This document shows positions 1-64,000 of a stretch of DNA of 64,000 nt, piece by piece (the stretch's first letter is position 1; each line of letters begins with the position of its first letter). The translations under genes were made by a program, and so were the position numbers. The DNA lies in contig NZ_NQKX01000006.1 in the NCBI RefSeq assembly GCF_002252635.1, forward strand, positions 124,001 to 188,000, in the 5' to 3' direction. Source of the DNA: Synechococcus sp. MW101C3. GTDB lineage: Bacteria; Cyanobacteriota; Cyanobacteriia; PCC-6307; Cyanobiaceae. The notes beneath the pieces were generated by a model that saw nothing but the letters and a program-made list of their open reading frames with translations, was not told where the DNA came from and ran no database searches.

Positions 1-1
1 C

Positions 2-280
2 TTCACCTGGGCAGGCGTGGCCTTAGGCCTTCTCTTGTTTGTTTCCGTCAGGAGGAAGGTGTTGATCTTGGTCGGCTCTGCGGGAGGTGAATTGTGGGCC
101 TGGATCTACGAACATTGTTTACCGTCGGGCCACGGTGGATTGGTGCGGCCGAATTGCCAACGGATCGTCCTGCTACTACCAGCGGATGGCGAGCGACCAG
201 GTCTCATCGACCGAGTTGACATGACCATCAAGCTCTCGGTGGAGTTTGCCGAATGGATTCATCAAGTGATCACGCCGTAG
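2..280 (+). CDS. possible 3' end of a gene cut by the left edge
   Basis: An open frame runs from the window edge to a stop and would encode about 92 residues. It starts with a hydrophobic stretch (WAGVALGLLLFVSV) followed by mixed sequence with no motif I recognise. Base composition is less GC-rich than the confident genes downstream. It could be the C-terminus of a membrane-linked protein or part of a degraded segment, and nothing in it lets me choose. Treat it as tentative. Confidence 0.2.
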   Translation, partial: FTWAGVALGLLLFVSVRRKVLILVGSAGGELWAWIYEHCLPSGHGGLVRPNCQRIVLLLPADGERPGLIDRVDMTIKLSVEFAEWIHQVITP

Positions 281-734
281 CTGTTGCTTCTGCTCATCGG
301 CATGAATGGACTGATCGGTTCAAGACCTCAGCGCGATGGGCTGGATCACAGTGGGAGCTGGTGGCGATCACCACAGGGGGCGCAGGGCGCGGCGGCCGCC
401 GGCTAGTCGTTGGTGCCGTGCGCCTTCGGGTGCCCAGCCCCCCTGGCATGCCAGGTCTGTGCTCCAACCCTGGCAGCGACGGATGAGCAGGGCGATGCAG
501 TTCACTTCGGCGGGATGATGGAGAGCGTGGTTGATGATGCTGCCATGCTGTTGCGTACGGGCAGCAAGACTTCGACAGTCCATTGGGGCCCGGCCTCGAT
601 CGTCTGCTACTGATCGCCGTAGGCGCGAGGTCAAGTAGCTGCAAGCTCAAGAGTTCACTCGAGGTGGACCCAGTTGAGGCGCGTCCTAGAACCCTTTGGA
701 TGAGGATGCTGGTAACCACGGATGGAGCATCGTC
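281..734. other. stretch without a supported gene
   Basis: Short overlapping frames exist on both strands, but none has a recognisable domain, a convincing ribosome binding site or a sensible start. The reverse frame over about 368-634 contains a fairly natural-looking segment (HHPAEVNCIALLIRR), so this may be the decayed remains of a gene. I see no hairpin terminator or clear repeat. Confidence 0.35.
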
Positions 735-1376
735 GTGACACCGTCCCGCTGGTTCCGCGCATGGTTCAGTCATGCCTGGAGGGCCTGCTTGTTTCAGGCT
801 GCCAGGCGAGAGGCTGCCTTTCTGAAGGGAAACTGTTGCCCTGCTGCCGCCGGTATTGCTTTCGCTCTGTGTCTGGTGCTTTCACCAGGTGAGGCTCCAG
901 CCCGGCCCGACAAGGTCGTGGCGCTGCAGGGTCTCTGCTTCCGTTCCCCACGCGCCCTCTCTAGCCCCTTATCGGTGGGTCTCGATGCTGTGTCTGTGGT
1001 GCATCCGCCGGCAGCCGACGCGCAGAGCGAGCGCTTCAGCCTCACCGCTGTTCGCTTTCCGCTTGACGTCACCGATGCCAAGGCCGGCATGACCCCGGCC
1101 GAACTGCGTGCCTACGTGGCAACGGTGTTCCTCGCCGGCCAGGCCCATCAGGGAAGGCCGATTCAGCGCCACTTGCTGGAGCGCAGTGTTGAAGGGCTGG
1201 CCTTCTCCACCTCGATTCCCGCTCCTTCCTTCGCCGAGGTCTACGCCCTGCGGCTTCAGAATCGAGAAACGGTGGTGCTGGGCTTTAAGTTCCGCAGCGG
1301 CTGGCGCAATGAGGCTGGGAACCTGATCACTGCGATCGCTGGGAGCCTGCGGGAGTGCAACGTCAACCAGCCCTGA
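735..1376 (+). CDS. hypothetical exported protein
   Basis: Encodes about 213 residues from a GTG start; the true start is uncertain and a TTG lies 13 codons upstream. A hydrophobic segment (AAAGIAFALCLVLS) followed by a small-residue region looks like a signal peptide or single membrane anchor. The rest is a soluble globular domain with no motif I recognise. Its 3' end lies eight bases from the convergent 3' end of the next gene, another small exported protein, so the pair may be an accessory cell-envelope module. Function unknown. Confidence 0.55.
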   Translation: MTPSRWFRAWFSHAWRACLFQAARREAAFLKGNCCPAAAGIAFALCLVLSPGEAPARPDKVVALQGLCFRSPRALSSPLSVGLDAVSVVHPPAADAQSERFSLTAVRFPLDVTDAKAGMTPAELRAYVATVFLAGQAHQGRPIQRHLLERSVEGLAFSTSIPAPSFAEVYALRLQNRETVVLGFKFRSGWRNEAGNLITAIAGSLRECNVNQP

Positions 1377-1383
1377 AGCTGAC

Positions 1384-1788
1384 TCAGCGCGTCTCACACC
1401 GCACCCGAAGCACTTCACCCTCCACCCCCGTGCTGACCAGCCGCAGGCGGTCTCCGCCCGGATCCAGGCTCAGCAGGCCGAGGTACAGCCAGGTACTGCC
1501 TTCCCCGGAGAGCGCGATGATCACGCCGATCCGATCGGGCCCCTCTCCCGCCACCGCTAGCACCGGCCCACTGCTCTCGTAGAAGCTGAGGCGATCGGCC
1601 TCGATGCGAAGCCACGACTCGTCGCTCTGCGTGGCAGTGCAGTGCCGCGCCTCTGCCATCCAGAGGCCCCGGAAGACTGCGGGGATGGCCCCGAGCCGCT
1701 CGGCGGCTTGCGCCGGAGGAGCGAGGGTGAGCCCCGCAGCCAGTCCGGCGATGAGTCCATTGAGAAGGTGCTGGGCGGTGGTCGTCAC
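1384..1788 (-). CDS. hypothetical small exported protein
   Basis: Encodes 134 residues from an ATG. The N-terminus (LIAGLAAGLTLAPPAQAAE) is a clear signal peptide with an AQA-like cleavage site near residue 28. The mature protein of roughly 105 residues has two cysteines, one in RHCTAT and one near the C-terminus, which could pair in the periplasm. No known family is recognised. It stands alone on this strand and converges with the preceding exported unknown. Confidence 0.6.
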   Translation of the reverse strand: MTTTAQHLLNGLIAGLAAGLTLAPPAQAAERLGAIPAVFRGLWMAEARHCTATQSDESWLRIEADRLSFYESSGPVLAVAGEGPDRIGVIIALSGEGSTWLYLGLLSLDPGGDRLRLVSTGVEGEVLRVRCETR

Positions 1789-2161
1789 GGCTGTAGCCGG
1801 TGATCGAGCTTCTCAACAATGGCTGGATCACACCGCTCCAATGGCTGGTGCTGCCAATCTCCACATCAAGGCTGTGGAGGGTGCCTCGACACAAGCCGGG
1901 TGCTCCGCAACCGATGCATCTCTGAGATCTCCGTGACTGGTTTGGTTGAGGCCGCAGGAGCTTCACGCCCAGGCACTTGAACGGATGCTCTGGGTGCGGC
2001 GTTTGCTCAACGCCTTCGGAAAAGCTCTGCCATCGCTGCCAGCCCTCGGTCAGCAGGGGTGCTGCCCTGCCGCACGGATCAACGAGGAACCCCGCACGAC
2101 GCCCTCTGCCCACCCGGCGTCGCCATCATTCGTGCATGCCCTCTCAGGACAAGCCGAGGCG
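1789..2161. other. intergenic region upstream of the polyketide operon
   Basis: About 370 bases separate the exported unknown from the methyltransferase start. The open frame of the methyltransferase extends back to about 1946, but that upstream part lacks family-like sequence. The operon promoter is expected here. I could not pick a credible -35/-10 pair by eye. Confidence 0.4.
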
Positions 2162-2902
2162 ATGCCGAGCCTGAACGCCCTGAGCCGCAGGGAACGGATA
2201 CCTGAAGTGATGGATCAGCCGGGCATCGACCCCGTCGATCACGCCCGGGCCTTGGCGGGTCTCCGCCGCATCAATGCCCTGAGCCGTTGTTCCGCCTCCC
2301 TGTTCGCGCCGATCGCGGCGCTGGCGGCGCGGCAGCCAGACCAGCCGCTGCGGGTGCTCGATCTGGCCTGCGGCGGCGGTGACACCGTGATTGATCTGGC
2401 CCTGCTGGCCCGGCGCAGCAAGCTGCCGCTGATCCTGGAGGGCTGCGACATCAGCGCCAGCGCTGTGGCGATCGCCCGCGCCAATGCGGAACGCCGCGGC
2501 GCCGCGGCGCGCTTCTTCCAGGCCGATGCCCTGGCGGATCCCTTGCCCTCCGGTCCGGACGGAGCCGCGCCCGCTGGCTATGACGTGGTGATCACCTCCC
2601 TGTTCCTGCACCACCTGGGCGACCACGACGCCGAGGTACTGCTGGCCCTGATGGCCCGCCGGGCCCGTCACCTCGTGCTCGTCAACGACCTGATTCGCAG
2701 CCCGCTCGGCTATGGCCTGGCCTGGGCCGGCACCCGGCTGCTCAGCCGCTCCTGGATCGTCCACACCGATGGACCGCTGTCGGTGCAAGGGGCCTTCCAG
2801 CCCGCTGAGGTGGCGGCCGTGGCTGATCGGGCCGGGCTGAGCGGCGCCAGGATCCAGCGCTGCTGGCCGGAGCGTTACCTGCTGAGCTGGTCCCGTGGTT
2901 GA
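2162..2902 (+). CDS. class I SAM-dependent methyltransferase of type III PKS operon
   Basis: Encodes about 246 residues. The SAM-binding motif I is VLDLACGGGDT, followed by an acidic motif II (EGCDIS) and a post-motif region ITSLFLHHL. The N-terminal block RIPEVMDQPGIDP followed by RRINALS matches the conserved start region I know from methyltransferases of bacterial type III PKS clusters, so I chose the ATG just before it, which is preceded by a purine-rich CCGAGG; the frame is open further upstream but is not family-like there. The stop overlaps the next gene by eight bases, indicating one operon. It probably methylates a polyketide-derived phenol (O- or C-methylation). In picocyanobacterial hierridin-type alkylresorcinol clusters a methyltransferase plays this role; the exact substrate here is inferred. 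Confidence 0.85.
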   Translation: MPSLNALSRRERIPEVMDQPGIDPVDHARALAGLRRINALSRCSASLFAPIAALAARQPDQPLRVLDLACGGGDTVIDLALLARRSKLPLILEGCDISASAVAIARANAERRGAAARFFQADALADPLPSGPDGAAPAGYDVVITSLFLHHLGDHDAEVLLALMARRARHLVLVNDLIRSPLGYGLAWAGTRLLSRSWIVHTDGPLSVQGAFQPAEVAAVADRAGLSGARIQRCWPERYLLSWSRG

Positions 2903-4031
2903 ACGCCAACCGGGCAAGCCCTGGGACGTGCTGGTGATCGGGGCCGGGCCCGCCGGCGCCCTGGCCAGCCTGGATCTGGCCCGTCACGGTCTGACGGTGC
3001 TGCTGGTGGAGAAGCGCAGCTTCCCGCGCTGGAAGGTGTGCGGCTCCTGCTTCAACGCCCAGGCCCAGGCGGCCCTCGCCTCCGTGGGCCAGGGCCACCT
3101 GCTCGAACACCTGGGCGGGCGACCCTTGCGGCGGCTGCGGCTCGGCCTGGGCGGACGGGAAACCACCTGCGCCCTGCCGCCGGGGCGGGCCCTCTCCCGC
3201 GGTCGCTTCGATCAGGCGCTGGTGGAGGCGGCCGTCAACGCCGGTGCCGTGTTCCGCCCCCACACCACCGCGCAGCTGGGTGGCGTCACCCCCCGCACCG
3301 GTACCCAAACCCGCAGCGTCTGCCTACGGCAGGGACAGCGGCAGGAGCTGGTGCAGGCGTCCGTGGTGCTGGTGGCGGCGGGGCTGGCCAACCGCAGCCT
3401 GGAGCACGAGCCCTCTGCCCACACCCGCATCAGCCCCCGCTCCCGGCTGGGGGCCGGCTGCGTGCTGGCGGGGAGCCACAGCCGCTGGGAGGAGGGCACC
3501 ATTCACATGGCGGTGGGCCGCCAGGGATACGTGGGCCTGGTGCGGGTGGAGGACGGCAGCCTCAACCTGGCAGCGGCCTTCGATCGCGCCCTGCTGCAGG
3601 AGTGTGGAGGCGCCGCGGCGGCGGCCAGGCAGGTGCTGGCGGAGGCCGGTTTTCCCGCCATTCCCCAGTTGGCGGAGGCCGCCTGGCAGAGCACACCGGC
3701 GCTCAGTCGCCGCACCACCCCCCTGGCGGGCCATCGCTTCCTGGTGCTCGGCGATGCCGCCGGCTATGTGGAGCCTTTCACTGGAGAAGGCATGGGCTGG
3801 GCCCTCGCCGCCGCCATCGCCGCCACGCCGCTGGTGCTCGAGGGCACCGGCAGCTGGCAGCCGGAGATCGAGCGCCGCTGGCGTGAGCTGCACCGGCAAC
3901 GGATCGGCCGCCGGCAGCTGCTCTGTCGTGGCCTGGCCCTGGCGCTGCGCCACCCCACCAGCAGCCGGGGCCTGTTCTGGGCAGCGTCTCGCCTGCCTTC
4001 CCTGCCGCAACGGCTGCTGCGATGCCCCTGA
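2895..4031 (+). CDS. FAD-dependent oxidoreductase (geranylgeranyl-reductase-like) of type III PKS operon
   Basis: Encodes 378 residues from a GTG start inside the methyltransferase 3' end. The Rossmann FAD motif GAGPAG is at residues 16-21, with an acidic strand end VEK after it. FPRWKVCGSCF near residue 50 resembles the P-x-x-K-x-C-G block of the geranylgeranyl reductase / flavin monooxygenase family, and LVLGDAAGYVEPFTGEGMG is the second FAD-contacting motif. It overlaps the polyketide synthase gene by ten bases. A plausible role is hydroxylation or oxidation of the resorcinol product, as proposed for hierridin-type pathways; a reductase role is also possible from sequence alone. No membrane segment is evident. 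Confidence 0.85.
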   Translation: MVERQPGKPWDVLVIGAGPAGALASLDLARHGLTVLLVEKRSFPRWKVCGSCFNAQAQAALASVGQGHLLEHLGGRPLRRLRLGLGGRETTCALPPGRALSRGRFDQALVEAAVNAGAVFRPHTTAQLGGVTPRTGTQTRSVCLRQGQRQELVQASVVLVAAGLANRSLEHEPSAHTRISPRSRLGAGCVLAGSHSRWEEGTIHMAVGRQGYVGLVRVEDGSLNLAAAFDRALLQECGGAAAAARQVLAEAGFPAIPQLAEAAWQSTPALSRRTTPLAGHRFLVLGDAAGYVEPFTGEGMGWALAAAIAATPLVLEGTGSWQPEIERRWRELHRQRIGRRQLLCRGLALALRHPTSSRGLFWAASRLPSLPQRLLRCP

Positions 4032-5119
4032 CGATCCTCGGCGTCGGCACCAGCGTTCCCCGCCACCGGATCAGCCCGGCGGAATCGGCGGCGATGGCCG
4101 CGCGCATCTCTGCTTCCACACCGGAGAGGGCGGCCCTGCTGGCGCGCATCCAGCGGCGCTCCGGGGTGAACCTGCGCCACAGCGTGCTGCTGGAGTCGGC
4201 GGAGCACGAGGCGGGCATCGATGGCCGCATGCCCTTCTACGGCGAGAGCAGCCCCTCCACCGGCGCGCGGCTCCGGGCCTTCGAAACCCATGCTGAACCC
4301 CTGGCGCTGGAGGCGGCACGCCGGGCTCTGGCGGATGCCGACCTGGCTGCAGAGCGGATTACCCACCTGGTCACGGTGAGCTGCACGGGGTTCCAGGCGC
4401 CGGGCTTCGATCTGGCCCTGATGGCCCAGCTGCCCCTCCACCCCGATGTGGAACGCACCCATGTGGGCTTCATGGGCTGCCACGGCGCGCTCAACGGCCT
4501 GCGGGTGGCGCGGGCCTTCGTGGAAGCCGATCCGAACGCCTGCGTGCTGCTCTGCGCCGTGGAGCTCTGCAGCCTGCACATGCACTACGGCTGGGATACG
4601 GAGAAAGTGGTGGCCAACGCCCTCTTCGCCGACGGGGCCGGTGCGCTGGTGGCCACGGGGGCTGCCGGAGCGGCAGGGGCAGCCGCTGACGCCCCGCCGC
4701 TGCAGGTGCTGGCCTCCGGCTCCACCCTGATTCCGGGCAGCAGCGATCTGATGTCCTGGACCATCGCCGACCACGGCTTCGAGATGACCCTCTCCACCAA
4801 GGTGCCGGCGGCCGTGGCTACCCACCTGCGCCCCTGGCTGGAACGATGGCTCAGCTCCCGAGGGCAACCCCTCGCCGCCATCGGGTCCTGGGCCCTGCAC
4901 CCTGGCGGGCCACGCATCCTTGCGGCGGTCGCCACGGCGGTGGAGCTGGAGCCCCACCAGATCGCGCCCTCGGCCGCCGTACTGCGCCAGTTCGGCAACA
5001 TGTCGTCGGCCACGATCCTGTTCATCCTCGAGCGGCTGCGCCGCAGCAACGCTCCCCGCCCCTGGGTGGCCCTGGCCTTCGGGCCTGGCCTCACCGTGGA
5101 AGCCAGCCTGCTGGGCTGA
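4022..5119 (+). CDS. type III polyketide synthase (chalcone/stilbene synthase family)
   Basis: Encodes 365 residues, close to the usual size of a bacterial type III PKS. The thiolase-fold catalytic triad is present: Cys153 in GFMGCHGAL, His293 in WALHPGG, and Asn326 in FGNMSSATILF. The near-C-terminal GFGPG loop appears as AFGPG (residues 352-356). The enzyme would condense malonyl units onto an acyl-CoA or acyl-ACP starter and cyclise the chain. With a methyltransferase and flavin oxidoreductase in one overlapping operon, it resembles the picocyanobacterial alkylresorcinol (hierridin-type) clusters. Product and starter length are inferred. It is the last gene of the operon. Confidence 0.93.
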   Translation: MPLTILGVGTSVPRHRISPAESAAMAARISASTPERAALLARIQRRSGVNLRHSVLLESAEHEAGIDGRMPFYGESSPSTGARLRAFETHAEPLALEAARRALADADLAAERITHLVTVSCTGFQAPGFDLALMAQLPLHPDVERTHVGFMGCHGALNGLRVARAFVEADPNACVLLCAVELCSLHMHYGWDTEKVVANALFADGAGALVATGAAGAAGAAADAPPLQVLASGSTLIPGSSDLMSWTIADHGFEMTLSTKVPAAVATHLRPWLERWLSSRGQPLAAIGSWALHPGGPRILAAVATAVELEPHQIAPSAAVLRQFGNMSSATILFILERLRRSNAPRPWVALAFGPGLTVEASLLG

Positions 5120-5531
5120 GGCTGTGGCCGGGGGCCAAAGGCAGCTGGGGGGGCACAGGCGAGTCGTGCGGGTGCGCGAGCTGGGCGCGTCAGCGATCAG
5201 GACGGGTCAGCCATGTGGAGAAGGGACAGACGCAGCGCCGGGCATCGGGTCATGGGTAAGGAATTCACCCTTGGCACAACAAGGATGTGCCGCCCATCCA
5301 CCGCTGAAAAAAAAGCAAACGAAGCCGATGAATACAGCAATGAGAGTAGAGAACCAAGCCAGATTCATCCTCTTCTCATTGACCTGGCCGCAGAGTGAAG
5401 TCGATCTCTCAGACGGCAATGCCGAATTCTTGCATTGGCCAGCGAATCTCTGAGCACCATTGGCATCACTGGCATGACGTGCTCCTGACTTCGGGAAGCA
5501 CCACATTGGGCCACCATGCTCTGCTCATGGC
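5120..5531. other. AT-richer intergenic region
   Basis: About 410 bases with visibly lower GC than the flanks, especially 5300-5480. There is no strong hairpin terminator for the polyketide operon. The only coding candidate is a short reverse-strand membrane peptide, listed separately. The composition and the neighbouring gene remnant suggest a recombination or insertion zone. Confidence 0.45.
5207..5368 (-). CDS. possible 53-residue single-pass membrane peptide
   Basis: A short frame starts MNLAWFSTLIAVFIGFVCFF, a good transmembrane helix, followed by a basic and Cys-containing tail (HPCCAKGE). A purine-rich AGAAGAGG lies immediately upstream of the ATG, although the spacing is tighter than ideal. 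No family is recognised. Size and isolation make it uncertain; it could be chance coding in an AT-richer patch. Confidence 0.25.
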   Translation of the reverse strand: MNLAWFSTLIAVFIGFVCFFFSGGWAAHPCCAKGEFLTHDPMPGAASVPSPHG

Positions 5532-5807
5532 TCACTCAGCGTTCGTTGACAGGTCTTTGCTTAGCAACATGGCTTCCTTGGCAGCCTGCATGGCCCCATC
5601 TGCGGAGAGGGAGGTCACGCCGCTGCGCCGTTCGCGGCTGAAGTCCCACGGGCGGCTGAGGCCCCCCGGCACCTGCCAGACGCCGCCACGGCGCCGGATG
5701 GCTTGCTGCTCCGCCGCCAGGTAGGCCTTGGCGTCGCACTGGTTGAGGAAACGGCGGAACACGAAGGCGTGGCCGCTCTCCACCAGCGCCAGGTCGATGT
5801 TGGTGCC
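5532..5807 (-). pseudogene. 5'-truncated thermonuclease (staphylococcal nuclease family) remnant
   Basis: The frame reads GTNIDLALVESGHAFVF, then CDAKAYLAAE, then GVWQVPGG and RPWDF. To my reading this is the C-terminal half of the cyanobacterial thermonuclease family (typical pattern N-ALV-G-A-Y / CD-YL-AE-A / GVW--PGG--RPWD). Upstream of GTNI the frame remains open but the residues (IPSSRPQA) no longer fit, and no start with the first ~100 residues exists, so the catalytic N-terminal half is missing. The break falls about 60 bases before the divergent GH3 gene start, suggesting that acquisition of that gene, or a deletion, removed the 5' part. A short expressed protein from an internal GTG cannot be excluded but would lack the active site. 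Confidence 0.55.
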
Positions 5808-5866
5808 GGCCTGCGGCCTGCTGCTGGGAATGGCTGCACCATGAACAGTGAGCCCACCCCCCTGCC

Positions 5867-8119
5867 ATGGCGCCGCCTCGCCCCCACCTGTTCAAAGGCC
5901 GCGCCGGACCCGCCGCGGCCATTGAGCGCACAGCCCGCGCCCTGCTGGAGCGCATGAGCCCGGCGGAGAAGCTCGGCTGCCTCGATGGCGACACCCCGTT
6001 CTGGTCGGGGATGGCGGAGATCGCCACCCAGGACGCGTCTCACCGCCATCCATGGCCGGCTGGCGTGGTGCCCCGGCTGGGGATCGGCGGGCTGCACTTC
6101 GTCGATGGACCGCGTGGGGTGGTGCTCGAAGGCGGCGCCACCACCTTCCCGGTGCCGATCGCCCGTGGCGCCAGCTGGGATCCGGAGCTGGAGGAACGGA
6201 TCGGCGTGGCGATCGGTCTTGAGGCCCGCTCGTTCGGCGCCAACTGGGTGGGAGCCGTGTGCGTGAACCTGTTGCGCCATCCCGGCTGGGGCCGCGCCCA
6301 GGAAACCTATGGCGAGGATCCGGTGCACGTGGGGGCCATGGGCGCCGCCCTGACCCGCGGACTGCAGCGCCACACCATCGCCTGCGTCAAACATTTCGCG
6401 CTCAACTCCATCGATGGCTGCCGCTTCCTGGTGGATGTGCAGGCCAGCCCGCGGGTGCTGCATGAGCTCTACCTGCCCCACTTCCGCGACTGCGTCGACG
6501 CTGGCGCCGGCTCGGTGATGAGCGCCTACAACAGCGTGAACGGCGAGTGGTGCGGCCAGCACCCGCTGCTACTGCAGGCCATCCTCAAAGACCGCTGGGG
6601 CTTCCGCGGGTTCGTGGTCACGGATTTCATCTTCGGCCTGCGCGATGGGCCGCGCGCCCTGCAGGCGGGCCTCGACCTGGAGATGCCCTTTCCGATGATC
6701 CTGGCGGGCAGCCTGGGGCCGGCAGCGGGTCACCCCCTCAGCGCCGCCCTGCAGGCGCGCATTGACGATGCGGTGCTGCGCCAGCTGCGGGTTCAATTTG
6801 CCGTGCCCGCCGGCCGCTACCCAGTCACACTGCGACGCTGCGCGGATCACCTGGCGCTGGCGCGGGAGGCGGCTACCAAGGCGATCGTGCTGCTGCGCAA
6901 TGAGGGGCCGCTGCTGCCGCTGGCCGCCACTGGCTCGCTGGCGGTGATCGGCCGGCTGGCGGCGCAGCCCAACCTGGGCGACCGGGGCTCCTCCGACACC
7001 CGGCCCGCACCCGGCAGCGTCGTGACACCGCTGGCGGGTCTGCGGGCGGCGGCTCCCGCCATGGCCATCCGTCACGAGGAGGGGCGGAACCTGGCTGCCG
7101 CCGCCGCCCTGGCCGCCGCGAGCGACGCCGCCGTGGTGGTGGTGGGTCTGGATTGGCGCAACGAAGGCGAGCACATCCACCCGGGCGACATCGCCCCGGT
7201 GCTCGAGCAGGTGCCGCCTCCCGCCGCGCTGGTGCGCTGGCTGGGCTGGCGGCGGCTCACGCCGCTCTGGCGCCAGCTGACGCGGCTGATCGCGGCCCTG
7301 GCGCGGCAGGGCTCGGCCCGGCCCGGCAGTCACTTCGCCTCCGGCGACCGCACCTGCCTGGGTCTGCCTGCGGCGCAGCTGCGCCTGATCCGGGCCGTGG
7401 CCGCCGCCAACCCCCGCACCGTGGTGGTGCTGATGGGCGGCGGCGCCATCCTGTGTGAGGAGTGGCGGCAGCTGGTGCCGGCGCTGCTGCTGCTCTGGTA
7501 TCCCGGCGAGCAGGGGGGCGCGGCCCTGGCCGATGTGATCTTCGGGCGGGTGTCCCCCTCAGGCCGGCTGCCGTTCGCCCTGCCCAGCAGCGAAGCGCAC
7601 CTGCCGCCATTCGATCCCCGGGCCCGGCGCCTCACCTACGACCTCTGGCACGGCTACCGCCGCCTGCGCCGCCAGGGACACGTCGCCGCTTACCCCTTCG
7701 GCTGGGGTCTGTCCTACGCGGCCTTCACCCATGAAGGGCTGGCGGCCCGGCTCGTGCCGGAGGAGCAGGTGCCGCAGGCGCAAGGGCCCGACGAGCAGAT
7801 GCTGGCCGTGTCGCTTGTGGTGCACAACACCGCGGCAGTGCCAGGCGACGAGGTGCTGCAGGTGTACGTGGAGCCCCCGGGCCTGCGGCTGCCGAGGGCG
7901 GCGCGGCAGCTGGTGGGCTTTCAGCGCCTGAGCCTGGCAGCGGGGAAGACGCTGCCGCTCACCCTGCGGATTCCGCTGCGGCGTCTGGCCTACTTCGATG
8001 AGGCCCGCGACGCGTTCGTGCTGGAGGCGGGCTGCCACCGCGTGCTGGTGGCGCCTCACGCGGAGGCACCCGGCCTGGCTGTGGAGCTCACCTTGCGCGA
8101 GCAGGTGCTGGAGGACTGA
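5867..8119 (+). CDS. glycoside hydrolase family 3 (beta-glucosidase-like)
   Basis: Encodes 750 residues. The (beta/alpha)8 domain carries the substrate-binding KHFALNS region and the nucleophile block GFVVTDF with Asp near residue 253. The second alpha/beta domain follows (AIVLLRNEGPLLPL, then DRGSSD). The C-terminus has a fibronectin III-like domain (DEVLQVYVEPPG, LVGFQRLSLAAG). Size and domain order match three-domain GH3 exo-glycosidases. There is no signal peptide, so it should act on imported or internal beta-linked oligosaccharides or glycosides; the exact substrate cannot be read. It has no carbohydrate operon around it and sits beside a gene remnant, consistent with an accessory insertion. 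Its 3' end converges on the SepF-like gene. Confidence 0.92.
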   Translation: MAPPRPHLFKGRAGPAAAIERTARALLERMSPAEKLGCLDGDTPFWSGMAEIATQDASHRHPWPAGVVPRLGIGGLHFVDGPRGVVLEGGATTFPVPIARGASWDPELEERIGVAIGLEARSFGANWVGAVCVNLLRHPGWGRAQETYGEDPVHVGAMGAALTRGLQRHTIACVKHFALNSIDGCRFLVDVQASPRVLHELYLPHFRDCVDAGAGSVMSAYNSVNGEWCGQHPLLLQAILKDRWGFRGFVVTDFIFGLRDGPRALQAGLDLEMPFPMILAGSLGPAAGHPLSAALQARIDDAVLRQLRVQFAVPAGRYPVTLRRCADHLALAREAATKAIVLLRNEGPLLPLAATGSLAVIGRLAAQPNLGDRGSSDTRPAPGSVVTPLAGLRAAAPAMAIRHEEGRNLAAAAALAAASDAAVVVVGLDWRNEGEHIHPGDIAPVLEQVPPPAALVRWLGWRRLTPLWRQLTRLIAALARQGSARPGSHFASGDRTCLGLPAAQLRLIRAVAAANPRTVVVLMGGGAILCEEWRQLVPALLLLWYPGEQGGAALADVIFGRVSPSGRLPFALPSSEAHLPPFDPRARRLTYDLWHGYRRLRRQGHVAAYPFGWGLSYAAFTHEGLAARLVPEEQVPQAQGPDEQMLAVSLVVHNTAAVPGDEVLQVYVEPPGLRLPRAARQLVGFQRLSLAAGKTLPLTLRIPLRRLAYFDEARDAFVLEAGCHRVLVAPHAEAPGLAVELTLREQVLED

Positions 8120-8125
8120 GACAGA

Positions 8126-8398
8126 TCAGCCGCCACCGCCCACGTCGCGGGTCACCCCCACCCCTTTGGGAGCGAACAGGAACACCATCTCGCCAAGCCG
8201 CTCCTGGTGGCCATCGAGCGCGAACACGCCACCGGAGACGAAATCCGCCGACCGCTGCGCCTCCTCGGGCGCCATCGCGGTGAGGTTGAGCACCACCGTC
8301 TTACGCTCACGCACCGCCTGAACAGCGTCGAGCGACTCCTCGAAATGCCGGGGCTCCATCAGCAGCACCTCGGGTGGCAGGTCGGGGAACCGGTTCAT
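8126..8398 (-). CDS. minimal SepF-like cell division protein
   Basis: Encodes about 90 residues, essentially only the SepF (DUF552) core: [40 protein letters not shown] and MVFLFAP are all recognisable. SepF normally binds FtsZ and tethers it to the membrane through an N-terminal amphipathic helix. That helix and the usual linker are absent, and an in-frame TGA a few codons upstream rules out a longer protein; a GTG two codons before the chosen ATG is an alternative start. Cyanobacteria normally carry a full-length sepF, so this may be a second paralog acting as a modulator. It converges with the GH3 gene. Confidence 0.8.
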
Positions 8399-8468
8399 GG
8401 TCACAACCTGACATGGTCAGCCGGCCGGTGCCAGCACGCTGGCGTGTGGCCCGGTCGGGTGGCGGGGG

Positions 8469-9032
8469 TCATGGGGCGGCGTCCGCCCGGTGGTCCAGGG
8501 CGCCCAGAAACATGTCGGGATCCAGATCGGGCCGGCGGCGCAGCGCAAACACGGTGCCGGCGTTGCCGCGGCTGAGGCGCAGCTGATCATCAAGAAACGT
8601 GACATCCAGCCAGGCGGGAAATCCCTGCTGAACGGCGCGGAACAGCTCCAGCCGACGGCCCGCCAGCTCGGGCCCGCGCCAACCACCCCGCTCGAAGGTC
8701 ACGCTCACCCGCTGGGCGCCGGTGACGGCGATGCGGGCCTGCACGCCGATGGCTGCCAGTGGCCCCAGGGGACCCGCCAGTCGCAGCAGGTTCATCGCCT
8801 GGCCCCGTTGCGGCAGCAGCACCTGCAGGTTCTCCAGCCAGGGCGCCACTTTGAGATAAGGCAGTTGGCTGCTGCTCCAGCGCAGTTCCCACACGCCTGT
8901 CAGCTGCTCCAGCTGGCGGTCCAGATCGGCGGGCGCCTCCTGCTCCAACCCCTGGATCAGGGCCAGCAGTGCGTCGTCGGCCATGGATCCGGGCCGCTCC
9001 AGGGCGTCGAGAAGCTGCTGGCGTAGTGGCAT
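8469..9032 (-). CDS. PAP/fibrillin family protein
   Basis: Encodes about 187 residues from the ATG before PLRQQLLDAL; the frame is open further upstream but that part is basic and unstructured. The signature LTGVWELRWSSSQLPYLKVAP fits the plastid lipid-associated protein (fibrillin) family, whose lipocalin-like members associate with thylakoid membranes or plastoglobule-like lipid bodies. Cyanobacterial members are linked to photoprotection and lipid handling. The core is followed by a predicted beta-rich region ending in DMFLGALD. There is no membrane segment. It is transcribed away from the RRM gene. Confidence 0.8.
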   Translation of the reverse strand: MPLRQQLLDALERPGSMADDALLALIQGLEQEAPADLDRQLEQLTGVWELRWSSSQLPYLKVAPWLENLQVLLPQRGQAMNLLRLAGPLGPLAAIGVQARIAVTGAQRVSVTFERGGWRGPELAGRRLELFRAVQQGFPAWLDVTFLDDQLRLSRGNAGTVFALRRRPDLDPDMFLGALDHRADAAP

Positions 9033-9196
9033 GGAGGAGGGCTGGCAATGGGTAGAAAACACACCGCGACGACGGGGAGACTTGGACGGACGTACGGGGC
9101 GAGCTCCTGTACGATTTGGTTGATTCCTAGATCCCTGGCCAGTCCACAAGTCTGTTCAAGACGTCGACGGATCCGTTCAAGTTTTTTCTCAGCTCA

Positions 9197-9565
9197 ATGA
9201 CAATCTACGTAGGCAACCTCTCGTTCGATGCCGAACAGGAGGATCTCCGTGACCTCTTCAGTCAGTACGGGGAAGTTCGCCAGTGCAGCCTGCCTCTCGA
9301 TCGGGAAACCGGCCGGAAGCGCGGTTTTGCCTTTGTCGAACTGGCCAATGATGCCGAAGAACAGAAAGCCATCGACGATCTCCAGAACGTCGAATGGATG
9401 AATCGCATGATCCGCGTCAACAAAGCTGAGCCGCGTGGCGGCGGCGGTGGCGGCGGCAATCGCGGTGGTGGCGGCGGCTACGGCGGTGGCGGTGGCGGTG
9501 GCTACGGCGGCGGTGGTGGCGGCGGCGGCTACGGCGGTGGTGGTGGCGGCCGCAGCCGTTACTGA
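9197..9565 (+). CDS. glycine-rich RNA-binding protein (RRM)
   Basis: Encodes 122 residues: a single RRM over about residues 1-80 and a glycine-rich tail. RNP2 is IYVGNL (residues 3-8) and RNP1 is KRGFAFVE (residues 41-48). The tail is almost pure Gly with regularly spaced Tyr and Arg, ending GGRSRY. This is the cyanobacterial Rbp family, similar to plant GRPs, often cold-induced or involved in mRNA localisation and turnover. The tail DNA is a GGC/GGT repeat and may vary in length between strains. A strong rho-independent terminator follows about 70 bases downstream. The roughly 160-base upstream gap probably holds the promoter and a 5' UTR. Confidence 0.93.
   Translation: MTIYVGNLSFDAEQEDLRDLFSQYGEVRQCSLPLDRETGRKRGFAFVELANDAEEQKAIDDLQNVEWMNRMIRVNKAEPRGGGGGGGNRGGGGGYGGGGGGGYGGGGGGGGYGGGGGGRSRY
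9437..9557 (+). repeat. GGC/GGT codon repeat encoding polyglycine tail
   Basis: Imperfect tandem GGCGGTGGC-type units interrupted by TAC codons (GGYGGG protein units). The low complexity makes slippage and length polymorphism likely. Confidence 0.8.
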
Positions 9566-9623
9566 GCCGGTACTGAATTCACTAGTTGCTGATTCAACGA
9601 AGCGGCCTTCGGTCTCTTCCTGA

Positions 9624-11201
9624 TCAACCTTCAAGCCTCGCCCTGTGCGGGGCTTTTTTTATGGCTGCCGCCCGACAGACGCCGCCGACCAGCGCCAGCA
9701 CCAGCAGGGGCAGTTCGCCCCAGCGCACGTAGGGGGTCCACGCCGTGCGGTGCTCCAGCGCGAACAGGCCGGTGGCGGCATGCCCGGCGGCCAGCCGCTG
9801 GCGAATCACTCCGTGGTGGTCCACCACCAGGCTCGGACCGGTGTTGGCGGCACTGGCCAGCCAGCGGCCCGTTTCGATCGCACGCAGCTGGCTGAGGGCC
9901 GCGAACTGGTGCTGCAAGAGCGGGGGATAGGGATCGAGGTTGGCTGTGGCCAGCAGCCAGCCGGCTCCGGCGCGGCTGGCGGCCGCCAGCCCCCGGCCGT
10001 CCGCCAGCTCGTAACAGATGGCCACAGCGAGCGCGCCCCCCGGCCGCTGCAACAGGCGCGAGGGCGCCCCGGGCTGCACCCCGCCCACTGCCGACAGGCC
10101 GGCCCAGCGCCACCAACGCGCCAGCGGCACCCATTCCCCAAGCGGCACCAGCCGGTGCTTGTCGAGGGCGGACACGGGCTGGAGGGAGCCCGGCGGGAAG
10201 CGCAGCACACTGCTGCGCAGCTCTTCTCCCACCTGCCGGAAGCCACCGCTGAGCACCTCCACCGGCCCCGTTGCCGGCAGGTGTTGCCCCAGGGCGAGAG
10301 CCCCCTCCGGCAGCACCAGCAGATCCACCTGCCGCTGCATCGCCTCCGCCTGAGCGGCGGCCAGACGGCGGCGTAGCAGGAGTTGCTGATCGGCGTCGAA
10401 CTTGCGCCGCGTGGGAATCGCCGGCTGCAGCACCAGCACGAGCTCCCGCAGGTCTACGGCCTCGCTGTGCTGGATTGCAGTGTGCTTGGCCGGGATCTGG
10501 CTCAGTCGCTGGTCCGGTTTCTGACCAGTGCTCTGGCGCTGACCTTCCAAAACTCCCAGCTGGCTCCAGCCGATCAGGTGCAGCAGCAGGATCGAGGCCG
10601 CCAGGAGCACACCGCTGCGACGCCGCCGCTGCGGGCCGCCGGCCAGCACCCGCCAGAGACCCCAGCCGATCAACAGCTGGACCGCCGCCACCAGGCCACT
10701 GCCGCCCAGTGCCGCCAGCCCGGCCAGGGGCCGGTCGCCGGGCAGGGCCGAGGCCCCGAGCCCGATCCAGAACAGCGGCCCGGTGGCCAGCGTCACTTCC
10801 GCCAGACCCCAGAGCGCGGCCGCCAGCAAAGCCGTGCTCCAGCGACGCGGATCGAGGCGGCGCACCAGCAGGCTCCACAGCGCCACCAGGGCGGCACCGA
10901 GCACCGCCAGGGCACCCCACAGGGCAAGGCAGAGGGGCAGGCTCAGCGGTAGCGGCACCCCCACCCAGTCGAGCGGATGGAGCCAGAGCAGCCAGCGGTG
11001 GCTCACCAGCACCGCCGCCGCCCCCCACAGGGCAGCGCCAGCCGGCGTGGTCTGCCCCCACAGCGGCACCAACGCCAGCCACAGCAGGGGCGGAAAGCCC
11101 CATGGGGCGAACGTCACGCCCGCCAGCGCACCCGCCAAGACGGCGGTGAAGGGAGCCGTGAGCGGGCGCGTGGCCCAGGGCAGCGGCCGGTCATCGCCCA
11201 T
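9624..11201 (-). CDS. lnt: apolipoprotein N-acyltransferase
   Basis: Encodes about 525 residues from the ATG of MGDDRPLPW; an in-frame ATG 12 codons upstream is less likely. The N-terminal half has several hydrophobic helices (LAGALAGVTFAPWGFPPLLW is typical). The C-terminal half is a nitrilase domain with the catalytic Glu in VLPEGAL, Lys in DKHRLVPLGEW and Cys in AICYEL. Lnt transfers the third acyl chain to lipoproteins in the inner membrane. The last codons overlap the rbp terminator. The start is divergent from the phasin-like gene with a short intergenic gap, so the two promoters must be compact. Confidence 0.93.
   Translation of the reverse strand: MGDDRPLPWATRPLTAPFTAVLAGALAGVTFAPWGFPPLLWLALVPLWGQTTPAGAALWGAAAVLVSHRWLLWLHPLDWVGVPLPLSLPLCLALWGALAVLGAALVALWSLLVRRLDPRRWSTALLAAALWGLAEVTLATGPLFWIGLGASALPGDRPLAGLAALGGSGLVAAVQLLIGWGLWRVLAGGPQRRRRSGVLLAASILLLHLIGWSQLGVLEGQRQSTGQKPDQRLSQIPAKHTAIQHSEAVDLRELVLVLQPAIPTRRKFDADQQLLLRRRLAAAQAEAMQRQVDLLVLPEGALALGQHLPATGPVEVLSGGFRQVGEELRSSVLRFPPGSLQPVSALDKHRLVPLGEWVPLARWWRWAGLSAVGGVQPGAPSRLLQRPGGALAVAICYELADGRGLAAASRAGAGWLLATANLDPYPPLLQHQFAALSQLRAIETGRWLASAANTGPSLVVDHHGVIRQRLAAGHAATGLFALEHRTAWTPYVRWGELPLLVLALVGGVCRAAAIKKAPHRARLEG
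9634..9660 (+). terminator. rho-independent terminator of the RRM gene
   Basis: An 8-bp stem (AGCCTCGC pairing with GCGGGGCT, one G-U pair) with a five-base loop runs straight into an uninterrupted T-run. It lies wholly inside the last codons of lnt on the other strand, so the same DNA encodes the Lnt C-terminus and terminates rbp transcription. Confidence 0.9.
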
Positions 11202-11251
11202 GGCTTGGGTCCAGGGCGGGAGACCAGGATGGGGCACCGAACGTTGTCGCC

Positions 11252-11593
11252 ATGGAACGGGACAATCTGCTGCAACAGCTGCTGCTGCGTGGGCTCGGCA
11301 CCAGTTCGATGGTGGCTGAGCGGCTGCGCAGCGTCACCCAGTCGTGGGTGACCAGCGGCCGGCTCGATCCCGGCCAGGCCACCGCCCTGGTGGATGACGT
11401 GCTGCGAGCCCTGCGGGGAGACAACCCCGAGCTGGAGAAACAGGCAGGCCGCACGGTGGAGCGCAACGTGGAGTCGTTTCTCCAGGACCTGGGGCTGGCG
11501 CGGCAGAGGGAGGTGGACGAGCTGCGTGGTCGCATCGACCGGCTCGAGCAGGCCCTGCGCGCCCGCCGGGAGACGGAGGACAGCAGCGACTGA
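11252..11593 (+). CDS. phasin-like small helical protein
   Basis: Encodes 113 residues, almost entirely helical and charged, with a C-terminal coiled-coil heptad region (REVDELRGRIDRLEQALRA). The layout resembles small phasin-family proteins annotated in cyanobacteria, but sequence support is weak and no polyhydroxyalkanoate genes lie nearby. A general scaffold role is equally possible. It is followed after about 80 bases by an exported FKBP gene in the same direction. Confidence 0.65.
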   Translation: MERDNLLQQLLLRGLGTSSMVAERLRSVTQSWVTSGRLDPGQATALVDDVLRALRGDNPELEKQAGRTVERNVESFLQDLGLARQREVDELRGRIDRLEQALRARRETEDSSD

Positions 11594-11674
11594 ATGCGAC
11601 CTCGGCCGGAAACCGCAGTGCCCGCTGGCAGAATCGGGCCTGCCACCGTTTGTGCCTTGACCCGCCCGTCCGCC

Positions 11675-12331
11675 ATGCGCGACATCCTGATCAGCTCGAC
11701 CCTCTGCGTCGCCTTCCTGCTGGTGGCTCTTGTCAGCCAGCTGGTGGCCCCCAGCACGGTGGAGGCGGCAGGCACAAGTGCCGCGCTCACGACTGCGGCC
11801 CCCACCGCTAATGCTGCGGCAGCCGGCACCGCGCAGCCTGCTGCGGCCATGGCCGTGAACCGCTTCGAACTCGACCCCGACGACCCCAACCCCACACTTT
11901 TTTCCATGGCTTCTGACTCCAGCACCGATTCCTCCGTGGCCCAGGGAGGTGGCGCCGGCGCTCTCGGCGGTGAGATGGTGGCAGCCAAGGAACGGGTCAC
12001 CCCCAGCGGGCTGCGCATCATTGACGTCAGCATCGGTGAAGGCGCTGAAGCGATCAGCGGCCAGAACGTGCTGGTGAACTACCGCGGCACCCTCGAGAAT
12101 GGCAAGGAATTCGACAGCAGCTATTCCCGCAATCAGCCCTTCAGCTTCCCGCTCGGCGCTGGCCGGGTGATCAAGGGCTGGGATGAAGGGGTGGCCGGCA
12201 TGAAGGTGGGCGGCAAGCGCAAGCTGGTGATCCCGCCTGATCTGGCCTACGGCGAGCGCGGCGCCGGCGGCGTCATCCCCCCCAACGCCACCCTCACCTT
12301 CGAAGTGGAGCTGCTGCGCGTCGGCGGCTGA
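11675..12331 (+). CDS. exported FKBP-type peptidyl-prolyl isomerase
   Basis: Encodes 218 residues. The N-terminus ([19 protein letters not shown]) is a signal peptide or anchor, followed by an Ala/Thr-rich linker and then an FKBP domain over about the last 110 residues. Family features include [37 protein letters not shown] and [14 protein letters not shown]. It should catalyse proline isomerisation in the periplasm or thylakoid lumen. The start is the ATG at MRDIL; the open frame upstream is not family-like. It lies 150 bases before sodB. Confidence 0.9.
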
Positions 12332-12362
12332 TTCGCCCCCCCGCCTTCAGGGCGTGATGATG

Positions 12363-12388
12363 GGTGTGATTGTTAAAATGATCACACC
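12363..12388. promoter_or_regulatory. inverted repeat upstream of sodB (putative operator)
   Basis: A perfect 8-bp inverted repeat, GGTGTGAT and ATCACACC, flanks a 10-base AT-rich spacer TGTTAAAATG. No T-run follows, so it is not a terminator. The spacer resembles a -10 element, so a dimeric regulator bound here could block or control the sodB promoter. Half-site spacing does not fit CRP (6-base spacer) or NtcA. Confidence 0.5.
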
Positions 12389-12481
12389 AGCGGGCGGGTT
12401 CACACCGGCGGAAGGGTTCGCTCCGCGGATCGCTCCACGCGTCAGCCCGTCTCCGCTCTTCATCTTCTTTCGGACCCACCA

Positions 12482-13081
12482 ATGGCTCACCAGCTGCCCG
12501 CGCTTCCCTACGAACTCGACGCGCTCGAGCCGCACATCTCCCGCCAGACCCTGGAGTTCCACCACGGCAAGCACCACGCGGGCTACGTGGCCAATCTCAA
12601 CAAGATGGTGGAAGGCACCGATCTGGAAGGAAAATCACTGGACGAGGTGATCCTGGCTGTGGCCGGCGACGCCAGCAAGGCGGGCATCTTCAACAACGCC
12701 GCCCAGGTTTGGAACCACACCTTCTACTGGCAGGGTCTCAAGCCCGGCGGCGGCGGTGCCCCAAGCGGCGCTCTGGCCGACAAGATCAATGCTGATTTCG
12801 GCGGTTTTGATGTGTTCACCGAGCAGTTCAAAGCTGCCGGCGCCACTCAGTTCGGCAGCGGCTGGGCCTGGCTGGTGCTGGATGGCGGCACCCTCAAGAT
12901 CACCAAGACCGGCAATGCCGATCTGCCCCTGGCGCATGGCCAGAAGGCCCTGCTCACCATGGATGTGTGGGAGCACGCTTACTACCTCGATTACCAGAAC
13001 CGCCGCCCGGATTACATCTCTACCTTCCTCGACAAGCTGGTGAACTGGGAGTTCGTGGCCGCCAATCTGGCTGCCGCCTGA
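12482..13081 (+). CDS. sodB: iron superoxide dismutase
   Basis: Encodes 199 residues. Metal ligands His27, His79 (WNHTFYW), Asp161 and His165 (DVWEHAYY) are all present, and NNAAQVWNH together with FGSGWAWL places it with the Fe type. It converts superoxide to peroxide and oxygen in the cytosol. Cyanobacteria often use Ni- or Fe-SOD, so its presence suggests at least partial reliance on Fe-SOD. The start ATG gives the canonical [21 protein letters not shown]-terminus. An inverted repeat upstream is a candidate operator. It converges on queA. Confidence 0.97.
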
Positions 13082-13093
13082 ACCCTCAGGGCC

Positions 13094-14242
13094 TCAGGGC
13101 CTGGCCCCCGGCAGCACCGCTGCCGGGGCAATCCACATGGCATCGCCATAGGAAAAGAAGCGGTAACCCTCGTTGATCGCCGTGGCGTAGAGCTCCAGCA
13201 GCCGGGGACGCCCGATCAGGGCACTCACCAGCAGCAGCAGCGAGCTCTGCGGCAGGTGGAAGTTTGTGATCAGCCCTTCCACCACCCGAAAGCGGAACCC
13301 GGGCTGAATCACTAGGGCCACCGGCCCTTGAAAAGGCTGCAGCACGCCATCCGCTGACGCGGCGGCAGCCCCTTCCAGCGCCCGCACGCTCGTGGTGCCC
13401 ATCGCGATCACCCGCCCGCCAGCGGCGCGTGTGCTGGCCACCGCCTCCACCACCTCCGCCGACACCTCCACCCATTCGCTGTGGAGTTCGAGCGCGCTGA
13501 GATCTTCCGTTTCCACCGGCCGGAAGGTGCCCAGCCCCACGTGCAGCGTGATCGCCACGAGGCGCACCCCGCGGGCCTTCAGCGCCGCCAGCAGCTTGTC
13601 GCTGAGATGCAACCCCGCCGTCGGTGCTGCCACGGCACCGGGTTTGTCGGCGTAGCGCGTCTGGTAGCGCTCGTCGTCGCTGCTGTCCTGCTGGTGGATG
13701 TAGGGCGGCAGGGGCATGCTGCCGTAACGATCCAGGAGCGCCTCGATAGCTGCGGCATCAACGCAGTGGGGCGGGAACTGGATCACCCGGCCGCCGCTGG
13801 CCTGATCCACCTCCAGCACTGTGACCACCAGCGGTGGTCCATCAGTGGCCTGCGGCGACAGTCCCCCAGCAGCCTGCAGCTCAAGCTCCTCACCGGGGTG
13901 GAGGCGTTTGGCGGGCCGTGCCAGACACAACCAGCGCCCTTCCCCGCGGGGTTCCAGCACCAGCAGTTCCGCGGCCCCGCCGGTGCGGCGCCGTGCCGCC
14001 AGCCGCGCCTTGAGCACGCGGGTGTTGTTCACCACCAGCAGATCGCCGGGCTTGAGCTCCTCGGCCAGATCCCACACCGTTAAGTGCCGCGGCGGAGCCG
14101 GCTCCGGCTCCACGGCCAGCAGGCGGGCCGCATGGCGCGGTTCCGCCGGCCGCTGGGCGATGCGCTCCTCGGGCAGATGGAAGCTGTAGCTGGAGAGCAG
14201 CGTGTCCGGATGGCTCAGGGAGCCGGCGGCAGGGTTCGACAC
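13094..14242 (-). CDS. queA: S-adenosylmethionine:tRNA ribosyltransferase-isomerase
   Basis: Encodes 382 residues. Diagnostic segments are [15 protein letters not shown] near the N-terminus, [35 protein letters not shown] and [16 protein letters not shown]. QueA moves ribosyl from SAM to 7-aminomethyl-7-deazaguanine in tRNA, making epoxyqueuosine. It starts eight bases after pdhC ends and is the last gene of the reverse run. A YhhQ-type queuosine precursor transporter lies about 35 kb away in the same window, consistent with salvage of the base. Confidence 0.96.
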
Positions 14243-14249
14243 CGTCGGT

Positions 14250-15614
14250 TCAGAGCGCCAGGCTTTCGGGCCGGTGTTCGATCAGGTCGGCCAGATCCTT
14301 GAGGAACGCCGCCCCGTGGGCGCCATAGATCACCCGGTGGTCGGCGGTCAGGTTCACCTGCATCTGGCGCTTGACGGCGATCGAGCCATCGGCGTTGGCC
14401 ACCACCGTGGGGAGGGAGGCCGCCACCGCCAGGATCGCGCCGGTGCCGGGCGGAAGGATCGCATCGAAACGGTCGACCCCGAACATGCCGAGATTGGAGA
14501 GGGTGAAGGTGCCGGTGCTGTATTCGTCGGGCTTGAGCTGCTTGGTGCGGGAGCGGGCCACCAGGTCCGCCCAGTTGCGCGACAGGCTGTAGAGATCGGT
14601 GCGATCGGCCTCCTTCAGCACCGGCGTCACCAGGCCGCCGTCATCCATGGCCACGGCGATCGCCACATTGACGGAGGCGGGGTACACCATGCCGGTTTCG
14701 CTCGCTGCGGCGTTCACCTGGGGATGGCGCGCGAGCACCACGCCCACCGCCTTGGCGAGCAGGGCCGTCATCGTGACGCCCTTGCTCTTCACCTGCTTGT
14801 AGAAGGCATCGAGCCGATCGGTGGTGATCGTGTAGCCCACGTGGAAACAGGGAACCGCGAGGCTGGCGAGCATGTTGCGGTTCACCGCCCCCTGCAGGGT
14901 GGTGAAGGCCACCGTCTCTCCCGGGCGGCCGAAGCTCTGGCCCGCGGGTGCGGCCGAGGCACCGCCACCGGCCGAAGCCCCAGCGGCAGCGGGAGCGGCG
15001 GCCGTGAAGGGGGCACTGCCTTCCGCCACCCGGGCCACCGAGGCGGGCTGGCCGGCAGCCCGCTCCACGTCCTCGGCCTGGATGCGGCCATGAGGGCCGC
15101 TGCCCTTGAGCGCTTCCAGCTTGACCCCGAGCTGGCTGGCCAGCTTGCGGGCGCGGGGAGTAGCCACCACCCGGCCGTTGCCCGCCGCCGGAGCAGCAGC
15201 CACAGGCAGGCTGGCAGCGGCAACAGCCGCTGGCGCCGGGGGAGCCGCAGCGACCGGAGCCGCCGGCGCAACCGGTGCGGCAACGGGTGAGGGCGAGGCA
15301 GGGGCGGCCACAGGAGCGGGGGCTGCAGCGGGCGCGCTGGGGGCACCGGCCTGGGCAGCGGCGATCTCCGCTTCGGTTTCCACAATCAGACCGATCGTTT
15401 CGCCCACCGGTGCCGTGCCACCGGCCTGCATCAACACGGCGGCCAGGAAGCCCTCCTGGAAGGCCTCCACGTCCATGTCGGCCTTGTCGGATTCGACGAC
15501 CAGGACGGACTCACCGCGCTCGACGCGGTCGCCGGGCTGCTTCAGCCACTCCACGATCTTGCCCTCCGTCATCGTGGAGCTCAGGGCGGGCATGAAGATT
15601 TCGTAGGTCGCCAA
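14250..15614 (-). CDS. pdhC: pyruvate dehydrogenase E2, dihydrolipoamide acetyltransferase
   Basis: Encodes 454 residues. The lipoyl domain carries the modified Lys44 in [12 protein letters not shown] long Ala/Pro linker follows, then the E3/E1-binding domain ([26 protein letters not shown]), a second linker, and the catalytic acetyltransferase domain ending with [14 protein letters not shown]. It is the core of the pyruvate dehydrogenase complex. The alanine/proline linker is GC-rich with low-complexity DNA. The operon also contains lipB, which supplies octanoyl groups for lipoylation of this lysine, so context supports coordinated expression. Confidence 0.96.
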
Positions 15615-15677
15615 AGTCCTGGTCCCGATGCAGCCGGCGACGGGATTTTACGCGCCACGCCGTCGCCACCCCGGAGC

Positions 15678-16121
15678 TCAGCCCCCCTCGATCGCCTCCA
15701 CGACGCCATCGCGCACCAGCACCGCCACCTGGAGCTTCTGCACCAGGTTGTCGCCCACCTTGATCTTGCAGGCGCCTTCGATCTGGCCCTGATCCACGAT
15801 CTGCTCGAACTCCAGTTCGCGTACCTGGCGCTGCTGTTCGAGCATGGCGCGCTTCTGCTCCTCCAGTTCACTGCGCTTGGCCGCCACCTGCTGCTGCACT
15901 GAGCCCACCTGCTCCTGCACCCGTGGATCGAGCGGATTCATGCTCTGGCGGCGGATCTCATCCACCAGTTGCTGGCCCTCCTGCTCCAGCTGAGCGAGCT
16001 GCTGATCGGTGTTGGCGACAGCGCCGCTGAGCTCTCGCTCGGCATCTTCCTTCCAGCGCGGTGTCACCACCGCCCGCACCGTGATGGTGCGCTTGATGGT
16101 CAGCGTTTGGCCGTCGGACAT
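15678..16121 (-). CDS. YlqD family protein
   Basis: Encodes 147 residues, acidic and strongly coiled-coil in the middle (QQLAQLEQEGQQLVDEI, KRSELEEQKRAMLEQQ), with short beta-rich ends (TLTIKRTITVRAVVTPRW and KIKVGDNLVQKLQVAVLV). This matches the YlqD family of unknown function found in Firmicutes and cyanobacteria. It sits between the acyl activating enzyme and pdhC in the same direction. No catalytic motif is visible. Confidence 0.85.
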   Translation of the reverse strand: MSDGQTLTIKRTITVRAVVTPRWKEDAERELSGAVANTDQQLAQLEQEGQQLVDEIRRQSMNPLDPRVQEQVGSVQQQVAAKRSELEEQKRAMLEQQRQVRELEFEQIVDQGQIEGACKIKVGDNLVQKLQVAVLVRDGVVEAIEGG

Positions 16122-16167
16122 GGGGGGTTGGTAGCAGCTACCAGGCTGTCAGCCGGTGGAGCGGGGG

Positions 16168-18126
16168 TCAACCGGCGTAGATGGCCTCCACTGCCGCCTG
16201 GTCCCGCTGGGTGATGCGGTCACGCCGCTGTTTCAGCGTCTGGGTGAGCAGGCCGTTGTCGATCGTGAACGGCTCCACCAGTGCCACCCCGGCCAGGCGT
16301 TCGTCGGGGCGCGAACCGGGGCGGGCCGCCAGCAAGCGGTTGAACTCACCTTTGAGGGCACGCAGCAACAGGGCATCGGCCTCTACAGCGGCACCGGCAC
16401 CAGCGGGCGCCGGCAGACCGGCCGCCGCCGCGAAGGCCGCCAGCGGCTCGGCGCGGGGCACCACCAGGGCGCCCAGCTGGCGGCGGTCCTGCCCCACCAG
16501 CATCACCTGCTCCACCAGCGGATGGGCCACCAGGGCCTCCTCCAGCGGGCCGGGCTCGATGTTCTCGCCACTGCTGAGCACGATCGTGTCCTTGGCGCGG
16601 CCGGTGAGCACCAGGGAGCCATCGGGCAGCAGGTGGCCGAGGTCGCCGGTGTCGAACCAGCCGTCGACATCGAGCACGGCAGCGGTGGCTTCCGGCTTGT
16701 TGAAGTAGCCGGCCATCACCTGCGGACCGCGCGCCAGCACCCGGCCCCGCTCGCCCCAGCCCAATGGCGCGCCGCTCTCCTGATCGACGATTTTCAAGTC
16801 GGTGTCCGGCAGGGGTTGGCCGGCGCTGCCGCGGCGGTTGCGCCAGGGCCGGCGGCAGGCAAGCACCGGGCTGGTTTCGGTGAGGCCGTAGCCCACCAGC
16901 AGCTCGATGCCGATCGCCTCGAAGAAGCTGTCCACGTGCAGGGAAAGGGCACCGCCGCCGCTGATCGCCGTGCGCAGCACCCCTCCCGACAACTGCTGCC
17001 TCACCTTCGGCCACAGCAGCGCAGCGGCCAGCGCATCCACTGGCCAGCTCACCGCACTGAGCAGCGCCGCCGTAAGCCGGGCCAGTGGCGGCTCCACCTG
17101 CAGGGTGAGGCCCCTGGCGCGGCGGCGCTGCAGCCCATGGAAGCGGCTCGCCGCCAGTGCCTTCTCGATCAGGCTGCGGCGCTTGGCGGGCATGGCCGCC
17201 AGCGCATCCTCGAAGCCCGCCAGAAGCGCTTCCCAGAGGCGGGGCACGCTGATCATGTAGTGCGGCTTGACCGCCTGCAGGTCACCGCGCAGGTGCTTGA
17301 GCGTGGTGTAGGTCTGGCGGCAGCCGGCCGCCAGCAGGAAGTATTCGGCCGTGCGCTCATAGGCATGCCAGATCGGCAGCACGCTCAGCGCCCGATCGCC
17401 GGGGCGGGGATTCACCGCCACCCCGAGGGTGCGGAGCTGATGCAGCAGGTTGGCGTGGCTGAGCGGCACGCCCTTGGGCCGGCCGGTGGTGCCGGAGGTA
17501 TAGAGCAGCGTGGCCAGGCGCTCCGGCGCCACCGGTGGCAGCGGCGGTGGCGCCACGCCGGCCCCGCGGGCGCTGAAGTCGGGCCAGCTGAGGCCCATCA
17601 CCTGCTCGGGCAGCGGCAGTGCGCCCGCGCCGGCCGGCTCCTCCAGCAGCACCACGAAACGCAGCCGGGCGAGCTGCTCGGGCGGCAGGGCCAGGCGCTG
17701 CAGCAGCGCGGCCGATTCCACCACCAGCCCCACTGCGCCGGAGTCCTCGAGGATGTAGCGCAGCTCCTCCACCGGCGCCGTGCTGCCCCGCACCGCATCG
17801 GCGGCGCCGGCCCGCATCAGCCCCTGGTCGGCGATCAGCCAGCGCGGCGAGTTCTCGGCAAACAGGGCCACCACATCGCCGGGGGCCACGCCCAGGGAGG
17901 CAAAGGCAGCGGCGGCCTCCAGGATCGCGGCGTTGAGGTCGCAGAAGCTGAGCTGCTCGGGCGGGGTGGTGTGGGGAGCCTCCAGGGCCACGGCTGTGCC
18001 GTAGCGCTGGGCCGCTTCCGGCCAGATCTGCTCCAGCCCGGTGATCTGGCTGAGGTCCTCGCGAGCGGCCAGCGCCTGACAGTCCTTCCGGTCACCCGAC
18101 CAGGAAATCTCCGCCCGTGCTTTCAC
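16168..18126 (-). CDS. aas: acyl-CoA/acyl-ACP synthetase (AMP-forming)
   Basis: Encodes 652 residues with the adenylate-forming fold: P-loop LLYTSGTTGRPKGVPLSHAN, A5 motif GYGLTETSPVL, A7 motif GWFDTGDLG and A8 motif LTGRAKDTIVLSSGENIEP. The order and length match the cyanobacterial long-chain fatty acid activating enzyme that recycles free fatty acids released from membrane lipids. Acyl-ACP rather than acyl-CoA product is inferred from cyanobacterial homologs. It begins 27 bases after lipB, in an apparent operon, suggesting joint control of acyl metabolism. Confidence 0.92.
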   Translation of the reverse strand: MKARAEISWSGDRKDCQALAAREDLSQITGLEQIWPEAAQRYGTAVALEAPHTTPPEQLSFCDLNAAILEAAAAFASLGVAPGDVVALFAENSPRWLIADQGLMRAGAADAVRGSTAPVEELRYILEDSGAVGLVVESAALLQRLALPPEQLARLRFVVLLEEPAGAGALPLPEQVMGLSWPDFSARGAGVAPPPLPPVAPERLATLLYTSGTTGRPKGVPLSHANLLHQLRTLGVAVNPRPGDRALSVLPIWHAYERTAEYFLLAAGCRQTYTTLKHLRGDLQAVKPHYMISVPRLWEALLAGFEDALAAMPAKRRSLIEKALAASRFHGLQRRRARGLTLQVEPPLARLTAALLSAVSWPVDALAAALLWPKVRQQLSGGVLRTAISGGGALSLHVDSFFEAIGIELLVGYGLTETSPVLACRRPWRNRRGSAGQPLPDTDLKIVDQESGAPLGWGERGRVLARGPQVMAGYFNKPEATAAVLDVDGWFDTGDLGHLLPDGSLVLTGRAKDTIVLSSGENIEPGPLEEALVAHPLVEQVMLVGQDRRQLGALVVPRAEPLAAFAAAAGLPAPAGAGAAVEADALLLRALKGEFNRLLAARPGSRPDERLAGVALVEPFTIDNGLLTQTLKQRRDRITQRDQAAVEAIYAG

Positions 18127-18153
18127 TGCCTTGCAGCCGATGGTGGCACAGGC

Positions 18154-18834
18154 TTAACACCCCCAGAGCCGTTCGGCGGGCTCCGGTGGTCGGAGCGTTA
18201 GTCCGAACGCCTCGGCACCCGCCCGGCTCAGCAGCGGTTGCACCTGGTCGGGGGTGATCCCGGGGCACCAGTCGCTCAGCCGGCCCACCGCCCGCCCTTC
18301 CAGACCGCAGGGCACGATCGCCTCGAATCCCCCCAGGTCACAGTTCACATTCAGGGCAAGGCCGTGCTGGCTGATCCAGCGGCGCGCCCCCACCCCGATC
18401 GCCGCCAGCTTGCGCCCCTCCAGCCACACACCGGTGAGCCCCTCGATCCGCTCCCCCACCAGGCCCAGCTCCGCCAGCACGCTGATCACCACCCCCTCCA
18501 AGGCGCGCAGATAGCAGTGGAGATCAGCGCCGTGCCGCTGCAGATCGAGCACGGGGTAGAGCACCAGCTGGCCAGGCAGATGGTGGGTCACCTCCCCGCC
18601 GCGATCGATGCGGTGCAGGGGCGCAGGCGGAGCCTGGGGATCGAAGCGCAGAAACCCTGAGCTGGCCCCGCGACCGAGCGTGTAGCAGGGCAGATGCTGG
18701 AGCAGCAGCAGCGCTTCCGGAGCCGCGGGGTTGGTCAGCAGGCGATCACGCAGCTGCTGCTGCCAGTGCCACGCCTGAGTGAACTCCACCGGCGCCGGGG
18801 GTTCAAAACGGATTGCATCGAGAAGTGGTTTCAT
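18154..18834 (-). CDS. lipB: lipoyl(octanoyl) transferase
   Basis: Encodes 226 residues. Conserved elements are [10 protein letters not shown], the substrate loop [19 protein letters not shown], the catalytic Lys in GRKLAAIGV and the catalytic Cys in IVPCGL. LipB moves octanoyl from ACP to lipoyl domains. It heads the reverse run lipB-aas-ylqD-pdhC-queA, which also contains its likely target, the E2 subunit. It is divergent from hpf with a gap of about 50 bases. Confidence 0.95.
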
Positions 18835-18885
18835 GCGCCTGGCTTCCTAGGCTTATTGCAATCCGATCGCCAAAGGAGCGGTTCG

Positions 18886-19470
18886 ATGAAGCTGTTGATC
18901 CACGGTCGCAATCTCGACGTCACCCCAGCCATCCGGGAGTACACGGAAGACAAACTGACCCGGGCGATCAATCATTTCGAGGGGCTGGTCAAGGAGGCGG
19001 ATGTCCATCTGTCGGTGGCCCGCAACCCCCGGGTTCCCCAGCAGACGGCGGAGGTCACCGTGTTCGCCAACGGCCTCGTGATTCGCGCCCAGGAACGCAG
19101 CGAAAACCTTTACGCCAGCATCGATATGGTGGCGGGAAAACTCAGCCGCCAGCTGCGCCGCTACAAGGAGCGCCTCACCGATCACCACCAGAGCGACGTG
19201 CAGGAGGCGGTCGGCCTCGAAGACGGCACCACCGACACCACGGCGCTCACGGCCGATCTTCTGGCCGGCCGCGAACCGGAACTGCCGGTGCCCGCTGTGC
19301 GGCGCAAGTATTTCGCCATGCCGGAGATGAGCCTGGAAGCGGCGCTGCACCAGCTTGATCTGATCGATCACGATTTCTACGTGTTTCGTGATGAGAAGAC
19401 GAGAGGAATTCAGGTGCTGTACCGCCGCAATCATGGTGGCTTCGGAGTGATTCAACCGCGGGATTCCTGA
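18886..19470 (+). CDS. hpf: long-form ribosome hibernation promoting factor
   Basis: Encodes 194 residues, the long HPF (LrtA) type. The N-terminal domain starts MKLLIHGRNLDVTPAIREYT and the C-terminal dimerisation domain includes ALHQLDLIDHDFYVFRDEKT. It dimerises 70S ribosomes into inactive 100S particles in darkness or starvation; cyanobacterial lrtA is known as a light-repressed transcript. An AAGGAG ribosome binding site at 18873-18878 fixes the ATG, although the frame is open upstream. It heads a forward run with deoC and recO. Confidence 0.95.
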   Translation: MKLLIHGRNLDVTPAIREYTEDKLTRAINHFEGLVKEADVHLSVARNPRVPQQTAEVTVFANGLVIRAQERSENLYASIDMVAGKLSRQLRRYKERLTDHHQSDVQEAVGLEDGTTDTTALTADLLAGREPELPVPAVRRKYFAMPEMSLEAALHQLDLIDHDFYVFRDEKTRGIQVLYRRNHGGFGVIQPRDS

Positions 19471-19474
19471 ACTC

Positions 19475-20155
19475 TTGCGCCACGAACGCCCCGACCTGGC
19501 ACCGCTCATTGATCACGCGCTTCTCGATCCCCATCATGGGATCGAAGCCGTGCATCGTTGCTGCGACGAGGCCCGCCACTTCGGCTTTGCCGGTGTCTGC
19601 CTCGCCTCGCGCTGGCTGGCCTGCGGCCGGGAGCGGCTGGGCAACGCCAGCCGCGTGCGGTTGATCGGGGTGGTGGCCTTCCCCTTCGGCGCGGTGCCGG
19701 CGGCGATCAAACGGGCCGAGGCGGAAGCCGCCGCTGCCGCCGGCGCCGACGAACTGGACATCGTGCCCGACTTCGGCGCCCTCGCCGATGGCAACGGCAG
19801 CGCCGTCTACGAGGAGATCGGTGCGATCGTGGAGCTGGGCCTGCCGGTGAAGGTGATTCTCGAGGCCGGCAGGTTGAGTGATCCCGCCCTGGCCCTGCTG
19901 GTGGAGGCGTCCATCGATGCCGGCGCCGCCTTCCTCAAGAGCGGCAGTGGCTTCGGTCCGCCGGTGAGCGTGGCCCAGGTGCAGCACCTGCGCGAGCTGG
20001 CCCGCGGCCGCGTGGCCGTGAAAGCCTCCGGTGGCATCACTGGGCTGGAACAGGCCTTCGAGCTGGTGGAGGCCGGCGCTAGCCGGCTCGGCACCAGCCG
20101 TGGAGTGGCACTGATGCAGGCGCTGCGCAGCCCCGCCACACCCCCTGCCTCGTGA
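19475..20155 (+). CDS. deoC: deoxyribose-phosphate aldolase
   Basis: Encodes about 226 residues. LIDHALLDP, GADELDIVPDFGAL, the Schiff-base Lys in AFLKSGSGF and the second Lys in VAVKASGGI identify the class I aldolase DeoC, which splits 2-deoxyribose-5-phosphate in deoxynucleoside catabolism. The likely start is a TTG five bases after the hpf stop, implying translational coupling; no ATG fits. The stop overlaps the recO GTG by four bases. Confidence 0.93.
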   Translation: MRHERPDLAPLIDHALLDPHHGIEAVHRCCDEARHFGFAGVCLASRWLACGRERLGNASRVRLIGVVAFPFGAVPAAIKRAEAEAAAAAGADELDIVPDFGALADGNGSAVYEEIGAIVELGLPVKVILEAGRLSDPALALLVEASIDAGAAFLKSGSGFGPPVSVAQVQHLRELARGRVAVKASGGITGLEQAFELVEAGASRLGTSRGVALMQALRSPATPPAS

Positions 20156-20988
20156 GTGGCGGCGCGGCGCGCCTGGAGGGGCTCGTGCTCAAGAGCGGGC
20201 CCCTCGGCGAAAACGACCGTCTGCTTACCTTGCTCACCGACGCCGAGGGGCTGGTGCGGCTGGCGGTGCCGGGAGCGCGCCGGCCGCGCAGCAGCCTGGC
20301 GGCAGCGGTGCCGCTGGCCCTGCTCCAGCTGCAGGTGGGCGGTGGCCGCGGCCTGCGGCGGGTTCGGCAGTTGCAGGTGCAGCGCACCTACAGCCAGCTG
20401 GCGGAGCGGCTGGAAACGCTCGCTGCCGCTCAGGCGCTGGCGGAGCTGGCCCTGCTGCTGGTGCCGGGCGGCGATGGCGTCCACGGGGTGCTGGAGGATC
20501 TGCTGATGCAGCTGGGGCGTCTAGACACCGTGGTGCGCGAGCGGCAGGAGAGCGTTGAGGCCCTGGCGATCGCGGTGCAGGGCAGCGTGCATCTGCTGGC
20601 CCTGGGCGGCTATGGCCTGCCGCTGCAGTGCTGCGGCCGCAGCGGGCAGCCGCTGGAGCCACCGATCGGCAACTGGGACTGGCGCTGCAGCCTGGTGCCC
20701 AGCGAAGGGCTGTTGATCGGCGCGGTGCCTGGGGCGATGCTCGTGCTCAATGCCTCTGAACTGGCGCTGCTGCAACGGCTGACACGCCCGGCTCCACCGC
20801 GCCGCCGGGACGGGGAATTGATGGGGCCGCTGGCGGTGTGGCTGCGGCTCCTGCAGCTGGTGGAACTGTGGACCCAGGAGCACGGCGGACGCCGCTGCCG
20901 TGCGTTGCGTCTTCTGCGTGACTGCTTCGAGCCGGGTCACGCGCTGGAGGCACCATCCCCTGAGCCATCATTGCGGCGGAACGGATAG
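20152..20988 (+). CDS. recO: DNA repair protein RecO
   Basis: Encodes 278 residues from a GTG sharing four bases (GTGA) with the deoC stop. The N-terminal OB-fold begins GLVLKSGPLGENDRLLTLLT, a clear RecO signature, followed by the helical domain. The family's zinc-binding cysteine cluster appears only in part: LQCCGRSGQPL and WRCSLVPSEG. RecO loads RecA onto SSB-coated DNA with RecR. Downstream lies an MFS carrier gene, a few bases away. Confidence 0.93.
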   Translation: MSGGAARLEGLVLKSGPLGENDRLLTLLTDAEGLVRLAVPGARRPRSSLAAAVPLALLQLQVGGGRGLRRVRQLQVQRTYSQLAERLETLAAAQALAELALLLVPGGDGVHGVLEDLLMQLGRLDTVVRERQESVEALAIAVQGSVHLLALGGYGLPLQCCGRSGQPLEPPIGNWDWRCSLVPSEGLLIGAVPGAMLVLNASELALLQRLTRPAPPRRRDGELMGPLAVWLRLLQLVELWTQEHGGRRCRALRLLRDCFEPGHALEAPSPEPSLRRNG

Positions 20989-20992
20989 AACC

Positions 20993-22459
20993 TTGAGCGG
21001 ATTGTCCCGAGCCACCCCCCCGCCTCCGCCGATGCCGGAGGCCGGCCCCAGCGGAGGCAGCGTCGGCGAAGATGCGTCCAGAGGTCCGGCAGCCTGCCCG
21101 GAGGCGGCCGCCAGCGAGGAGCTGGCCAGCACGGCCCGGGGCCAGGGCTTGCAGGCGGTGCTGGCCCTGCCCGACTTCCGGCGCCTGTGGCTGGGGCAGA
21201 TCTTCTCCCAGCTGGCCGACAAGTTCTACATCGTGTTGATGGTGTTCCTGATCGCCCAGTACTGGGTGACGGACACCCCCCAGACCAACGCGCTGCTGGC
21301 TGAAGCGGCCGCCAGCCTGCGCTTCGATTTCGAGACCCGCGCCCAGATGATCACCCTGCTGGCCACGGGGATCTATGTGGCCAACACCGTGCCCGCCATG
21401 GCCCTCGGCACCGTGGCGGGGGTCTGGGCCGACCGCTGGCCGAAACGCAAGGTGATGGTGGCCTCCAACGCCCTGCGCGCGGGCCTGGTGCTGCTGGCCC
21501 CGCTGCTACTGATCCCCGGCCCCTTCTTCCTCGGCCTCAGCTGGGGCTACTGGGGCCTGGTGGCGATGACCTTCCTCGAGTCGGTGCTCACCCAGTTCTT
21601 TGCGCCCGCCGAGCAGGCGGCCATTCCCCTGCTCGTGCCGCGACCGCTTCTGCTCGCTGCCATCTCGCTCTACCAGGCCACCAGCATGGGCGCCACGATC
21701 GTGGGCTTCGCGCTCGGCGACCCGGTGCTGCGCCTGCTGCGCAACGGACTCGCCACGCTCGGCATCGAAGGCGGTGAGTTCGTGCTGCTCCCGCTTTGCT
21801 ATGGGCTGGCGGCGCTGTCGATTGCCCGCATCCGCGTGGTGGAAGCCCCCTGGCAAGACCGCGGCACCTCGGTGTGGGGCGAGATCCTGGAAGGAATCCA
21901 GGTGCTTCGCGAGCGCTCCAGCGTGCGAAATGCCCTGGTGCATCTTGTGTTGCTGTACAGCATCCTGGCGGCGCTCTATGTCCTGGCCATCAGCCTGGCC
22001 TCGGCGATCAAGGGGCTCGGACCCACCCAGTTCGGCACCCTGCTGGCCATGAGCGGCCTGGGCATGGCCGTCGGTGCACTGGCGGTGGCCCAGCTCGGCC
22101 GCGGCTTCACCCGCCGCCTGCTCTCGGCCTCGGGCCTGGGCCTGATCGCCTTTGCGCTGGTGCTGCTGGGCCAGGTGCGCGGCAGCCTGTCGCTCACGCT
22201 CGGCTTGTGCGTGGCGCTGGGGGTGGGCGCCGCCCTGCTGGCCATCCCCGCCCAGACCACCATCCAGGAAGACACCCCGGAAGAACTGCGCGGCAAGGTG
22301 TTTGGCCTGCAGAACAACCTGATCAACATTGCCCTGAGCCTGCCGCTTGTGCTGGCGGGCACGGTGGTGAGCCGCTACGGGCTGCAGCCCGTGCTCTGGG
22401 TACTTGCGGGCATCACCCTGCTGGCGGCCCTGCTGGAGCGTCCCTGGCAGCGCTGCTAG
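20993..22459 (+). CDS. major facilitator superfamily transporter
   Basis: Encodes about 488 residues with roughly twelve hydrophobic helices and an MFS loop motif GVWADRWPKRKVM between early helices. The opening block LQAVLALPDFRRLWLGQIFSQ is typical of cyanobacterial MFS_3-like carriers. A long disordered Ala/Gly/Pro N-terminus precedes it. The start is uncertain: a TTG right after recO, or an ATG at 21032. Substrate unknown; drug or metabolite export is the usual guess. It is co-directional with recO and the glycosyltransferase. Confidence 0.85.
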   Translation: MSGLSRATPPPPPMPEAGPSGGSVGEDASRGPAACPEAAASEELASTARGQGLQAVLALPDFRRLWLGQIFSQLADKFYIVLMVFLIAQYWVTDTPQTNALLAEAAASLRFDFETRAQMITLLATGIYVANTVPAMALGTVAGVWADRWPKRKVMVASNALRAGLVLLAPLLLIPGPFFLGLSWGYWGLVAMTFLESVLTQFFAPAEQAAIPLLVPRPLLLAAISLYQATSMGATIVGFALGDPVLRLLRNGLATLGIEGGEFVLLPLCYGLAALSIARIRVVEAPWQDRGTSVWGEILEGIQVLRERSSVRNALVHLVLLYSILAALYVLAISLASAIKGLGPTQFGTLLAMSGLGMAVGALAVAQLGRGFTRRLLSASGLGLIAFALVLLGQVRGSLSLTLGLCVALGVGAALLAIPAQTTIQEDTPEELRGKVFGLQNNLINIALSLPLVLAGTVVSRYGLQPVLWVLAGITLLAALLERPWQRC

Positions 22460-22486
22460 CGTTTTGGCAGAAATGGGCGACAGCAG

Positions 22487-23758
22487 TTGGCGCATATCGC
22501 CTGGCTGGGCAAGAAATCACCCTTCTGCGGCAACGTCACCTACGGGCTCACCACCACGGAGCAGTTGCGGCAACGGGGCCACCGCATCAGCTTCATCCAC
22601 TTCGACACACCCGCCACGGGCCCCGGGCTGCCCTGGGATCCCCCGAGCGTCAACGGCAAAGGCCTGACGCTCACCAAGGAGGCGCTGCGGGCCTCGCGCC
22701 GGGCCGCGCTGGCGGGCGATGAGAGCGAAGTAGCCCTGCCCTACCTGCTGAAGTCGCAGGTGTACACGGTCCCCGCGCCGGGCGCCCAGCGGGAGTTGCG
22801 GGAATCGCTGGAGCAGCTCAAACCGGATCTGGTGCACGCCAGCCTCACGCTCTCGCCGCTCGATTTCCTGCTGCCCGATCTCTGCCAGCAGCTGGGCGTG
22901 CCGCTTGTCGCCACCTTCCATCCCGCCTTCGACGCCGGCCTTCGCAACCTGGCGGGCGGTACCCAGCAGCTCACCTACCAGCTCTATGCCCCGGCTCTGG
23001 CCCGCTTCAACCGGGTGATCGTCTTCTCCGAGCTGCAGGCCGAGGTGCTGTCCCGGCTGGGGGTCAAGGATGACCGGTTGGCGGTGATCCCCAACGGCGT
23101 CGACACCGATGTGTGGAAGCCCGCGGACTCCGAGCGAGGAGGTTCAGAGCGGAGAGGCTCCGAGCGTGGCAGCAGCGCTCTGCGCCGTGAGGTGCAGGCG
23201 CGCTGCGAAGGCCGCCGCCCGTTTCTGTACATGGGCCGGCTGGCCACCGAGAAGAACGTGGAGGCCCTGCTGCGCGCCTGGCGGTTGGTGCGGCCAGCCG
23301 GCTGCGTGCTGGTGATCGTGGGCGATGGGCCGCTGCGGGGATCGCTGCAGGCCGCCCATGAAGACCCGGACATCCTCTGGTGGGGCTATGAACCTGCGCT
23401 GGAGCGACGGGTGGCGCTGCTGCAGGCCTCGGAGGTGTTCCTGCTGCCGTCGCTGGTGGAGGGGTTGTCGTTGTCGTTGCTGGAAGCTATGGCCAGCGGC
23501 ACCGCCTGTGTGGCCACCGATGCTGGCGCCGATGGTGAGGTGCTGGAGGGAGGGGCCGGTATCGTGATCAGCACCCAGGGGGTCACCACCCAGCTGCGCA
23601 CCCTGCTGCCGGTGCTGCGCGACCAGCCTGTGCTCACCGCCGAACTCGGGCGCCGTGCCAGGGAGCGGGCGCTGCAGCGCTACACGCTCACACGCAACAT
23701 CGAGGCGTTGGAGCGTGTTTACGCCGAACTGGTCCCTCGTCCCGCCCTGGCGGCCTGA
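22487..23758 (+). CDS. GT4-family glycosyltransferase
   Basis: Encodes 423 residues from a TTG start. The N-terminal Rossmann domain begins HIAWLGKKSPFCGNVTYG with VHASLTLSPLDF. The C-terminal domain has FLYMGRLATEKNVEAL, VIVGDGPLRG and the GT-B donor-binding block LPSLVEGLSLSLLEAMASG. It transfers a sugar from a nucleotide donor to an unknown acceptor, perhaps a lipid or envelope glycan. Between the two domains is an inserted SERGG/SERRG/SERGS repeat. The 3' end overlaps the 3' end of the convergent acyltransferase gene by 40 bases. Confidence 0.9.
   Translation: MAHIAWLGKKSPFCGNVTYGLTTTEQLRQRGHRISFIHFDTPATGPGLPWDPPSVNGKGLTLTKEALRASRRAALAGDESEVALPYLLKSQVYTVPAPGAQRELRESLEQLKPDLVHASLTLSPLDFLLPDLCQQLGVPLVATFHPAFDAGLRNLAGGTQQLTYQLYAPALARFNRVIVFSELQAEVLSRLGVKDDRLAVIPNGVDTDVWKPADSERGGSERRGSERGSSALRREVQARCEGRRPFLYMGRLATEKNVEALLRAWRLVRPAGCVLVIVGDGPLRGSLQAAHEDPDILWWGYEPALERRVALLQASEVFLLPSLVEGLSLSLLEAMASGTACVATDAGADGEVLEGGAGIVISTQGVTTQLRTLLPVLRDQPVLTAELGRRARERALQRYTLTRNIEALERVYAELVPRPALAA
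23129..23173 (+). repeat. 3 x 15-bp in-frame tandem repeat in the glycosyltransferase
   Basis: Three diverged 15-base units encode SERGG, SERRG and SERGS at the junction of the two GT-B domains. The surrounding protein has no such sequence, so it looks like a local expansion. Confidence 0.85.
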
Positions 23759-25233
23759 GAGCCAGGGCCGGCGGCCCCCTCCAGTTCCGCCAGCATGCGG
23801 GCGCGCAGGTCGGCCATCAGTTCCTCCACAGCCTCACGGCGACCGCTGAGGTAGCGGCCGTGCCGCTCGGTCACATCGATCGGCTCCCCCACCGACAGCC
23901 GGGCGAGCCGGGAGCCCAGCTCGGGTGGCTTGTCGTGGCTGGTGCCGTTGATCCAGGTGATCGCTCGCCACAGGATCTGCAGCACTTCGGTGTAGCGATC
24001 GAAGCTGGGCTTCTCAGCCACGTAGGAACCGCTGAGCGTGGAGAAGTATTCCACCAGGCGCATATGGTCCATGGCCAGGCGGGCCTCGGTGGCCTGCCAG
24101 TCGGCCAGGCTGCGCTCCAGGGGCGTCATCGCCTTCAGGTCGTCGCGGTAGATGCGGTCCCAGCCCGCCTGCTCCACGCGCCGGCAGCGCTCACCGAGGC
24201 TCCCCTTCGGACGCAAGAGCTGCAAACGGCTTTCAGCCACCCCCAGCGCCGCGTTGCGAATCCGCTCGAGCCTGGTGATGAAGCCGTTCTCGAGGCAGGA
24301 CGGGTACGGCGCCGGGGCCGAAAGAGGAGGCAGGTCCAGGCCATGGGCCTCCCGGTAGAAGGCCTCCAGCAGGGTGATCACGTTGTCGCCCAGCTGGATC
24401 AGGCGGCGGTAGCGCAGCGCTTCCGCCACGCTGCCATCCCCCATGGGGCCGCCTGCTCCTGCAGGGTGTGCTGTGTTGTCTGATGCTTCTGAACCTTCCG
24501 CACCTTCTGAGCCTTCTGCACCATGCCGGCCCGGATGCCGGCGGAGCTGGGCTTCGAGGCGATCGAGCAGTGTATCGATCGCCGGCCAGTCGCGGCCCTG
24601 CGTCACGTACTTGAGGGCGATCGGCACGATCAGCACCCGCTCCTGACGGCCGGCGGCCGCCAGGTCGTCGCAGCACCAGAAGGCCATCTGGGCCAGCCCC
24701 GGCTCCAGGGGGCCAAGCAGCTCGCCGTGGTTGTTGGTGGCACCCTCCGGAGCGATCGCCAGCGGGAACGGGCCCTGGGCCAGCACCTCGCGGGCGGCCT
24801 TGAGCGCCACCCGGTCGAGCTTGCCGCGCTGAATCGGGATGCCCCCCAGCGCGCCCAGGATCCAGCCGGCAGCCTCTCCCGCCCACAGGGGAATGCCTCG
24901 GTCGTAGAGGAACTGGCTGTGCACCGGTCTGCGCAGGGTCAGCCCTGCCGCCCGGGCGGCCCGGGGCACCTCCTCCCAGATCAGCCGGGCCATCGTGAGC
25001 GGATCGGTGGTGGTGGGGTGGCGAAAGGCGATCAGCAGCCGCACGCGGCCCTGCTGGTGCTCCGAAAACAGCTGAGCCAGCCGCTCCGCCCCCTCCACCT
25101 GACAGTCCACAATCTCCCGCGTGCGCAACAGCAGCGGCAGCGCCCAGCGGCTGAGCCGGTGCACCCAGGGGCTGAAGTGGGCGGGGAGGAAGCGAAGGCC
25201 CGACTGGGCCGGCTGGATCCCGGCGCGGGGCAT
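23719..25233 (-). CDS. PlsC-like phospholipid/glycerol acyltransferase
   Basis: Encodes 504 residues, much longer than a minimal PlsC (about 250). The acyltransferase motif I appears as RHPTTTDPL, with APEGATNN as a motif III-like block and GGIPIQRG between them. The long C-terminal half is helical and has no recognised domain (DRYTEVLQILWRAITWINGT). An internal GAEGSE tandem repeat interrupts the region after the catalytic domain. It likely acylates a glycerolipid intermediate; specificity unknown. It is third in a tyrS-pyrF-acyltransferase run, about 200 bases after pyrF, and overlaps the glycosyltransferase 3' end. Confidence 0.82.
   Translation of the reverse strand: MPRAGIQPAQSGLRFLPAHFSPWVHRLSRWALPLLLRTREIVDCQVEGAERLAQLFSEHQQGRVRLLIAFRHPTTTDPLTMARLIWEEVPRAARAAGLTLRRPVHSQFLYDRGIPLWAGEAAGWILGALGGIPIQRGKLDRVALKAAREVLAQGPFPLAIAPEGATNNHGELLGPLEPGLAQMAFWCCDDLAAAGRQERVLIVPIALKYVTQGRDWPAIDTLLDRLEAQLRRHPGRHGAEGSEGAEGSEASDNTAHPAGAGGPMGDGSVAEALRYRRLIQLGDNVITLLEAFYREAHGLDLPPLSAPAPYPSCLENGFITRLERIRNAALGVAESRLQLLRPKGSLGERCRRVEQAGWDRIYRDDLKAMTPLERSLADWQATEARLAMDHMRLVEYFSTLSGSYVAEKPSFDRYTEVLQILWRAITWINGTSHDKPPELGSRLARLSVGEPIDVTERHGRYLSGRREAVEELMADLRARMLAELEGAAGPGSQAARAGRGTSSA
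24487..24522 (-). repeat. 2 x 18-bp in-frame tandem repeat in the acyltransferase
   Basis: Two 18-base units differing at two positions encode GAEGSE twice. The GAA, TCA and GGT codons are unlike the GC-ending codons used nearby, suggesting a recent expansion. Confidence 0.85.
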
Positions 25234-25441
25234 GGTCGGGGGGCAGAGCGTGCCTGCAGCATCCCCCGTGGCGGCCCGGCTGTCTGTGCGCCACGGGCCG
25301 GCGGGATCAGCGGCTGGCGGAGCAGGGGAAAACGGGACCCGCTCCTGGCGGGCTGGGCGGGTGGTCTGCGGGGCAGCCGGCGGCAGTGGGTCTGGTGTGG
25401 GCCGCTGGGCCAGGCCAAGCCTCAGACAGCGGGGCGGTGGC

Positions 25442-26203
25442 TCAGGGCGCTGCGGTCAGTTCGGCGCAACAGGCCGCGAACGCCGCCGCCGGATCGGCTG
25501 CTGCCGTGATCGGCCGGCCGATCACCAGCTGGCTGGCACCAGCGGCGATCGCCTGGGCCGGCGTGAGCACGCGGGCCTGGTCGCCCGTGGCGGCGCCGAC
25601 GGGGCGGATGCCCGGGGTCACCAGGGCGAAGGGCAGTGGATGCCGCGCGCGTAGCTCGGCCACCTCCAGCGGTGAGCACACGGCACCGCGCAGCCCGGCG
25701 GCAGCAGCCAGGGCCGCCAGGTGGCTCACGTGGGCAGCCATCGCCACTGGAACCTGCAGTTCGGCGGCGAAGCGGTCGGCCTCCCAGCTGGTGAGCACAG
25801 TGACCGCCAGCAGGGTGGGCGGAGCCATGCCCTGGGCAGCAGCACCCTGCTCCGCCGCCGCCTGGGCCGCCGCCAGAGCCCGGCGACCGGCGCTGGCATG
25901 CACGGTGATCAGCTCGGCGCCGAGGGCGGCGGCGCTGTGGCAGGCGCCAGCCATGGTGGCGGGGATGTCGTGGAACTTCAGATCCAGAAACACGCGCAGG
26001 CCACACCGGCGCAGCTCGCGCACCACCTCCGGCCCGGCGGCGGTGAACAGCTCCAGGCCCACCTTCACCCAGCGCAGCTCCGGAATCGAGGCGGCCAATG
26101 CCAGGGCGCTGACGGCATCGGGCCGGTCAAGGGCCACGATGATCCGCTCTGCAGGATCGGCCAACGCCGTGGTGCCCACCGTGGTTCGCACTGTGGTGGC
26201 CAT
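25442..26203 (-). CDS. pyrF: orotidine 5'-phosphate decarboxylase
   Basis: Encodes 253 residues. [10 protein letters not shown] at the N-terminus, the catalytic DLKFHDIP tetrad block, ITVHASAG and LVTPGIRP are diagnostic of PyrF, the last step of UMP synthesis. Its ATG overlaps the tyrS stop by one base (TGATG), so translation is probably coupled. A 208-base gap follows before the acyltransferase. Confidence 0.97.
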
Positions 26204-27507
26204 CAGGGCACCAGCCGCCGGAAGGTCTTCTTTCCGAGCTGCAGCACCTTGCCGTCCAGCTCCGCCGGGCTGCTGAATTCCAGGTTGGGATCGCTCAGCT
26301 TCTCGCCATCCAGCTTCACGCCGCCCCCCTGGATCTGGCGCCGTCCTTCACTGCTGCTGGCGCAGACCCCGATGGCACTGAGCAGGAAAAAGGCCTTGGC
26401 GGGAAAGCTCACCGCCGCCAGTGACGCCTCCAGCACGTCGACAGCCTCGGCACGGGGCGAGCCGCCTGCTTCACCATCGAGCCCGGGGTTCCGCCCTGCC
26501 CCCACTCCCACCAGTCCGGCGGCATCGGCCTGGGCCTGCAACGCCGCCTGCTGGCCATGGCGTGTGGCGGTCACCTCCAGGGCCATCGCCTTCTGGCGCT
26601 CCCGCGGATTGGCCGGCAGCGCCTCGAGCTCGAGATCCGTGAGCAGGGTGAGGTAGGCGTTCACCGCGGCGTCGGGCACCTTCTCCAGCTTTGAATACAT
26701 CGAGAGCGGGTCGTCCTGGAGCCCCACGGTGTTGCCCAGGCTCTTGCTCATCTTCTGCACACCATCGAGCCCCGGCAGGATCGGCAGCAGCAGGCCGAAC
26801 TGGGGCGGCTGGCCGAAGTGGCGCTGCAGATCCCGGCCCATGGCCACATTGAACTTCTGATCGGTGCCGCCCAGCTCCAGGTCGGAGCGCACCGCCACTG
26901 AGTCATAGCCCTGCAGCAGCGGGTACAGGAACTCATGCAGGGCGATCGGCGTGCCGCCGCCATAGCGCTTGGAGAAGTCGTCCTTGGCGAGCATCTGTCC
27001 CACGGTGCTGGTACCCAGCAGCTCGATCACCTGTGGCAGATCCAGGGCCGCCAACCACTCGCTGTTGCGGCGCACCTCCAGCCGGCCGGGGGTTTCGAAG
27101 TCGAGCAGGGCGCGCTGCCGCGACTGTCCCTGGCCCAGCTGCTCCAGATAGGTGGTGGCATGGGCGGCCACCGCCTCGGCGCTGAGCTGCACGCGGGTGG
27201 CGCTCTTGCCGGTGGGATCACCGATGCGGGCGGTGAAGTCGCCGATGATCAGCACGGCGGTGTGGCCGGCGTCCTGGAAGGCCCGCAGCTTGCGGAACAG
27301 CAGGCTGTGCCCCAGATGGATGTCGGAGCCGGTGGGATCGATGCCGAGCTTGATGCGCAGCGGCCTGCCCTCCCGCTCGGCTTCCGCCAGGCGCGCGGCC
27401 AGTGAGGTGGCGCTGCCGGCCAACGGACCCGCCTCGTGCGGAAAGAGATCCGCCAGGCCCCGGCTCAGCCATGCCGGCACGTCCGGCCACACCTGCGCCT
27501 GCCCCAT
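26203..27507 (-). CDS. tyrS: tyrosyl-tRNA synthetase
   Basis: Encodes about 434 residues from the ATG of [11 protein letters not shown]; an upstream in-frame ATG exists. The HIGH-like motif HLGH follows [11 protein letters not shown], and KMSKS lies in [12 protein letters not shown]. The C-terminal RNA-binding S4-like domain ([18 protein letters not shown]) is present. It charges tRNA-Tyr. A variable Gly-rich insert ([18 protein letters not shown]) lies before the C-terminal domain. It leads the operon with pyrF. Confidence 0.96.
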
Positions 27508-27558
27508 CCGTTCACCCCACCCGTGCCACAACCCGTCGCGGCGGATCGTAGGCAGGCG

Positions 27559-27882
27559 TCAGCAGGACGAGCTCAGCTCGCTCTTCATGCGCTCGAGCGT
27601 GAGATGCATCTGGCTGAACATCTGCTCAGGCGTCATGCCGAACTGGCCCAGCTGCGTGCGCAGCTGCTCGACCGTGAGCTTGGCCTGGAAATCCTCAGAG
27701 AGCTCGAAGCGCTTCATGAACACCCGGTAGCGGTCCATCAGCTCCTCCATCCGCTCGATGAAGAGCTTCTTGCCCTCGCGGTCGAACTTGCCGTAGTCGG
27801 AGCCCAGCTGGGTGAGCTGCTGGTAATCGGTGAACAGGCGCCGGGCTTCGTCCTGCACGATCTCGGATTCAAAGAAGCCCAT
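27559..27882 (-). CDS. DUF1825 family protein
   Basis: Encodes 107 residues from the ATG at GFFESEIVQDEARRLF; longer frames upstream are not family-like. The protein is entirely helical and highly conserved in cyanobacteria (LFTDYQQLTQLGSDYGKFD, MTPEQMFSQMHLTLER). It has no known function. It is followed by tyrS in the same direction and is divergent from the HhH protein, with about 130 bases between starts. Confidence 0.9.
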   Translation of the reverse strand: MGFFESEIVQDEARRLFTDYQQLTQLGSDYGKFDREGKKLFIERMEELMDRYRVFMKRFELSEDFQAKLTVEQLRTQLGQFGMTPEQMFSQMHLTLERMKSELSSSC

Positions 27883-28014
27883 CAAGCTGCCGAACACAGA
27901 GCGATCGGAACGATTCTGCGGCGCCTGCCTGTCTGCCGGTGAGTACGGATTGACGTATCGACCGTCCCCTGCCGCTAACTTCGGCCAAGTCCGTCGTGGC
28001 TGAAGGGGGCCGCC

Positions 28015-28749
28015 ATGGCCAGAGGGCACTGGTTGGATCCACTGGCGCGCCGCCTGCTGATCGCCACGGGGCAGATTGCGCCGCCGCCACCACCGCTTCG
28101 TCGTGAGCCGGCGTCATCGAACGCCGCAACAGATACAGCCGGGGCCGGTGGCGGCCCTGAGCCTGTCGGGGCCGACGTGGCCGTGGAACGGGAGCTGCTG
28201 GCCTTGAAGCTGAAGCAGAACCCTGGCCTGCGGCTGCGGGATGCCGCCCAGGTGCGCCACGCCGCCGCCCTGGGCTGGCGGTTGGATGTGAACCGCGCCA
28301 CCCCCGCCGACTGGCTGCGGCTGCCCGGCTGTGAGCCGCACCAGGTGGATCTGCTCTTGCGTCTGCAGGCCGGCGGCGTGCAGCTCAGCGGTGAGGACGA
28401 CCTGCAACGGTTGCTGGGCCTCAGCGACGCCCAGCTGCAGTGCTGGCTGCCACTGCTGGAGTTCCGCTGGTATGGGGAGCCCGCGCCGCTGCGGCCGGTG
28501 CCGCTGGATGTGAACCGCTGCAGCGTCGAACAGCTGCAGGCGCGGCTGCTGCTTGATCCCCCGCGTTGCCAGCGGCTGGTGCGCGAACGGGGGCGGGGGC
28601 CCTTTCAGGATCTCGCCGATCTGCAGCAACGGCTGCAACTGCCCCCCCACCTGGTGGAGGCCCTGATCGGCAAGGTGAGTTTCGGCCGGGGGCCGGTGGG
28701 GCCGGATCTGCCACGGCCGACACCGGCGCCACAGCGGCAGCGGCCCTGA
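28015..28749 (+). CDS. helix-hairpin-helix domain protein (ComEA-like)
   Basis: Encodes 244 residues without a signal peptide. After a Pro/Ala-rich N-terminus and a charged helix, two HhH modules are visible: RLDVNRATPADWLRLPG (about residues 89-140) and PLDVNRCSVEQLQARLL (about residues 163-218). Both carry the D-x-N-x-A/C block seen in ComEA-like HhH domains that bind DNA non-specifically. Lack of an export signal suggests a cytosolic DNA-binding role. It ends two bases before the GIY-YIG nuclease start, so the two are almost surely cotranscribed and may work together. Confidence 0.82.
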   Translation: MARGHWLDPLARRLLIATGQIAPPPPPLRREPASSNAATDTAGAGGGPEPVGADVAVERELLALKLKQNPGLRLRDAAQVRHAAALGWRLDVNRATPADWLRLPGCEPHQVDLLLRLQAGGVQLSGEDDLQRLLGLSDAQLQCWLPLLEFRWYGEPAPLRPVPLDVNRCSVEQLQARLLLDPPRCQRLVRERGRGPFQDLADLQQRLQLPPHLVEALIGKVSFGRGPVGPDLPRPTPAPQRQRP

Positions 28750-28751
28750 GC

Positions 28752-29363
28752 ATGGGCCTGCCGCGCCAGGGCCAGCTCGACCTGTTCGGCGCCGGGCCGG
28801 CGTCCGCCGCCGGCGACCACGTGCCCACGGCTCTGCCGTTGGCGCGCCATCAACTGCTGCGCTGGCAGCAGGGCCTGGCCGACTTTCAGCGTCCCCTGCA
28901 CGGCAGCGGGGCCGGTGTGGCGCAGCGCTCGCTGTTCGGAGCCGGCGGGACCGATGCCGCCGCCGCGCAGGCTGCCGTCTTCGATCCACTGGCGCTGGCA
29001 CCGCTCAACCTGCAGTTCTGGCGCTGGCCCGAGCCGCCGCAGCAGGGGGCGGCTCTGTATGTGGTGATGGACCGCCAACCCCAGCTGGAGCACCCCCTGC
29101 TGCTGTACGTGGGCGAAACCGGCTGCGCCGATCGTCGCTGGAAAGGCGACCACGACTGCAAGACCTACCTGGCGGCCTACGACGAAGCCCTGCGCCGCTG
29201 CGGGCTCGCCAGCGGGCTGAGCATCCGCTTCTGCAGCGACGTCCCCGGGGCAGTCAGGCCGCGCCGGGCCCTGGAGCAGGCGCTGATCCGCCGTTGGCAG
29301 CCCCCTTTCAACAAGGAAACGCGGCAGCGCTGGGCCACCCCCTTCACCGCCGATCCGGCCTGA
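28752..29363 (+). CDS. GIY-YIG nuclease with sliding-clamp-like motifs
   Basis: Encodes 203 residues. The N-terminal half carries QLDLF at residues 8-12, an exact match to the bacterial beta-clamp-binding pentapeptide, and a second variant QRSLF at residues 58-62. The C-terminal half is a GIY-YIG domain: ALYVV (Tyr103), LLYVGETG (Tyr119), DRRWK (Arg128/129), Glu175 in ALEQALI and Asn187 in PPFNKE supply the expected catalytic set. This would be a metal-dependent endonuclease recruited to replication or repair forks. It directly follows the HhH protein. It is not UvrC, which is about three times longer. The biological role is unproven. Confidence 0.85.
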   Translation: MGLPRQGQLDLFGAGPASAAGDHVPTALPLARHQLLRWQQGLADFQRPLHGSGAGVAQRSLFGAGGTDAAAAQAAVFDPLALAPLNLQFWRWPEPPQQGAALYVVMDRQPQLEHPLLLYVGETGCADRRWKGDHDCKTYLAAYDEALRRCGLASGLSIRFCSDVPGAVRPRRALEQALIRRWQPPFNKETRQRWATPFTADPA

Positions 29364-29422
29364 GCGCCAGCGGGGAGTCCGGGGCGGCATGGCTACGATC
29401 GCGCCTCCAAGGTTGACGCTCC

Positions 29423-30901
29423 ATGGAGTTCCGCACCAGCCCCACCGCCTTCACGCAGTGGGAAGGCGACACCCTGGCGGTGGGAGTGCTGCAGGGGGAT
29501 CCCGCCGGTTGGCTGCCGCTCCTGTCAGCACGCTTCAGCCTCGACCTGCCCGCGCTGCTGGAGAAGCGACGCTTCAAGAGCAAACCCGGCGACTGCCTGG
29601 CCCTGCATCTGCCCGCCCACACCCCCAGCCTGCTGGTGCTGGTGGGGCTGGGGGAGGCTGGCAGCCTCGACGGCGCCGCCCTGCGCAGCGCCGCGGCCGC
29701 CAGCGCCAAGGCCGCCGCCGCCGCCGGTGGCGCGCTGGGGCTGGCCCTTCCCAGCGAGGGCCTTGATCCCGCCGCGGCCGCCACGGCCATCGCCGAAGCG
29801 GTGCGGCTGAGCCTCTACAAGGATCAACGCTTCAAGAGCGAGGCAGAGCCCCAGCCGCTGCCGGAGAGCGTCACCCTGCTGGGCCTGCCGGAAGCGGCCG
29901 GTGCTGGCCTGAGCGCCGTGGCCGCCACCTGCGCCGGTGTGGAGCTGGCCCGCGAGCTGGTGGCCGCCCCGCCCAATGCGGTCACCCCCCAGGCCCTGGC
30001 CGACACCGCCGCCAGCATCGCCACCGACTTCGGCCTGGAGCTGAAGGTGCTGGAGCGCGACGACTGCGAAGCGCTCGGCATGGGGGCCTACCTGGGCGTG
30101 GCACAGGGCTCGGATCTGCCGCCGAAGTTCATCCACCTCACCTATCGCCCCGCCGGGGGCTCCAGCCGACGGCTGGTGTTGATCGGCAAGGGGCTCACCT
30201 TCGATTCGGGCGGCTACAACCTCAAAACCGCCGGCTCCCAGATCGAGATGATGAAGTACGACATGGGCGGCAGCGCGGCGGTGCTGGGTGCGGCGCGGGC
30301 CATCGCCGAGCTCAAGCCGGCGGATGTGGAGGTGCACGTGATCGTGGCCGCCTGCGAAAACATGATCAGCGGCAACGCCATCCACCCCGGCGACATCCTC
30401 ACCGCCTCCAACGGCAAGACCATCGAAATCAACAACACCGATGCAGAAGGGCGGCTCACCCTGGCCGATGCCCTGGTGTACGCCTGCAACCTCGAACCGG
30501 ATGCGGTGGTGGATCTGGCCACGCTCACCGGTGCCTGCGTGATCGCCCTGGGCGAGGAGATCGCCGGGCTCTGGTCCGTCAGCGACACGCTGGCGGCGGC
30601 CCTGGTGGACGCCGGTCAGCAGGGCGGCGAGCTGTTCTGGCGCATGCCGCTGCATGCCGCCTACAAGCAGGGCCTGAAAAGCCCGGTGGCGGACCTCAAG
30701 AACACCGGGCCACGGCCGGGAGGGTCGATCACGGCGGCCCTGTTCCTCAAGGATTTCGTCACGCCCGATCTCCCCTGGGCCCATCTCGACATCGCCGGCA
30801 CCGTGTGGAGCGACAAGGGCCGGGGGCTCGACCCCGCCGGTGCCACCGGCTTCGGCGTGCGCACCCTGGTGAACTGGGTGTGCCTCGGGGGGCCGGCTTA
30901 G
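29423..30901 (+). CDS. pepA: leucyl aminopeptidase
   Basis: Encodes 492 residues. The M17 signature NTDAEGRLTLADALVYA is present, with the metal-binding VLIGKGLTFDSGG and KYDMGGSAAVLGA blocks. It is a cytosolic, two-metal exopeptidase that removes N-terminal residues; some family members also bind DNA. The ATG fits the family N-terminus. It follows the GIY-YIG gene with a 59-base gap. Confidence 0.96.
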   Translation: MEFRTSPTAFTQWEGDTLAVGVLQGDPAGWLPLLSARFSLDLPALLEKRRFKSKPGDCLALHLPAHTPSLLVLVGLGEAGSLDGAALRSAAAASAKAAAAAGGALGLALPSEGLDPAAAATAIAEAVRLSLYKDQRFKSEAEPQPLPESVTLLGLPEAAGAGLSAVAATCAGVELARELVAAPPNAVTPQALADTAASIATDFGLELKVLERDDCEALGMGAYLGVAQGSDLPPKFIHLTYRPAGGSSRRLVLIGKGLTFDSGGYNLKTAGSQIEMMKYDMGGSAAVLGAARAIAELKPADVEVHVIVAACENMISGNAIHPGDILTASNGKTIEINNTDAEGRLTLADALVYACNLEPDAVVDLATLTGACVIALGEEIAGLWSVSDTLAAALVDAGQQGGELFWRMPLHAAYKQGLKSPVADLKNTGPRPGGSITAALFLKDFVTPDLPWAHLDIAGTVWSDKGRGLDPAGATGFGVRTLVNWVCLGGPA

Positions 30902-30931
30902 GGTTGACCACTGACGCCGCTTGCCGACGCC

Positions 30932-31180
30932 ATGGCCGCCAAGAAGATCCGCTGGTACATCCGCGCGCAACTGGGCGTGCTGCTGTTGCCGCTGGGCCTC
31001 TGCCTGGTGGGTGAAGCGATCAGCCGGCGCACGGTGCAGCAGGTGGCCCTGCTGGTGAAAGCGCCGGCCACCGGCCCCTGGTTCTGGTACGGCGCCCTGG
31101 GGCTGATCTGTGTGACCGCGGGTGTGGGCCTGATGGTGGAGAGCGGCCTGTTGAGCGGCTACCCCCGCCAGGCCCGGTAG
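30932..31180 (+). CDS. small two-helix membrane protein
   Basis: Encodes 82 residues with two hydrophobic helices (LGVLLLPLGLCLVGEAI and WYGALGLICVTAGVGLMVES), a basic N-terminus (AAKKIRWYIR) and a basic C-terminus (GYPRQAR), placing both ends probably in the cytosol. It has no known domain. It begins 30 bases after pepA and may be cotranscribed with it. Confidence 0.75.
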   Translation: MAAKKIRWYIRAQLGVLLLPLGLCLVGEAISRRTVQQVALLVKAPATGPWFWYGALGLICVTAGVGLMVESGLLSGYPRQAR

Positions 31181-31408
31181 GCCTGCCTGTCTGTTCATCA
31201 GGTCAGAGGCGGAGCGGCCATACAGAGGTTGAACAGCACGGACTGAGCAGCACGACGCAGGCGGTGTGTCCATGGACCCAACCCTGGGAGCCCTTTGAGG
31301 ACTGGTCCGAACGGGTGCTGCATCGTTTCGGCGCGGAGCTGTTCCGGTTGCTCCCCTGCCAAGATCCGCTGGATCGCTGCAGTGCTGGAACCTCGTGGTG
31401 GTGGCGCC

Positions 31409-31597
31409 TCAGGCGGCCGCCACCGGTGCCACGCCGCTCAGCAGCATGGCTGGGGACTCCAACTCGTGGATCTGCCAGCGGGCCCGGTCGCCGAAGCTCA
31501 TCAACAGGCGGTCGAGATCATCGACCGCCTGTTTCGGGCTTTCGTAGGGGCCGACGTGGCGGGTGGCCAGGCCGTCCTTGATCGTCAGCAGATACAT
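31409..31597 (-). CDS. conserved small protein of picocyanobacterial type
   Basis: Encodes about 62 residues starting MYLLTIKDGLATRHVGPYES and including RWQIHELESP. I recall similarly sized proteins in other Synechococcus genomes, but the function is unknown. Upstream codons in the open frame are Pro/Ala-rich and not convincing, so the internal ATG is preferred. It lies downstream of msrA on the same strand, about 80 bases away. Confidence 0.65.
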   Translation of the reverse strand: MYLLTIKDGLATRHVGPYESPKQAVDDLDRLLMSFGDRARWQIHELESPAMLLSGVAPVAAA

Positions 31598-31676
31598 ACA
31601 GGCACCGACATGTCGCCTGCAGTCAACGTAAGCAGGCGGCCCGCTTCTGGGAAGGGCTGAAACCCCCACCGGGGTG

Positions 31677-32357
31677 TCAGGGGGAACGCCAGGGCGTGCC
31701 GCTGCGGGCGGCCTTGCCCCAACGCTCGTCGAGGCGCCGGTCACGGCCGCACGACCAGCGGTAATAGGAGTACTTCGCCTTGTTGCGTTCCGCGTAATTC
31801 TGGTGATAGCTCTCGGCGGGCCAGAAGCGCTGCAGCGGCCGCACCGGCACCCGCAGCTCAGCGGGCTTGCGCTTCAGTTCGCGGGCGGCCGCGTCCTGGC
31901 TGGCACGGGCCTGCTGTTCCTGACGGGCACCGCGCACGAAGATGGCCGGCTGATACGACGAGCCGCGATCGCAGAACTGGCCGCCCCCATCCAGCGGATC
32001 CACGTTGCGCCAGAAGGAGCGCAGCAGCGCCGGATAGCTGATCCGGTCGGCGTCGAAGCGCACCAGCACGGCTTCGAGGTGCCCAGTGCCACCGGCCGAC
32101 ACCTGCTTGTAGGTGGGGTTGGCCTGGGCACCGCCGCTGTAGCCGCTCACCGCATCGAGCACACCGGGGAGCTGCTCGAGGTCGTGCTCCAGGCACCAGA
32201 AGCAGCCACCGGCGAACACCGCCTCCTCCACCGCCGCCTGCGCGGGCGGAACGGCGGCGATCAGCAGGGTGACCACCAGCAGCAGCGGTGCCAGCCAGTG
32301 GTGCCAGGGGCGCTGCAGCGGGCTCCGCGAGGGCGGGGGGGAAGGGAGCGGGTTCAT
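31677..32357 (-). CDS. msrA: exported peptide methionine sulfoxide reductase A
   Basis: Encodes 226 residues. The N-terminus ([21 protein letters not shown]) is a signal peptide, so the enzyme acts outside the cytosol. The active-site GGCFWC follows, with VSGYSGG, NPTY, TGHLEAV and SYQPAIF typical of MsrA. It repairs oxidised methionine in periplasmic proteins. It is the last gene of the purC-bamA-lpx run, and its ATG overlaps the lpxB stop (ATGA). Confidence 0.94.
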
Positions 32358-33580
32358 GCCGGTTCAGGAACGCTGCGGGCGGTGGCGGCGCCGTGGGTGG
32401 CCGCCGCGGCGATCTGATCCAGGATGGCCGCCGCCGCTCTGCGTGTGACGCCCGGCTCGCCCAGGATGCCGCGCAGGCGGCTGTAGCCGTCCAGCATCCG
32501 CTGCCGCTCGGGGCCCTGCTCCAGCAGCGGCAAGGCCTCCGCCACGATCGTGTCGGCGGTGAGGTCGTTCTGCAGCAGTTCCGGCAGCAGCCGTTCCCCC
32601 AGCAGGAGGTTCACCGGGGAGATGTGGGGCACGTTGAAGCCCAGCAGCCGCTTGGCGATGAAGGCGGTGGGCCGGCTGAGTCGGTAGCCCACCACCTGGG
32701 GGACCCCCCGCAGCGCCATCTCCAGGTTCACCGTTCCCGACTTGGTGAAGGCCAGGGTGGCGGCGGCACACAGGGTGGGCTTGAGCGCGTCGCAGCGGGC
32801 GGCCGGCACCACGGTGGCCTCCACGCCCGCAGCCGCCAGGCGGCTGGCCAGGGGTTGCTCGAAGCTGGGCAGGCCGGCCGGAACGATCACCTTGAGGCTG
32901 GGGCGCAACTGCTGCAGCCTTGCTGCGGCGGCGGCCAGGGGCGGCAGCAGGTAGCGCAACTCCTGGGGCCGGGAGGCCGGCATCAGCAGCAGCAGGGGCT
33001 GGTCCGGGGTGAGACCCAGCTCGCGCCTGGCCTCGGCCGGATCGGGCTGTTCGGTGAGCGTGTCCACCAGCGGATGGCCCACCCAGGTGACGTCCGCGCC
33101 GCGGGCGGCGTAGAAGCTGGCTTCCTGGGGAAAGATGGCCAGGATCCGGTCGGTGAAGCCGATCAGGCGCGTGGTGCCGCCATCGCCGAAGCGGAAGGCC
33201 CACTCCTGCGGCGCGATGTAGTAGGTGATCGGCACCCAGGGGTAGTCGCGGCGGATGCGCAGGCCCAGATTCACATTGGCGCCCATGTAATCGATCAGCA
33301 CCAGCCCATCGGGCGGCGACTGGCGCAGCCATTGGCCCACCTTGCGCTGCAGGCGCAGGGTGGGGAGCACCAGGGGCAGGGCTTCCCAGAGTCCGATCGC
33401 CCCCATCGGCGCCGTGTTGGCGATCAGCCGGGCGCCGGCACGCTCCATCCGCTCGCCGCCCAAGGCCACGATCTCCAGCGGCAGGTGGCGGCGTTCCGCC
33501 TCCGCATGCAGCGCCTGGATCAACAGCCCCCCCTGCAGATCACCCGACACCTCGCCGGTGCTGATCAGCAACCGCGCCAT
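32354..33580 (-). CDS. lpxB: lipid-A-disaccharide synthase
   Basis: Encodes about 408 residues from the ATG of [16 protein letters not shown], the family's canonical start. [33 protein letters not shown] and [19 protein letters not shown] follow, then the C-terminal donor-binding half ([20 protein letters not shown]). It joins two acylated glucosamine units. Its ATG overlaps the lpxA stop by one base and its stop overlaps msrA. Confidence 0.95.
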
Positions 33581-34401
33581 CAGCGCTGCGGCGGCAATGG
33601 GCCGCGGCGCCCGGGCGCAATCGAGGCCTCGAGGAAGCTGCACAGCTCCTCGGCTGCCGGCAGCAGGTGCTGCTGACGCAATTGCCGCAGCGCCTCCATC
33701 AGCACCTCATCGCCGCGGTAGAGGCGGTCCCACACCTCCCGCAACTGGCGCAGCTCGGCGCCGTCCTCGCGGTCGGCAAGGCCGCTGCGGCGCAGGCCGA
33801 TGCGGTTGAGGCCCCGTAGCCGCCCCGGGTGCCCTTCCACGATCGCGAAGGGGGGGACGTCGCGATCGATGCGGCTCATGCCACCCACCATCGCCAGCTT
33901 GCCGATGTGCACGAACTGGTGGATGCCCAGCACGCCACCGATCACGGCCCGATCACCGATCACCACATGGCCGGCGATCGCCACCCCATTCGCCACCACG
34001 ATCCGGTCGCCCAGTTCGCAGTTGTGGCCCACGTGGCTGTAAGCCATCAACAGGTTGCCGCTGCCGATGCGGGTCTGCTCGCCGGCGGCGGTGGCCCGAT
34101 TGATCGTGACGCATTCACGAAACGCGTTGTCGTCCCCGATCACTACCTCGGTGTCAGCGCCGTTGTACTTGAGATCCTGGGGCTCGAGGCCGATGCAGGC
34201 TCCCGGAAACACCCGGTTGCGCGCGCCCATCGTGACCCGGCCATCGATCACCACGTGTGGGCCGATGGTGCTGCCCGCACCGATCTGGACATCGGGACCG
34301 ATCACGGCGAACGGGCCGATCGCCACCCCTTCGGCCAGCCGGGCGCGGGGATCCACCAGAGCACTGGGATGGATCTTGGTCGTCACGGCGGAGCTCGTCA
34401 T
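33580..34401 (-). CDS. lpxA: acyl-ACP:UDP-N-acetylglucosamine O-acyltransferase
   Basis: Encodes about 273 residues from the ATG of [13 protein letters not shown]. The left-handed beta-helix hexapeptide repeats are plain ([39 protein letters not shown]), with the catalytic His in [13 protein letters not shown] and the C-terminal helical domain after [11 protein letters not shown]. It performs the first step of lipid A synthesis. It lies four bases after fabZ and overlaps lpxB. Confidence 0.95.
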
Positions 34402-34405
34402 TCCC

Positions 34406-34864
34406 TCAGTCCACCAAAGAGAACATGAGTTCCCCTGAACACACCAGGTCTCCATCGACGGTGACGGTCCCCTTCACTTTGCCGAAGCGCTTGCGTTTGA
34501 GGGCGATCAGCTCGCAGGTGATCCGCAACTGATCACCCGGCACCACCGGACGTCGGAAGCGCACACCATCGATGCCGGCGAACACGAACAGCCCCTTGGG
34601 AAGTTCAGGCATCTGGCTGATGATCAGCCCCCCCACCTGGGCCATCGCTTCAACGATCAGCACACCGGGCATCAGTGGGCGGCCGGGGAAATGCCCCTGG
34701 AACTGGGGCTCGTTGAGGGTGACGTTCTTGATCGCCACGGCGCGCACGCCCATCTCCTGCTCGATCACCCGATCGACGAGGGCGAAGGGGTAGCGATGCG
34801 GCAGCAGGTTAAGAATCTGCTCGCTCGTCAGCAGCGAGGTCTCGGGGGGAGAGAAGACGGACAA
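34406..34864 (-). CDS. fabZ: 3-hydroxyacyl-ACP dehydratase
   Basis: Encodes about 152 residues. [14 protein letters not shown], the catalytic His in [16 protein letters not shown], the catalytic Glu in VEAMAQVGG and [16 protein letters not shown] are diagnostic. No ATG fits. A TTG seven bases after the lpxC stop gives a family-sized protein and is preferred, with coupling to lpxC translation. It supplies acyl chains and competes with lpxA for hydroxyacyl-ACP, which explains its place in the lipid A operon. Confidence 0.94.
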
Positions 34865-34871
34865 GGGAGCG

Positions 34872-35723
34872 TCAGGCAGTTCGGGGGAGGGAGGCCAGGG
34901 CGCCCGCCAGTGCCGTGTGCAGGCCGTGGGACCCGCGGAAGGCGAACACCTGGGCCATGGGCAAGCCCACCAGCGCCAGATCCCCCAGCAAGTCCAAGAG
35001 CTTATGGCGCACTGGTTCATCGCTGAAGCGCAGCGGAGGGTTCACCCAGCCCTCGCCATCGCAGACCAGGGCGTTGTCAAGGGCGCCTCCCTGGATCAGT
35101 CCGGCGGCGCGCAACTGTTCGATCTGCTCAAGGAAGCCGAAGGTGCGGGCGGGGGCGATCTCGGCCACGAACCGCGGTGGGGTGAGTTCAAGAGTGAACA
35201 ATTGCTGGCCGATGGCCGCCTGGGGATAGGCCACAGCGGCGCTGAGGCGCGGCTGCTCGCTGGGCAGGGCCACAGCGAAGCTCACGCCCTGCTGGACGGT
35301 GAGCGGTGCTGCCAGGGTCTGCAGCGGCTCCCGCTCGCCGATCTCGTGCAGGCCCGCCGTCGCAATCGCCTCCACCCAGGGCAGGCCGGAGCCATCGAGT
35401 AGCGGGATTTCTTCCCCCTCAACCAGGATGTCCACGTGACTCAGTCCCGTGCCCACCAGCGCTGCCAGCAGGTGTTCCACGGTGGCCAGGCGGCCCTGAT
35501 CGAAGCGCAGCGCCGTGCATAGACGTGTGTCGGCCACCTGGCGGGGGTGGAGAGGCACTGGAGGTTGGCTGGGCTGATCCAGCCAGCCCACCGCGAACCC
35601 CGGGCGCTCGGTGGGCTCCAAGCGCACCCGTGCCACCGCACCACTGTGCAGGCCCACACCGGTGATCTCGACCGGGGAAGCCAGCGTCCAGGCACGGGCA
35701 TAGTCCGCCGGCCACGGGCTCAT
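34872..35723 (-). CDS. lpxC: UDP-3-O-acyl-N-acetylglucosamine deacetylase
   Basis: Encodes about 283 residues from the ATG overlapping the bamA stop (TGATG). [11 protein letters not shown] at the N-terminus, the zinc ligand in [11 protein letters not shown], and the second His and Asp in [15 protein letters not shown] are all present, as is [12 protein letters not shown]. It performs the committed step of lipid A synthesis. Confidence 0.95.
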
Positions 35724-38122
35724 CAGAACTTCCAGCCCACGCCGAGGTTGAAACGCCACTCGCCGGTGAAATCACGGCTGGCAACCTCCAGGCGCAGGGG
35801 CCCCACCGGTGTGGTCACGATCAGGCCGGTGCCCACCGAGAAGCCACTGCCGGGTTTGCCCAGCAGCCCACCGGGGTTGCCCGGCACATTCGCCTGGGTA
35901 CCGAAGGTGGTGCCGCCATCGATGAACAGCTCACCACTCACCACGCTGAACAGCGGGAAGCGGTACTCGATCGTGGCTTCACCAAAGCTGCGCCCCACCC
36001 CGAGGTCACAGTCGAAAAAGCCCCGCACCGAATTGGAGCCGCCCAGGCAGAAGGCTTCATAAGGGGGCAGCGAACCGATCGTGGAACCGGCGGACACCTG
36101 GAAGGCCAGAGCCTGCTTGCAGTCGAAGGGCTCACCTGGCCGGGGTCGGCAACCCTTGTAAAACCTCAGCCAGTTGACCGGGATGAAGTGGGAGTAGCTG
36201 CCCCGGACCCGGTTGAAGGTGGGGGAATCGGGGCCCACCGATACGAACTGTTCGGTGCTCAGAGAGAGAAAGTTGCCGTCGGTTGGGTTACGGGGATCGT
36301 TGAGGGTGTTGCGAGTGGCGGCGAAGCGGATACCCACCAGCTGGTTGGTGGTGGCACAGTTGAAGGCGATGCAGATAACGTCTTCGGTGGGGGCACTGCG
36401 GCCGTTGAAGTTGTTGGTACTCACGCCGAAAGGCATGGACGTACCGCCGAAGTTGATCGGCCGCACCTCCTGGACGCTGGCACCCACCACGACGCTCCAG
36501 GTGGCCCGCTTGAAGGGATCGCCGCCGTTGAGCGGACGGGCGAACTGGAAGTTGCCGCCGATGCGCTGCAACACCACCGAGTTGCCGTCAAAGTCGAACC
36601 AGCTCGTCTCGGGGAAGGCGTTCTCAGCGGAATCCACCGAGTTGAAGCTGCGGTCGGCGGGGTTATTGGAATCGTTGATGTTGAAGGCCACATCGGTGCC
36701 CGGCGCCTTGTAGAAGTCGGAGGCGGTGTTGATGTTGCCGCCGTCCTGCGACTGGAAGATCTGGGGCACGTCGCGGCTGACAAACAGTCGGGCGCGAAAC
36801 GCGGTGCGGAACCGGTCGCCCTTGATCCAGGGATCGGTGAAGGAGAGATCGGTGAGGGCGCCGAACTGGCCGTAGGTGAAGTTCAGCGCCAGGTCCCAGG
36901 CACGGCCAAGCAGGTTGCTGTCCTGCAACTGCACCTGACCGAACACCCCCTGGCTCTGGCTGTAGCCGAGGCCGCCGGAGAGTGAACCGGTGGACTGCTC
37001 CACGATCCCGAGCACGATCACCACTTCGCCGGGCTGGGCCGGCACCGGCCGCAGGGTCACCTTGATGTCACCGAACAGGCCGGTGCCATAGAGGCGTTTG
37101 ATGTCGTCTTCCAGCTGGCGGCGGTTGAAGATCTCGCCCTGCTCGATCGAGATCTCCCGGGTGATCACCCATGGCTTGGTCTTGCCACGGATCGGCTCGT
37201 TCTTGTCGTTGGTGGCGGAACCCTCCTTGTTGAGGAACTGCACCTCCACGCCCTGCACAGTGCCTTCCCGCACCGTGAGCTCCACCACGCCCTCGGGGCT
37301 GACGCGGTTGGGGCCGGTGATCCGGGCCAGGGAGTAGCCCTGGTCGGCGTACCACTTCTGGAGCTCGTCGATGCGGCCCTTGAGCACATTCAGATTCAGG
37401 GTCTTGCCGTAATCGGGGGCGAAGGTCTCCTGAATCACCTGAGGCGGCAGCTTGGCCTTGGGCGTGTCCAGCGCCACCTGGGAGAGCACGGGGTTGGCCG
37501 TGGTGATCACCACCACCTGCACGCCCAGGGGGCCGTCCTTGGGCTGGATGCGCACATCGGAGAACCAGCCGCTGGCATAGATGGCCGACAGGTCGGTCTG
37601 CAGCTCAGAGCGGGTGACCCGGCTGCCGGGACGCACCGTCATGGCGTCGTAGACGGCGAGTTCAAGCCGCTCCCGCTCCGGGTGGCCGTCCAGGCCCTCC
37701 ACCACCACCTCGCTGATCAATACGCGCGGTTCGCTGGGGGAGGCCGGCGGAGCAATCTCCGCCGCCGGGGCCGGGGCCGGAGTGGCAGAGGGAGCCTCGG
37801 CGGGTGCGGGCTGGGCGGCAGGGTCGGGGCTGGCCGGGGCTCCGGAGGCCGGTGGGGTGGCCTGAGCCTGGAGAACACCGGACGGAGCCTGCGGGATCCC
37901 GGCCGTCGGTGCCAGAGCACCAGAGGTGGTTGCAGTTCTGGAAGTGGCCGGTGATGTGGCAGCAGCTGCAGCACCAGCAACCGGCTTGGCTTCAGTGCTG
38001 GCCGGTGCCAGCAAGGTGGCGCCGCCCAGCAGCGGCAGACTCAGGGCGAGGGCCACGGAGTTGGGCCGGCGCGCCAATACGGAGAGGAGATCGCCGGTGA
38101 GGGCGTTGCGGGGGACACCCAT
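35723..38122 (-). CDS. bamA: outer membrane protein assembly factor (Omp85/BamA)
   Basis: Encodes about 799 residues. The start ATG (GVPRNALTGDLLSVL) has a GGAGAA ribosome binding site; more upstream in-frame starts are not family-like. A signal peptide and a long Ala/Pro-rich linker precede the POTRA domains (VLISEVVVEGLDGHPERER, QVVVITTANPV, FNRRQLEDDIKRLYGTGL). The C-terminal 16-strand barrel ends with an aromatic residue (FNLGVGWKF) and contains the loop 6-like LGGSNSVRGF. It inserts barrels in the outer membrane and is the cyanobacterial relative of Toc75. It is joined to lpxC by a one-base overlap. Confidence 0.95.
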   Translation of the reverse strand: MGVPRNALTGDLLSVLARRPNSVALALSLPLLGGATLLAPASTEAKPVAGAAAAATSPATSRTATTSGALAPTAGIPQAPSGVLQAQATPPASGAPASPDPAAQPAPAEAPSATPAPAPAAEIAPPASPSEPRVLISEVVVEGLDGHPERERLELAVYDAMTVRPGSRVTRSELQTDLSAIYASGWFSDVRIQPKDGPLGVQVVVITTANPVLSQVALDTPKAKLPPQVIQETFAPDYGKTLNLNVLKGRIDELQKWYADQGYSLARITGPNRVSPEGVVELTVREGTVQGVEVQFLNKEGSATNDKNEPIRGKTKPWVITREISIEQGEIFNRRQLEDDIKRLYGTGLFGDIKVTLRPVPAQPGEVVIVLGIVEQSTGSLSGGLGYSQSQGVFGQVQLQDSNLLGRAWDLALNFTYGQFGALTDLSFTDPWIKGDRFRTAFRARLFVSRDVPQIFQSQDGGNINTASDFYKAPGTDVAFNINDSNNPADRSFNSVDSAENAFPETSWFDFDGNSVVLQRIGGNFQFARPLNGGDPFKRATWSVVVGASVQEVRPINFGGTSMPFGVSTNNFNGRSAPTEDVICIAFNCATTNQLVGIRFAATRNTLNDPRNPTDGNFLSLSTEQFVSVGPDSPTFNRVRGSYSHFIPVNWLRFYKGCRPRPGEPFDCKQALAFQVSAGSTIGSLPPYEAFCLGGSNSVRGFFDCDLGVGRSFGEATIEYRFPLFSVVSGELFIDGGTTFGTQANVPGNPGGLLGKPGSGFSVGTGLIVTTPVGPLRLEVASRDFTGEWRFNLGVGWKF

Positions 38123-38165
38123 GGTTCTCCGGAAGAAGGCGGACGGGCCGCAAATTGGCGTGACC

Positions 38166-38921
38166 TTACCCGTAGACCCGGGGGGAAGGGCAAACCCCTT
38201 GGACCCGTTTGAGGACCTCCCCATAGGCCTCGATCACGCCGCCGAGGTCCTGGCGGAAGCGGTCCTTGTCCAGAATCCGGTCGCTGGCGTCCTCAGTGGC
38301 GAGGTCCCAGAGCCGGCAGGTGTCCGGGCTGATCTCATCGGCCACCACCAGCTGCTGGTCTGCCGTGAAGCCAAGCTCCAGCTTGAAATCCACCAGTTCG
38401 AGTCCTACGCCGGCGAACAACGGGCGGAGCACACCATTCACCCGGTGGGCGAGGGCCTCCAGATCGGCGCGCTGCTGCGCCGTGACCAGCGCCAGCCTCG
38501 CCAGCCGTGCCTCGCTCAGAAACGGATCGCCGTAGGTATCGTCCTTGTAATAAAGATCCAGCAGCGGTGGCTCCAGGGGGGTACCGGGCGCGATCGGCAT
38601 CTCCCGGCAGAGGGAACCGGCCGCGCGGTTTCGGATCACCACCTCCAGGGGAATCACCGCCACGGGCCGCACCAGCATCCAGGAGCTGCCCTCCACACCC
38701 AGGTAGTGGGTGGGAACGCCGGCGGCCTCGAGCGCTTCGAACAGCAGCGCGGAGATGCGGCAGTTGAGGGCGCCCTTCCCCTGCAGCTGCGCTTTCTTCA
38801 GCGCATTGAAGGCAGTGGCGTCGTCCTTGTAGTCCACCGCCACCAGGTCGGGGTCCTGGGTGGCGAACACCCGCTTGGCCTTGCCCTCATACAGGAGCGC
38901 ACCGATCGAAAAGGCCGTCAT
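38166..38921 (-). CDS. purC: SAICAR synthetase
   Basis: Encodes 251 residues. [41 protein letters not shown] and [10 protein letters not shown] with [13 protein letters not shown] identify PurC, an ATP-dependent ligase in purine synthesis. It starts inside the stop of the upstream exported unknown (ATGA) and is followed 43 bases later by bamA, so it is the second gene in this eight-gene run. Confidence 0.97.
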
Positions 38922-40018
38922 GGCAGGAGGGAGTTGGGTGGTGGGGTAGGGCCGGGTGCGGGGCTGGCGTGCCCACCGGCGGCCCGGGGGGAGCGCAGCT
39001 CACGTTCAAGAGCAGCGGCGCGTTGCTTCGCCTCGGGATTGGCGCGCTCCAGCAACCATTCGCCATAGGCGTCGTCGATGCGACGGGCGAGCCTCAGGCG
39101 CCGATCGGCGGCCGCGCGCGGATCGGCACCGGCTGCGCGCTGCACGAACTGCTGTAGATCCAGCAGCTGCGCCGCCAGCCCCCAGGCCCCATCCGCAGCC
39201 GCCTGGTTGAGGGCCAGCTCCAGCAGGGCATTGCGCTCAGTTAGCGGCACCGCCACCAGCAAGATCACCGCCCGCTCCAGCCGCTCGGCCGCCACCGTGC
39301 CGGGCAGCCGTCCGGCCAGCAGCACCTCCGCCGCCTCCCGCGAGCGGCCCAGCACCTCCAGGTGGCCGGCGAGCACATCAAGGGCCGAGCGGGTGTCGAG
39401 ACTGCCGTCTTCGCGTAGCCGCAGGGGCAGGGGCATCGTTTCGAGCTGGGCGACGCGGCCCGCCGCCAGCCGCCGCAGCGCCTCGGCGGCCCGGCGGTGA
39501 TCGAGGGCGGCGTTGGCGGCGCGCCACTGCTGCACCAGCCACTGCTCCCGCTCGCGGCCCTGCCCGGGGCCGTAGCGGTCGAGCACGGTGAGCGCCGACT
39601 CTGGTGCCAGGCAGCTGATCAGGGCATTGGCATTGACCAGGATCACGGCGAAGGGCTGGGGCGCCGGGCGCATCGTCACCAGGCGCTCACGCAGCAGGCG
39701 CAGCCGGTCGCTGCGATCGAACCGGGCGGAGTCCTGACAGGCCCGCTCGAGGGCCGCGAAATCCTCGGAGCGCAGCGCAGCATCGAAGTCCTCGTCGGGC
39801 ATTCCCGGCAGTACCCCAGGCCCCGGGACCGCAGGCGTCACCGGGGCCTGGGGCGTGGCCAGTTCTGCAGCCATCGGCGGAGCCTGGGCCGCCGGGGCAG
39901 CAGAACTGGGCTGGCGCTGGGTTGGGAGCGCGGTCTGGGCCTGGACGGGAACGTTGCCGGCGATGACCAACCCGGCCATCAGCAGCAGGGCCAGCCTTCG
40001 GCGGGGACCCACCGGCAT
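38918..40018 (-). CDS. hypothetical exported helical protein at head of purC-bamA run
   Basis: Encodes about 366 residues from the ATG of [20 protein letters not shown], a clean signal peptide with cleavage near VQAQ. A Pro/Ala-rich linker is followed by a long, all-helical region rich in Arg, Leu and Ala ([36 protein letters not shown]) resembling TPR-like solenoids, although I cannot assign repeats firmly. Two cysteines (ERACQDS, ISCLAP) may pair. Its stop overlaps purC. Its place in an outer-membrane biogenesis operon suggests a periplasmic role. Function unknown. Confidence 0.75.
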
Positions 40019-40095
40019 GTAAAGAGGAAGGGTCACGGCAGGCGGCCACCGGGCCACAACCTAAGGGAACCGCCCCCCATCACCCGCTCCGCTCC

Positions 40096-41406
40096 ATGTC
40101 CGCACCCCTGACCGATGGCCTGCCGTCTCCGCGCCGGGTGCTGGTGGTGGGGGCGGGGGGCCGGGAGAACGCCCTGGGCTGGGCCCTGCGGCGCTGCCGC
40201 GGCGTGGAACGGGTGTGGGTGGCTCCGGGCAACGGCGGCACCGCCGGGCAGGAGGGCTGCGAGCCGCTGCCGATCGCCGAGAGCGACGGGCCTGCGCTGG
40301 TCGCCGCCTGCCAGGAGCGGCAGGTGGATCTGGTGGTGGTAGGCCCGGAGGCGCCCCTGGCCGCTGGCCTCGCCGACGAGCTGCGCGCCGCCGGGCTGGC
40401 GGTGTTCGGTCCAGGCGCCGGCGGCGCCCAACTGGAGGCCAGCAAGCAATGGGCGAAGGCGCTGATGCAGGAGGCCGGCGTGCCCACGGCGGGCTACTGG
40501 GCCGCCACCAGCCGCGAGCAGGCGCTGCAGGCCCTGGAGTCCCATGGCCGGCCCCTGGTGGTGAAGGCCGATGGGCTGGCGGCCGGCAAAGGGGTGACGG
40601 TGGCCGACAGCCTTGAGGAGGCCCGTGCCGCGATCGAGGAGATCTTTGCGGGGCGCTTTGGCAGTGCCGGCGACGCCCTGGTGCTGGAGGAGCGCCTGAG
40701 CGGACCGGAGGTGTCGGTGTTCGCGCTCACCGACGGGGAGCGCATGGTGCTGCTGCCTCCCGCTCAGGACCACAAGCGCATCGGCGAAGGGGACACCGGC
40801 GCAAACACGGGCGGCATGGGGGCCTATGCGCCGGCCCCCCTGCTGGACGCGGCCGGGCTCGAGCTGGTGCGTCAGCAGGTGCTGCTGCCGATCCTGGCCA
40901 CCCTGCGGGGCCGGGGCATCGATTACCGCGGCGTGATCTACGCGGGCCTGATGCTCACCGACGACGGACCGAAGGTGATCGAATTCAACTGCCGCTTCGG
41001 TGATCCCGAGTGCCAGACGCTGATGCCCCTGCTGGGCGATGAACTGGCCGAGGTGCTGATGGCCTGTGCCAGCGGCCGCCTTGATGCCGCCCCGCCGCTC
41101 ACGATCTCGGGCCGCTGCAGCGCCTGCGTCGTGGCTGCCGCCGCCGGCTACCCCGGCCCGGTGCGCAGCGGTGACGCGATCACCACCAGCCTTACGCCGG
41201 ATCCGGATCTGCAGCTCTTCCATGCCGGTAGCCGGGCCGGCGCCGATGGTGTGTGCGTCACGGCAGGAGGTCGGGTGCTGGCGGTGGTGGCGCAGGCCGA
41301 CGATTTCGATGCGGCCTTCGCCGCCGCTTACGGCGGCCTGGAGCAGGTGCACTTCGAAGGCCTCAGCTTCCGGCGTGACATCGGCCACCAGGTGCGCCGC
41401 CCCTAG
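40096..41406 (+). CDS. purD: phosphoribosylamine--glycine ligase
   Basis: Encodes 436 residues. VLVVGAGGRENALGWAL, the ATP-grasp VVKADGLAAGKGVTV, PPAQDHKRIGEGDTGANTGG and IEFNCRFGDPECQ are diagnostic of GAR synthetase. It makes glycinamide ribonucleotide. It is divergent from the exported unknown and precedes nblS, a picocyanobacterial arrangement. Confidence 0.97.
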   Translation: MSAPLTDGLPSPRRVLVVGAGGRENALGWALRRCRGVERVWVAPGNGGTAGQEGCEPLPIAESDGPALVAACQERQVDLVVVGPEAPLAAGLADELRAAGLAVFGPGAGGAQLEASKQWAKALMQEAGVPTAGYWAATSREQALQALESHGRPLVVKADGLAAGKGVTVADSLEEARAAIEEIFAGRFGSAGDALVLEERLSGPEVSVFALTDGERMVLLPPAQDHKRIGEGDTGANTGGMGAYAPAPLLDAAGLELVRQQVLLPILATLRGRGIDYRGVIYAGLMLTDDGPKVIEFNCRFGDPECQTLMPLLGDELAEVLMACASGRLDAAPPLTISGRCSACVVAAAAGYPGPVRSGDAITTSLTPDPDLQLFHAGSRAGADGVCVTAGGRVLAVVAQADDFDAAFAAAYGGLEQVHFEGLSFRRDIGHQVRRP

Positions 41407-41432
41407 GGTGCGTCTATCCGACGGTTCCGCGC

Positions 41433-43583
41433 GTGACCGCCGAGCTTCCGCCCTCTTCTGACCGGCCGGTGTCTGCCTCTCCAGCCTCCGCCCCGACCCC
41501 TCCGTCCCCTGCCCCCGCTCGCGGCGCCACCACTGGCGCGGCCGCCATCCCGCTCAGCTGGCAGCAGCGGCTCGGCCTGTGGTGGGCCGAATTCAGCCTG
41601 CAGACCAAGCTGCTGGCGGTGGCCACCCTGGTGGTGAGCCTGATGATGACCAGCATCACCTTCATCGCGCTCAACGGCATCCAACGCGATGCGCGTATGA
41701 GCGACACCCGCTTCGCCCGCGACCTGGGTCTGCTGCTGGCCGCGAACGTCACCCCGCTGGTGGCCGAAGCCAACGACCGCGAACTGGCGGCGGTGGCGGA
41801 GCGCTTCTGGCGCTCGAGCCGAAGCCTGCGTTACATCTTCTTCGCCGATCCCGATGGAGTGATCTACCTCGGCATCCCGATCGGCGGCAGCAACGGCAGC
41901 AGTGAACTGCTGCTCAGCCGCCGGCTTGAACTGCCCGCCGATCTGCAACGCCGTTCCCAGAATCCGCTGATCCGTCAGCACCTCAGCCCAGACGGCCAGG
42001 TGACCGATGTGTTCGTGCCGATGGTGAGCGAAGGGCGCTACCTCGGCGTGCTCGCGCTTGGTATCAATCCCAATGAAGCGGTGCTGGCCAGTGCGGCATT
42101 GACGAGGGAAGTCACCGTGGCGGTGTTCATCTCGATCTGGGTGCTGGTGATCCTCGGGGCAGTGTTCAACGCGCTCACGATCACCCGCCCGGTGAAGGAA
42201 TTGCTGCGCGGTGAGCGGGCGATCGCCGGCGGTGATTTCCAGGCCCGCATCGCCCTGCCTGTGGGCGGCGAGCTGGGGGAACTGCTGAATGGTTTCAACG
42301 ACATGGCCTCCCAGCTGGAGGTGTACGACGCCGCCAACATCGAGGAACTCACCGCCGCCCAGGTGAAACAGCAGACCCTGATCGCCAGCATGGCCGACGG
42401 CGCTGCCCTGCTCGATGGCGATGGTCAGATCGTGCTGGTGAATCCCACGGCCCGCCGCCTGTTCCGCTGGGAAGGCCGCAACCTGGAAGGCAGTGATCTC
42501 TGCAGCGAACTGCCCGATCTGCTGGCGATGGAACTGCAAGCCCCGCTTGATGGCTTGCTGGCCGGTGAGCGGGACAGCTGCGATGTGCGCTGCACGTTCG
42601 GCGAGCCGCCCCGCACCCTGCGCATCGTGCTGCAGAGCGTGCGTGATGCCAGCGGCGAAAGCCTGAAGGGGATTGCCATGACGATCCAGGACCTCACCCG
42701 GGAAGTGGAACTGAACGCCGCCCAGAGCCGCTTCATCAGCAATGTGTCGCATGAATTGCGCACGCCGCTGTTCAACATCAAGAGCTATGTGGAAACCCTC
42801 CACGACATGCGTGACCAGCTGAGTGAGGAGGAAACCCAGGAGTTCCTCGGCATCGCCAACGCTGAAACCGATCGTCTCACACGCCTCGTGAACGATGTTC
42901 TCGATCTGTCGAGGCTGGAATCCGACCGTACTTGGGTGCTGGAGCCGATTGAACTGCGCCCGGCGATCGAGCAGACCCTTCGCAATTACCGCCTCAATGC
43001 CGATGAGAAAGGGGTGACGCTGGCGATGGATGTGGACGCCCAGTTGCCCCGCGTACGTGGCAACTGGGACCTCCTGCTTCAGGTCTTCGACAACCTGGTG
43101 GGCAATGGGCTCAAGTTCACCCAGCCGGGTGGCTGCCTGAGGCTGCGCGCCTATCCGTGGCCTGATTCCTGCCACATCGACCTCTCCATCCCCGTCCATG
43201 ACAAAGACAGCCTCAGCTGCGGTCTGTCCTCACCCCTGCCGCGGCTGCGGGTGGAGATCGCCGACACGGGAGCCGGCATCTCCCGCGAAGACCAGGCCCG
43301 GATCTTCGATCGCTTCTACCGGGTCGAGAATGCCGTGCACACCGAAGTGGGAACCGGTCTGGGGCTATCGATCGTGAGAGGCATCATTGAAAAGCACGGT
43401 AGCCGCATCCACATGGTGAGCGAACTGGGCGTTGGCACCACCTTCTGGTTCGATCTACCCCTGGAGCAAGCCGACAGCGATGAACTGGCGATTGCAGGCG
43501 AGCGAAGTAACGCAGCCGCCGCCACGTCTACATTCAGTGCTGCGTTCTCACAGCCATCACCACCCGCTGCCAGCGCTGTCTGA
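41433..43583 (+). CDS. nblS: sensor histidine kinase NblS
   Basis: Encodes 716 residues from a GTG. Transmembrane helix 1 (VATLVVSLMMTSITFIAL) and helix 2 (VFISIWVLVILGAVFNALT) flank an extracytosolic sensor. HAMP (ITRPVKELLRGERAIAGG), a PAS domain around LIASMADGAALLDGDGQIV, the phospho-acceptor His440 in SHELRTPLFN, the N box (NLVGNGLKF) and G boxes (DTGAGIS, GTGLGLSIV) follow. This is the NblS/DspA/Hik33 kinase, which with RpaB controls high-light and nutrient responses. It is convergent with kaiC. Confidence 0.92.
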   Translation: MTAELPPSSDRPVSASPASAPTPPSPAPARGATTGAAAIPLSWQQRLGLWWAEFSLQTKLLAVATLVVSLMMTSITFIALNGIQRDARMSDTRFARDLGLLLAANVTPLVAEANDRELAAVAERFWRSSRSLRYIFFADPDGVIYLGIPIGGSNGSSELLLSRRLELPADLQRRSQNPLIRQHLSPDGQVTDVFVPMVSEGRYLGVLALGINPNEAVLASAALTREVTVAVFISIWVLVILGAVFNALTITRPVKELLRGERAIAGGDFQARIALPVGGELGELLNGFNDMASQLEVYDAANIEELTAAQVKQQTLIASMADGAALLDGDGQIVLVNPTARRLFRWEGRNLEGSDLCSELPDLLAMELQAPLDGLLAGERDSCDVRCTFGEPPRTLRIVLQSVRDASGESLKGIAMTIQDLTREVELNAAQSRFISNVSHELRTPLFNIKSYVETLHDMRDQLSEEETQEFLGIANAETDRLTRLVNDVLDLSRLESDRTWVLEPIELRPAIEQTLRNYRLNADEKGVTLAMDVDAQLPRVRGNWDLLLQVFDNLVGNGLKFTQPGGCLRLRAYPWPDSCHIDLSIPVHDKDSLSCGLSSPLPRLRVEIADTGAGISREDQARIFDRFYRVENAVHTEVGTGLGLSIVRGIIEKHGSRIHMVSELGVGTTFWFDLPLEQADSDELAIAGERSNAAAATSTFSAAFSQPSPPAASAV

Positions 43584-43609
43584 GATCTGGCTCAAAACGG
43601 AGATCCCGA

Positions 43610-45151
43610 TTAGAAAGCGTCATCCTCCACACCGCGCACAATGCGGGAGAGTTCCACCCGTTCATCGGAGGTGACACGGTGGGGCACGCCGCTGATGATA
43701 CGCTCGAAATTGGAGAAGGAATCGCGTATTTCTGGGCCGTTGCCTGTGATCACGAATTCACGGATGCCCTTGTCGTGCCAGGAGCCACGCATCTTGAACA
43801 CGTTGATCGCGCGGGCCATCTCACCGCGGATCTCCACATACTGCAGCAGCAGAATCGTATCAGTGATCGTGGAGATGTGGGAATCCGTGATGGAGTGACT
43901 CCCCATGAATTCTTCGGAGGTGTTGGTGAAGAAGCCAGCAATCTCTTCCTGCTTCGCGTATCCCGTCACGCCGATCACAAACTGCCGGAAAGCGTTGTGG
44001 CTCACCCCACGGGAGAGGGCAGATAGCGAATCAATCGCCATTCTGGAGGGCTTGAACTCGGCAATCTCGGTTTTGATGATCTGGAGATGATCTTCCAGGC
44101 CGGTGGATTCTGGATAAGCACAGATGATCTTGAGCATGCCATCTTGCTCCATCTGCTCAAAGTCAATGCCCCAGCTGGTGGCATTGCGAAGCAATTGCGC
44201 CCTTGACTCTTCGTAGGCAAAGAGGATGGCCCGTTCTTTGTTTCTGTAGGCGTTTTCAATGAACTTGCTCACCAGCAGTGTCTTGCCAGTGCCGGTGGCA
44301 CCGGTGGCGAGGATGATCGAATCCTTGAAGAAACCACCGCCACACATCTCATCGAGGCGCGGTACTCCCGAGCTCAGGCGCACATTTGAAGAGCGCTGCG
44401 TGAGGCGCATCGCGCCCAGCGGGAAAATCGCTACACCCTGTGGCCCCATGGTGAAGGGGAACTCTCCTTTCATGTGGGTGGTTCCCCTCAGCTTGAGGAT
44501 CTCCACCGTGCGGCGGCGGCGCTCCACATCCAGGACATTGCGCAGAATGATCACGTTGTCGGAGACAAACTCTTCGACGCCGTATCTGGCGATTGGGCCG
44601 TACTCATCGATGCGTTCGGTGGTCATCACCGTGGTGACGCCGATTTCTTTGAGCCGGGCAATCAGGCGGAAAATCTCCCGACGCACCACCGACACAGCAT
44701 CATATTGCTGGAAAACCGCCGTGATTGAATCGATGGCCACGCGCCGGGCCTTGTATTTTCTGATCGCATAGTTGATTCGCTCAATCAATCCCGAGAGATC
44801 GAAGCTTCCAGCCACATCCTGGCCATCGGGGTCTGGGGAAGCATCAAGGATGAACAACTTGCCTTGATCCACCAGCTCCTGCAGATTCCAACCAAAGCTG
44901 GAAGCATTGCGGATGATGTCCCGGGGCGATTCCTCAAAGGTAACGAAGATGCCTGGCTCATCAAAATGATGAATGCCGTTGTAGAGAAAGTGCAGCGAGA
45001 AAACGGTCTTGCCCGTGCCGGATGTGCCGCTGATCAGCGTGGAACGCCCAATCGGCAGGCCGCCCTGGCAGATGTCATCAAGGCCTTCCACCCCGGTCGG
45101 AAGCTTCTGAACCTGCATCTGCGAATGGGGATGGGAAGGAGAATCCGTCAT
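43610..45151 (-). CDS. kaiC: circadian clock protein KaiC
   Basis: Encodes 513 residues. The duplicated RecA-like fold has Walker A GTSGTGKT (42-49) and GATGTGKT (284-291), and catalytic Glu pairs at 73-74 and 314-315. The autophosphorylation sites are Ser427 and Thr428 in TDSHISTITDT, equivalent to S431/T432 of S. elongatus. KaiC is the clock ATPase, autokinase and autophosphatase. It lies 66 bases after kaiB and converges with nblS, with only 26 bases between stops. Confidence 0.98.
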   Translation of the reverse strand: MTDSPSHPHSQMQVQKLPTGVEGLDDICQGGLPIGRSTLISGTSGTGKTVFSLHFLYNGIHHFDEPGIFVTFEESPRDIIRNASSFGWNLQELVDQGKLFILDASPDPDGQDVAGSFDLSGLIERINYAIRKYKARRVAIDSITAVFQQYDAVSVVRREIFRLIARLKEIGVTTVMTTERIDEYGPIARYGVEEFVSDNVIILRNVLDVERRRRTVEILKLRGTTHMKGEFPFTMGPQGVAIFPLGAMRLTQRSSNVRLSSGVPRLDEMCGGGFFKDSIILATGATGTGKTLLVSKFIENAYRNKERAILFAYEESRAQLLRNATSWGIDFEQMEQDGMLKIICAYPESTGLEDHLQIIKTEIAEFKPSRMAIDSLSALSRGVSHNAFRQFVIGVTGYAKQEEIAGFFTNTSEEFMGSHSITDSHISTITDTILLLQYVEIRGEMARAINVFKMRGSWHDKGIREFVITGNGPEIRDSFSNFERIISGVPHRVTSDERVELSRIVRGVEDDAF

Positions 45152-45217
45152 GGCTGGTCTGGTGCCTGCATCAACCTAAGGCCCAGCTGAACAAAGCCCG
45201 GAAATTACTAGGAGGAT

Positions 45218-45574
45218 CTACAGAATCTGGCCCGTGCCTCCGGCATCATCAGCCTGGGGTTCAGGATTGAAGAGATCATTTTCGGTGAGCTCGTCGTAAA
45301 GCAAATCAAGGCCGATCAGCACCCGCTCCCGATCAGAGAGATCGCCGATGATGCGTCGCACCGGCGGTGGGAGGATCTTGGCGAGCGTGGGGGTGGCCAG
45401 AATCTTGTCGTCTTCGGCCAGCTGGGGATTCTTGAGCACATCAATCACCTTCAGGGCATACACCCCCTTGAACTCCTGCTCCAGAATGTTGCGCAGGGTC
45501 TTGAGGGCGCGCATGGAATTGGGAGTGTTCCCCGCCACATAGAGCTTGAGGATGTAGGTCTTGCGAATGCTCAA
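45218..45574 (-). CDS. kaiB: circadian clock protein KaiB
   Basis: Encodes 118 residues. The thioredoxin-like/fold-switch core [39 protein letters not shown] and [14 protein letters not shown] is fully conserved, with an acidic C-terminal tail. KaiB binds KaiC CI in the night phase and sequesters KaiA. Its ATG overlaps the kaiA stop (ATGA), implying cotranscription and coupled translation. Confidence 0.98.
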
Positions 45575-46449
45575 GGGTGCACCTCAGAAGGTTGGTTGGA
45601 TCGAAGGTCCTGAAGCGTGGCAGCAGCGATGGCGCGCGGCCCCGGGGCCGGCTCGGTGACGGGCAGGGATCGACGGTACATCTCGCAGAGATGGGCCATC
45701 ACGTCAAGGAGGGCCAGGCGGTAATCACGAAGAAAATCGTCTTTCTGTCCTTTGAGCTTGAGCAATTTCCAGAATTCGTCGATCAGATTTGCATGGATGG
45801 CCACGGTCTTGGTGATGGAGAGATCACTGAAAAATGCGGTGTTCACGAAGCTTTCCAATGCCTGATTCGCTGCGGCCTCGTCCTTGAAGTAGCTCACCAG
45901 CAGATCTCTGTACGTGCGCTCCAGGGAGAGAAACAACTCCTTCTGCTCCAGGGGAGGCAGATTGCGGAGAAACCGCGAAGGGTCCCTCTTATAGAAAACC
46001 CCCAGATAGCCAAGCCGCTCCTGCAGGCGGCTTGACAGCCTCCAGGAGCCATCGCCGCCGGGCTCGCTCGGTAGACCCCCCTCCACGTTGCCACGTCGCA
46101 GGAAGCGGGAGATCGCCGCATCCAGGCTGTAGCTGAGCTGTTCCAGTTGGTCGGCGGGCAGATGCACCTCGGCATCGTGGTAATCCAGCTGCCCACTCAC
46201 CGGGCCCACCACCACGGCGGGAAGCAGCAAACCCTGATGGCGTAACCCATCGAGTGCCTCAGGCAGGGCACCCTGTTCCAGCAGCACCGCGTCAAAGTTC
46301 TCCCAGCTCTCGGCCAGCAACGCGCAGGGGTCAGGGGCCAGGCCGAGCGCCACCACGTCGTAGCGCCCCTCCTGCAGCCACTGCCCGCAGGCAGCATCAA
46401 GGCCGGGATCGCGAATCAGCGAGGCGATCGTGAAGGCCGGCTGGGACAT
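45571..46449 (-). CDS. kaiA: circadian clock protein KaiA
   Basis: Encodes about 292 residues from the ATG of [14 protein letters not shown]. The N-terminal pseudoreceiver (about residues 1-135) and the C-terminal four-helix domain ([59 protein letters not shown]) are complete, so this is full-length KaiA, unlike Prochlorococcus, which lacks it. KaiA stimulates KaiC phosphorylation. It is the first gene of a kaiA-kaiB-kaiC run. Confidence 0.97.
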
Positions 46450-46512
46450 GCGGCGCGTGGAACCACGTTTGGGAGACCTTAAGGTTGACGGGCGGGGCTC
46501 TGGGAGTGGAGG

Positions 46513-46528
46513 ATGGACACTTGTCCAT
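46513..46528. promoter_or_regulatory. inverted repeat between kaiA and rplU
   Basis: ATGGACA and TGTCCAT are separated by two bases (CT), a near-palindrome of 16 bases. It lies in the 177-base region between the divergent kaiA and rplU starts, where both promoters should be. It could bind a dimeric regulator of the kai operon or of ribosomal protein genes. It does not match NtcA or LexA sites that I know. Confidence 0.45.
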
Positions 46529-46626
46529 TCTTCAGGTTGTGCGCCAGGCCTGAATGCCGAGCCGTCCGGTGATCCCCAACAGGGTCGCTGGCCAGGAGCG
46601 GGCAGCCTGTCCACGCCTTCGCACCC

Positions 46627-47025
46627 ATGAGCACCACCCCCGCCACCGGCGCCTCAGCGCCGAGCACAGACTCTCCAGCGCCGGGCGCCGGCACCTATGT
46701 TATCGCCGAGGCCTCAGGCCAGCAGTTCTGGCTCCAGCCGAACCGCTACTACGACCTTGACCGCATCGCGGCAGAGGTCGACGAGAGCGTCACCCTGGAG
46801 AACGTGCTGCTCGTGCGTGACGCCAGCGGCGCCACCACACTGGGCCACCCTTATGTGAGCGGTGTCACCGTTCAGCTCAAGGTGCTTGAGCATCGCCGCG
46901 GCCCCAAGATCATCGTCTACAAAATGCGGCCCAAGAAGAAAACCCGCCGCAAAAACGGCCACCGCCAGGAGCTCACCCGTGTGCGGGTCGAGTCGATCAC
47001 CGTGGCGGGCAAGGCGCTCGCCTAA
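46627..47025 (+). CDS. rplU: 50S ribosomal protein L21
   Basis: Encodes 132 residues. YVIAEASGQQFWLQPNRYYD is the L21 start, and KVLEHRRGPKIIVYKMRPKK with KNGHRQELTRV completes the family pattern. A Ser/Thr/Pro-rich extension of about 20 residues precedes the core. It is followed by rpmA after 51 bases, the standard pairing. Confidence 0.96.
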   Translation: MSTTPATGASAPSTDSPAPGAGTYVIAEASGQQFWLQPNRYYDLDRIAAEVDESVTLENVLLVRDASGATTLGHPYVSGVTVQLKVLEHRRGPKIIVYKMRPKKKTRRKNGHRQELTRVRVESITVAGKALA

Positions 47026-47076
47026 TCCCGGCTCCACTTCCTCCTTCTTTCGCCCACCCTTCGTTTTCTCGCCCCC

Positions 47077-47340
47077 ATGGCCCACAAGAAAGGCACAGGC
47101 TCCACCCGCAACGGCCGCGATTCCAATTCCAAACGGCTGGGTGTCAAGCGCTATGGCGGTGAAACCGTGAGCGCCGGTTCGATCCTGATTCGTCAGCGCG
47201 GCACCTCCGTGCTGCCTGGCAACAACGTCGGCCGCGGCTCCGACGACACCCTCTTTGCCCTCATCGATGGCGTCGTGAACTTCGAGACCATCAAGCGCGG
47301 CCTCCGCAACCGCAAGCGCATCCACGTGGCCCTGGGCTGA
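47077..47340 (+). CDS. rpmA: 50S ribosomal protein L27
   Basis: Encodes 87 residues. [20 protein letters not shown] is the conserved N-terminus, with [20 protein letters not shown] and IDGVVNFE. L27 reaches the peptidyl transferase centre. It is second in the rplU-rpmA unit, and a hairpin terminator lies about 120 bases downstream. Confidence 0.98.
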
Positions 47341-47457
47341 ACGCCAACGGCCAGCCTTGGCCTTGAACACACGCCAGGGCTGGCTCATCCTCTCAGGGCT
47401 GGGGCTGGGCTCAACGCTAAAGGCCCATCTTTCCTGAAAGCCACAGGACTGCAGCTC

Positions 47458-47496
47458 AAGACCGGGACTGCTGTTTCTCCAGCCTCCCGGTCTTTT
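47458..47496 (+). terminator. rho-independent terminator downstream of rpmA
   Basis: A perfect 10-bp stem (AAGACCGGGA with TCCCGGTCTT), a 17-base loop and a short T-run. The 118 bases between rpmA and this hairpin hold no gene that I can support, only a weak GGCCA/TGGCC hairpin. Confidence 0.7.
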
Positions 47497-47632
47497 CGTT
47501 TGGGTGCGGGTGCCAGCCTGTTGCGTGCGCACACCCGGGTGCGACAGGATCTGGCTCCGCTGTGGTGTCTAGCTTCGCTCCGGGGTCAGCCCTTCGCCTC
47601 CGCCTCCGCGCATGCGGCGGTCACCAGGCTGG

Positions 47633-48418
47633 TCAATCGGCGAGGCGATAGGCCCTGGTGGTGATCAGGAAGGGGTGGAACACCTCAAGGAAGCGGCTCT
47701 GGAGTTTGCGGAAGAAACACTCCACCAGTTGCGGGTCATCGAAGTGGAACGGATACTCGCCAGCGAAGCCCTTGAAGAAATACCAGTTGAGCAGGGCCAC
47801 CGCCTCCTTCGACATGCGTGAGGCGAACACCTCCAGCTGATCGGCCGGATGGCTCAGGTGCTCCAGCACATCCAGGCAGACGATGGTGTCGAACGCGGCC
47901 GGCAGGGACGGATCGCTCAGATCGCGGCAGAAGCCGAGGCGATGGGCGAGGCCCAGGGCTTCCGCCCGCTGGCGCACGAACGCCCGGTTGTCGGGGTTGA
48001 GGTCCACGAACCACACCCGCTCCACCTGGGGCAGCGCCGCCGCCGCCAGGGCATGGGTGCCGATGCCGCCGCCGAAGTCGAGCACCTGGCCCCGGGCCAG
48101 ATGCTGCTGCAGGCGCAGAGTGTCGGCGATGTAATCGCCGCTGCCCAGGTGCCAGGCCGAAAGCTCGAGCAAGTGGCCGTGGCCCACCGTTTCCTCGTAG
48201 AAGGCCTCCACCCGTTCCGGGTCGAAACCGTTGGCGCCGGGGTGCAGGGCCGCCAGGTCGCTGCGGCTGTGGGCCAGGCGCTGCTCCAGTTCACCGGGGC
48301 TCAGCTGCACGTAGGCCGCCAGCTGGTCGAACAGGCCGAAGCCGTCCCGCAGGAACCGCTCCACATCGAGGCTGGGCAGCACCGATGGGGCCGTCATGGT
48401 CTGGGTTGACTCGGACAC
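47633..48418 (-). CDS. class I SAM-dependent methyltransferase
   Basis: Encodes 261 residues from a GTG, or about 254 from an ATG seven codons later. Motif I is QVLDFGGGIGTHAL, followed by WFVDLNPDN and the motif-IV region FDTIVCLDVLEHL. A helical N-terminal third (LSPGELEQRLAHSRSDL) precedes the catalytic domain. The acceptor is unknown, and the general fold fits small-molecule or lipid methylation. It stands between rpmA and the YhhQ transporter with no clear operon partner. Confidence 0.82.
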   Translation of the reverse strand: MSESTQTMTAPSVLPSLDVERFLRDGFGLFDQLAAYVQLSPGELEQRLAHSRSDLAALHPGANGFDPERVEAFYEETVGHGHLLELSAWHLGSGDYIADTLRLQQHLARGQVLDFGGGIGTHALAAAALPQVERVWFVDLNPDNRAFVRQRAEALGLAHRLGFCRDLSDPSLPAAFDTIVCLDVLEHLSHPADQLEVFASRMSKEAVALLNWYFFKGFAGEYPFHFDDPQLVECFFRKLQSRFLEVFHPFLITTRAYRLAD

Positions 48419-48471
48419 TCCTGGTCCCCTTGGCAGACCGTCAGGGTAAGGGGCCGCCGCTCACGGCTGGC

Positions 48472-49215
48472 TCAGCGCCCCGGCCGGGGGAGCGGGAGTG
48501 GGCGGGGGTCTTCATGGCCCAGTTCCACCCCGTCGCCGGGCACCTCAAGCCAGCGCCGCAGCCAGCCCACCAGGAGGTAGAAGGGCAGGGTGTCGAGCAG
48601 GGCGGCCAGAAACTTGAACAGGTAGCCGCTGAGGATGAACGCCCATAGCTGGGGCAGCACCGGCTCACCAGAGCGGATCGGCAGCACATGGGCGGCGTAG
48701 TGGCTGATCAACACCACCGCTGTGGTGTCCACCAGCTGGCTGACCAGGGTGGAGCCGTTGTTGCGCAGCCAGAGGGCCTTGCCGCCGCTGAAGCGCTTCC
48801 AGAAATGGAAAAGGCGCACGTCGGTGAACTGGGCCGCCAGGTACGCCACCATGGAGGCCCCCACGGCGCCGAAGGCCAGGCGCCGCATCTCGAAGAAGGT
48901 GCTGGAGTCGGTGCCGGCCAGGCCAGGGAGCACCCCTCCAAGCCAGAGGATGAGCACGATCCATCCGTTGAGCAGCAGCCCCACCCACACCACCTGTCCC
49001 GCCTTCTGCTCGCCCCAGATCTCGCTGATCAGATCGGTGCAGAGGAAGGTGACCGGATAGGGCAGGGCACCCACCGCCACCACGATCGGCCAGCCGCCGA
49101 TCGAGCCCAGGCTCAGGAAGCGGGTGAGGCCGAGGATGTTGAGCATGCCCATGGTGCCGAGGAAGAGGCCGGCCAGCACCAGGAAGGCCAGATCACGGCG
49201 GTGTTGCACAGGCAC
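48472..49215 (-). CDS. queuosine precursor transporter (YhhQ/DUF165 family)
   Basis: Encodes about 247 residues from a GTG. The protein has six or so hydrophobic helices, with the family signature PYPVTFLCTDLISEIWGEQK, the conserved VWVGLLLNGW and the C-terminal LDTLPFYLLVGWL. The open frame continues far upstream, but that portion overlaps truB on the other strand and is not real. YhhQ imports preQ0/preQ1; queA elsewhere in the window suggests the pathway is used. The start could also be a GTG two codons later. Confidence 0.88.
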   Translation of the reverse strand: MPVQHRRDLAFLVLAGLFLGTMGMLNILGLTRFLSLGSIGGWPIVVAVGALPYPVTFLCTDLISEIWGEQKAGQVVWVGLLLNGWIVLILWLGGVLPGLAGTDSSTFFEMRRLAFGAVGASMVAYLAAQFTDVRLFHFWKRFSGGKALWLRNNGSTLVSQLVDTTAVVLISHYAAHVLPIRSGEPVLPQLWAFILSGYLFKFLAALLDTLPFYLLVGWLRRWLEVPGDGVELGHEDPRPLPLPRPGR

Positions 49216-49344
49216 AGACGCGGTACCGGGGGAACAGGCACCCCAGCCTGAAGCCCCGCCTGGCTCCTGCCACCCCCTGGCGGCGATGATGCACCGCCGC
49301 CGGCCTTCCCTTTCCCGGCGTTTGCCATCTGCAGCGATGTCGCG

Positions 49345-50271
49345 GTGACCGCCTCCCCTTCGCCCTGCGGCTTCCTGGTGCTCGACAAGCCGGCAGGTCT
49401 CACCTCCCACGCCTGCGTGGCCAGGGTGCGCCGCTGCTACGGGCTCAAGCGGGTCGGCCACGGCGGCACCCTCGATCCTGCCGTCACCGGCGTGTTGCCT
49501 CTGGCACTGGGCGCCGCCACGCGCCTGCTGCCCTACCTGCCGAGTGGCAAGGCCTACCGCGGCGTGATCCAGCTCGGCTGGCGCACCAGCAGCGACGACC
49601 TCAGCGGTGAGTTGCTGGAGCGCCGTCCGGTGCCCGCCCTCAGCCACGACGACCTGGACGCCTGCCTGGAGCGCTTCCGCGGTTCGATCCTGCAGCAACC
49701 GCCCCAGGTGTCGGCGGTGCACGTGGATGGGGAGCGGGCGTATGTGCGGGCGCGGCGGGGCGAAACGATGGAGCTGGCGGCGCGGCCGGTGCAGATCGAT
49801 GCGCTTGAGCTGCTGAGCTGGGAGCCCGCCAGCCAGCAGCTGGAGCTGGCGGTGCGCTGTTCCGCTGGCACCTACATCCGCTCCCTGGCGAGGGACCTGG
49901 GCAACGCCCTGGGTTGCGGTGGCACCCTGGCCAGCCTGCGTCGCACCGAAGCGCTCGGCTTTTCTCTGAGTGGCAGCGTCAGCCTGGAGGCGCTCGAGAG
50001 CGGGGCGCCCCTGCCGGCTCTCGACAATCCACTCCAGCCGCTCAGGCACCTGCCCTCGCGACAGCTGGATGCGGCGGATCTGGCAGGCTGGCGCTGCGGC
50101 CGCAGCCTCTGCGCCAGCGCCGTCTCCAGCCCCGATCGGCCCGGTTTCGATCCCAGCGTGCTCGACCAGCCCGTGGTGATCCTCGATCCGCAGGGCCACC
50201 TGGCCGGCATGGCCCGCACCGCCCCGGGCGGTCGCCTGCAACCGCGGCTGGTGTTCGACGCGGCCGGCTAA
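49345..50271 (+). CDS. truB: tRNA pseudouridine-55 synthase
   Basis: Encodes 308 residues from a [43 protein letters not shown] with catalytic Asp44, [11 protein letters not shown] and [15 protein letters not shown] are the TruB hallmarks. It modifies U55 in the T-loop of tRNAs. It is followed 49 bases later by the YebC gene. Confidence 0.97.
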
Positions 50272-50320
50272 GGCCGCCGCGTCGGCGCTTCCCTCCCGAT
50301 CCCGCACCCAGCACCCAGCC

Positions 50321-51169
50321 ATGGCCGGCCACAGCAAATGGAGCCAGATCAAACGCCAGAAGGCGGTGGTCGATGCCAAACGCGGCGTGGTGTTCACCCG
50401 CCTGGCTCGGGAAATCAGCGTGGCCGCCCGCGCCGGGGCCGATCCGGCCGGCAACTTCCAGCTGCGGACGGCCCTGGAGAAGGCCAGAGCCGCCGGGCTG
50501 CCCAACACCAACATCGAGCGGGCAATCGCCAAGGGAGCTGGCCAGGGCAGCGGTGACGGCGATCAGTTTCAGGAGGTCCGCTACGAGGGCTATGGCCCCG
50601 GCGGGGTGGCCGTGCTGGTGGAGGCGCTCACCGACAACCGCAACCGCACGGCGGCGGACCTGCGCCTGGCCTTCAGCAAGCACGGGGGCAACCTGGGCGA
50701 GGTGGGCTGTGTGGGGTACCTGTTCGAGCACCGCGGCGTGGTGCGGATCGCGCAGCCCCACCTCGAGGAGAACGCCCTGCTGGAGAGCCTGCTGGCCTTG
50801 GAGATGGCAGGCGGTCCCGCCGCGCTCACCTACACGTTCGAGTCAGCGGCAGGGGGGACGGCAGCCGGCAAGGGCGAACCTGCTGGGGGGGGAGGTCGTG
50901 GTGGAGCTGGAGCTGGCGACGCCTCCGCGGAAGTGGTGTGCAGTTATGCCGACCTGGAGGGCCTGCAGGATGCCCTGCGGCACCAGGGCTGGAGCGTGCA
51001 GGGCTGGGAGCACCGCTGGATCCCATCCACCACCTGCCGCCTGGAGGAGTCCGAGGCGCTGCGCCACTGCCTGCGCATGCTCGATGCCCTCGACGACCTC
51101 GATGACGTCCGCAGCGTGACCGCCAACCTGGAGGCCGACGAGGCCCTGATCGAAGCGTTCCTGGCGTGA
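50321..51169 (+). CDS. YebC/PmpR family regulatory or translation factor
   Basis: Encodes 282 residues. [20 protein letters not shown] and [20 protein letters not shown] are the canonical YebC N-terminus, and [20 protein letters not shown] begins domain 2. In domain 3 a Gly/Ala-rich insert ([18 protein letters not shown]) of about 25 residues interrupts the usual sequence before [13 protein letters not shown]. The family is annotated as transcriptional regulators; more recent work links some members to ribosomes. It is cotranscribed with truB. Confidence 0.92.
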
Positions 51170-51218
51170 TGGCTGGCCTGCCGTCGCTGGCGGGGAGGTG
51201 AGCCGGCAGGTGCTGGCT

Positions 51219-52061
51219 TCAGCCAGTGAGCGCAGCCCGGTCGACCATCAGCCGGAGCCGCGGGTGCTGCTGCAGCCAGCTGGCCGGCAGCTGGGCGTTG
51301 GGGGGCTCCTGCAGTAGCCGTCTCAGGATCGGCCCTTTGGAAGAGCCACTCACCACCAGCAGGATCCGCTGCGCCGCCAGGATCTCCGCCAGACCGAGCG
51401 TGATCGCCCACCGCGGCACGGCCTCTGGATCACCGCCGAACGCCGGGGCGTTCTGGGCGCGGGTGGCGGCATCGAGCTCCACCACATGACAGCGCTGGCT
51501 GGCCTCACAGGGGGGTTCGTTGAAGCCCACATGGCCGTTGTTGCCGAGCCCCAGCAGCTGGAGGCCGATGCCGCCGGCCTCCTCCAGCGCGGTGCTGTAG
51601 CGGACGGCTTCGGCCTGAGCGTCGGCGGCCAGGCCATCAGGCAGGGCCACCTGCTCCGGAGCGAGACCAAGCGGTGCGATCAGCCGGGCCTCCATCTCAG
51701 CAGCGAAGCTGCGGGGATCGTGCCGGGGCAGGCCCACGTAGGCATCGAGGTTGAAGCTGCGCCATCCGGCCAGCAGGCGGGCCCGCTCCGCAGGCGGCAG
51801 CGCCGCGATGCGCTGCCGCAGGGCGCCGTACACCGCCACCATCGTGCGGCCCGTGGCCAGCCCCAGCGGCAGGGCCTGAGGGCGCAGCAACTGGTCGAAC
51901 AGGGCCTCTGCCACCGCCTCGCTCAGTTGCTCCCCATCCGGAAAGACCTCCAGCCGGTGGTGCCAACCGGGGATCGGAGCGATGGATTCAGGGCAAAGAG
52001 AGGGTAGGGCCGGCGCGCTCAGAGGCGAGCGGAACGCAGGGCCGCGTGGCGGGGACTCCAT
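51219..52061 (-). CDS. nagB: glucosamine-6-phosphate deaminase
   Basis: Encodes about 280 residues. LGLATGRTMVAVYGALRQ, the catalytic Asp in NLDAYVGL and the signature LGLGNNGHVGFNEPP identify NagB, which converts glucosamine-6-P to fructose-6-P and ammonia. The only in-frame ATG before the domain makes it overlap the upstream SpoIID gene by 43 bases; the N-terminal 30 residues are not family-like, so translation may begin later at a rarer codon. It is distinct from 6-phosphogluconolactonase, whose signature differs. Confidence 0.9.
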   Translation of the reverse strand: MESPPRGPAFRSPLSAPALPSLCPESIAPIPGWHHRLEVFPDGEQLSEAVAEALFDQLLRPQALPLGLATGRTMVAVYGALRQRIAALPPAERARLLAGWRSFNLDAYVGLPRHDPRSFAAEMEARLIAPLGLAPEQVALPDGLAADAQAEAVRYSTALEEAGGIGLQLLGLGNNGHVGFNEPPCEASQRCHVVELDAATRAQNAPAFGGDPEAVPRWAITLGLAEILAAQRILLVVSGSSKGPILRRLLQEPPNAQLPASWLQQHPRLRLMVDRAALTG

Positions 52062-53473
52062 GGTGAGGAGCCTGATGCAGAGCCCGCATCCGCCGCCAGT
52101 CGTGGTGTGGCGATGTCACCATACGGACGCAGTTGGGCGCCGCGGTAGTAGTGGCGGAGAATCTCCTGGAAGCTGCTGCCTCGCTGGGCCATAGCCAGGG
52201 CCCCCCACTGGCTCATGCCCACCCCGTGGCCGAAGCCCCGTCCCACTGCCACCAGTGTGGGGTTGCGGGGAGGTAGCAGCGGCGGCGGCGCAGGCAGCGA
52301 GAGCAGCACGCCCGTGGCCGACAACCAGGTGGACGGCGGCACCTGAGGCTCAGTGAAGCTGAAGGGGGCTGCCTCGAAACGCACCAGCGTGCTCTTCAGG
52401 CCCAGCCGGCTGCGCAGCTCCGCCCCACTCACCAGAAGCTGGCCACTGGGGCCCACCACGCGGGCCTGCCGCACCCTGCCACTGGCGGTGGTGGAGAGGA
52501 TGTCGATGCGCTGCACCCCGCCCAGTTCGGCGAAGGCGCGGGCCAGCAGCGGCGGCGGCAGTTCCTGGCGCCAGCGGCTCACCGGTGAGGCCTCATCAAA
52601 GTCGGCGACGCTCACCAGATAGGGCATCTGGCGCTGCCACAGATCGCCGCTGTTTTCGGTGGTGCCACCGGCACTGCTGTGGAACACCGCATTGATCAGG
52701 GCGTTCTGGTGGGTCAGCACCAATCCGCGGGTGCCGCGCACCGCCTCCCTGGTGGACGCGGTCTCCGCCTCCACCCCTTTGTAGACCTGGCTGCTGACGG
52801 TGGCCTTGAGGTCGAACGGCTGGTCGGGGCGGCGCTGGCGGAGGGCGTAGGTGCGCGCCGCCACGGCCTGGGCCCGCAAGGCCTCCAGGGGCCAGCTGGC
52901 GGGCATCTCGCTTCCCACCACGCTGGGAAGGTAGGTCTCGAGGGCGACCACATTGACCACCCGCAACGCGGAGGCGGCCGGGCGCACCACCAGCCGTCCC
53001 CGGTAGGCGCGGTTCTTCAGCTGCAGCACGGCGTCGCCACCGGGGGACTGGCCGGCATCGATCCACAGCTCCGCCAGGCTCAGCGATGCAGGCGCCGTGC
53101 CCAGCCCCAGGGGCGCCACCACCTCCACCCGCACGCCGCTGCCGGCAGGGCGCAGGGCAATGGCACCGCCTTCGGGGAGGCGCAGCCGTTCTCGGCCGCT
53201 GGCATCAAGCAGGCGCAGGCCGCTGGCGCCGCCCACCCGTACCTCCGCCGTCTCCAGCAGCAGCACCCGCAGGCTCGGATCGGGACTGGCGCTGGCCGTC
53301 TGGGGCACCGGCCGGATGGCCGGCTGCTGGGCATGGGCCGCTGGCAGGCCGGGCAGCATTGCCCAGGCCAGCGGCATTGCCAGGCCGGCAAGGCCAAGGC
53401 GTGGCGCCAGTGAAGGTGCAGCGGACCCACGGAAGGCCTTCGGCAGCGCCGAGCGGGCGAACATCCCAGCCAT
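52019..53473 (-). CDS. exported SpoIID/LytB-domain protein
   Basis: Encodes 484 residues. The N-terminus has a signal peptide ([21 protein letters not shown]). The SpoIID domain is marked by [43 protein letters not shown] and [19 protein letters not shown]. In Bacillus, SpoIID is a lytic transglycosylase; in cyanobacteria members are thought to act on peptidoglycan. Its 3' end overlaps nagB, so the pair may couple wall turnover with amino sugar recycling, which is an inference. Confidence 0.92.
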
Positions 53474-53565
53474 GGCGACCAGCAGCGGAGCTCACAAGGG
53501 GGTCATTGTCACGACGATCCGGGCACCGCGCCAGCCCTCCGCCGGCCAGTGATCGACGTGGCAGC

Positions 53566-54537
53566 ATGCGGCAAAGCGCAACTGGCTTGCAGGTCACTTT
53601 CCTCGGAACGAGTTCGGGCGTTCCCACCCGGGCCCGCAACGTGTCGGCCGTGGCGCTGCGGCTGCCGCAACGCGCCGAGCTGTGGCTGTTCGACTGCGGC
53701 GAAGGTACCCAGCATCAATTCCTCCGCAGTGACCTGCGGGTGTCGCAGCTGCGGCGCATCTTCATCACCCACATGCACGGCGACCACATCTTCGGGTTGC
53801 CGGGTCTGCTCGCCAGCCTGGGCATGGCTGGCAGCTGCCAGGGCATCGATCTCTACGGCCCCGACCCCCTGCGCGATTACCTCGAAGGCGTGCTGCGAAC
53901 CTCATCGACGCGCATCGGCTATCCCCTGGCCAGCCATCGGGTACGCGAGGCCGCCACTGCCGGCACGGTGCTGCTCGACGATGACGATCTGATCGTGCGC
54001 TGTGCCCCGCTCACCCATCGCATCCCCGCCTACGGCTACCGGGTGGAGCAGAAGCCCCGCCCCGGGCGCTTCGATGTGCAGCAGGCCCGTGCGCTGGGCA
54101 TCCCGCCCGGCCCCATCTACGCCGAGCTCAAGGCGGGTCGGAGCGTCACGCTCGAGGACGGGCGGATCATCCATGGAGAGCGGCTGTGCGGCCCGGCGCG
54201 GCCCGGCAGCACCTTCGTGTACTGCACCGACACCGTGTTCTGCGAAGCGGCGGTGGAGCTGGCGCGCGGCGCCGATCTGCTCGTGCACGAATCCACCTTT
54301 GCTCACGGGGAAGCGGAGATGGCGTTCCAACGGCAGCACTCCACCAGCACCATGGCGGCCCAGACGGCGGCCCTCGCCGGGGTGAAAACCCTGGCGCTCA
54401 CCCACCTGAGCCCCCGTTACGTGCAGGGCAACACGGTCACCCCCGATGATCTGCTCGACGAGGCAAGGGCGATCTTCCCGAACACGTTGGTGGCCAAGGA
54501 TTTCCTCACCCTTGAGGTCAACCCCGACGAGGGTTGA
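53566..54537 (+). CDS. rnz: ribonuclease Z
   Basis: Encodes about 323 residues from the ATG of [20 protein letters not shown]. The metallo-beta-lactamase motif HMHGDH is at residues 69-74 in [36 protein letters not shown] and [10 protein letters not shown], together with ALTHLSPRY, supply further zinc ligands. It matures the 3' ends of tRNAs. It is convergent with nothing and precedes psbV in the same direction by about 130 bases. Confidence 0.96.
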
Positions 54538-54664
54538 GGCACAGGCTGCGGGTTGGCCGGGCCGCTTGTGCCTGCAACAGTTCTTGATCCCGCCCCGGAG
54601 TGCCCTTCGCCCGTGATACAAGGTCTCAGGTGCGGTGTCCACCGCCAATTCGCCAGCTCCCTCC

Positions 54665-55186
54665 ATGGCCCTTTCCCTTCCCGCCGCCCTCCGGTCGATC
54701 GCCCGCCTTCTGCTGGTGCTGCCGCTGGGATTGCTGCTGACCTTCGGAGTCTGGGTGGCTCCTCTGCAGGCCGCCCAATGGGATGCAGAAACGCTCACGG
54801 TCAGCGGCACACCGGATGGTGGCCTGGTCACCTTCAGCGAATCGGAGATCAAGAGTGGTCGCAAGTTGTTCAACGACAGCTGCGGCACCTGTCACGCCGG
54901 CGGTGTCACCAAGACGAACTACAACGTGGGCCTCGACCCGGAAACCCTGGCCCTGGCCACCCCGCCGCGCAACTCGGTCGACTCCCTCGTTGACTACATC
55001 AAGGACCCCACCTCTTACGACGGTGAATACAGCATCGCCGACGTCCACCCGAGCATGCGCAGCAGCGATGTGTTCGTCAAAATGCGCGATCTCAGCGACG
55101 ACGACCTCCGCCTGATCGCCGGCTACATCCTGGTGGCCCCCAAGGTGAGCGGCACCCAGTGGGGTGGCGGCAAGGTTTACTTCTGA
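54665..55186 (+). CDS. psbV: photosystem II cytochrome c550
   Basis: Encodes 173 residues from the ATG of ALSLPAALRSIARLLLVL. The signal peptide is cleaved near residue 36 (PLQA). The heme is bound at CGTCH (residues 73-77), with His128 in DVHPSM as the likely sixth ligand. KTNYNVGLDPETLALATPPR and WGGGKVYF at the end are PsbV-specific. It stabilises the oxygen-evolving complex on the lumenal side of PSII. A strong terminator follows. Confidence 0.97.
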   Translation: MALSLPAALRSIARLLLVLPLGLLLTFGVWVAPLQAAQWDAETLTVSGTPDGGLVTFSESEIKSGRKLFNDSCGTCHAGGVTKTNYNVGLDPETLALATPPRNSVDSLVDYIKDPTSYDGEYSIADVHPSMRSSDVFVKMRDLSDDDLRLIAGYILVAPKVSGTQWGGGKVYF

Positions 55187-55262
55187 TCCAGGCCTCTATC
55201 CGTGCCAGGCGCACGTCTGAGCCTCGCCCACCGGCAGGCTCTACCCGCCAATCAACGCCACC

Positions 55263-55289
55263 GCCCCCTTGCCCAGGGGGCTTTTTTTT
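55263..55289 (+). terminator. rho-independent terminator of psbV
   Basis: A 7-bp stem (GCCCCCT / AGGGGGC), a five-base loop and eight T residues, about 77 bases after psbV. Confidence 0.93.
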
Positions 55290-55346
55290 GGCAGCGGTGC
55301 AGCACTACTGCAGGCAGTTCATGCGCCGCTGCTCCCGCGGCTCATC

Positions 55347-55781
55347 TCAGAGGCCTGAGAGGGAGACGGGGGGCGAGGCTGCAGGGTCGTTGGGATCCGC
55401 ACTACCGGCCGAGGCGGCAGGTGGTCGCTGGCAGGCGGGATCGAGCGAGGCGGGCTGCTTGCTGTACCACCACTCCTGGAGCGCCGGCGAGAGGCGCAGC
55501 GGAAACAGCGTGATCACGGTGCGGGTGGGGCGGGAGCCCGGCTCCAGCACCTCCACCGCATAGGAGGGGCAGCGCCGCGAGGCCAGATCGGCCACAAAGC
55601 GGCGGCCGATGCGACGCCAGCTGGGTTCCTTGCTGCGCCAGGCCAGGCGGCAGCAGGGCCAAGGCAACTCTTCCCGGTCGAACAGGCGGCAGCACGCTCC
55701 GATCACGCGGTAGCTGTACTGGCCCCCGGGGCTGCAATGTTCGCTGCCGTGGTCCTGGAGATTGTCGACCTGCACGGCCAT
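55347..55781 (-). CDS. conserved hypothetical Cys-containing protein
   Basis: Encodes about 144 residues from the ATG of AVQVDNLQDHGSEHCSPGGQ. It has six or seven cysteines in the first two thirds (SEHCSPGG, GACCRLFD, PWPCCRLAW, SRRCPSY, later DPACQ) and an aromatic tail EWWYSKQPAS, which may mark a metal site or disulfides. No signal peptide is visible. No family assigned. Its start codon abuts the ferredoxin terminator, so expression may need read-through or a promoter within the preceding 130 bases. Confidence 0.7.
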   Translation of the reverse strand: MAVQVDNLQDHGSEHCSPGGQYSYRVIGACCRLFDREELPWPCCRLAWRSKEPSWRRIGRRFVADLASRRCPSYAVEVLEPGSRPTRTVITLFPLRLSPALQEWWYSKQPASLDPACQRPPAASAGSADPNDPAASPPVSLSGL

Positions 55782-55782
55782 C

Positions 55783-55805
55783 AAAAAGCCACCCCGAAGG
55801 GTGGC
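55783..55805 (-). terminator. rho-independent terminator downstream of ferredoxin
   Basis: Read on the reverse strand: GCCACCC, a TTCG tetraloop, GGGTGGC, then TTTTT. The T-run ends one base before the ATG of the next gene, so the hairpin occupies that gene's ribosome-binding region. Confidence 0.85.
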
Positions 55806-55916
55806 AGAGAAGGAGAAAGGAAACAAGCGGGGCGCCGGATAGGGATCAGTTCCGCCTGTTGGAAGTGGAGAGCGCCCGACAGTGCGCCTGGCTGGCGGCG
55901 GGTAAGGCCCGTCGGC

Positions 55917-56216
55917 TCAATAGAGCTCTTCTTCGGCGTGGGTGGTGATGGTGACGTCGGAGGTGGGGTAGGCCACGCAGGTGAGCACGAAGCCAGCTTC
56001 GATCTGGTCGTCGTCGAGGAAGCTCTGGTCCGACTGGTCAACGGTGCCGGAGGTCAGCTTGCCGGCGCAGGTGGAGCAGGCGCCAGCGCGGCAGGAATAG
56101 GGGAGGTCAATGCCCTGCTCTTCAGCAGCATCGAGGATGTACTGATCATCGGGAACCTCGATGGTCTTGTTGAGGCCCTCGCTCTCGTTGATGAGGGTGA
56201 CCTTGTAGGAAGCCAT
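55917..56216 (-). CDS. petF: plant-type [2Fe-2S] ferredoxin
   Basis: Encodes 99 residues. Cluster ligands are Cys42, Cys47, Cys50 ([14 protein letters not shown]) and Cys80 (FVLTCVAYP). [18 protein letters not shown] and the acidic C-terminus (THAEEELY) fit the main photosynthetic ferredoxin, which carries electrons from PSI to FNR and other acceptors. It is followed by a hairpin terminator and preceded by about 145 bases containing its promoter. Confidence 0.97.
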
Positions 56217-56361
56217 GGAAGGGAAATTTGGGGCTCACAGGCTCCTGGAGGATCCGGGCCTGTAGGACCGCACCTTCCTACATCGGACAGGGGCGATGGC
56301 GGCGGTCTTGGGGTGGGAGCCCCGGAAGCGCAATCAAAGGGTGAGCACGGATAAGCGTGAT

Positions 56362-57327
56362 TTATATGACAGGAGGCTGTTGCTGGATCCTTATCACCCC
56401 CCAGCCGCCCTCGTCGGCGATCAGCTCGGCCAACCAGCCCAGGGAGGTGAGGGTGCTCTCCAGCGCCGGCGCCTGATCCACCAGCAGGCCGCTCAGGAAC
56501 CCCACGCCAGCGGGCGCAAGCACCGACGTGAATCCCACGGCCAGCTCCGCGATCACCGGCGCCAGGATGTTGCAGAGCAGGATGTCGGCCGGTTGCCCGG
56601 CCAACAGCTCGGCCAGCTCCTCCACCGAGCCCAGCGCCACCTGCATCAGCCCGTCAGGCCCTTCGCTGAAGCCGTTGAGACGGCCGTTCTCACGGGTGGC
56701 TCTCACCGCCAGCGGATCGTTGTCAGTGGCGGCCAGGGAGGCGGCATCCAGGCGCAGGGCGCCGAAGCCGAGGATGCCGCTGCCGCAGCCGAGATCAGCC
56801 ACCCGCCGGCCCGTCAGAGCGCCGCCGGCCTGCTGCGCCAGCTGATCCAGGGCCTCCAGGCAGAGACGGGTGGTGGGGTGGCTGCCGGTGCCGAAAGCAC
56901 TGCCGGGATCGATGCGGATCACCAGGCGGTGGGTCTGGTCGTCGGGCACCTCCAGCCAGGCGGGCAGGATCAGCAGCCGCTCCCCCACCGGATCAGCCTG
57001 CCAGTGCTGCTTCCAGCTGAGACTCCAGTCCTCGTCGTCCTGCAGGGCCCAGGCCAGCGGGGGCAGGGGCAGATCGAAGGTGGCCGCCAGTGGGGCCAGG
57101 GCCTCAGGTAGCCGGGCGCGTTCGCACTCAGGCCAGTCGATCGCCGGCAGCCAGGCCACGAGCTGGTGCTGGTCGGGGGTGCTGGGGTGATGGCGCACGG
57201 CCACCCGGGAGATCCCCAGACCCTGCAGCTTCCACAGCAGCGACTCCTCCAGCTCCGGCGGAGCCGCCATCTCCAGGCGCCACCAGCGGTGGTCGCTCAG
57301 CCGTGCGGCCGTCGGGTCGCCGGTCAC
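56362..57327 (-). CDS. prmA: ribosomal protein L11 methyltransferase
   Basis: Encodes 321 residues. The substrate-recognition domain at the N-terminus is followed by the SAM domain with RIDPGSAFGTGSHPTTRLCL, VADLGCGSGILGFGAL and DILLCNILAPVIAEL, all PrmA-specific. It trimethylates L11. The ATG overlaps the serA stop (ATGA), a pairing common in picocyanobacteria. Confidence 0.95.
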   Translation of the reverse strand: MTGDPTAARLSDHRWWRLEMAAPPELEESLLWKLQGLGISRVAVRHHPSTPDQHQLVAWLPAIDWPECERARLPEALAPLAATFDLPLPPLAWALQDDEDWSLSWKQHWQADPVGERLLILPAWLEVPDDQTHRLVIRIDPGSAFGTGSHPTTRLCLEALDQLAQQAGGALTGRRVADLGCGSGILGFGALRLDAASLAATDNDPLAVRATRENGRLNGFSEGPDGLMQVALGSVEELAELLAGQPADILLCNILAPVIAELAVGFTSVLAPAGVGFLSGLLVDQAPALESTLTSLGWLAELIADEGGWGVIRIQQQPPVI

Positions 57328-58910
57328 AGCGTGACCGGGTGCGCCTCCTGGATGCCGTTGATCTTGCCGATCGAGGCGAGCAGGCTTGGCGGAATGGGGT
57401 CGTCGAGGCTGAGCACCATCACCGCATCGCCGCGCACGATCCGACGGCCCACCTGCATTGAGGCGATGTTCACGTTGTGCTCGCCGAGCAGGGAGCCGAG
57501 GTGGCCGATGATGCCGGGCATGTCCCGGTGGCGGGTGAACAGCATGTGGCGGCTGGGGGCCACGTTCACCGGGAACTCATCGATCGTGGTGATGCGCAGG
57601 TCGCCATCGGCGAACACCGCCCCGGTGACGGTGTGGCTGCCCTGGGAACCGCGCGAGGTGAGCTGCAGCGAACCACCGGCGAAATCACGGCTGGAGTCGT
57701 CTTTCACTTCCAGCACGTGCAGGCCACGCCCCTTCGCCTCGAGGGAGGCGTTCACGTAGTTGATGCGGTCGCCGAGGGCGCTGGAGAGCAGCCCCTTGAG
57801 CGCGGCCACCACCAGCGGCTGGGAGGGGTGGTTGGCGAATTCGCCCTGCAGCCGCACCTCCAGCTCCTGCACCGAGCCCCCGGCCATCTGACTGAGCAGC
57901 AGGCCCAGGGTTTCGGCCAGCTGCAGGTGGGGCTTGAGTCGCTCCATCACCTCCGGGGTCATGCCGGGGATGTTCACGGCGCTGCGGGCCGGCAGGCCCA
58001 GCAGCACATCGCGGATCTGCTCGGCCACATCGATCGCCACATTTTCCTGGGCCTCTTCGGTGGAGGCGCCTAGGTGGGGCGTAAGGATCAGGCGATCGCG
58101 CACGGCCAGCAGCGGCGAATCGGGCTTCAGCGGCTCGTTCGCGTACACATCCAGCGCCGCCCCGGCGATGGTGCCGGCTTCCAGCGCAGCTGCCAGGGCG
58201 GCCTCATCCACGATGCCGCCACGGGCACAGTTCACCAGCCGGGCGGTGGGTTTCATCGAACCCAGCAGTTCGGCGTTGACCAGATTCTCCGTGTCCGGGG
58301 TGCGGGGCAGGTGCAGGCTGATGTAATCGGCTTCGGCGAACAGGGGCGCGACCGCCATCAGCCGCACCTGGAGCATCTGGGCCCGCTCGGTGGAGATGAA
58401 CGGGTCGTAGGCGAGCACCTCCATGCCGAGCGCCTTGGCCACCCGGGCCACGTGGGAGCCGATCTTGCCGAGGCCCACCACGCCGAGCTTCTTCTTGTAG
58501 AGCTCGTTGCCGACGTATTTCTTGCGGTCCCAGCCACCGGCCATGGTGCTGGCGTGGGCCTGGGGCACGTGCCGCGAGAGCGACAGCATCATGGCGAGCG
58601 CATGTTCTGCCGCGGCGATCGTGTTGCCTTCGGGCGAGTTCACCACCAGCACCCCCTGCCGGGTGGCGGCGGGCACATCCACGTTGTCGACACCGACACC
58701 GGCACGACCGATGATGCGGAGGCGTGGAGCTGCTGCGATCAGCTCGGCGGTCACCTGAGTGCCTGAGCGGATCATCAGAGCGTCGTAGTCGCCGATGATG
58801 CTGAGTAACTGGTCGGGCGGTAGGCCGGTGCGCACATCCACCTGGGCCACCTGGGAGAGGATGTCGATGCCCGTCTGATCGATGGGATCGGAAACCAGAA
58901 CCTTTGTCAT
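57324..58910 (-). CDS. serA: D-3-phosphoglycerate dehydrogenase
   Basis: Encodes 528 residues from the ATG of TKVLVSDPIDQTG; longer frames upstream are not family-like. NAD-binding GVVGLGKIGSHVA, the catalytic Arg region NCARGGIVDEAAL, the Glu in DVYANEP and the His in LTPHLGASTEEAQ are present. The C-terminus has the intervening domain and an ACT domain (FTRHRDMPGIIGHLGSLLG) for serine feedback. It begins serine synthesis. It is the first gene of the serA-prmA pair. Confidence 0.97.
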   Translation of the reverse strand: MTKVLVSDPIDQTGIDILSQVAQVDVRTGLPPDQLLSIIGDYDALMIRSGTQVTAELIAAAPRLRIIGRAGVGVDNVDVPAATRQGVLVVNSPEGNTIAAAEHALAMMLSLSRHVPQAHASTMAGGWDRKKYVGNELYKKKLGVVGLGKIGSHVARVAKALGMEVLAYDPFISTERAQMLQVRLMAVAPLFAEADYISLHLPRTPDTENLVNAELLGSMKPTARLVNCARGGIVDEAALAAALEAGTIAGAALDVYANEPLKPDSPLLAVRDRLILTPHLGASTEEAQENVAIDVAEQIRDVLLGLPARSAVNIPGMTPEVMERLKPHLQLAETLGLLLSQMAGGSVQELEVRLQGEFANHPSQPLVVAALKGLLSSALGDRINYVNASLEAKGRGLHVLEVKDDSSRDFAGGSLQLTSRGSQGSHTVTGAVFADGDLRITTIDEFPVNVAPSRHMLFTRHRDMPGIIGHLGSLLGEHNVNIASMQVGRRIVRGDAVMVLSLDDPIPPSLLASIGKINGIQEAHPVTL

Positions 58911-59046
58911 GACCCGCGACGTTGGGGAAGGAGCGGTCCGGAACGCGCCAGACACCGCAGGGGGTGAAGTGTAGTGATCCGCCGCCACAGCTCCTGCGCT
59001 CAGCAAAGAGAATCGTGCTTTGGGACACCGGGCCTTGGGATTGTGC

Positions 59047-59538
59047 GTGGTGGTGGTGCTGGCGGATCGCAAGAGCCTGCAACGCCTGAAGGACAAGCTG
59101 GATGGGGTCCGTCCGGCGCCAGCCACCCTGCTGACCATCGGTGAGGGGGAAACCTCGATCGACAGCGTGGAGCTGCTCAACCCGGGGCTGGCCCGCCAAC
59201 GCCGTCAACGGGGGATGGTGCGCTGGCTGATGCCGTTCGGGTTCTTCGCCGGCCTCACCTTCACCTTCATGACCGATCTGCAGACCTTCGCCTTCGCCGG
59301 TCCTTACGGCGAGCCGCTGATCGGCGGCCTGCTGGGCATGGGCTCGGGCTGGATGGGAAGCTTCGCCGCCGCCGCCAGCGTCACCTCCGATCCCGACGAC
59401 CGCATCCGCAGCCTGCGCAACCGCCTCGAGGAGGGCAACTGGCTGCTGCTGGTGGAGAGCGCCCCAGGCCAGGAGATTCCCTGGACCCTGATTCAGGAAA
59501 CCCGGCCCAAGGCGGTGGTGCGCCTGGCGGAGCGTTGA
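59047..59538 (+). CDS. conserved hypothetical membrane-associated protein
   Basis: Encodes about 163 residues. The start is uncertain: several GTG codons are in a row, and a TTG at 59020 is possible. After a soluble N-terminus (LADRKSLQRLKDKL) come two hydrophobic segments (WLMPFGFFAGLTFTFM and LIGGLLGMGSGWMGSFAAAA) with a loop between them, then a charged C-terminus. No family is recognised. Its stop overlaps the S4-domain gene start by four bases (TTGA), so the two are cotranscribed. Confidence 0.72.
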   Translation: MVVVLADRKSLQRLKDKLDGVRPAPATLLTIGEGETSIDSVELLNPGLARQRRQRGMVRWLMPFGFFAGLTFTFMTDLQTFAFAGPYGEPLIGGLLGMGSGWMGSFAAAASVTSDPDDRIRSLRNRLEEGNWLLLVESAPGQEIPWTLIQETRPKAVVRLAER

Positions 59539-60350
59539 GCGCCGTCACCCTCCCGCGCGGCGAGCTGCTGCAGGGCAGCCACGCCCCCGAACGGCTGGCA
59601 GAGCTGATTGATCACGCGGAAGAGGCCCTGCGCACCTGGCAGCCGGTGTGGAGCTCCTTCGTGACGCCACTCCTGCGTGAGGAGGCCGCGGCGCGCCTCG
59701 GCAGCCTCAGCGAGCTCACCCTTCACGCCGAAGGGGGGCACCCCGGCGCCGAGCGCTGCCGGCTGCAACTGACGCGCGCCGAGCTGGACGCCCCGCCACC
59801 AGGCACCAGCCAGGCGACGGACACCGCCCTGCCGCTGATCGGACTGACGCTGAGTGGCAACTTCCTGTTCGATTCCGCCAGCGCCGGCGATTTCCGCCGC
59901 GGGCTGCTGCAGGCGGGAGCGCAGGAGGCGGAGCTGGGGGATCTTTGGCTGCGCGGTGACCGCGGCGCCCAGCTGGTGGTCACCCCGGAACTGGCCGGGC
60001 GTTTTGATGGGGGCACCGCCCTGGTGCGCAGCGTGGAGGTGCAGCTGGAGACCACGCCCCTGGAGCGCCTCCAGCCTCCGGCCCGGCCCCAGCCCCGTCG
60101 CTTTTCCACCGTGGAGGCTTCGCTGCGGCTCGATGCGGTGGGCTCGGCCGGTTTTGGCATCCCGCGCAGCCGCATGGCCGAGCAGATCCGCAACGGGGCG
60201 GTCCGCGTCAACTGGGACGACGTGCGCAGCCCCAGCAGGGAGCTCAGGGCCGGCGATCGGGTGCGGCTGGAGAACCGGGGAGAGCTCACCGTGCTGGAGG
60301 TGGAGCTCACCAAGCGCGACCGCTGGCGGCTGGCCCTGCTGCGCAGCTGA
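59535..60350 (+). CDS. photosystem II S4 domain protein
   Basis: Encodes about 271 residues from a TTG overlapping the previous stop. The C-terminal S4 RNA-binding domain is clear (RLDAVGSAGFGIPRSRMAEQ, NGAVRVNWDDVRSPSRELRA, GDRVRLENRGELTVLEV). The N-terminal part (FVTPLLREEAAARLGSLSEL, FRRGLLQAGAQEAELGD) matches the YlmH-like family known in cyanobacteria as photosystem II S4 domain protein. RNA binding is expected; a direct PSII role is from family annotation only. Confidence 0.9.
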   Translation: MSAVTLPRGELLQGSHAPERLAELIDHAEEALRTWQPVWSSFVTPLLREEAAARLGSLSELTLHAEGGHPGAERCRLQLTRAELDAPPPGTSQATDTALPLIGLTLSGNFLFDSASAGDFRRGLLQAGAQEAELGDLWLRGDRGAQLVVTPELAGRFDGGTALVRSVEVQLETTPLERLQPPARPQPRRFSTVEASLRLDAVGSAGFGIPRSRMAEQIRNGAVRVNWDDVRSPSRELRAGDRVRLENRGELTVLEVELTKRDRWRLALLRS

Positions 60351-60428
60351 TGCGCCTGGCTGCGGTGAGGGGGGAGAGGCCGGCTGCTAAGTTTCGGCTC
60401 CGGGTGTCGTCTTCATGACTCCCGACCC

Positions 60429-60500
60429 GGGCGATTAGCTCAGAGGTAGAGCACTACCTTGACACGGTAGGAGTCACTGGTTCGATTCCAGTATCGCCCA
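60429..60500 (+). tRNA. tRNA-Val(GAC)
   Basis: A 72-base cloverleaf: acceptor GGGCGAT/ATCGCCC, D-stem GCTC/GAGC with a 7-base loop, anticodon stem CTACC/GGTAG with loop TTGACAC giving anticodon GAC at 60461-60463, variable loop GAGTC, T-stem ACTGG/CCAGT with loop TTCGATT, and discriminator A. CCA is not encoded. It reads GUC and GUU codons. Confidence 0.97.
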
Positions 60501-60518
60501 CTCCTTTACGTTCTCCCG

Positions 60519-61961
60519 TTGACCCAACCGCTGCCGCTGCGGGAAGTTTCACCGCCCTTCGGTGCCTTCACCGTGGTGATCGGCCTGGGTCGATCCGGCG
60601 CCGGGGCGGCACGCCTGCTGCAGGCACTTGGCAGCCAGGTGCTGGTGCTGGAAAGCTCCGGCACGCCGGCGCAGCATCTCCTGGCCAACGATCTGCAGGC
60701 CGGCGGCATTGAGGTGCAGCTCGACAGCCCCCTCTCGATCGAGCTGTTCGAGGCCCTTGAGCGGCTGCCGGCCACGGTGGTGGTCAGTCCGGGCGTCCGC
60801 TGGGACCACCCCACCCTGGTGGAGCTACGTAACCGGGGCGTGCGGCTCTGCGGCGAACCGTCGGTGGCCTGGGCCGCCAGTCGCGGCATTCCCTGGATCG
60901 GGATCACCGGCACCAACGGCAAGACCACCGTCACCCATCTGGTCAGCCATCTGCTTCAGGCCGCCGGCCTCGATGCGCCGATGGCCGGCAACATGGGCAC
61001 CTCAGCAGCCGAGCTGCTGCTCGAGCGCCGCCTGCGGGGCGAGGCCAACCCTGACTGGGTGGTGATGGAGCTGAGCAGCTACCAGATCGAGGCCTCCCCC
61101 GAGCTGGCCCCCGCCTTCGGCCTGTGGACCACCCTCACCCCGGACCACCTGGAGCGGCACGGCACGCTCGGCAACTACCGCGCGATCAAGCGGCGGCTGC
61201 TGGAGAACGCCACCGTGCGGCTGCTCAACGCCGATGACGCCGATCTCAGGGCCCAGGCCCCCAGCTGGGACCGGGCCGACTGGGTATCGGCCGGCCCCCG
61301 CGCCGATCTTCCCGCCGGGATCGATCCGCTGATCTGGATCGAAAACGGCAGGCTCTTCAGCCGCGAAGGCGAGCTGTTCGACGCCGCCAGCCTGGCCCTG
61401 CCAGGGCAGCACAACCGACAGAACCTGGTGCTGGCCGCCGCCGTGGGGCTCAAGCTCGGCCTGAATGCTGCCGTGATGGCCGCTGCCTTTCGCAGCTTCC
61501 CCGGGGTTCCGCACCGCCTTGAGCGGATCTGCGACCGCGCCGGGATCACCTGGTACAACGACAGCAAAGCCACCAATTACGACGCCGCCGAGGTGGCACT
61601 CAAGGCCCTGCCGGGGCCGATGGTGGTGCTGGCGGGCGGGCAGGCGAAACAGGGTGATGCCTCCGCCTGGCTCGCGGCGCTGCAACGGCAGGCGGCGGCG
61701 GTAGTGGTTTACGGCGCCGCCCGCGACCACTTCGCCGGGCTGCTGCGCAACAGCGGCTTCAGCGGCGAGGTGCGCAATGTTGAAGATCTCGGAGCCGCGG
61801 TGCAGGAGGCCAACGCCCTGGCCACGGCCTCCGAATCACCGACCGTGCTGTTATCGCCGGCCTGCGCCAGCTTTGACCAGTACAGCAGTTTTGAAGCCCG
61901 TGGCGACCACTTCCGCGCGCTTGTCTCCGCGCTGAATGCCACACCTGCCGCCATAGAGTGA
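60519..61961 (+). CDS. murD: UDP-N-acetylmuramoylalanine--D-glutamate ligase
   Basis: Encodes 480 residues from a TTG shortly after the tRNA. The N-terminal Rossmann domain (FTVVIGLGRSGAGAARLL), the ATP motif GITGTNGKTTVTHLV, ELSSYQIE, LTPDHLERHG and GVPHRLERI with NDSKATNYDA are diagnostic of MurD. It adds D-Glu in peptidoglycan synthesis. It lies in a run with the EVE-domain gene. Confidence 0.96.
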   Translation: MTQPLPLREVSPPFGAFTVVIGLGRSGAGAARLLQALGSQVLVLESSGTPAQHLLANDLQAGGIEVQLDSPLSIELFEALERLPATVVVSPGVRWDHPTLVELRNRGVRLCGEPSVAWAASRGIPWIGITGTNGKTTVTHLVSHLLQAAGLDAPMAGNMGTSAAELLLERRLRGEANPDWVVMELSSYQIEASPELAPAFGLWTTLTPDHLERHGTLGNYRAIKRRLLENATVRLLNADDADLRAQAPSWDRADWVSAGPRADLPAGIDPLIWIENGRLFSREGELFDAASLALPGQHNRQNLVLAAAVGLKLGLNAAVMAAAFRSFPGVPHRLERICDRAGITWYNDSKATNYDAAEVALKALPGPMVVLAGGQAKQGDASAWLAALQRQAAAVVVYGAARDHFAGLLRNSGFSGEVRNVEDLGAAVQEANALATASESPTVLLSPACASFDQYSSFEARGDHFRALVSALNATPAAIE

Positions 61962-61996
61962 GCTCCTGTTCAGCTGAGCAAGGAGCCGGCGCTGCG

Positions 61997-62458
61997 ATGG
62001 CCTTCTGGCTGATGAAGAGCGAGCCGGACGTCTACGGAATCGACCATCTCGCCAGCGAGGGCACCACCCTCTGGGATGGGATTCGCAATTACCAGGCGCG
62101 CAATTACATGCGCAGCATGCAGGTGGGCGATCAGGCCTTCTTCTATCACTCGAATACCAAGCCCCCCGGGATCATCGGCCTGATGGAGGTGGTCGCCACC
62201 GGGCTCACCGATCCCACCCAGTTCGATCCAACCTCCTCCTATTTCGACCCTGCCTCGAAGCCCGAGGCGCCGCGTTGGGATTGCGTACGGCTGGCTTATC
62301 GCCGCACCTTCGATCAGCTGCTGAGCCTGGATGCCCTGCGGGAATCGTTCACGCCCGAAGAGCTGATGGTGGTGCGGCGCGGCAACCGGCTTTCGATCCT
62401 GCCCGTTGCCGATGCCATCGCAGCGCGCCTGATGGCATTGCTGCTGCAGGCCCCATGA
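61997..62458 (+). CDS. EVE domain-containing protein
   Basis: Encodes about 153 residues from the ATG of AFWLMKSEPDVYGIDHLA. LWDGIRNYQARNYMRSMQVG, AFFYHSNTKPPGIIGLMEVV and PRWDCVRLAYRRTF match the EVE (thymocyte nuclear protein 1-like) family of PUA-related folds, which can read modified bases in RNA or DNA. It overlaps the next gene's ATG by four bases (ATGA). The physiological target is unknown. Confidence 0.92.
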   Translation: MAFWLMKSEPDVYGIDHLASEGTTLWDGIRNYQARNYMRSMQVGDQAFFYHSNTKPPGIIGLMEVVATGLTDPTQFDPTSSYFDPASKPEAPRWDCVRLAYRRTFDQLLSLDALRESFTPEELMVVRRGNRLSILPVADAIAARLMALLLQAP

Positions 62459-63255
62459 CAACCGCCGGCGGGTCCATGGCCCCGCTGGCGATCGGTTCCT
62501 GCCTGCGGCGGGGCTGGCGCGCCTTTGGGCAGGCGCCGTTGCGGTTCATGGGTTTCACCTTGCTGGGCGGGGTGCTCAACCTGATCGGCCAGCTGGCGCA
62601 GAACCGTGGCAGTGACGGGCTCCAGCAGGGCGGGCCGGCGGGTTATCTGTTCCTGGCTTTGGCCGGCCTGGCCGCTGGGGGGGCCAGCAACATCTGGCTG
62701 AACGTGGGGCTCCTCCGCGGCAACCGGATCGCCCTGGCGGCAGGGCAACCAAGCTTCGCCGAGCTGGCTCGCTGGGAAGGTGCGGCCGTGCTACGCCTCC
62801 TGGGCATGGCGGTGCTGATGCTGCTGGTCAACGCGCTGGTGCTGATCACCTGCGGGCTGGTGGCAGGGGTGCTGAGTCTGCTCACTCCAGTCCTGGGCAT
62901 GCTGGCGCTGGTGCCGGGGGGCGCCGCCCTGCTGATCCTCAATGCCAGCCAGGTGTTTCAGCTGCCATTGTTGGTGGTGGAAGGGCTGGGGCCGGTACGG
63001 GCCTTTCAGCGCGGCTGGTCGAGGAAGACACGCCGCTGGGCGCCGCTGTATTTGCTGACGCTGGCCCTCCATGGCCTCCAGGTGGTGATGGTGCTGCTGG
63101 TGCCCACCCCCTTCGCCGCTCTGGCGGTGCTGCTGGCGGTGGGGCTGCTGATCGGTTGGCCGGTGATGATCGGCACCCTCATGGCCGGCTACAGCGACCT
63201 GTTCGGCCAAGGCTTCGTGCAGGGCGGGATCACCCGGACGCTCAGCGAGCGCTGA
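62455..63255 (+). CDS. hypothetical polytopic membrane protein
   Basis: Encodes about 266 residues from an ATG overlapping the EVE gene stop; upstream open frame overlaps the EVE gene and is not coding. Five or six hydrophobic helices are visible (MGFTLLGGVLNLIGQLA, VLMLLVNALVLITCGLV, LLTLALHGLQVVMVLLV). VVEGLGPVRAFQRGWSRKTR resembles a conserved loop of DUF975-type membrane proteins, but assignment is weak. It converges with the DUF2811 gene, overlapping by 14 bases. Confidence 0.75.
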   Translation: MTTAGGSMAPLAIGSCLRRGWRAFGQAPLRFMGFTLLGGVLNLIGQLAQNRGSDGLQQGGPAGYLFLALAGLAAGGASNIWLNVGLLRGNRIALAAGQPSFAELARWEGAAVLRLLGMAVLMLLVNALVLITCGLVAGVLSLLTPVLGMLALVPGGAALLILNASQVFQLPLLVVEGLGPVRAFQRGWSRKTRRWAPLYLLTLALHGLQVVMVLLVPTPFAALAVLLAVGLLIGWPVMIGTLMAGYSDLFGQGFVQGGITRTLSER

Positions 63256-63553
63256 AGCAGCCGTCCTCTGAGGCGTTCCAGTTGAACATGTTGCCGACGT
63301 AGCAACGGGTCACGGCGCGGCTGTTGACCCCGTTCTGCACCAGGAAGCCCGCCAGAGCGGCCTGGAACAGGCGGTACTGGTCCCAGTTGGGGTGAGCATC
63401 GATGAAGGTGCGCATCGAGCCCAGCAAGGCCTCCGGCACCTCTGCCCTGATGCTCACCACCCCGGCGGCACCATCGCTGCCCTCGGCAGCGTCAGACGGA
63501 CGGACGCGGGACGGGCAACGCGGGTAGCTGTCGACAACGGAGGCAGGATCCAT
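63242..63553 (-). CDS. DUF2811 family protein
   Basis: Encodes about 103 residues; the first 30 may be dispensable. VVSIRAEVPEALLGSMRTFI, HPNWDQYRLFQAALAGFLVQ and AVTRCYVGNMF match the small cyanobacterial DUF2811 family, of unknown function. The 3' end overlaps the membrane-protein gene by 14 bases. Confidence 0.85.
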   Translation of the reverse strand: MDPASVVDSYPRCPSRVRPSDAAEGSDGAAGVVSIRAEVPEALLGSMRTFIDAHPNWDQYRLFQAALAGFLVQNGVNSRAVTRCYVGNMFNWNASEDGCFSAR

Positions 63554-63875
63554 CGAGGCGCGGCAGGAGGGTGGTCGTCACCCAGTTCCCCACAAGCTTC
63601 CGATGGCGTCAAATCGAGGGCAGAGGGGCTGACATTGCCCATCCCAGCGTGAGATTGCGGGCCCAGCTGCGCTCCGGGGTGGTAACGAGCGCGTTAAGGC
63701 TTGCCCTTGAAGCGATCGACGCCGCGTGTCAAGGGGAGAACCTGCGGCGGGGCGGTTCTCCACAGGTGACTGCCAGGGCAGCCGGTCCGGGCAGTCCGGC
63801 CTGTGGAAAAGCTGGGCAAAACCCGCCGCGATCCGGGGGCTGGGCTGGGAACAGGTTGCTGATCAGCAGTGCTGA
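63554..63875. promoter_or_regulatory. intergenic region with DnaA-box-like words
   Basis: No gene is supported in about 320 bases. Three 9-mers resemble DnaA boxes: TTCCCCACA (63586-63594), TTCTCCACA (63756-63764) and, on the reverse strand, TTTTCCACA (63802-63810), the last matching the cyanobacterial consensus I know. The region is not AT-rich enough to be a clear origin; it may be a DnaA-responsive promoter or chance. Confidence 0.3.
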
Positions 63876-63880
63876 TCAGC
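63858..63880. repeat. two direct copies of palindrome GCTGATCAGC
   Basis: The 10-bp palindrome occurs at 63858-63867 and 63871-63880, separated by AGT. The second copy covers the stop codon of the reverse-strand gene at the right edge. It may be a terminator-like hairpin, lacking a T-run, or a binding site. Confidence 0.7.
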
Positions 63881-64000
63881 CGCCCAATCCCTCCGTGGTC
63901 TCACACCCTGCCGGCTCCAGCACCAGGGGTGCCAAGGCCTGCGCCAGAGCGGCGCTGGCGGCAGGCGTCCAGCTCCCTTCCAGGCCCCGCTGCCCATCGC
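63876..64000 (-). CDS. 3' end of an unrecognised gene cut by the right edge
   Basis: An open reverse frame runs from the edge to a TGA and gives 40 residues ending in LEPAGCETTEGLGG, preceded by AASAALAQALAPLV. Codon use is typical of the window. The fragment is too short to assign a family. Confidence 0.5.
   Translation of the reverse strand, partial: DGQRGLEGSWTPAASAALAQALAPLVLEPAGCETTEGLGG

Follow-up and report, generated by a model that had tools for sequence, protein, structure and literature searches.

The window analysed here, a stretch of 64,000 nucleotides from Synechococcus sp. MW101C3, contains the gene of a predicted GIY-YIG nuclease with two clamp-binding-like motifs in its N-terminal arm (Table 1). 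This protein is probably a repair endonuclease tethered to the DnaN clamp. The original prediction of a replication- or repair-coupled nuclease is supported by our analysis, in which the motifs proved to be conserved in orthologues and to be of the same type as motifs of MutS and UmuC. In the literature that we searched, no paper describes a GIY-YIG nuclease with clamp motifs; those on Prochlorococcus and S. elongatus that also mention GIY-YIG seem, to judge by their titles, unrelated. A conserved GIY-YIG family with tandem clamp motifs is apparently undescribed so far.

Table 1. Features of the HhH-nuclease locus (positions in the window; residues numbered on the nuclease)
Feature	Position	Strand	Basis
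Tandem HhH protein, 244 aa, conserved N-terminal HWLDPLAR box	28015..28749	+	ORF, PF12836, AF2, Foldseek
Candidate GIY-YIG endonuclease with two clamp-binding-like motifs, 203 aa (ATG 28752, stop 29363)	28752..29363	+	ORF, PF01541 in orthologues, AF2 model, VIA-align
Clamp-binding-like motif 1, QLDLF, residues 8–12	28773..28787	+	Conservation against shuffles, column entropy
Inter-motif helix, residues 32–51	28845..28904	+	AF2 secondary structure, conservation
Clamp-binding-like motif 2, QRSLF, residues 58–62	28923..28937	+	Conservation against shuffles
GIY-YIG catalytic core, residues 85–189 (Y103, Y119, R129, H134, E175, N187)	29004..29318	+	Invariance 82/82, UvrC alignment

As a single query, the window nuclease gave no Pfam or NCBIfam match, and its profile matched no sequence of a solved structure. 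PF01541 was matched by 61 of 70 orthologues (best 5.8e-6). An AlphaFold2 (AF2) model built from an alignment of 70 orthologues reached a pLDDT of 85. Foldseek gave weak matches when used alone. With VIA-align, the model was matched to T4 EndoII (Z 7.1), R.Eco29kI (Z 6.5) and the GIY-YIG domain of UvrC (Z 6.2, aligned to residues 85–189), and the ten top rows were all GIY-YIG nucleases, with Z between 5.4 and 7.1, although a Z below 8 is insufficient proof of a fold on its own. We then assembled a set of 170 orthologues, from which 82 non-redundant sequences of less than 65% identity were kept; in all of these, Y103, Y119, R129, H134, E175 and N187 are identical. The active site had been proposed to comprise Tyr103, Tyr119, Arg128/129, Glu175 and Asn187; this holds except for R128, which is variable (R in 30 orthologues, Q in 30, K in 17), so that R129 is the arginine concerned. 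Sequence, predicted fold and invariant active site concur, and together they clearly place the family in the GIY-YIG superfamily. The predicted nuclease very probably has DNA-cutting activity.

Both pentapeptides lie exactly at the residues claimed for them. The N-terminal 75 residues are poorly conserved apart from the two motifs and the helix between them, in which W38 and Q46 are invariant (82/82). We searched for QxxL[FLW] in the N-tail and in the second linker of 81 orthologues of less than 65% identity, and compared the counts with those obtained after shuffling each segment. Motif 1 was present in 79 of the 81 (shuffled mean 3.4, maximum 10) and motif 2 in 73 (shuffled mean 3.3, maximum 10), which shows that both are conserved as a type. 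Under a looser pattern, 78 of the 81 orthologues carry both motifs, among photosynthetic cyanobacteria and down to about 35% identity; one of the three exceptions reads QTSLP, which resembles the hexapeptide type of clamp motif. The Gln of motif 2 is kept in 80 of 82 orthologues. The Q, L and F columns of both motifs have 0.1–0.7 bits (0.1–0.5 for the key columns of motif 1), and the sampled linker columns flanking them a mean of 3.5 bits. Conservation and shuffles rule out that the pentapeptides occur by chance.

QLDLF as such is a local variant, as the window has RQGQLDLF where relatives have RQGELF. Outside the family of the window's genome (f1 in our comparisons; f5, f11, f15 and f21 are other families), motif 1 is most often QL[S/N/D]LF, whereas position 2 of the motifs in f1 is often Gly and not the Leu of the consensus. 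The published clamp-binding consensus is QL(S/D)LF (PMC9690074), and motifs of this type occur in a predicted disordered segment of the nuclease at two sites. AF2 confidence in the arm around them is low (pLDDT about 50–74).

Clamp clients of the same genomes carry comparable peptides. In f1, MutS is extended at its N-terminus, where it bears QGSLF, QGNLF or a similar peptide, and it has no C-terminal motif; MutS of the window genome (L257) carries QGSLF, and other f1 examples are L264, L265, L274 and L275 (among loci L257–L276). The C-terminus is the canonical place of the MutS clamp motif, and it is there that we find QLGLF in f11 and QLTIF in f21, in two full sequences only. The motif of MutS thus seems relocated, being N-terminal in f1 and C-terminal in f11 and f21. 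The motifs of MutS and of the nuclease also shift in parallel between groups, with QG[S/N]LF in f1 as against QLGLF or QLTIF in MutS of f11 and f21. The usual motif site of UmuC reads QxHL[L/F] or a near variant in most f1 genomes. DnaN retains the YLVMP and PNYxQLIP segments, which line the peptide cleft of E. coli DnaN. Since MutS and UmuC of f1 carry loose Q-x-x-L-F/L ligands, the nuclease motifs fit this style. The motif type shared with MutS and UmuC supports, but does not prove, a real clamp ligand in the nuclease, and we regard both motifs as candidate ligands which very likely bind DnaN.

The window genome (3.03 Mb) has Synechococcus and Cyanobium strains as near relatives and, as more distant ones, small genomes that we call Prochlorococcus-like on the basis of their size and synteny. 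The nuclease is single-copy in all 60 f1 genomes that are at least 95% complete, and f1 is monophyletic in the nuclease tree (support 100/98). As far as sequences tell, its inheritance within f1 is vertical. Outside f1, the gene is patchy in cyanobacteria, and the sampled non-photosynthetic classes gave no convincing match. It is carried by 32 cyanobacterial plasmid records (Nostoc and others) and is often plasmid-borne in Nostocaceae. No relatives were found in phage and viral collections, where a phage library gave weak matches only, and a phage origin was rejected on this ground. Several broken pieces of the nuclease gene are present in each of three Nostocaceae-like genomes (G259, G222 and G450). 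On two Nostoc plasmids, a 204-bp ORF lies 3′ of the nuclease (L172:4575-4778 and L174:4576-4779), and the first of these plasmids also has dpdD (7-deazapurine DNA modification) nearby. A contig labelled MAG Rubrivirga sp. NP52 (L087) bears a typical picocyanobacterial HhH-nuclease pair; the label is most likely a binning error.

The HhH gene ends two bases before the nuclease gene, as originally noted (gap 28750–28751). PF12836 was found in 21 of 22 HhH orthologues, and the AF2 model (pLDDT 86) is rich in helix, with weak Foldseek matches to ComEA and T2SS K. In most picocyanobacteria examined, HhH lies directly upstream of the nuclease with a few-base gap or a 4-bp overlap; reading of the f1 sequences identified a DUF1825-like ORF upstream of the pair and pepA downstream. 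In f11, HhH is 0.5–0.8 kb from the nuclease, and in most other families its relatives are unlinked, either on another contig or far away. HhH relatives also occur in genomes without the nuclease. A profile search of the small Prochlorococcus-like genomes found no HhH gene, and these genomes keep the nuclease alone at the same site. No HhH is annotated beside the nuclease in three Nostoc plasmid regions. The nuclease therefore occurs in places where HhH is not linked to it, and its presence alone in small genomes, together with the lack of linkage elsewhere, argues that it is not an obligate partner of HhH. The predicted partnership thus stands for most of f1, where the two genes are coupled, and fails in most other families and in the small genomes that lack HhH. 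On gene order, the pair is an f1 operon and not a universal module. In one genome (G064, L040:788-2170, minus strand), HhH and the nuclease form one open frame of 474 aa. In the sister genome G010 (L307) they are two overlapping ORFs, and in L098 an ambiguous base lies at the junction. We did not retain the fusion as evidence of partnership: G064 is the one clean case, with G010 split and L098 ambiguous, and a sequencing error is possible.

We then analysed the mismatch-repair genes. MutS domain I is present in 37 of 37 f1 genomes. MutL was found in none of the 37 with its C-terminal (PF08676) and transducer (PF01119) domains, both of which match in control genomes, nor in any f1 genome of a 386-genome sample of the phylum. 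In contrast, MutL was found in 22 of the 23 cyanobacteria tested outside f1, and the single exception, the f21 genome G092, carries the nuclease. Excerpts of two earlier papers report that Prochlorococcus MED4 lacks MutL and MutH and that all cyanobacteria lack MutH; these excerpts name no incision enzyme for picocyanobacteria without MutL and MutH (PMC2921402, PMC5101192). NucS was considered as an alternative incision enzyme and rejected, as NucS_C (PF01939) gave no match in the window genome and, across 25 f1 genomes, a single weak one. The window nuclease itself falls outside the NucS/EndoMS class, having no Pfam match of its own and orthologues that match GIY-YIG. Many cyanobacteria have MutL together with the nuclease, or MutL without it, which indicates that the nuclease is not simply a MutL substitute. 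Loss of MutL with retention of the nuclease is seen in two lineages (f1 and G092), too few for statistics, and mutS was not found next to the nuclease in any locus read. Within MutL itself (L175–L193), photosynthetic cyanobacteria have EQHIAHERVLYE at the endonuclease metal motif where non-photosynthetic classes have DQHIAEERYIYE, a D-to-E change. We rejected the idea that cyanobacterial MutL lacks the endonuclease motif, EQHIAHERVLYE being the D-to-E form of DQHAxxERxxxE.

From these data we propose a mechanism in which the flexible N-terminal arm would offer its two Q-x-x-L-F peptides, one on each side of the short helix that is conserved, to the hydrophobic DnaN clefts, and might thereby occupy both protomers of one ring. 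So tethered, the nuclease would keep its GIY-YIG domain, at the C-terminus, on freshly replicated DNA and would incise this DNA during repair. HhH would serve as an accessory DNA-binding partner, useful yet dispensable. In picocyanobacteria, the most likely single job of the nuclease would be strand incision after mismatch recognition. MutS, with its N-terminal clamp-type motif, and the nuclease could share one ring, whose orientation would mark the new strand; the fixed orientation of the clamp has been proposed as the cue for strand choice by MutL. It is conceivable, though we hold it tentatively, that the nuclease performs the strand-incision step of a MutS-dependent, MutL-free mismatch repair in picocyanobacteria. 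With the same reserve, we suggest that MutS and a GIY-YIG nickase might both dock on the clamp through QGxLF-type motifs, the nickase replacing MutL and MutH for strand discrimination. The nuclease may also have an older and broader role in fork repair, which may or may not have gained importance after the loss of MutL.

The universality of the gene in f1, its vertical inheritance and its retention at the same site after the loss of HhH all support the clamp-tethered reading. On the other hand, QxxLF is a short motif, clamp motifs fit any fork-linked repair role, and the plasmid residence in Nostocaceae hints at other roles. If the protein is indeed tethered to the clamp, the chief alternative is a structure-specific nuclease (SLX1- or UvrC/Cho-like) that acts on branched, flapped or damaged fork DNA and has no special link to MutS. 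We give it considerable weight, if somewhat less than an even chance. It is in line with the inclusion of UvrC and T4 EndoII among the GIY-YIG folds, with the presence of the nuclease alongside MutL in many families, and with an f5 genome (G076, L058:2625-3206) where only 8 nt separate the start of the nuclease from a photolyase-like ORF upstream, a DNA-repair neighbour. HhH proteins often read DNA structure, which also counts for it. However, this alternative makes no special prediction of universal retention in genomes without MutL. In addition, uvrABCD has been reported to belong to the cyanobacterial core genes (PMC5101192), which would leave a further nuclease of NER type partly redundant.

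Two further explanations appear improbable. The Q-x-x-L-F islands could bind elsewhere in the nuclease or to some other protein rather than to the clamp, as the frequent Gly at position 2 and the low AF2 confidence in the arm, which leaves room for intramolecular docking, might suggest; but they match the QL(S/D)LF consensus (PMC9690074), are present twice and in disordered segments, and recur as a type in MutS and UmuC of these genomes, all of which makes this unlikely. It is also quite unlikely that a restriction-like or homing nuclease, serving a mobile element or plasmid maintenance, was fixed in a single family, with motifs that target replicating invader or plasmid DNA. The likeness to R.Eco29kI, the 32 cyanobacterial plasmids and the broken Nostocaceae copies would agree with such an origin, but in f1 the gene is single-copy, vertical, syntenic and universal, phage or viral relatives are missing from the collections searched, and its f1 neighbours are HhH, pepA and the DUF1825-like ORF, with no adjoining methyltransferase such as an Eco29kI-type restriction-modification system would have.

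Few phototrophs are as abundant as Prochlorococcus and Synechococcus, and the rate and spectrum of their mutations bear on evolution and ecology. A clamp-motif nuclease that is universally conserved in these ocean and lake cyanobacteria, which have MutS and lack MutL, is a testable candidate for the missing repair step, and the question of the missing incision in picocyanobacteria can now be addressed by knockout and mutation accumulation.

Among known systems, R.Eco29kI, a restriction enzyme, and T4 EndoII, a phage nuclease, are the best fold matches and are likewise stand-alone GIY-YIG DNA endonucleases, but share 13–18% identity with the window nuclease. The Nostoc plasmid proteins that NCBI annotates as "GIY-YIG nuclease family protein" belong to the same family, known by annotation only; those among the matches listed have about 45–51% identity to an f15 query, and they differ in being plasmid-borne and, in three regions, in having no annotated HhH neighbour. 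MutL resembles the proposed role of the nuclease in nicking the new strand under clamp direction after MutS, but has an unrelated fold; the nuclease has no ATPase, and MutL is absent from f1. EndoMS/NucS of Actinobacteria and Archaea is a clamp-tethered endonuclease with an [E/K][L/Y][T/R]LF or PIP peptide (PMC8228993), and resembles the window nuclease in bearing a clamp peptide in hosts without a complete MutS-MutL pathway. It has, however, a RecB-like fold and one C-terminal motif, and senses mismatches itself, independently of MutS, whereas the window nuclease has a GIY-YIG fold and two N-terminal motifs and occurs with MutS. NucS shows that mismatch repair can be carried out by an endonuclease that the clamp activates. 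Plant-type MSH1, in which MutS is fused to GIY-YIG (PMC12292046), couples mismatch recognition by MutS with a GIY-YIG nuclease and shows that such coupling is feasible; it is a covalent fusion, whereas MutS and the nuclease of f1 are separate proteins whose proposed meeting place is the clamp.

Follow-up and report, generated by a model that had tools for sequence, protein, structure and literature searches.

Why should the terminator-like hairpin of a ferredoxin gene end a single base before the start codon of the next gene, and does this arrangement link the expression of the two? The question is raised by a locus of the cyanobacterium Synechococcus sp. MW101C3, within a 64,000-nucleotide stretch of its 3.03-Mb genome that we refer to as the window. 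On the minus strand, the genes are arranged in the order prmA, petF and a 144-aa ORF. prmA (TIGR00406) occupies positions 56362-57327, while petF (55917-56216) encodes a 99-aa plant-type 2Fe-2S ferredoxin (TIGR02008 fdx_plant, E 4.4e-53; Fer2, E 6.7e-27). The ORF (55347-55781), with its start codon ATG at 55781-55779, encodes a conserved cyanobacterial protein of 144 aa with no assigned function, as judged from its homologues and their pattern of variation. A cytochrome c-550-like ORF on the plus strand (54635-55186), which we take to be psbV, converges on the pair.

Between petF and the downstream gene lies the hairpin GCCACCC-TTCG-GGGTGGC (55788-55805, minus strand), detected by scan and conserved in relatives. 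Its stem has 7 bp, six of which are G-C, and its loop is TTCG. A T5 tract (55783-55787, minus strand), evident both by reading the sequence and in the terminator scan, follows directly, and the single G at 55782 separates its end (55783) from the ATG at 55781. The sequence-only reading had placed the end of the T-run one base before the ATG, and its coordinates are exact. The site combines a GC-rich hairpin with a T-run directly 3′, as expected of an intrinsic terminator, and lies inside a conserved co-directional gene pair, as expected of an internal operon terminator. A simple terminator scan returned 5 sites in 5.5 kb (two overlapping pairs) vs. 1.8 ± 1.5 in shuffled sequences; since this excess is small, the scan alone is weak evidence for a terminator, and conservation is the stronger evidence. 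When 181 nt were folded as a single sequence, the hairpin was present in both the MFE and centroid structures, and the stretch as a whole was no more stable than its shuffles (z 0.48).

For the comparison across relatives, loci were taken from three overlapping sets (30 among the matches listed, 60 further places and the best 80 of 406 named matches). Removal of 20 duplicates reduced the 170 loci to 150, and removal of one more that lacks petF left 149 non-redundant loci. Among the loci collected, L042 comes from a record titled Bifidobacterium breve (CALPNT020000047.1) that carries the cyanobacterial gene pair; this record is a mislabelled or contaminated MAG. A search without any sequence requirement found a terminator-like hairpin in 140 of the 149 loci, and the 5′ arm is also conserved in sequence. 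Together with the T5 tract, the hairpin looks like the terminator of petF, as had been proposed from the sequence. The scan found no terminator in the other nine loci: six retain only a GCCAACCTC remnant with the gene pair still kept, L124 has the stem with a short T-run, L170 has the stem without a T-run, and L079 has no such hairpin at the anchor position. A stem stereotyped across the genome was considered and rejected, as the exact stem followed by TTTT occurs at only 4 places in the source genome, namely three contig ends and petF. At the contig ends (C6:34-55, i.e. L195 34-55; C1:34-55; and C15:43-64), the GCCACCC/GGGTGGC stem carries a GAAA-type loop. These copies are probably part of a repeated sequence, and pairs of such copies in certain other genomes point to a multicopy operon.

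The gene pair itself is strongly conserved. petF lies upstream of the downstream gene, on the same strand and within 1.5 kb, in 168 of the 170 family loci, and the other two start at a contig end. Outside the family, petF was found upstream in 0 of 20 loci (1.3-2 kb upstream examined), and inspection by eye showed other hairpins 3′ of petF in those genomes. Twenty family genomes are without the downstream gene; 18 of these are also without petF at E <= 1e-25 and one has a petF fragment, leaving the nearly complete G054 as the only family genome with a full petF but without its neighbour. By this distribution, the pair is a family-level arrangement. The earlier reading had named the conservation of hairpin and of gene order among its checks, and both are conserved.

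A relative of the downstream protein (P0001) is encoded by 181 of the 201 family genomes, including 128 of the 130 that are nearly complete, and by 177 of 291 in a class sample that includes family members; its best named relatives (best 80 of 406) are in Cyanobium and Synechococcus records. The protein has no Pfam or NCBIfam match, and its AlphaFold model, of low confidence (mean pLDDT 66), has no PDB match at E <= 0.001. Across 32 sequences, 54 columns are invariant, including C30, C31, C44 and C71, and the protein has a highly conserved CCRLFDREELPWPCCRLAWRSKEPSWRR core with invariant cysteines. On the strength of this conservation, the gene downstream of petF is real, and what had been described as a Cys-containing unknown is indeed a cysteine-bearing conserved protein.

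To place its start codon, variation was compared on either side of the ATG in 41 unique sequences, all with matches beginning at that codon. On the 5′ side, variation is even across frame positions (0.59-0.61), while codons 2-13 show 0.39/0.22/0.33, lowest at the second position, and codons 14-25 show 0.07/0.11/0.33. An N-terminus of the M(A/S/T)(V/L/I)QV type follows the ATG in most of the 41 sequences. These patterns make ATG 55781 a well-supported start codon. A start further upstream, such as the in-frame TTG at -45, is unlikely given the even variation before the ATG and the 5 of 41 sequences with no in-frame upstream start; since 14 others do carry ATG or GTG in frame there and 22 have TTG only, such a start is unlikely rather than excluded. 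A start further downstream, which the sequence-only reading had recognized as fatal to its proposal, is not borne out, and in the clade where the ATG abuts the T-run it is unlikely in view of the conserved N-terminus.

How widespread is this contact between T-run and ATG? An ATG stands at the end of the T-run in 69 of the 140 hairpin loci, exactly 6 nt after the stem in 60 of them. Of the 69 ATGs, 56 open an uninterrupted reading frame into the downstream protein and 13 do not. In a weakly resolved 91-row tree of petF and the downstream protein, all 25 rows with an abutting ATG fall within one clade of 37 rows, and the label needs 9 changes. From the titles of the records, this clade would represent freshwater relatives of the marine picocyanobacteria. 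The abutting ATG is present, for example, in the culturable Synechococcus sp. SynAce01 (L085). In the rest of the family, GTG and TTG as well as ATG are seen as in-frame starts, in most cases 15-50 nt farther downstream. L116-L169 lack the abutting ATG, and most of them probably start at GTGA or TTGA. A short ORF that would lie upstream and overlap the NTGA start of many other lineages was also considered; in 57 of 77 cases its reading frame extends beyond the T-run, in others it closes within a few codons, and the candidate was rejected because the peptides are dissimilar.

The contact is also found at terminators that have nothing to do with petF. As a control in the same genomes, we used the terminator that follows the convergent cytochrome c-550-like gene; it has an ATG or GTG 0-1 nt past its T-run in 30 of 53 cases, and the window's own copy of this control (55263-55289, plus strand) is not among them. 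In a 464-kb sample of the source genome (400 kb plus the window), the same was true of 9 of 34 terminator-like sites, petF among them, vs. 39 of 571 other T-runs (p 0.0007). Elsewhere in the window, at position 9654 (plus strand), the T-run of another strong terminator runs into ATGGC. Terminators with a GCCGG stem, taken as a second sample for this habit, gave only 18 matches in 61 genomes, a number too small for a comparison. A general 3′-flank signal of terminators in these genomes is possible, and the abutting ATG may have originated from such a habit of terminators and been recruited later as a start. Among the loci compared, the contact is confined to one clade and is partly ordinary. 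These counts are what would be expected if there were no regulatory link at all, with an unrecognized promoter driving the downstream gene and one of the many ATG or GTG triplets behind terminators recruited as its start, and the 13 loci in which the ATG is out of frame or closed fit this explanation as well. We consider it unlikely, if credible, since the N-terminus after the ATG is conserved, the order of the two genes is conserved, and a promoter-like site was not found by the scan (see below).

If transcription continues past the hairpin, the stem would come to lie over the ribosome-binding region. The SD-like sequence GGGGTGG (55789-55795, minus strand), a putative SD identified by its computed duplex with the anti-SD, lies partly in the loop and partly in the 3′ arm of the hairpin. 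Over 44 loci, the computed SD:anti-SD duplex within bases -20 to -1 has a mean energy of -9.5 kcal/mol (GGGGUGG in the window) and the hairpin a mean energy of -13.8 kcal/mol, and bases -14 to -7 have a predicted probability of about 0.10 of being unpaired, i.e. they are about 90% paired. Thus, the stem would be expected to mask the SD-like GGGGUGG in read-through RNA, and the masking suggested in the earlier reading agrees with the computation for the predicted SD. Masking cannot be general in the family, since the in-frame starts outside the freshwater clade come after the hairpin.

A terminator that also buries a ribosome-binding site is the right output module for an attenuator or riboswitch, in which an antiterminator fold would sense a signal tied to ferredoxin. 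The second fold that such a device needs was not detected. The consensus structure of 22 sequences consists of the terminator hairpin alone, with no competing or second conserved fold; none of its 7 hairpin pairs shows a double change (0/7), i.e. there is no covariation in this set. Rfam 15 gave 0 matches for window positions 54500-57500 and for 11 relatives, and the 45 bases upstream of the hairpin are unconserved, save for a CTTG and, adjoining the stem, a TC. The suggestion of an attenuator or RNA switch is therefore unsupported, and we regard this explanation as most improbable; a linkage of the downstream gene to petF by read-through remains plausible from the layout of the locus.

The conservation of both the stem sequence and the upstream CTTG seems to exceed what a plain terminator requires. 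In 63 petF loci, the six loop-proximal bases of the 5′ arm have a mean pairwise identity of 0.86 and occur as 8 different 6-mers, and CCACC is found within 61 of the 63 terminators. For the matching six bases of the control terminator, the mean identity is 0.43 with 32 different 6-mers in 53 loci, a value that is too low if the hairpin differs between loci, as the control is a single terminator per locus, chosen as the hairpin with the top score within 200 nt behind the convergent cytochrome gene and found in 53 of 64 loci. It should be noted that the anchor of the alignment requires CCACC or named variants, which makes the near-invariance of the stem there partly a matter of construction; the constancy of the stem rests on the comparison with the control and not on the anchored alignment. 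Three loci without an anchor (L002, L080 and L096) were left out of that alignment, and in L080 and L096 more than 600 nt separate petF from the matched start, with no CCACC-type anchor. In the window, CTTG occupies 55824-55827 (minus strand), with its TTG at 55826-55824, and a count of offsets in the representatives places it at a fixed distance 5′ of the hairpin: TTG occurs at -22 from the CCACC point in 57 of 92 representatives, compared with a mean of 2.06 and a maximum of 5 at offsets -42 to -26. This TTG is present in 24 of the 26 AT-rich representatives, while the bases between CTTG and the hairpin are nearly all unconserved. Such a TTG is absent from the control terminators, where no offset has the triplet in more than 2 of 53. 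A regulon sharing CTTG and hairpin was sought and rejected, as CTTGN{16,20}GCCACCC has 29 matches in genome G000 vs. 34 for the reversed control, i.e. no excess; in genomes with low counts, the petF locus is often one of the few matches among those listed.

The fixed distance raises the possibility that the terminator DNA doubles as a promoter or operator of the downstream gene, with the pattern TTGnnn, 17 bp, nAnnnT. In the window, this hypothetical element (55798-55826, minus strand) would consist of TTGTTT (55826-55821), a 17-base spacer and CACCCT (55803-55798) in the left arm of the stem; its TTG and its last T are linked across relatives. The TTG, allowing ±1 in offset, tends to occur together with the T at +6, a -7-like position (60/2/8/22; Fisher p 1.4e-12 with kinship ignored), and a Pagel comparison of dependent and independent models gives an LRT of 52.2 (p 1.3e-10). 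The six loci that have lost the hairpin retain GCCAACCTC / GCCAACCT plus an upstream TTGC, and at locus L245 of G054, where petF has no downstream partner, the stem is changed and the TTG is missing, although this is one case. Transcripts starting near 55790-55794 would have no hairpin, and therefore all or most of GGGGUGG would be a free SD 7 nt before the ATG. Against this, CACCCT matches TATAAT at only 2 of 6 positions, and C replaces the first T of the -10 in all 92 representatives, AT-rich ones included (partly by construction of the anchor). The hairpin-less loci show no drift towards a better -10, and a simple scan found 0 sigma-70 consensus sites in 53000-58500. Finally, the tree is weakly resolved, and its well-supported branches yield only 7 independent pairs for the TTG and T, of which 3.1 agree and 0.0 oppose on average, which is not significant (median p 0.25). 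We thus view a promoter or operator within the terminator as rather unlikely. Its fullest form is still more doubtful, namely that one 30-bp stretch serves as the terminator of petF and the promoter/operator of the next gene, with the left arm as the -10-like half of TTG-17-CACCCT and hairpin-less transcripts starting in the 3′ arm with a free SD.

The same two elements might instead mark the 3′ end of a small RNA derived from the petF 3′UTR, or a 3′UTR element for protein binding or stability, for which a short conserved motif followed at fixed spacing by a conserved terminator hairpin would be suitable. We judge this very unlikely, as the bases from motif to hairpin vary almost freely, Rfam has no match, and the motif is absent from the genome with petF but no downstream gene (n = 1).

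Taken together, the arrangement is best explained as a passive double throttle on the downstream gene, in which the terminator and a buried ribosome-binding site act in series without a ligand switch; we assign this reading a probability of about one half. The petF intrinsic terminator would serve as an internal terminator between petF and its conserved second gene, with most petF transcripts stopping in the T-run and a minority reading through to provide mRNA for the second gene. Given how closely the ATG follows the T-run, the stem would also bury the SD-like GGGGUGG, and the read-through message would therefore be translated poorly unless the stem is opened. Such a throttle would hold the downstream protein far below ferredoxin. 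In the marine relative Synechococcus CC9605, the major ferredoxin gene is reported to outrank all other protein genes in TSS score in situ (PMC5069720), so that little read-through would suffice; in S. elongatus, read-through at U-tract ends is described as decreasing with U-content (PMC13289151). The throttle does not account for the constant stem and the CTTG: it needs neither a near-fixed 5′ arm nor a TTG at fixed distance, and the nine loci of 149 in which the scan found no terminator also argue against it.

Several known systems share portions of this design. In pT181 repC, the 3′ half of a terminator holds the ribosome-binding site of the next gene (PMC5435934), much as the stem would hold the putative SD GGGGUGG at petF, but repC is controlled by an antiterminator and an antisense RNA, whereas an antiterminator was not detected at the petF locus; the natural control of pT181 was judged there to be mainly transcriptional (PMC5435934). 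In the ABC-importer operons of cellulolytic clostridia, a leaky hairpin after a strongly expressed first gene sets the ratio of products (PMC9045158), a likeness that would extend to petF if its terminator is leaky. The clostridial hairpins have longer stems and weaker U-tracts, in contrast to a single locus with a 7-bp stem of constant sequence and an ATG abutting the T-run. The rpfB RNA switch of Mycobacterium tuberculosis likewise has an intrinsic terminator just 5′ of the start codon (PMC6009663), but it is described with its own promoter and two alternative folds backed by mutants, while the petF locus has a single conserved fold. The intrinsic terminators of Synechococcus elongatus share the hairpin and U-tract (PMC13289151); the feature reported there is a TG dinucleotide at ends without U-tracts, and not ATG or GTG after T-runs, and petF does not appear in the main text of that study. 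No description of the petF terminator and its ATG was found in the open-licence literature (supplements excluded).

The gene held behind this hairpin is nearly universal in the family and yet has no Pfam or NCBIfam match. The constant stem and the CTTG at fixed distance lead to a precise prediction about 5′ ends, and if the promoter reading were true, the same DNA would end petF and start the next gene. Whether it sets the ratio of the two products or doubles as a promoter, one such hairpin would represent a compact form of control in ecologically important cyanobacteria.
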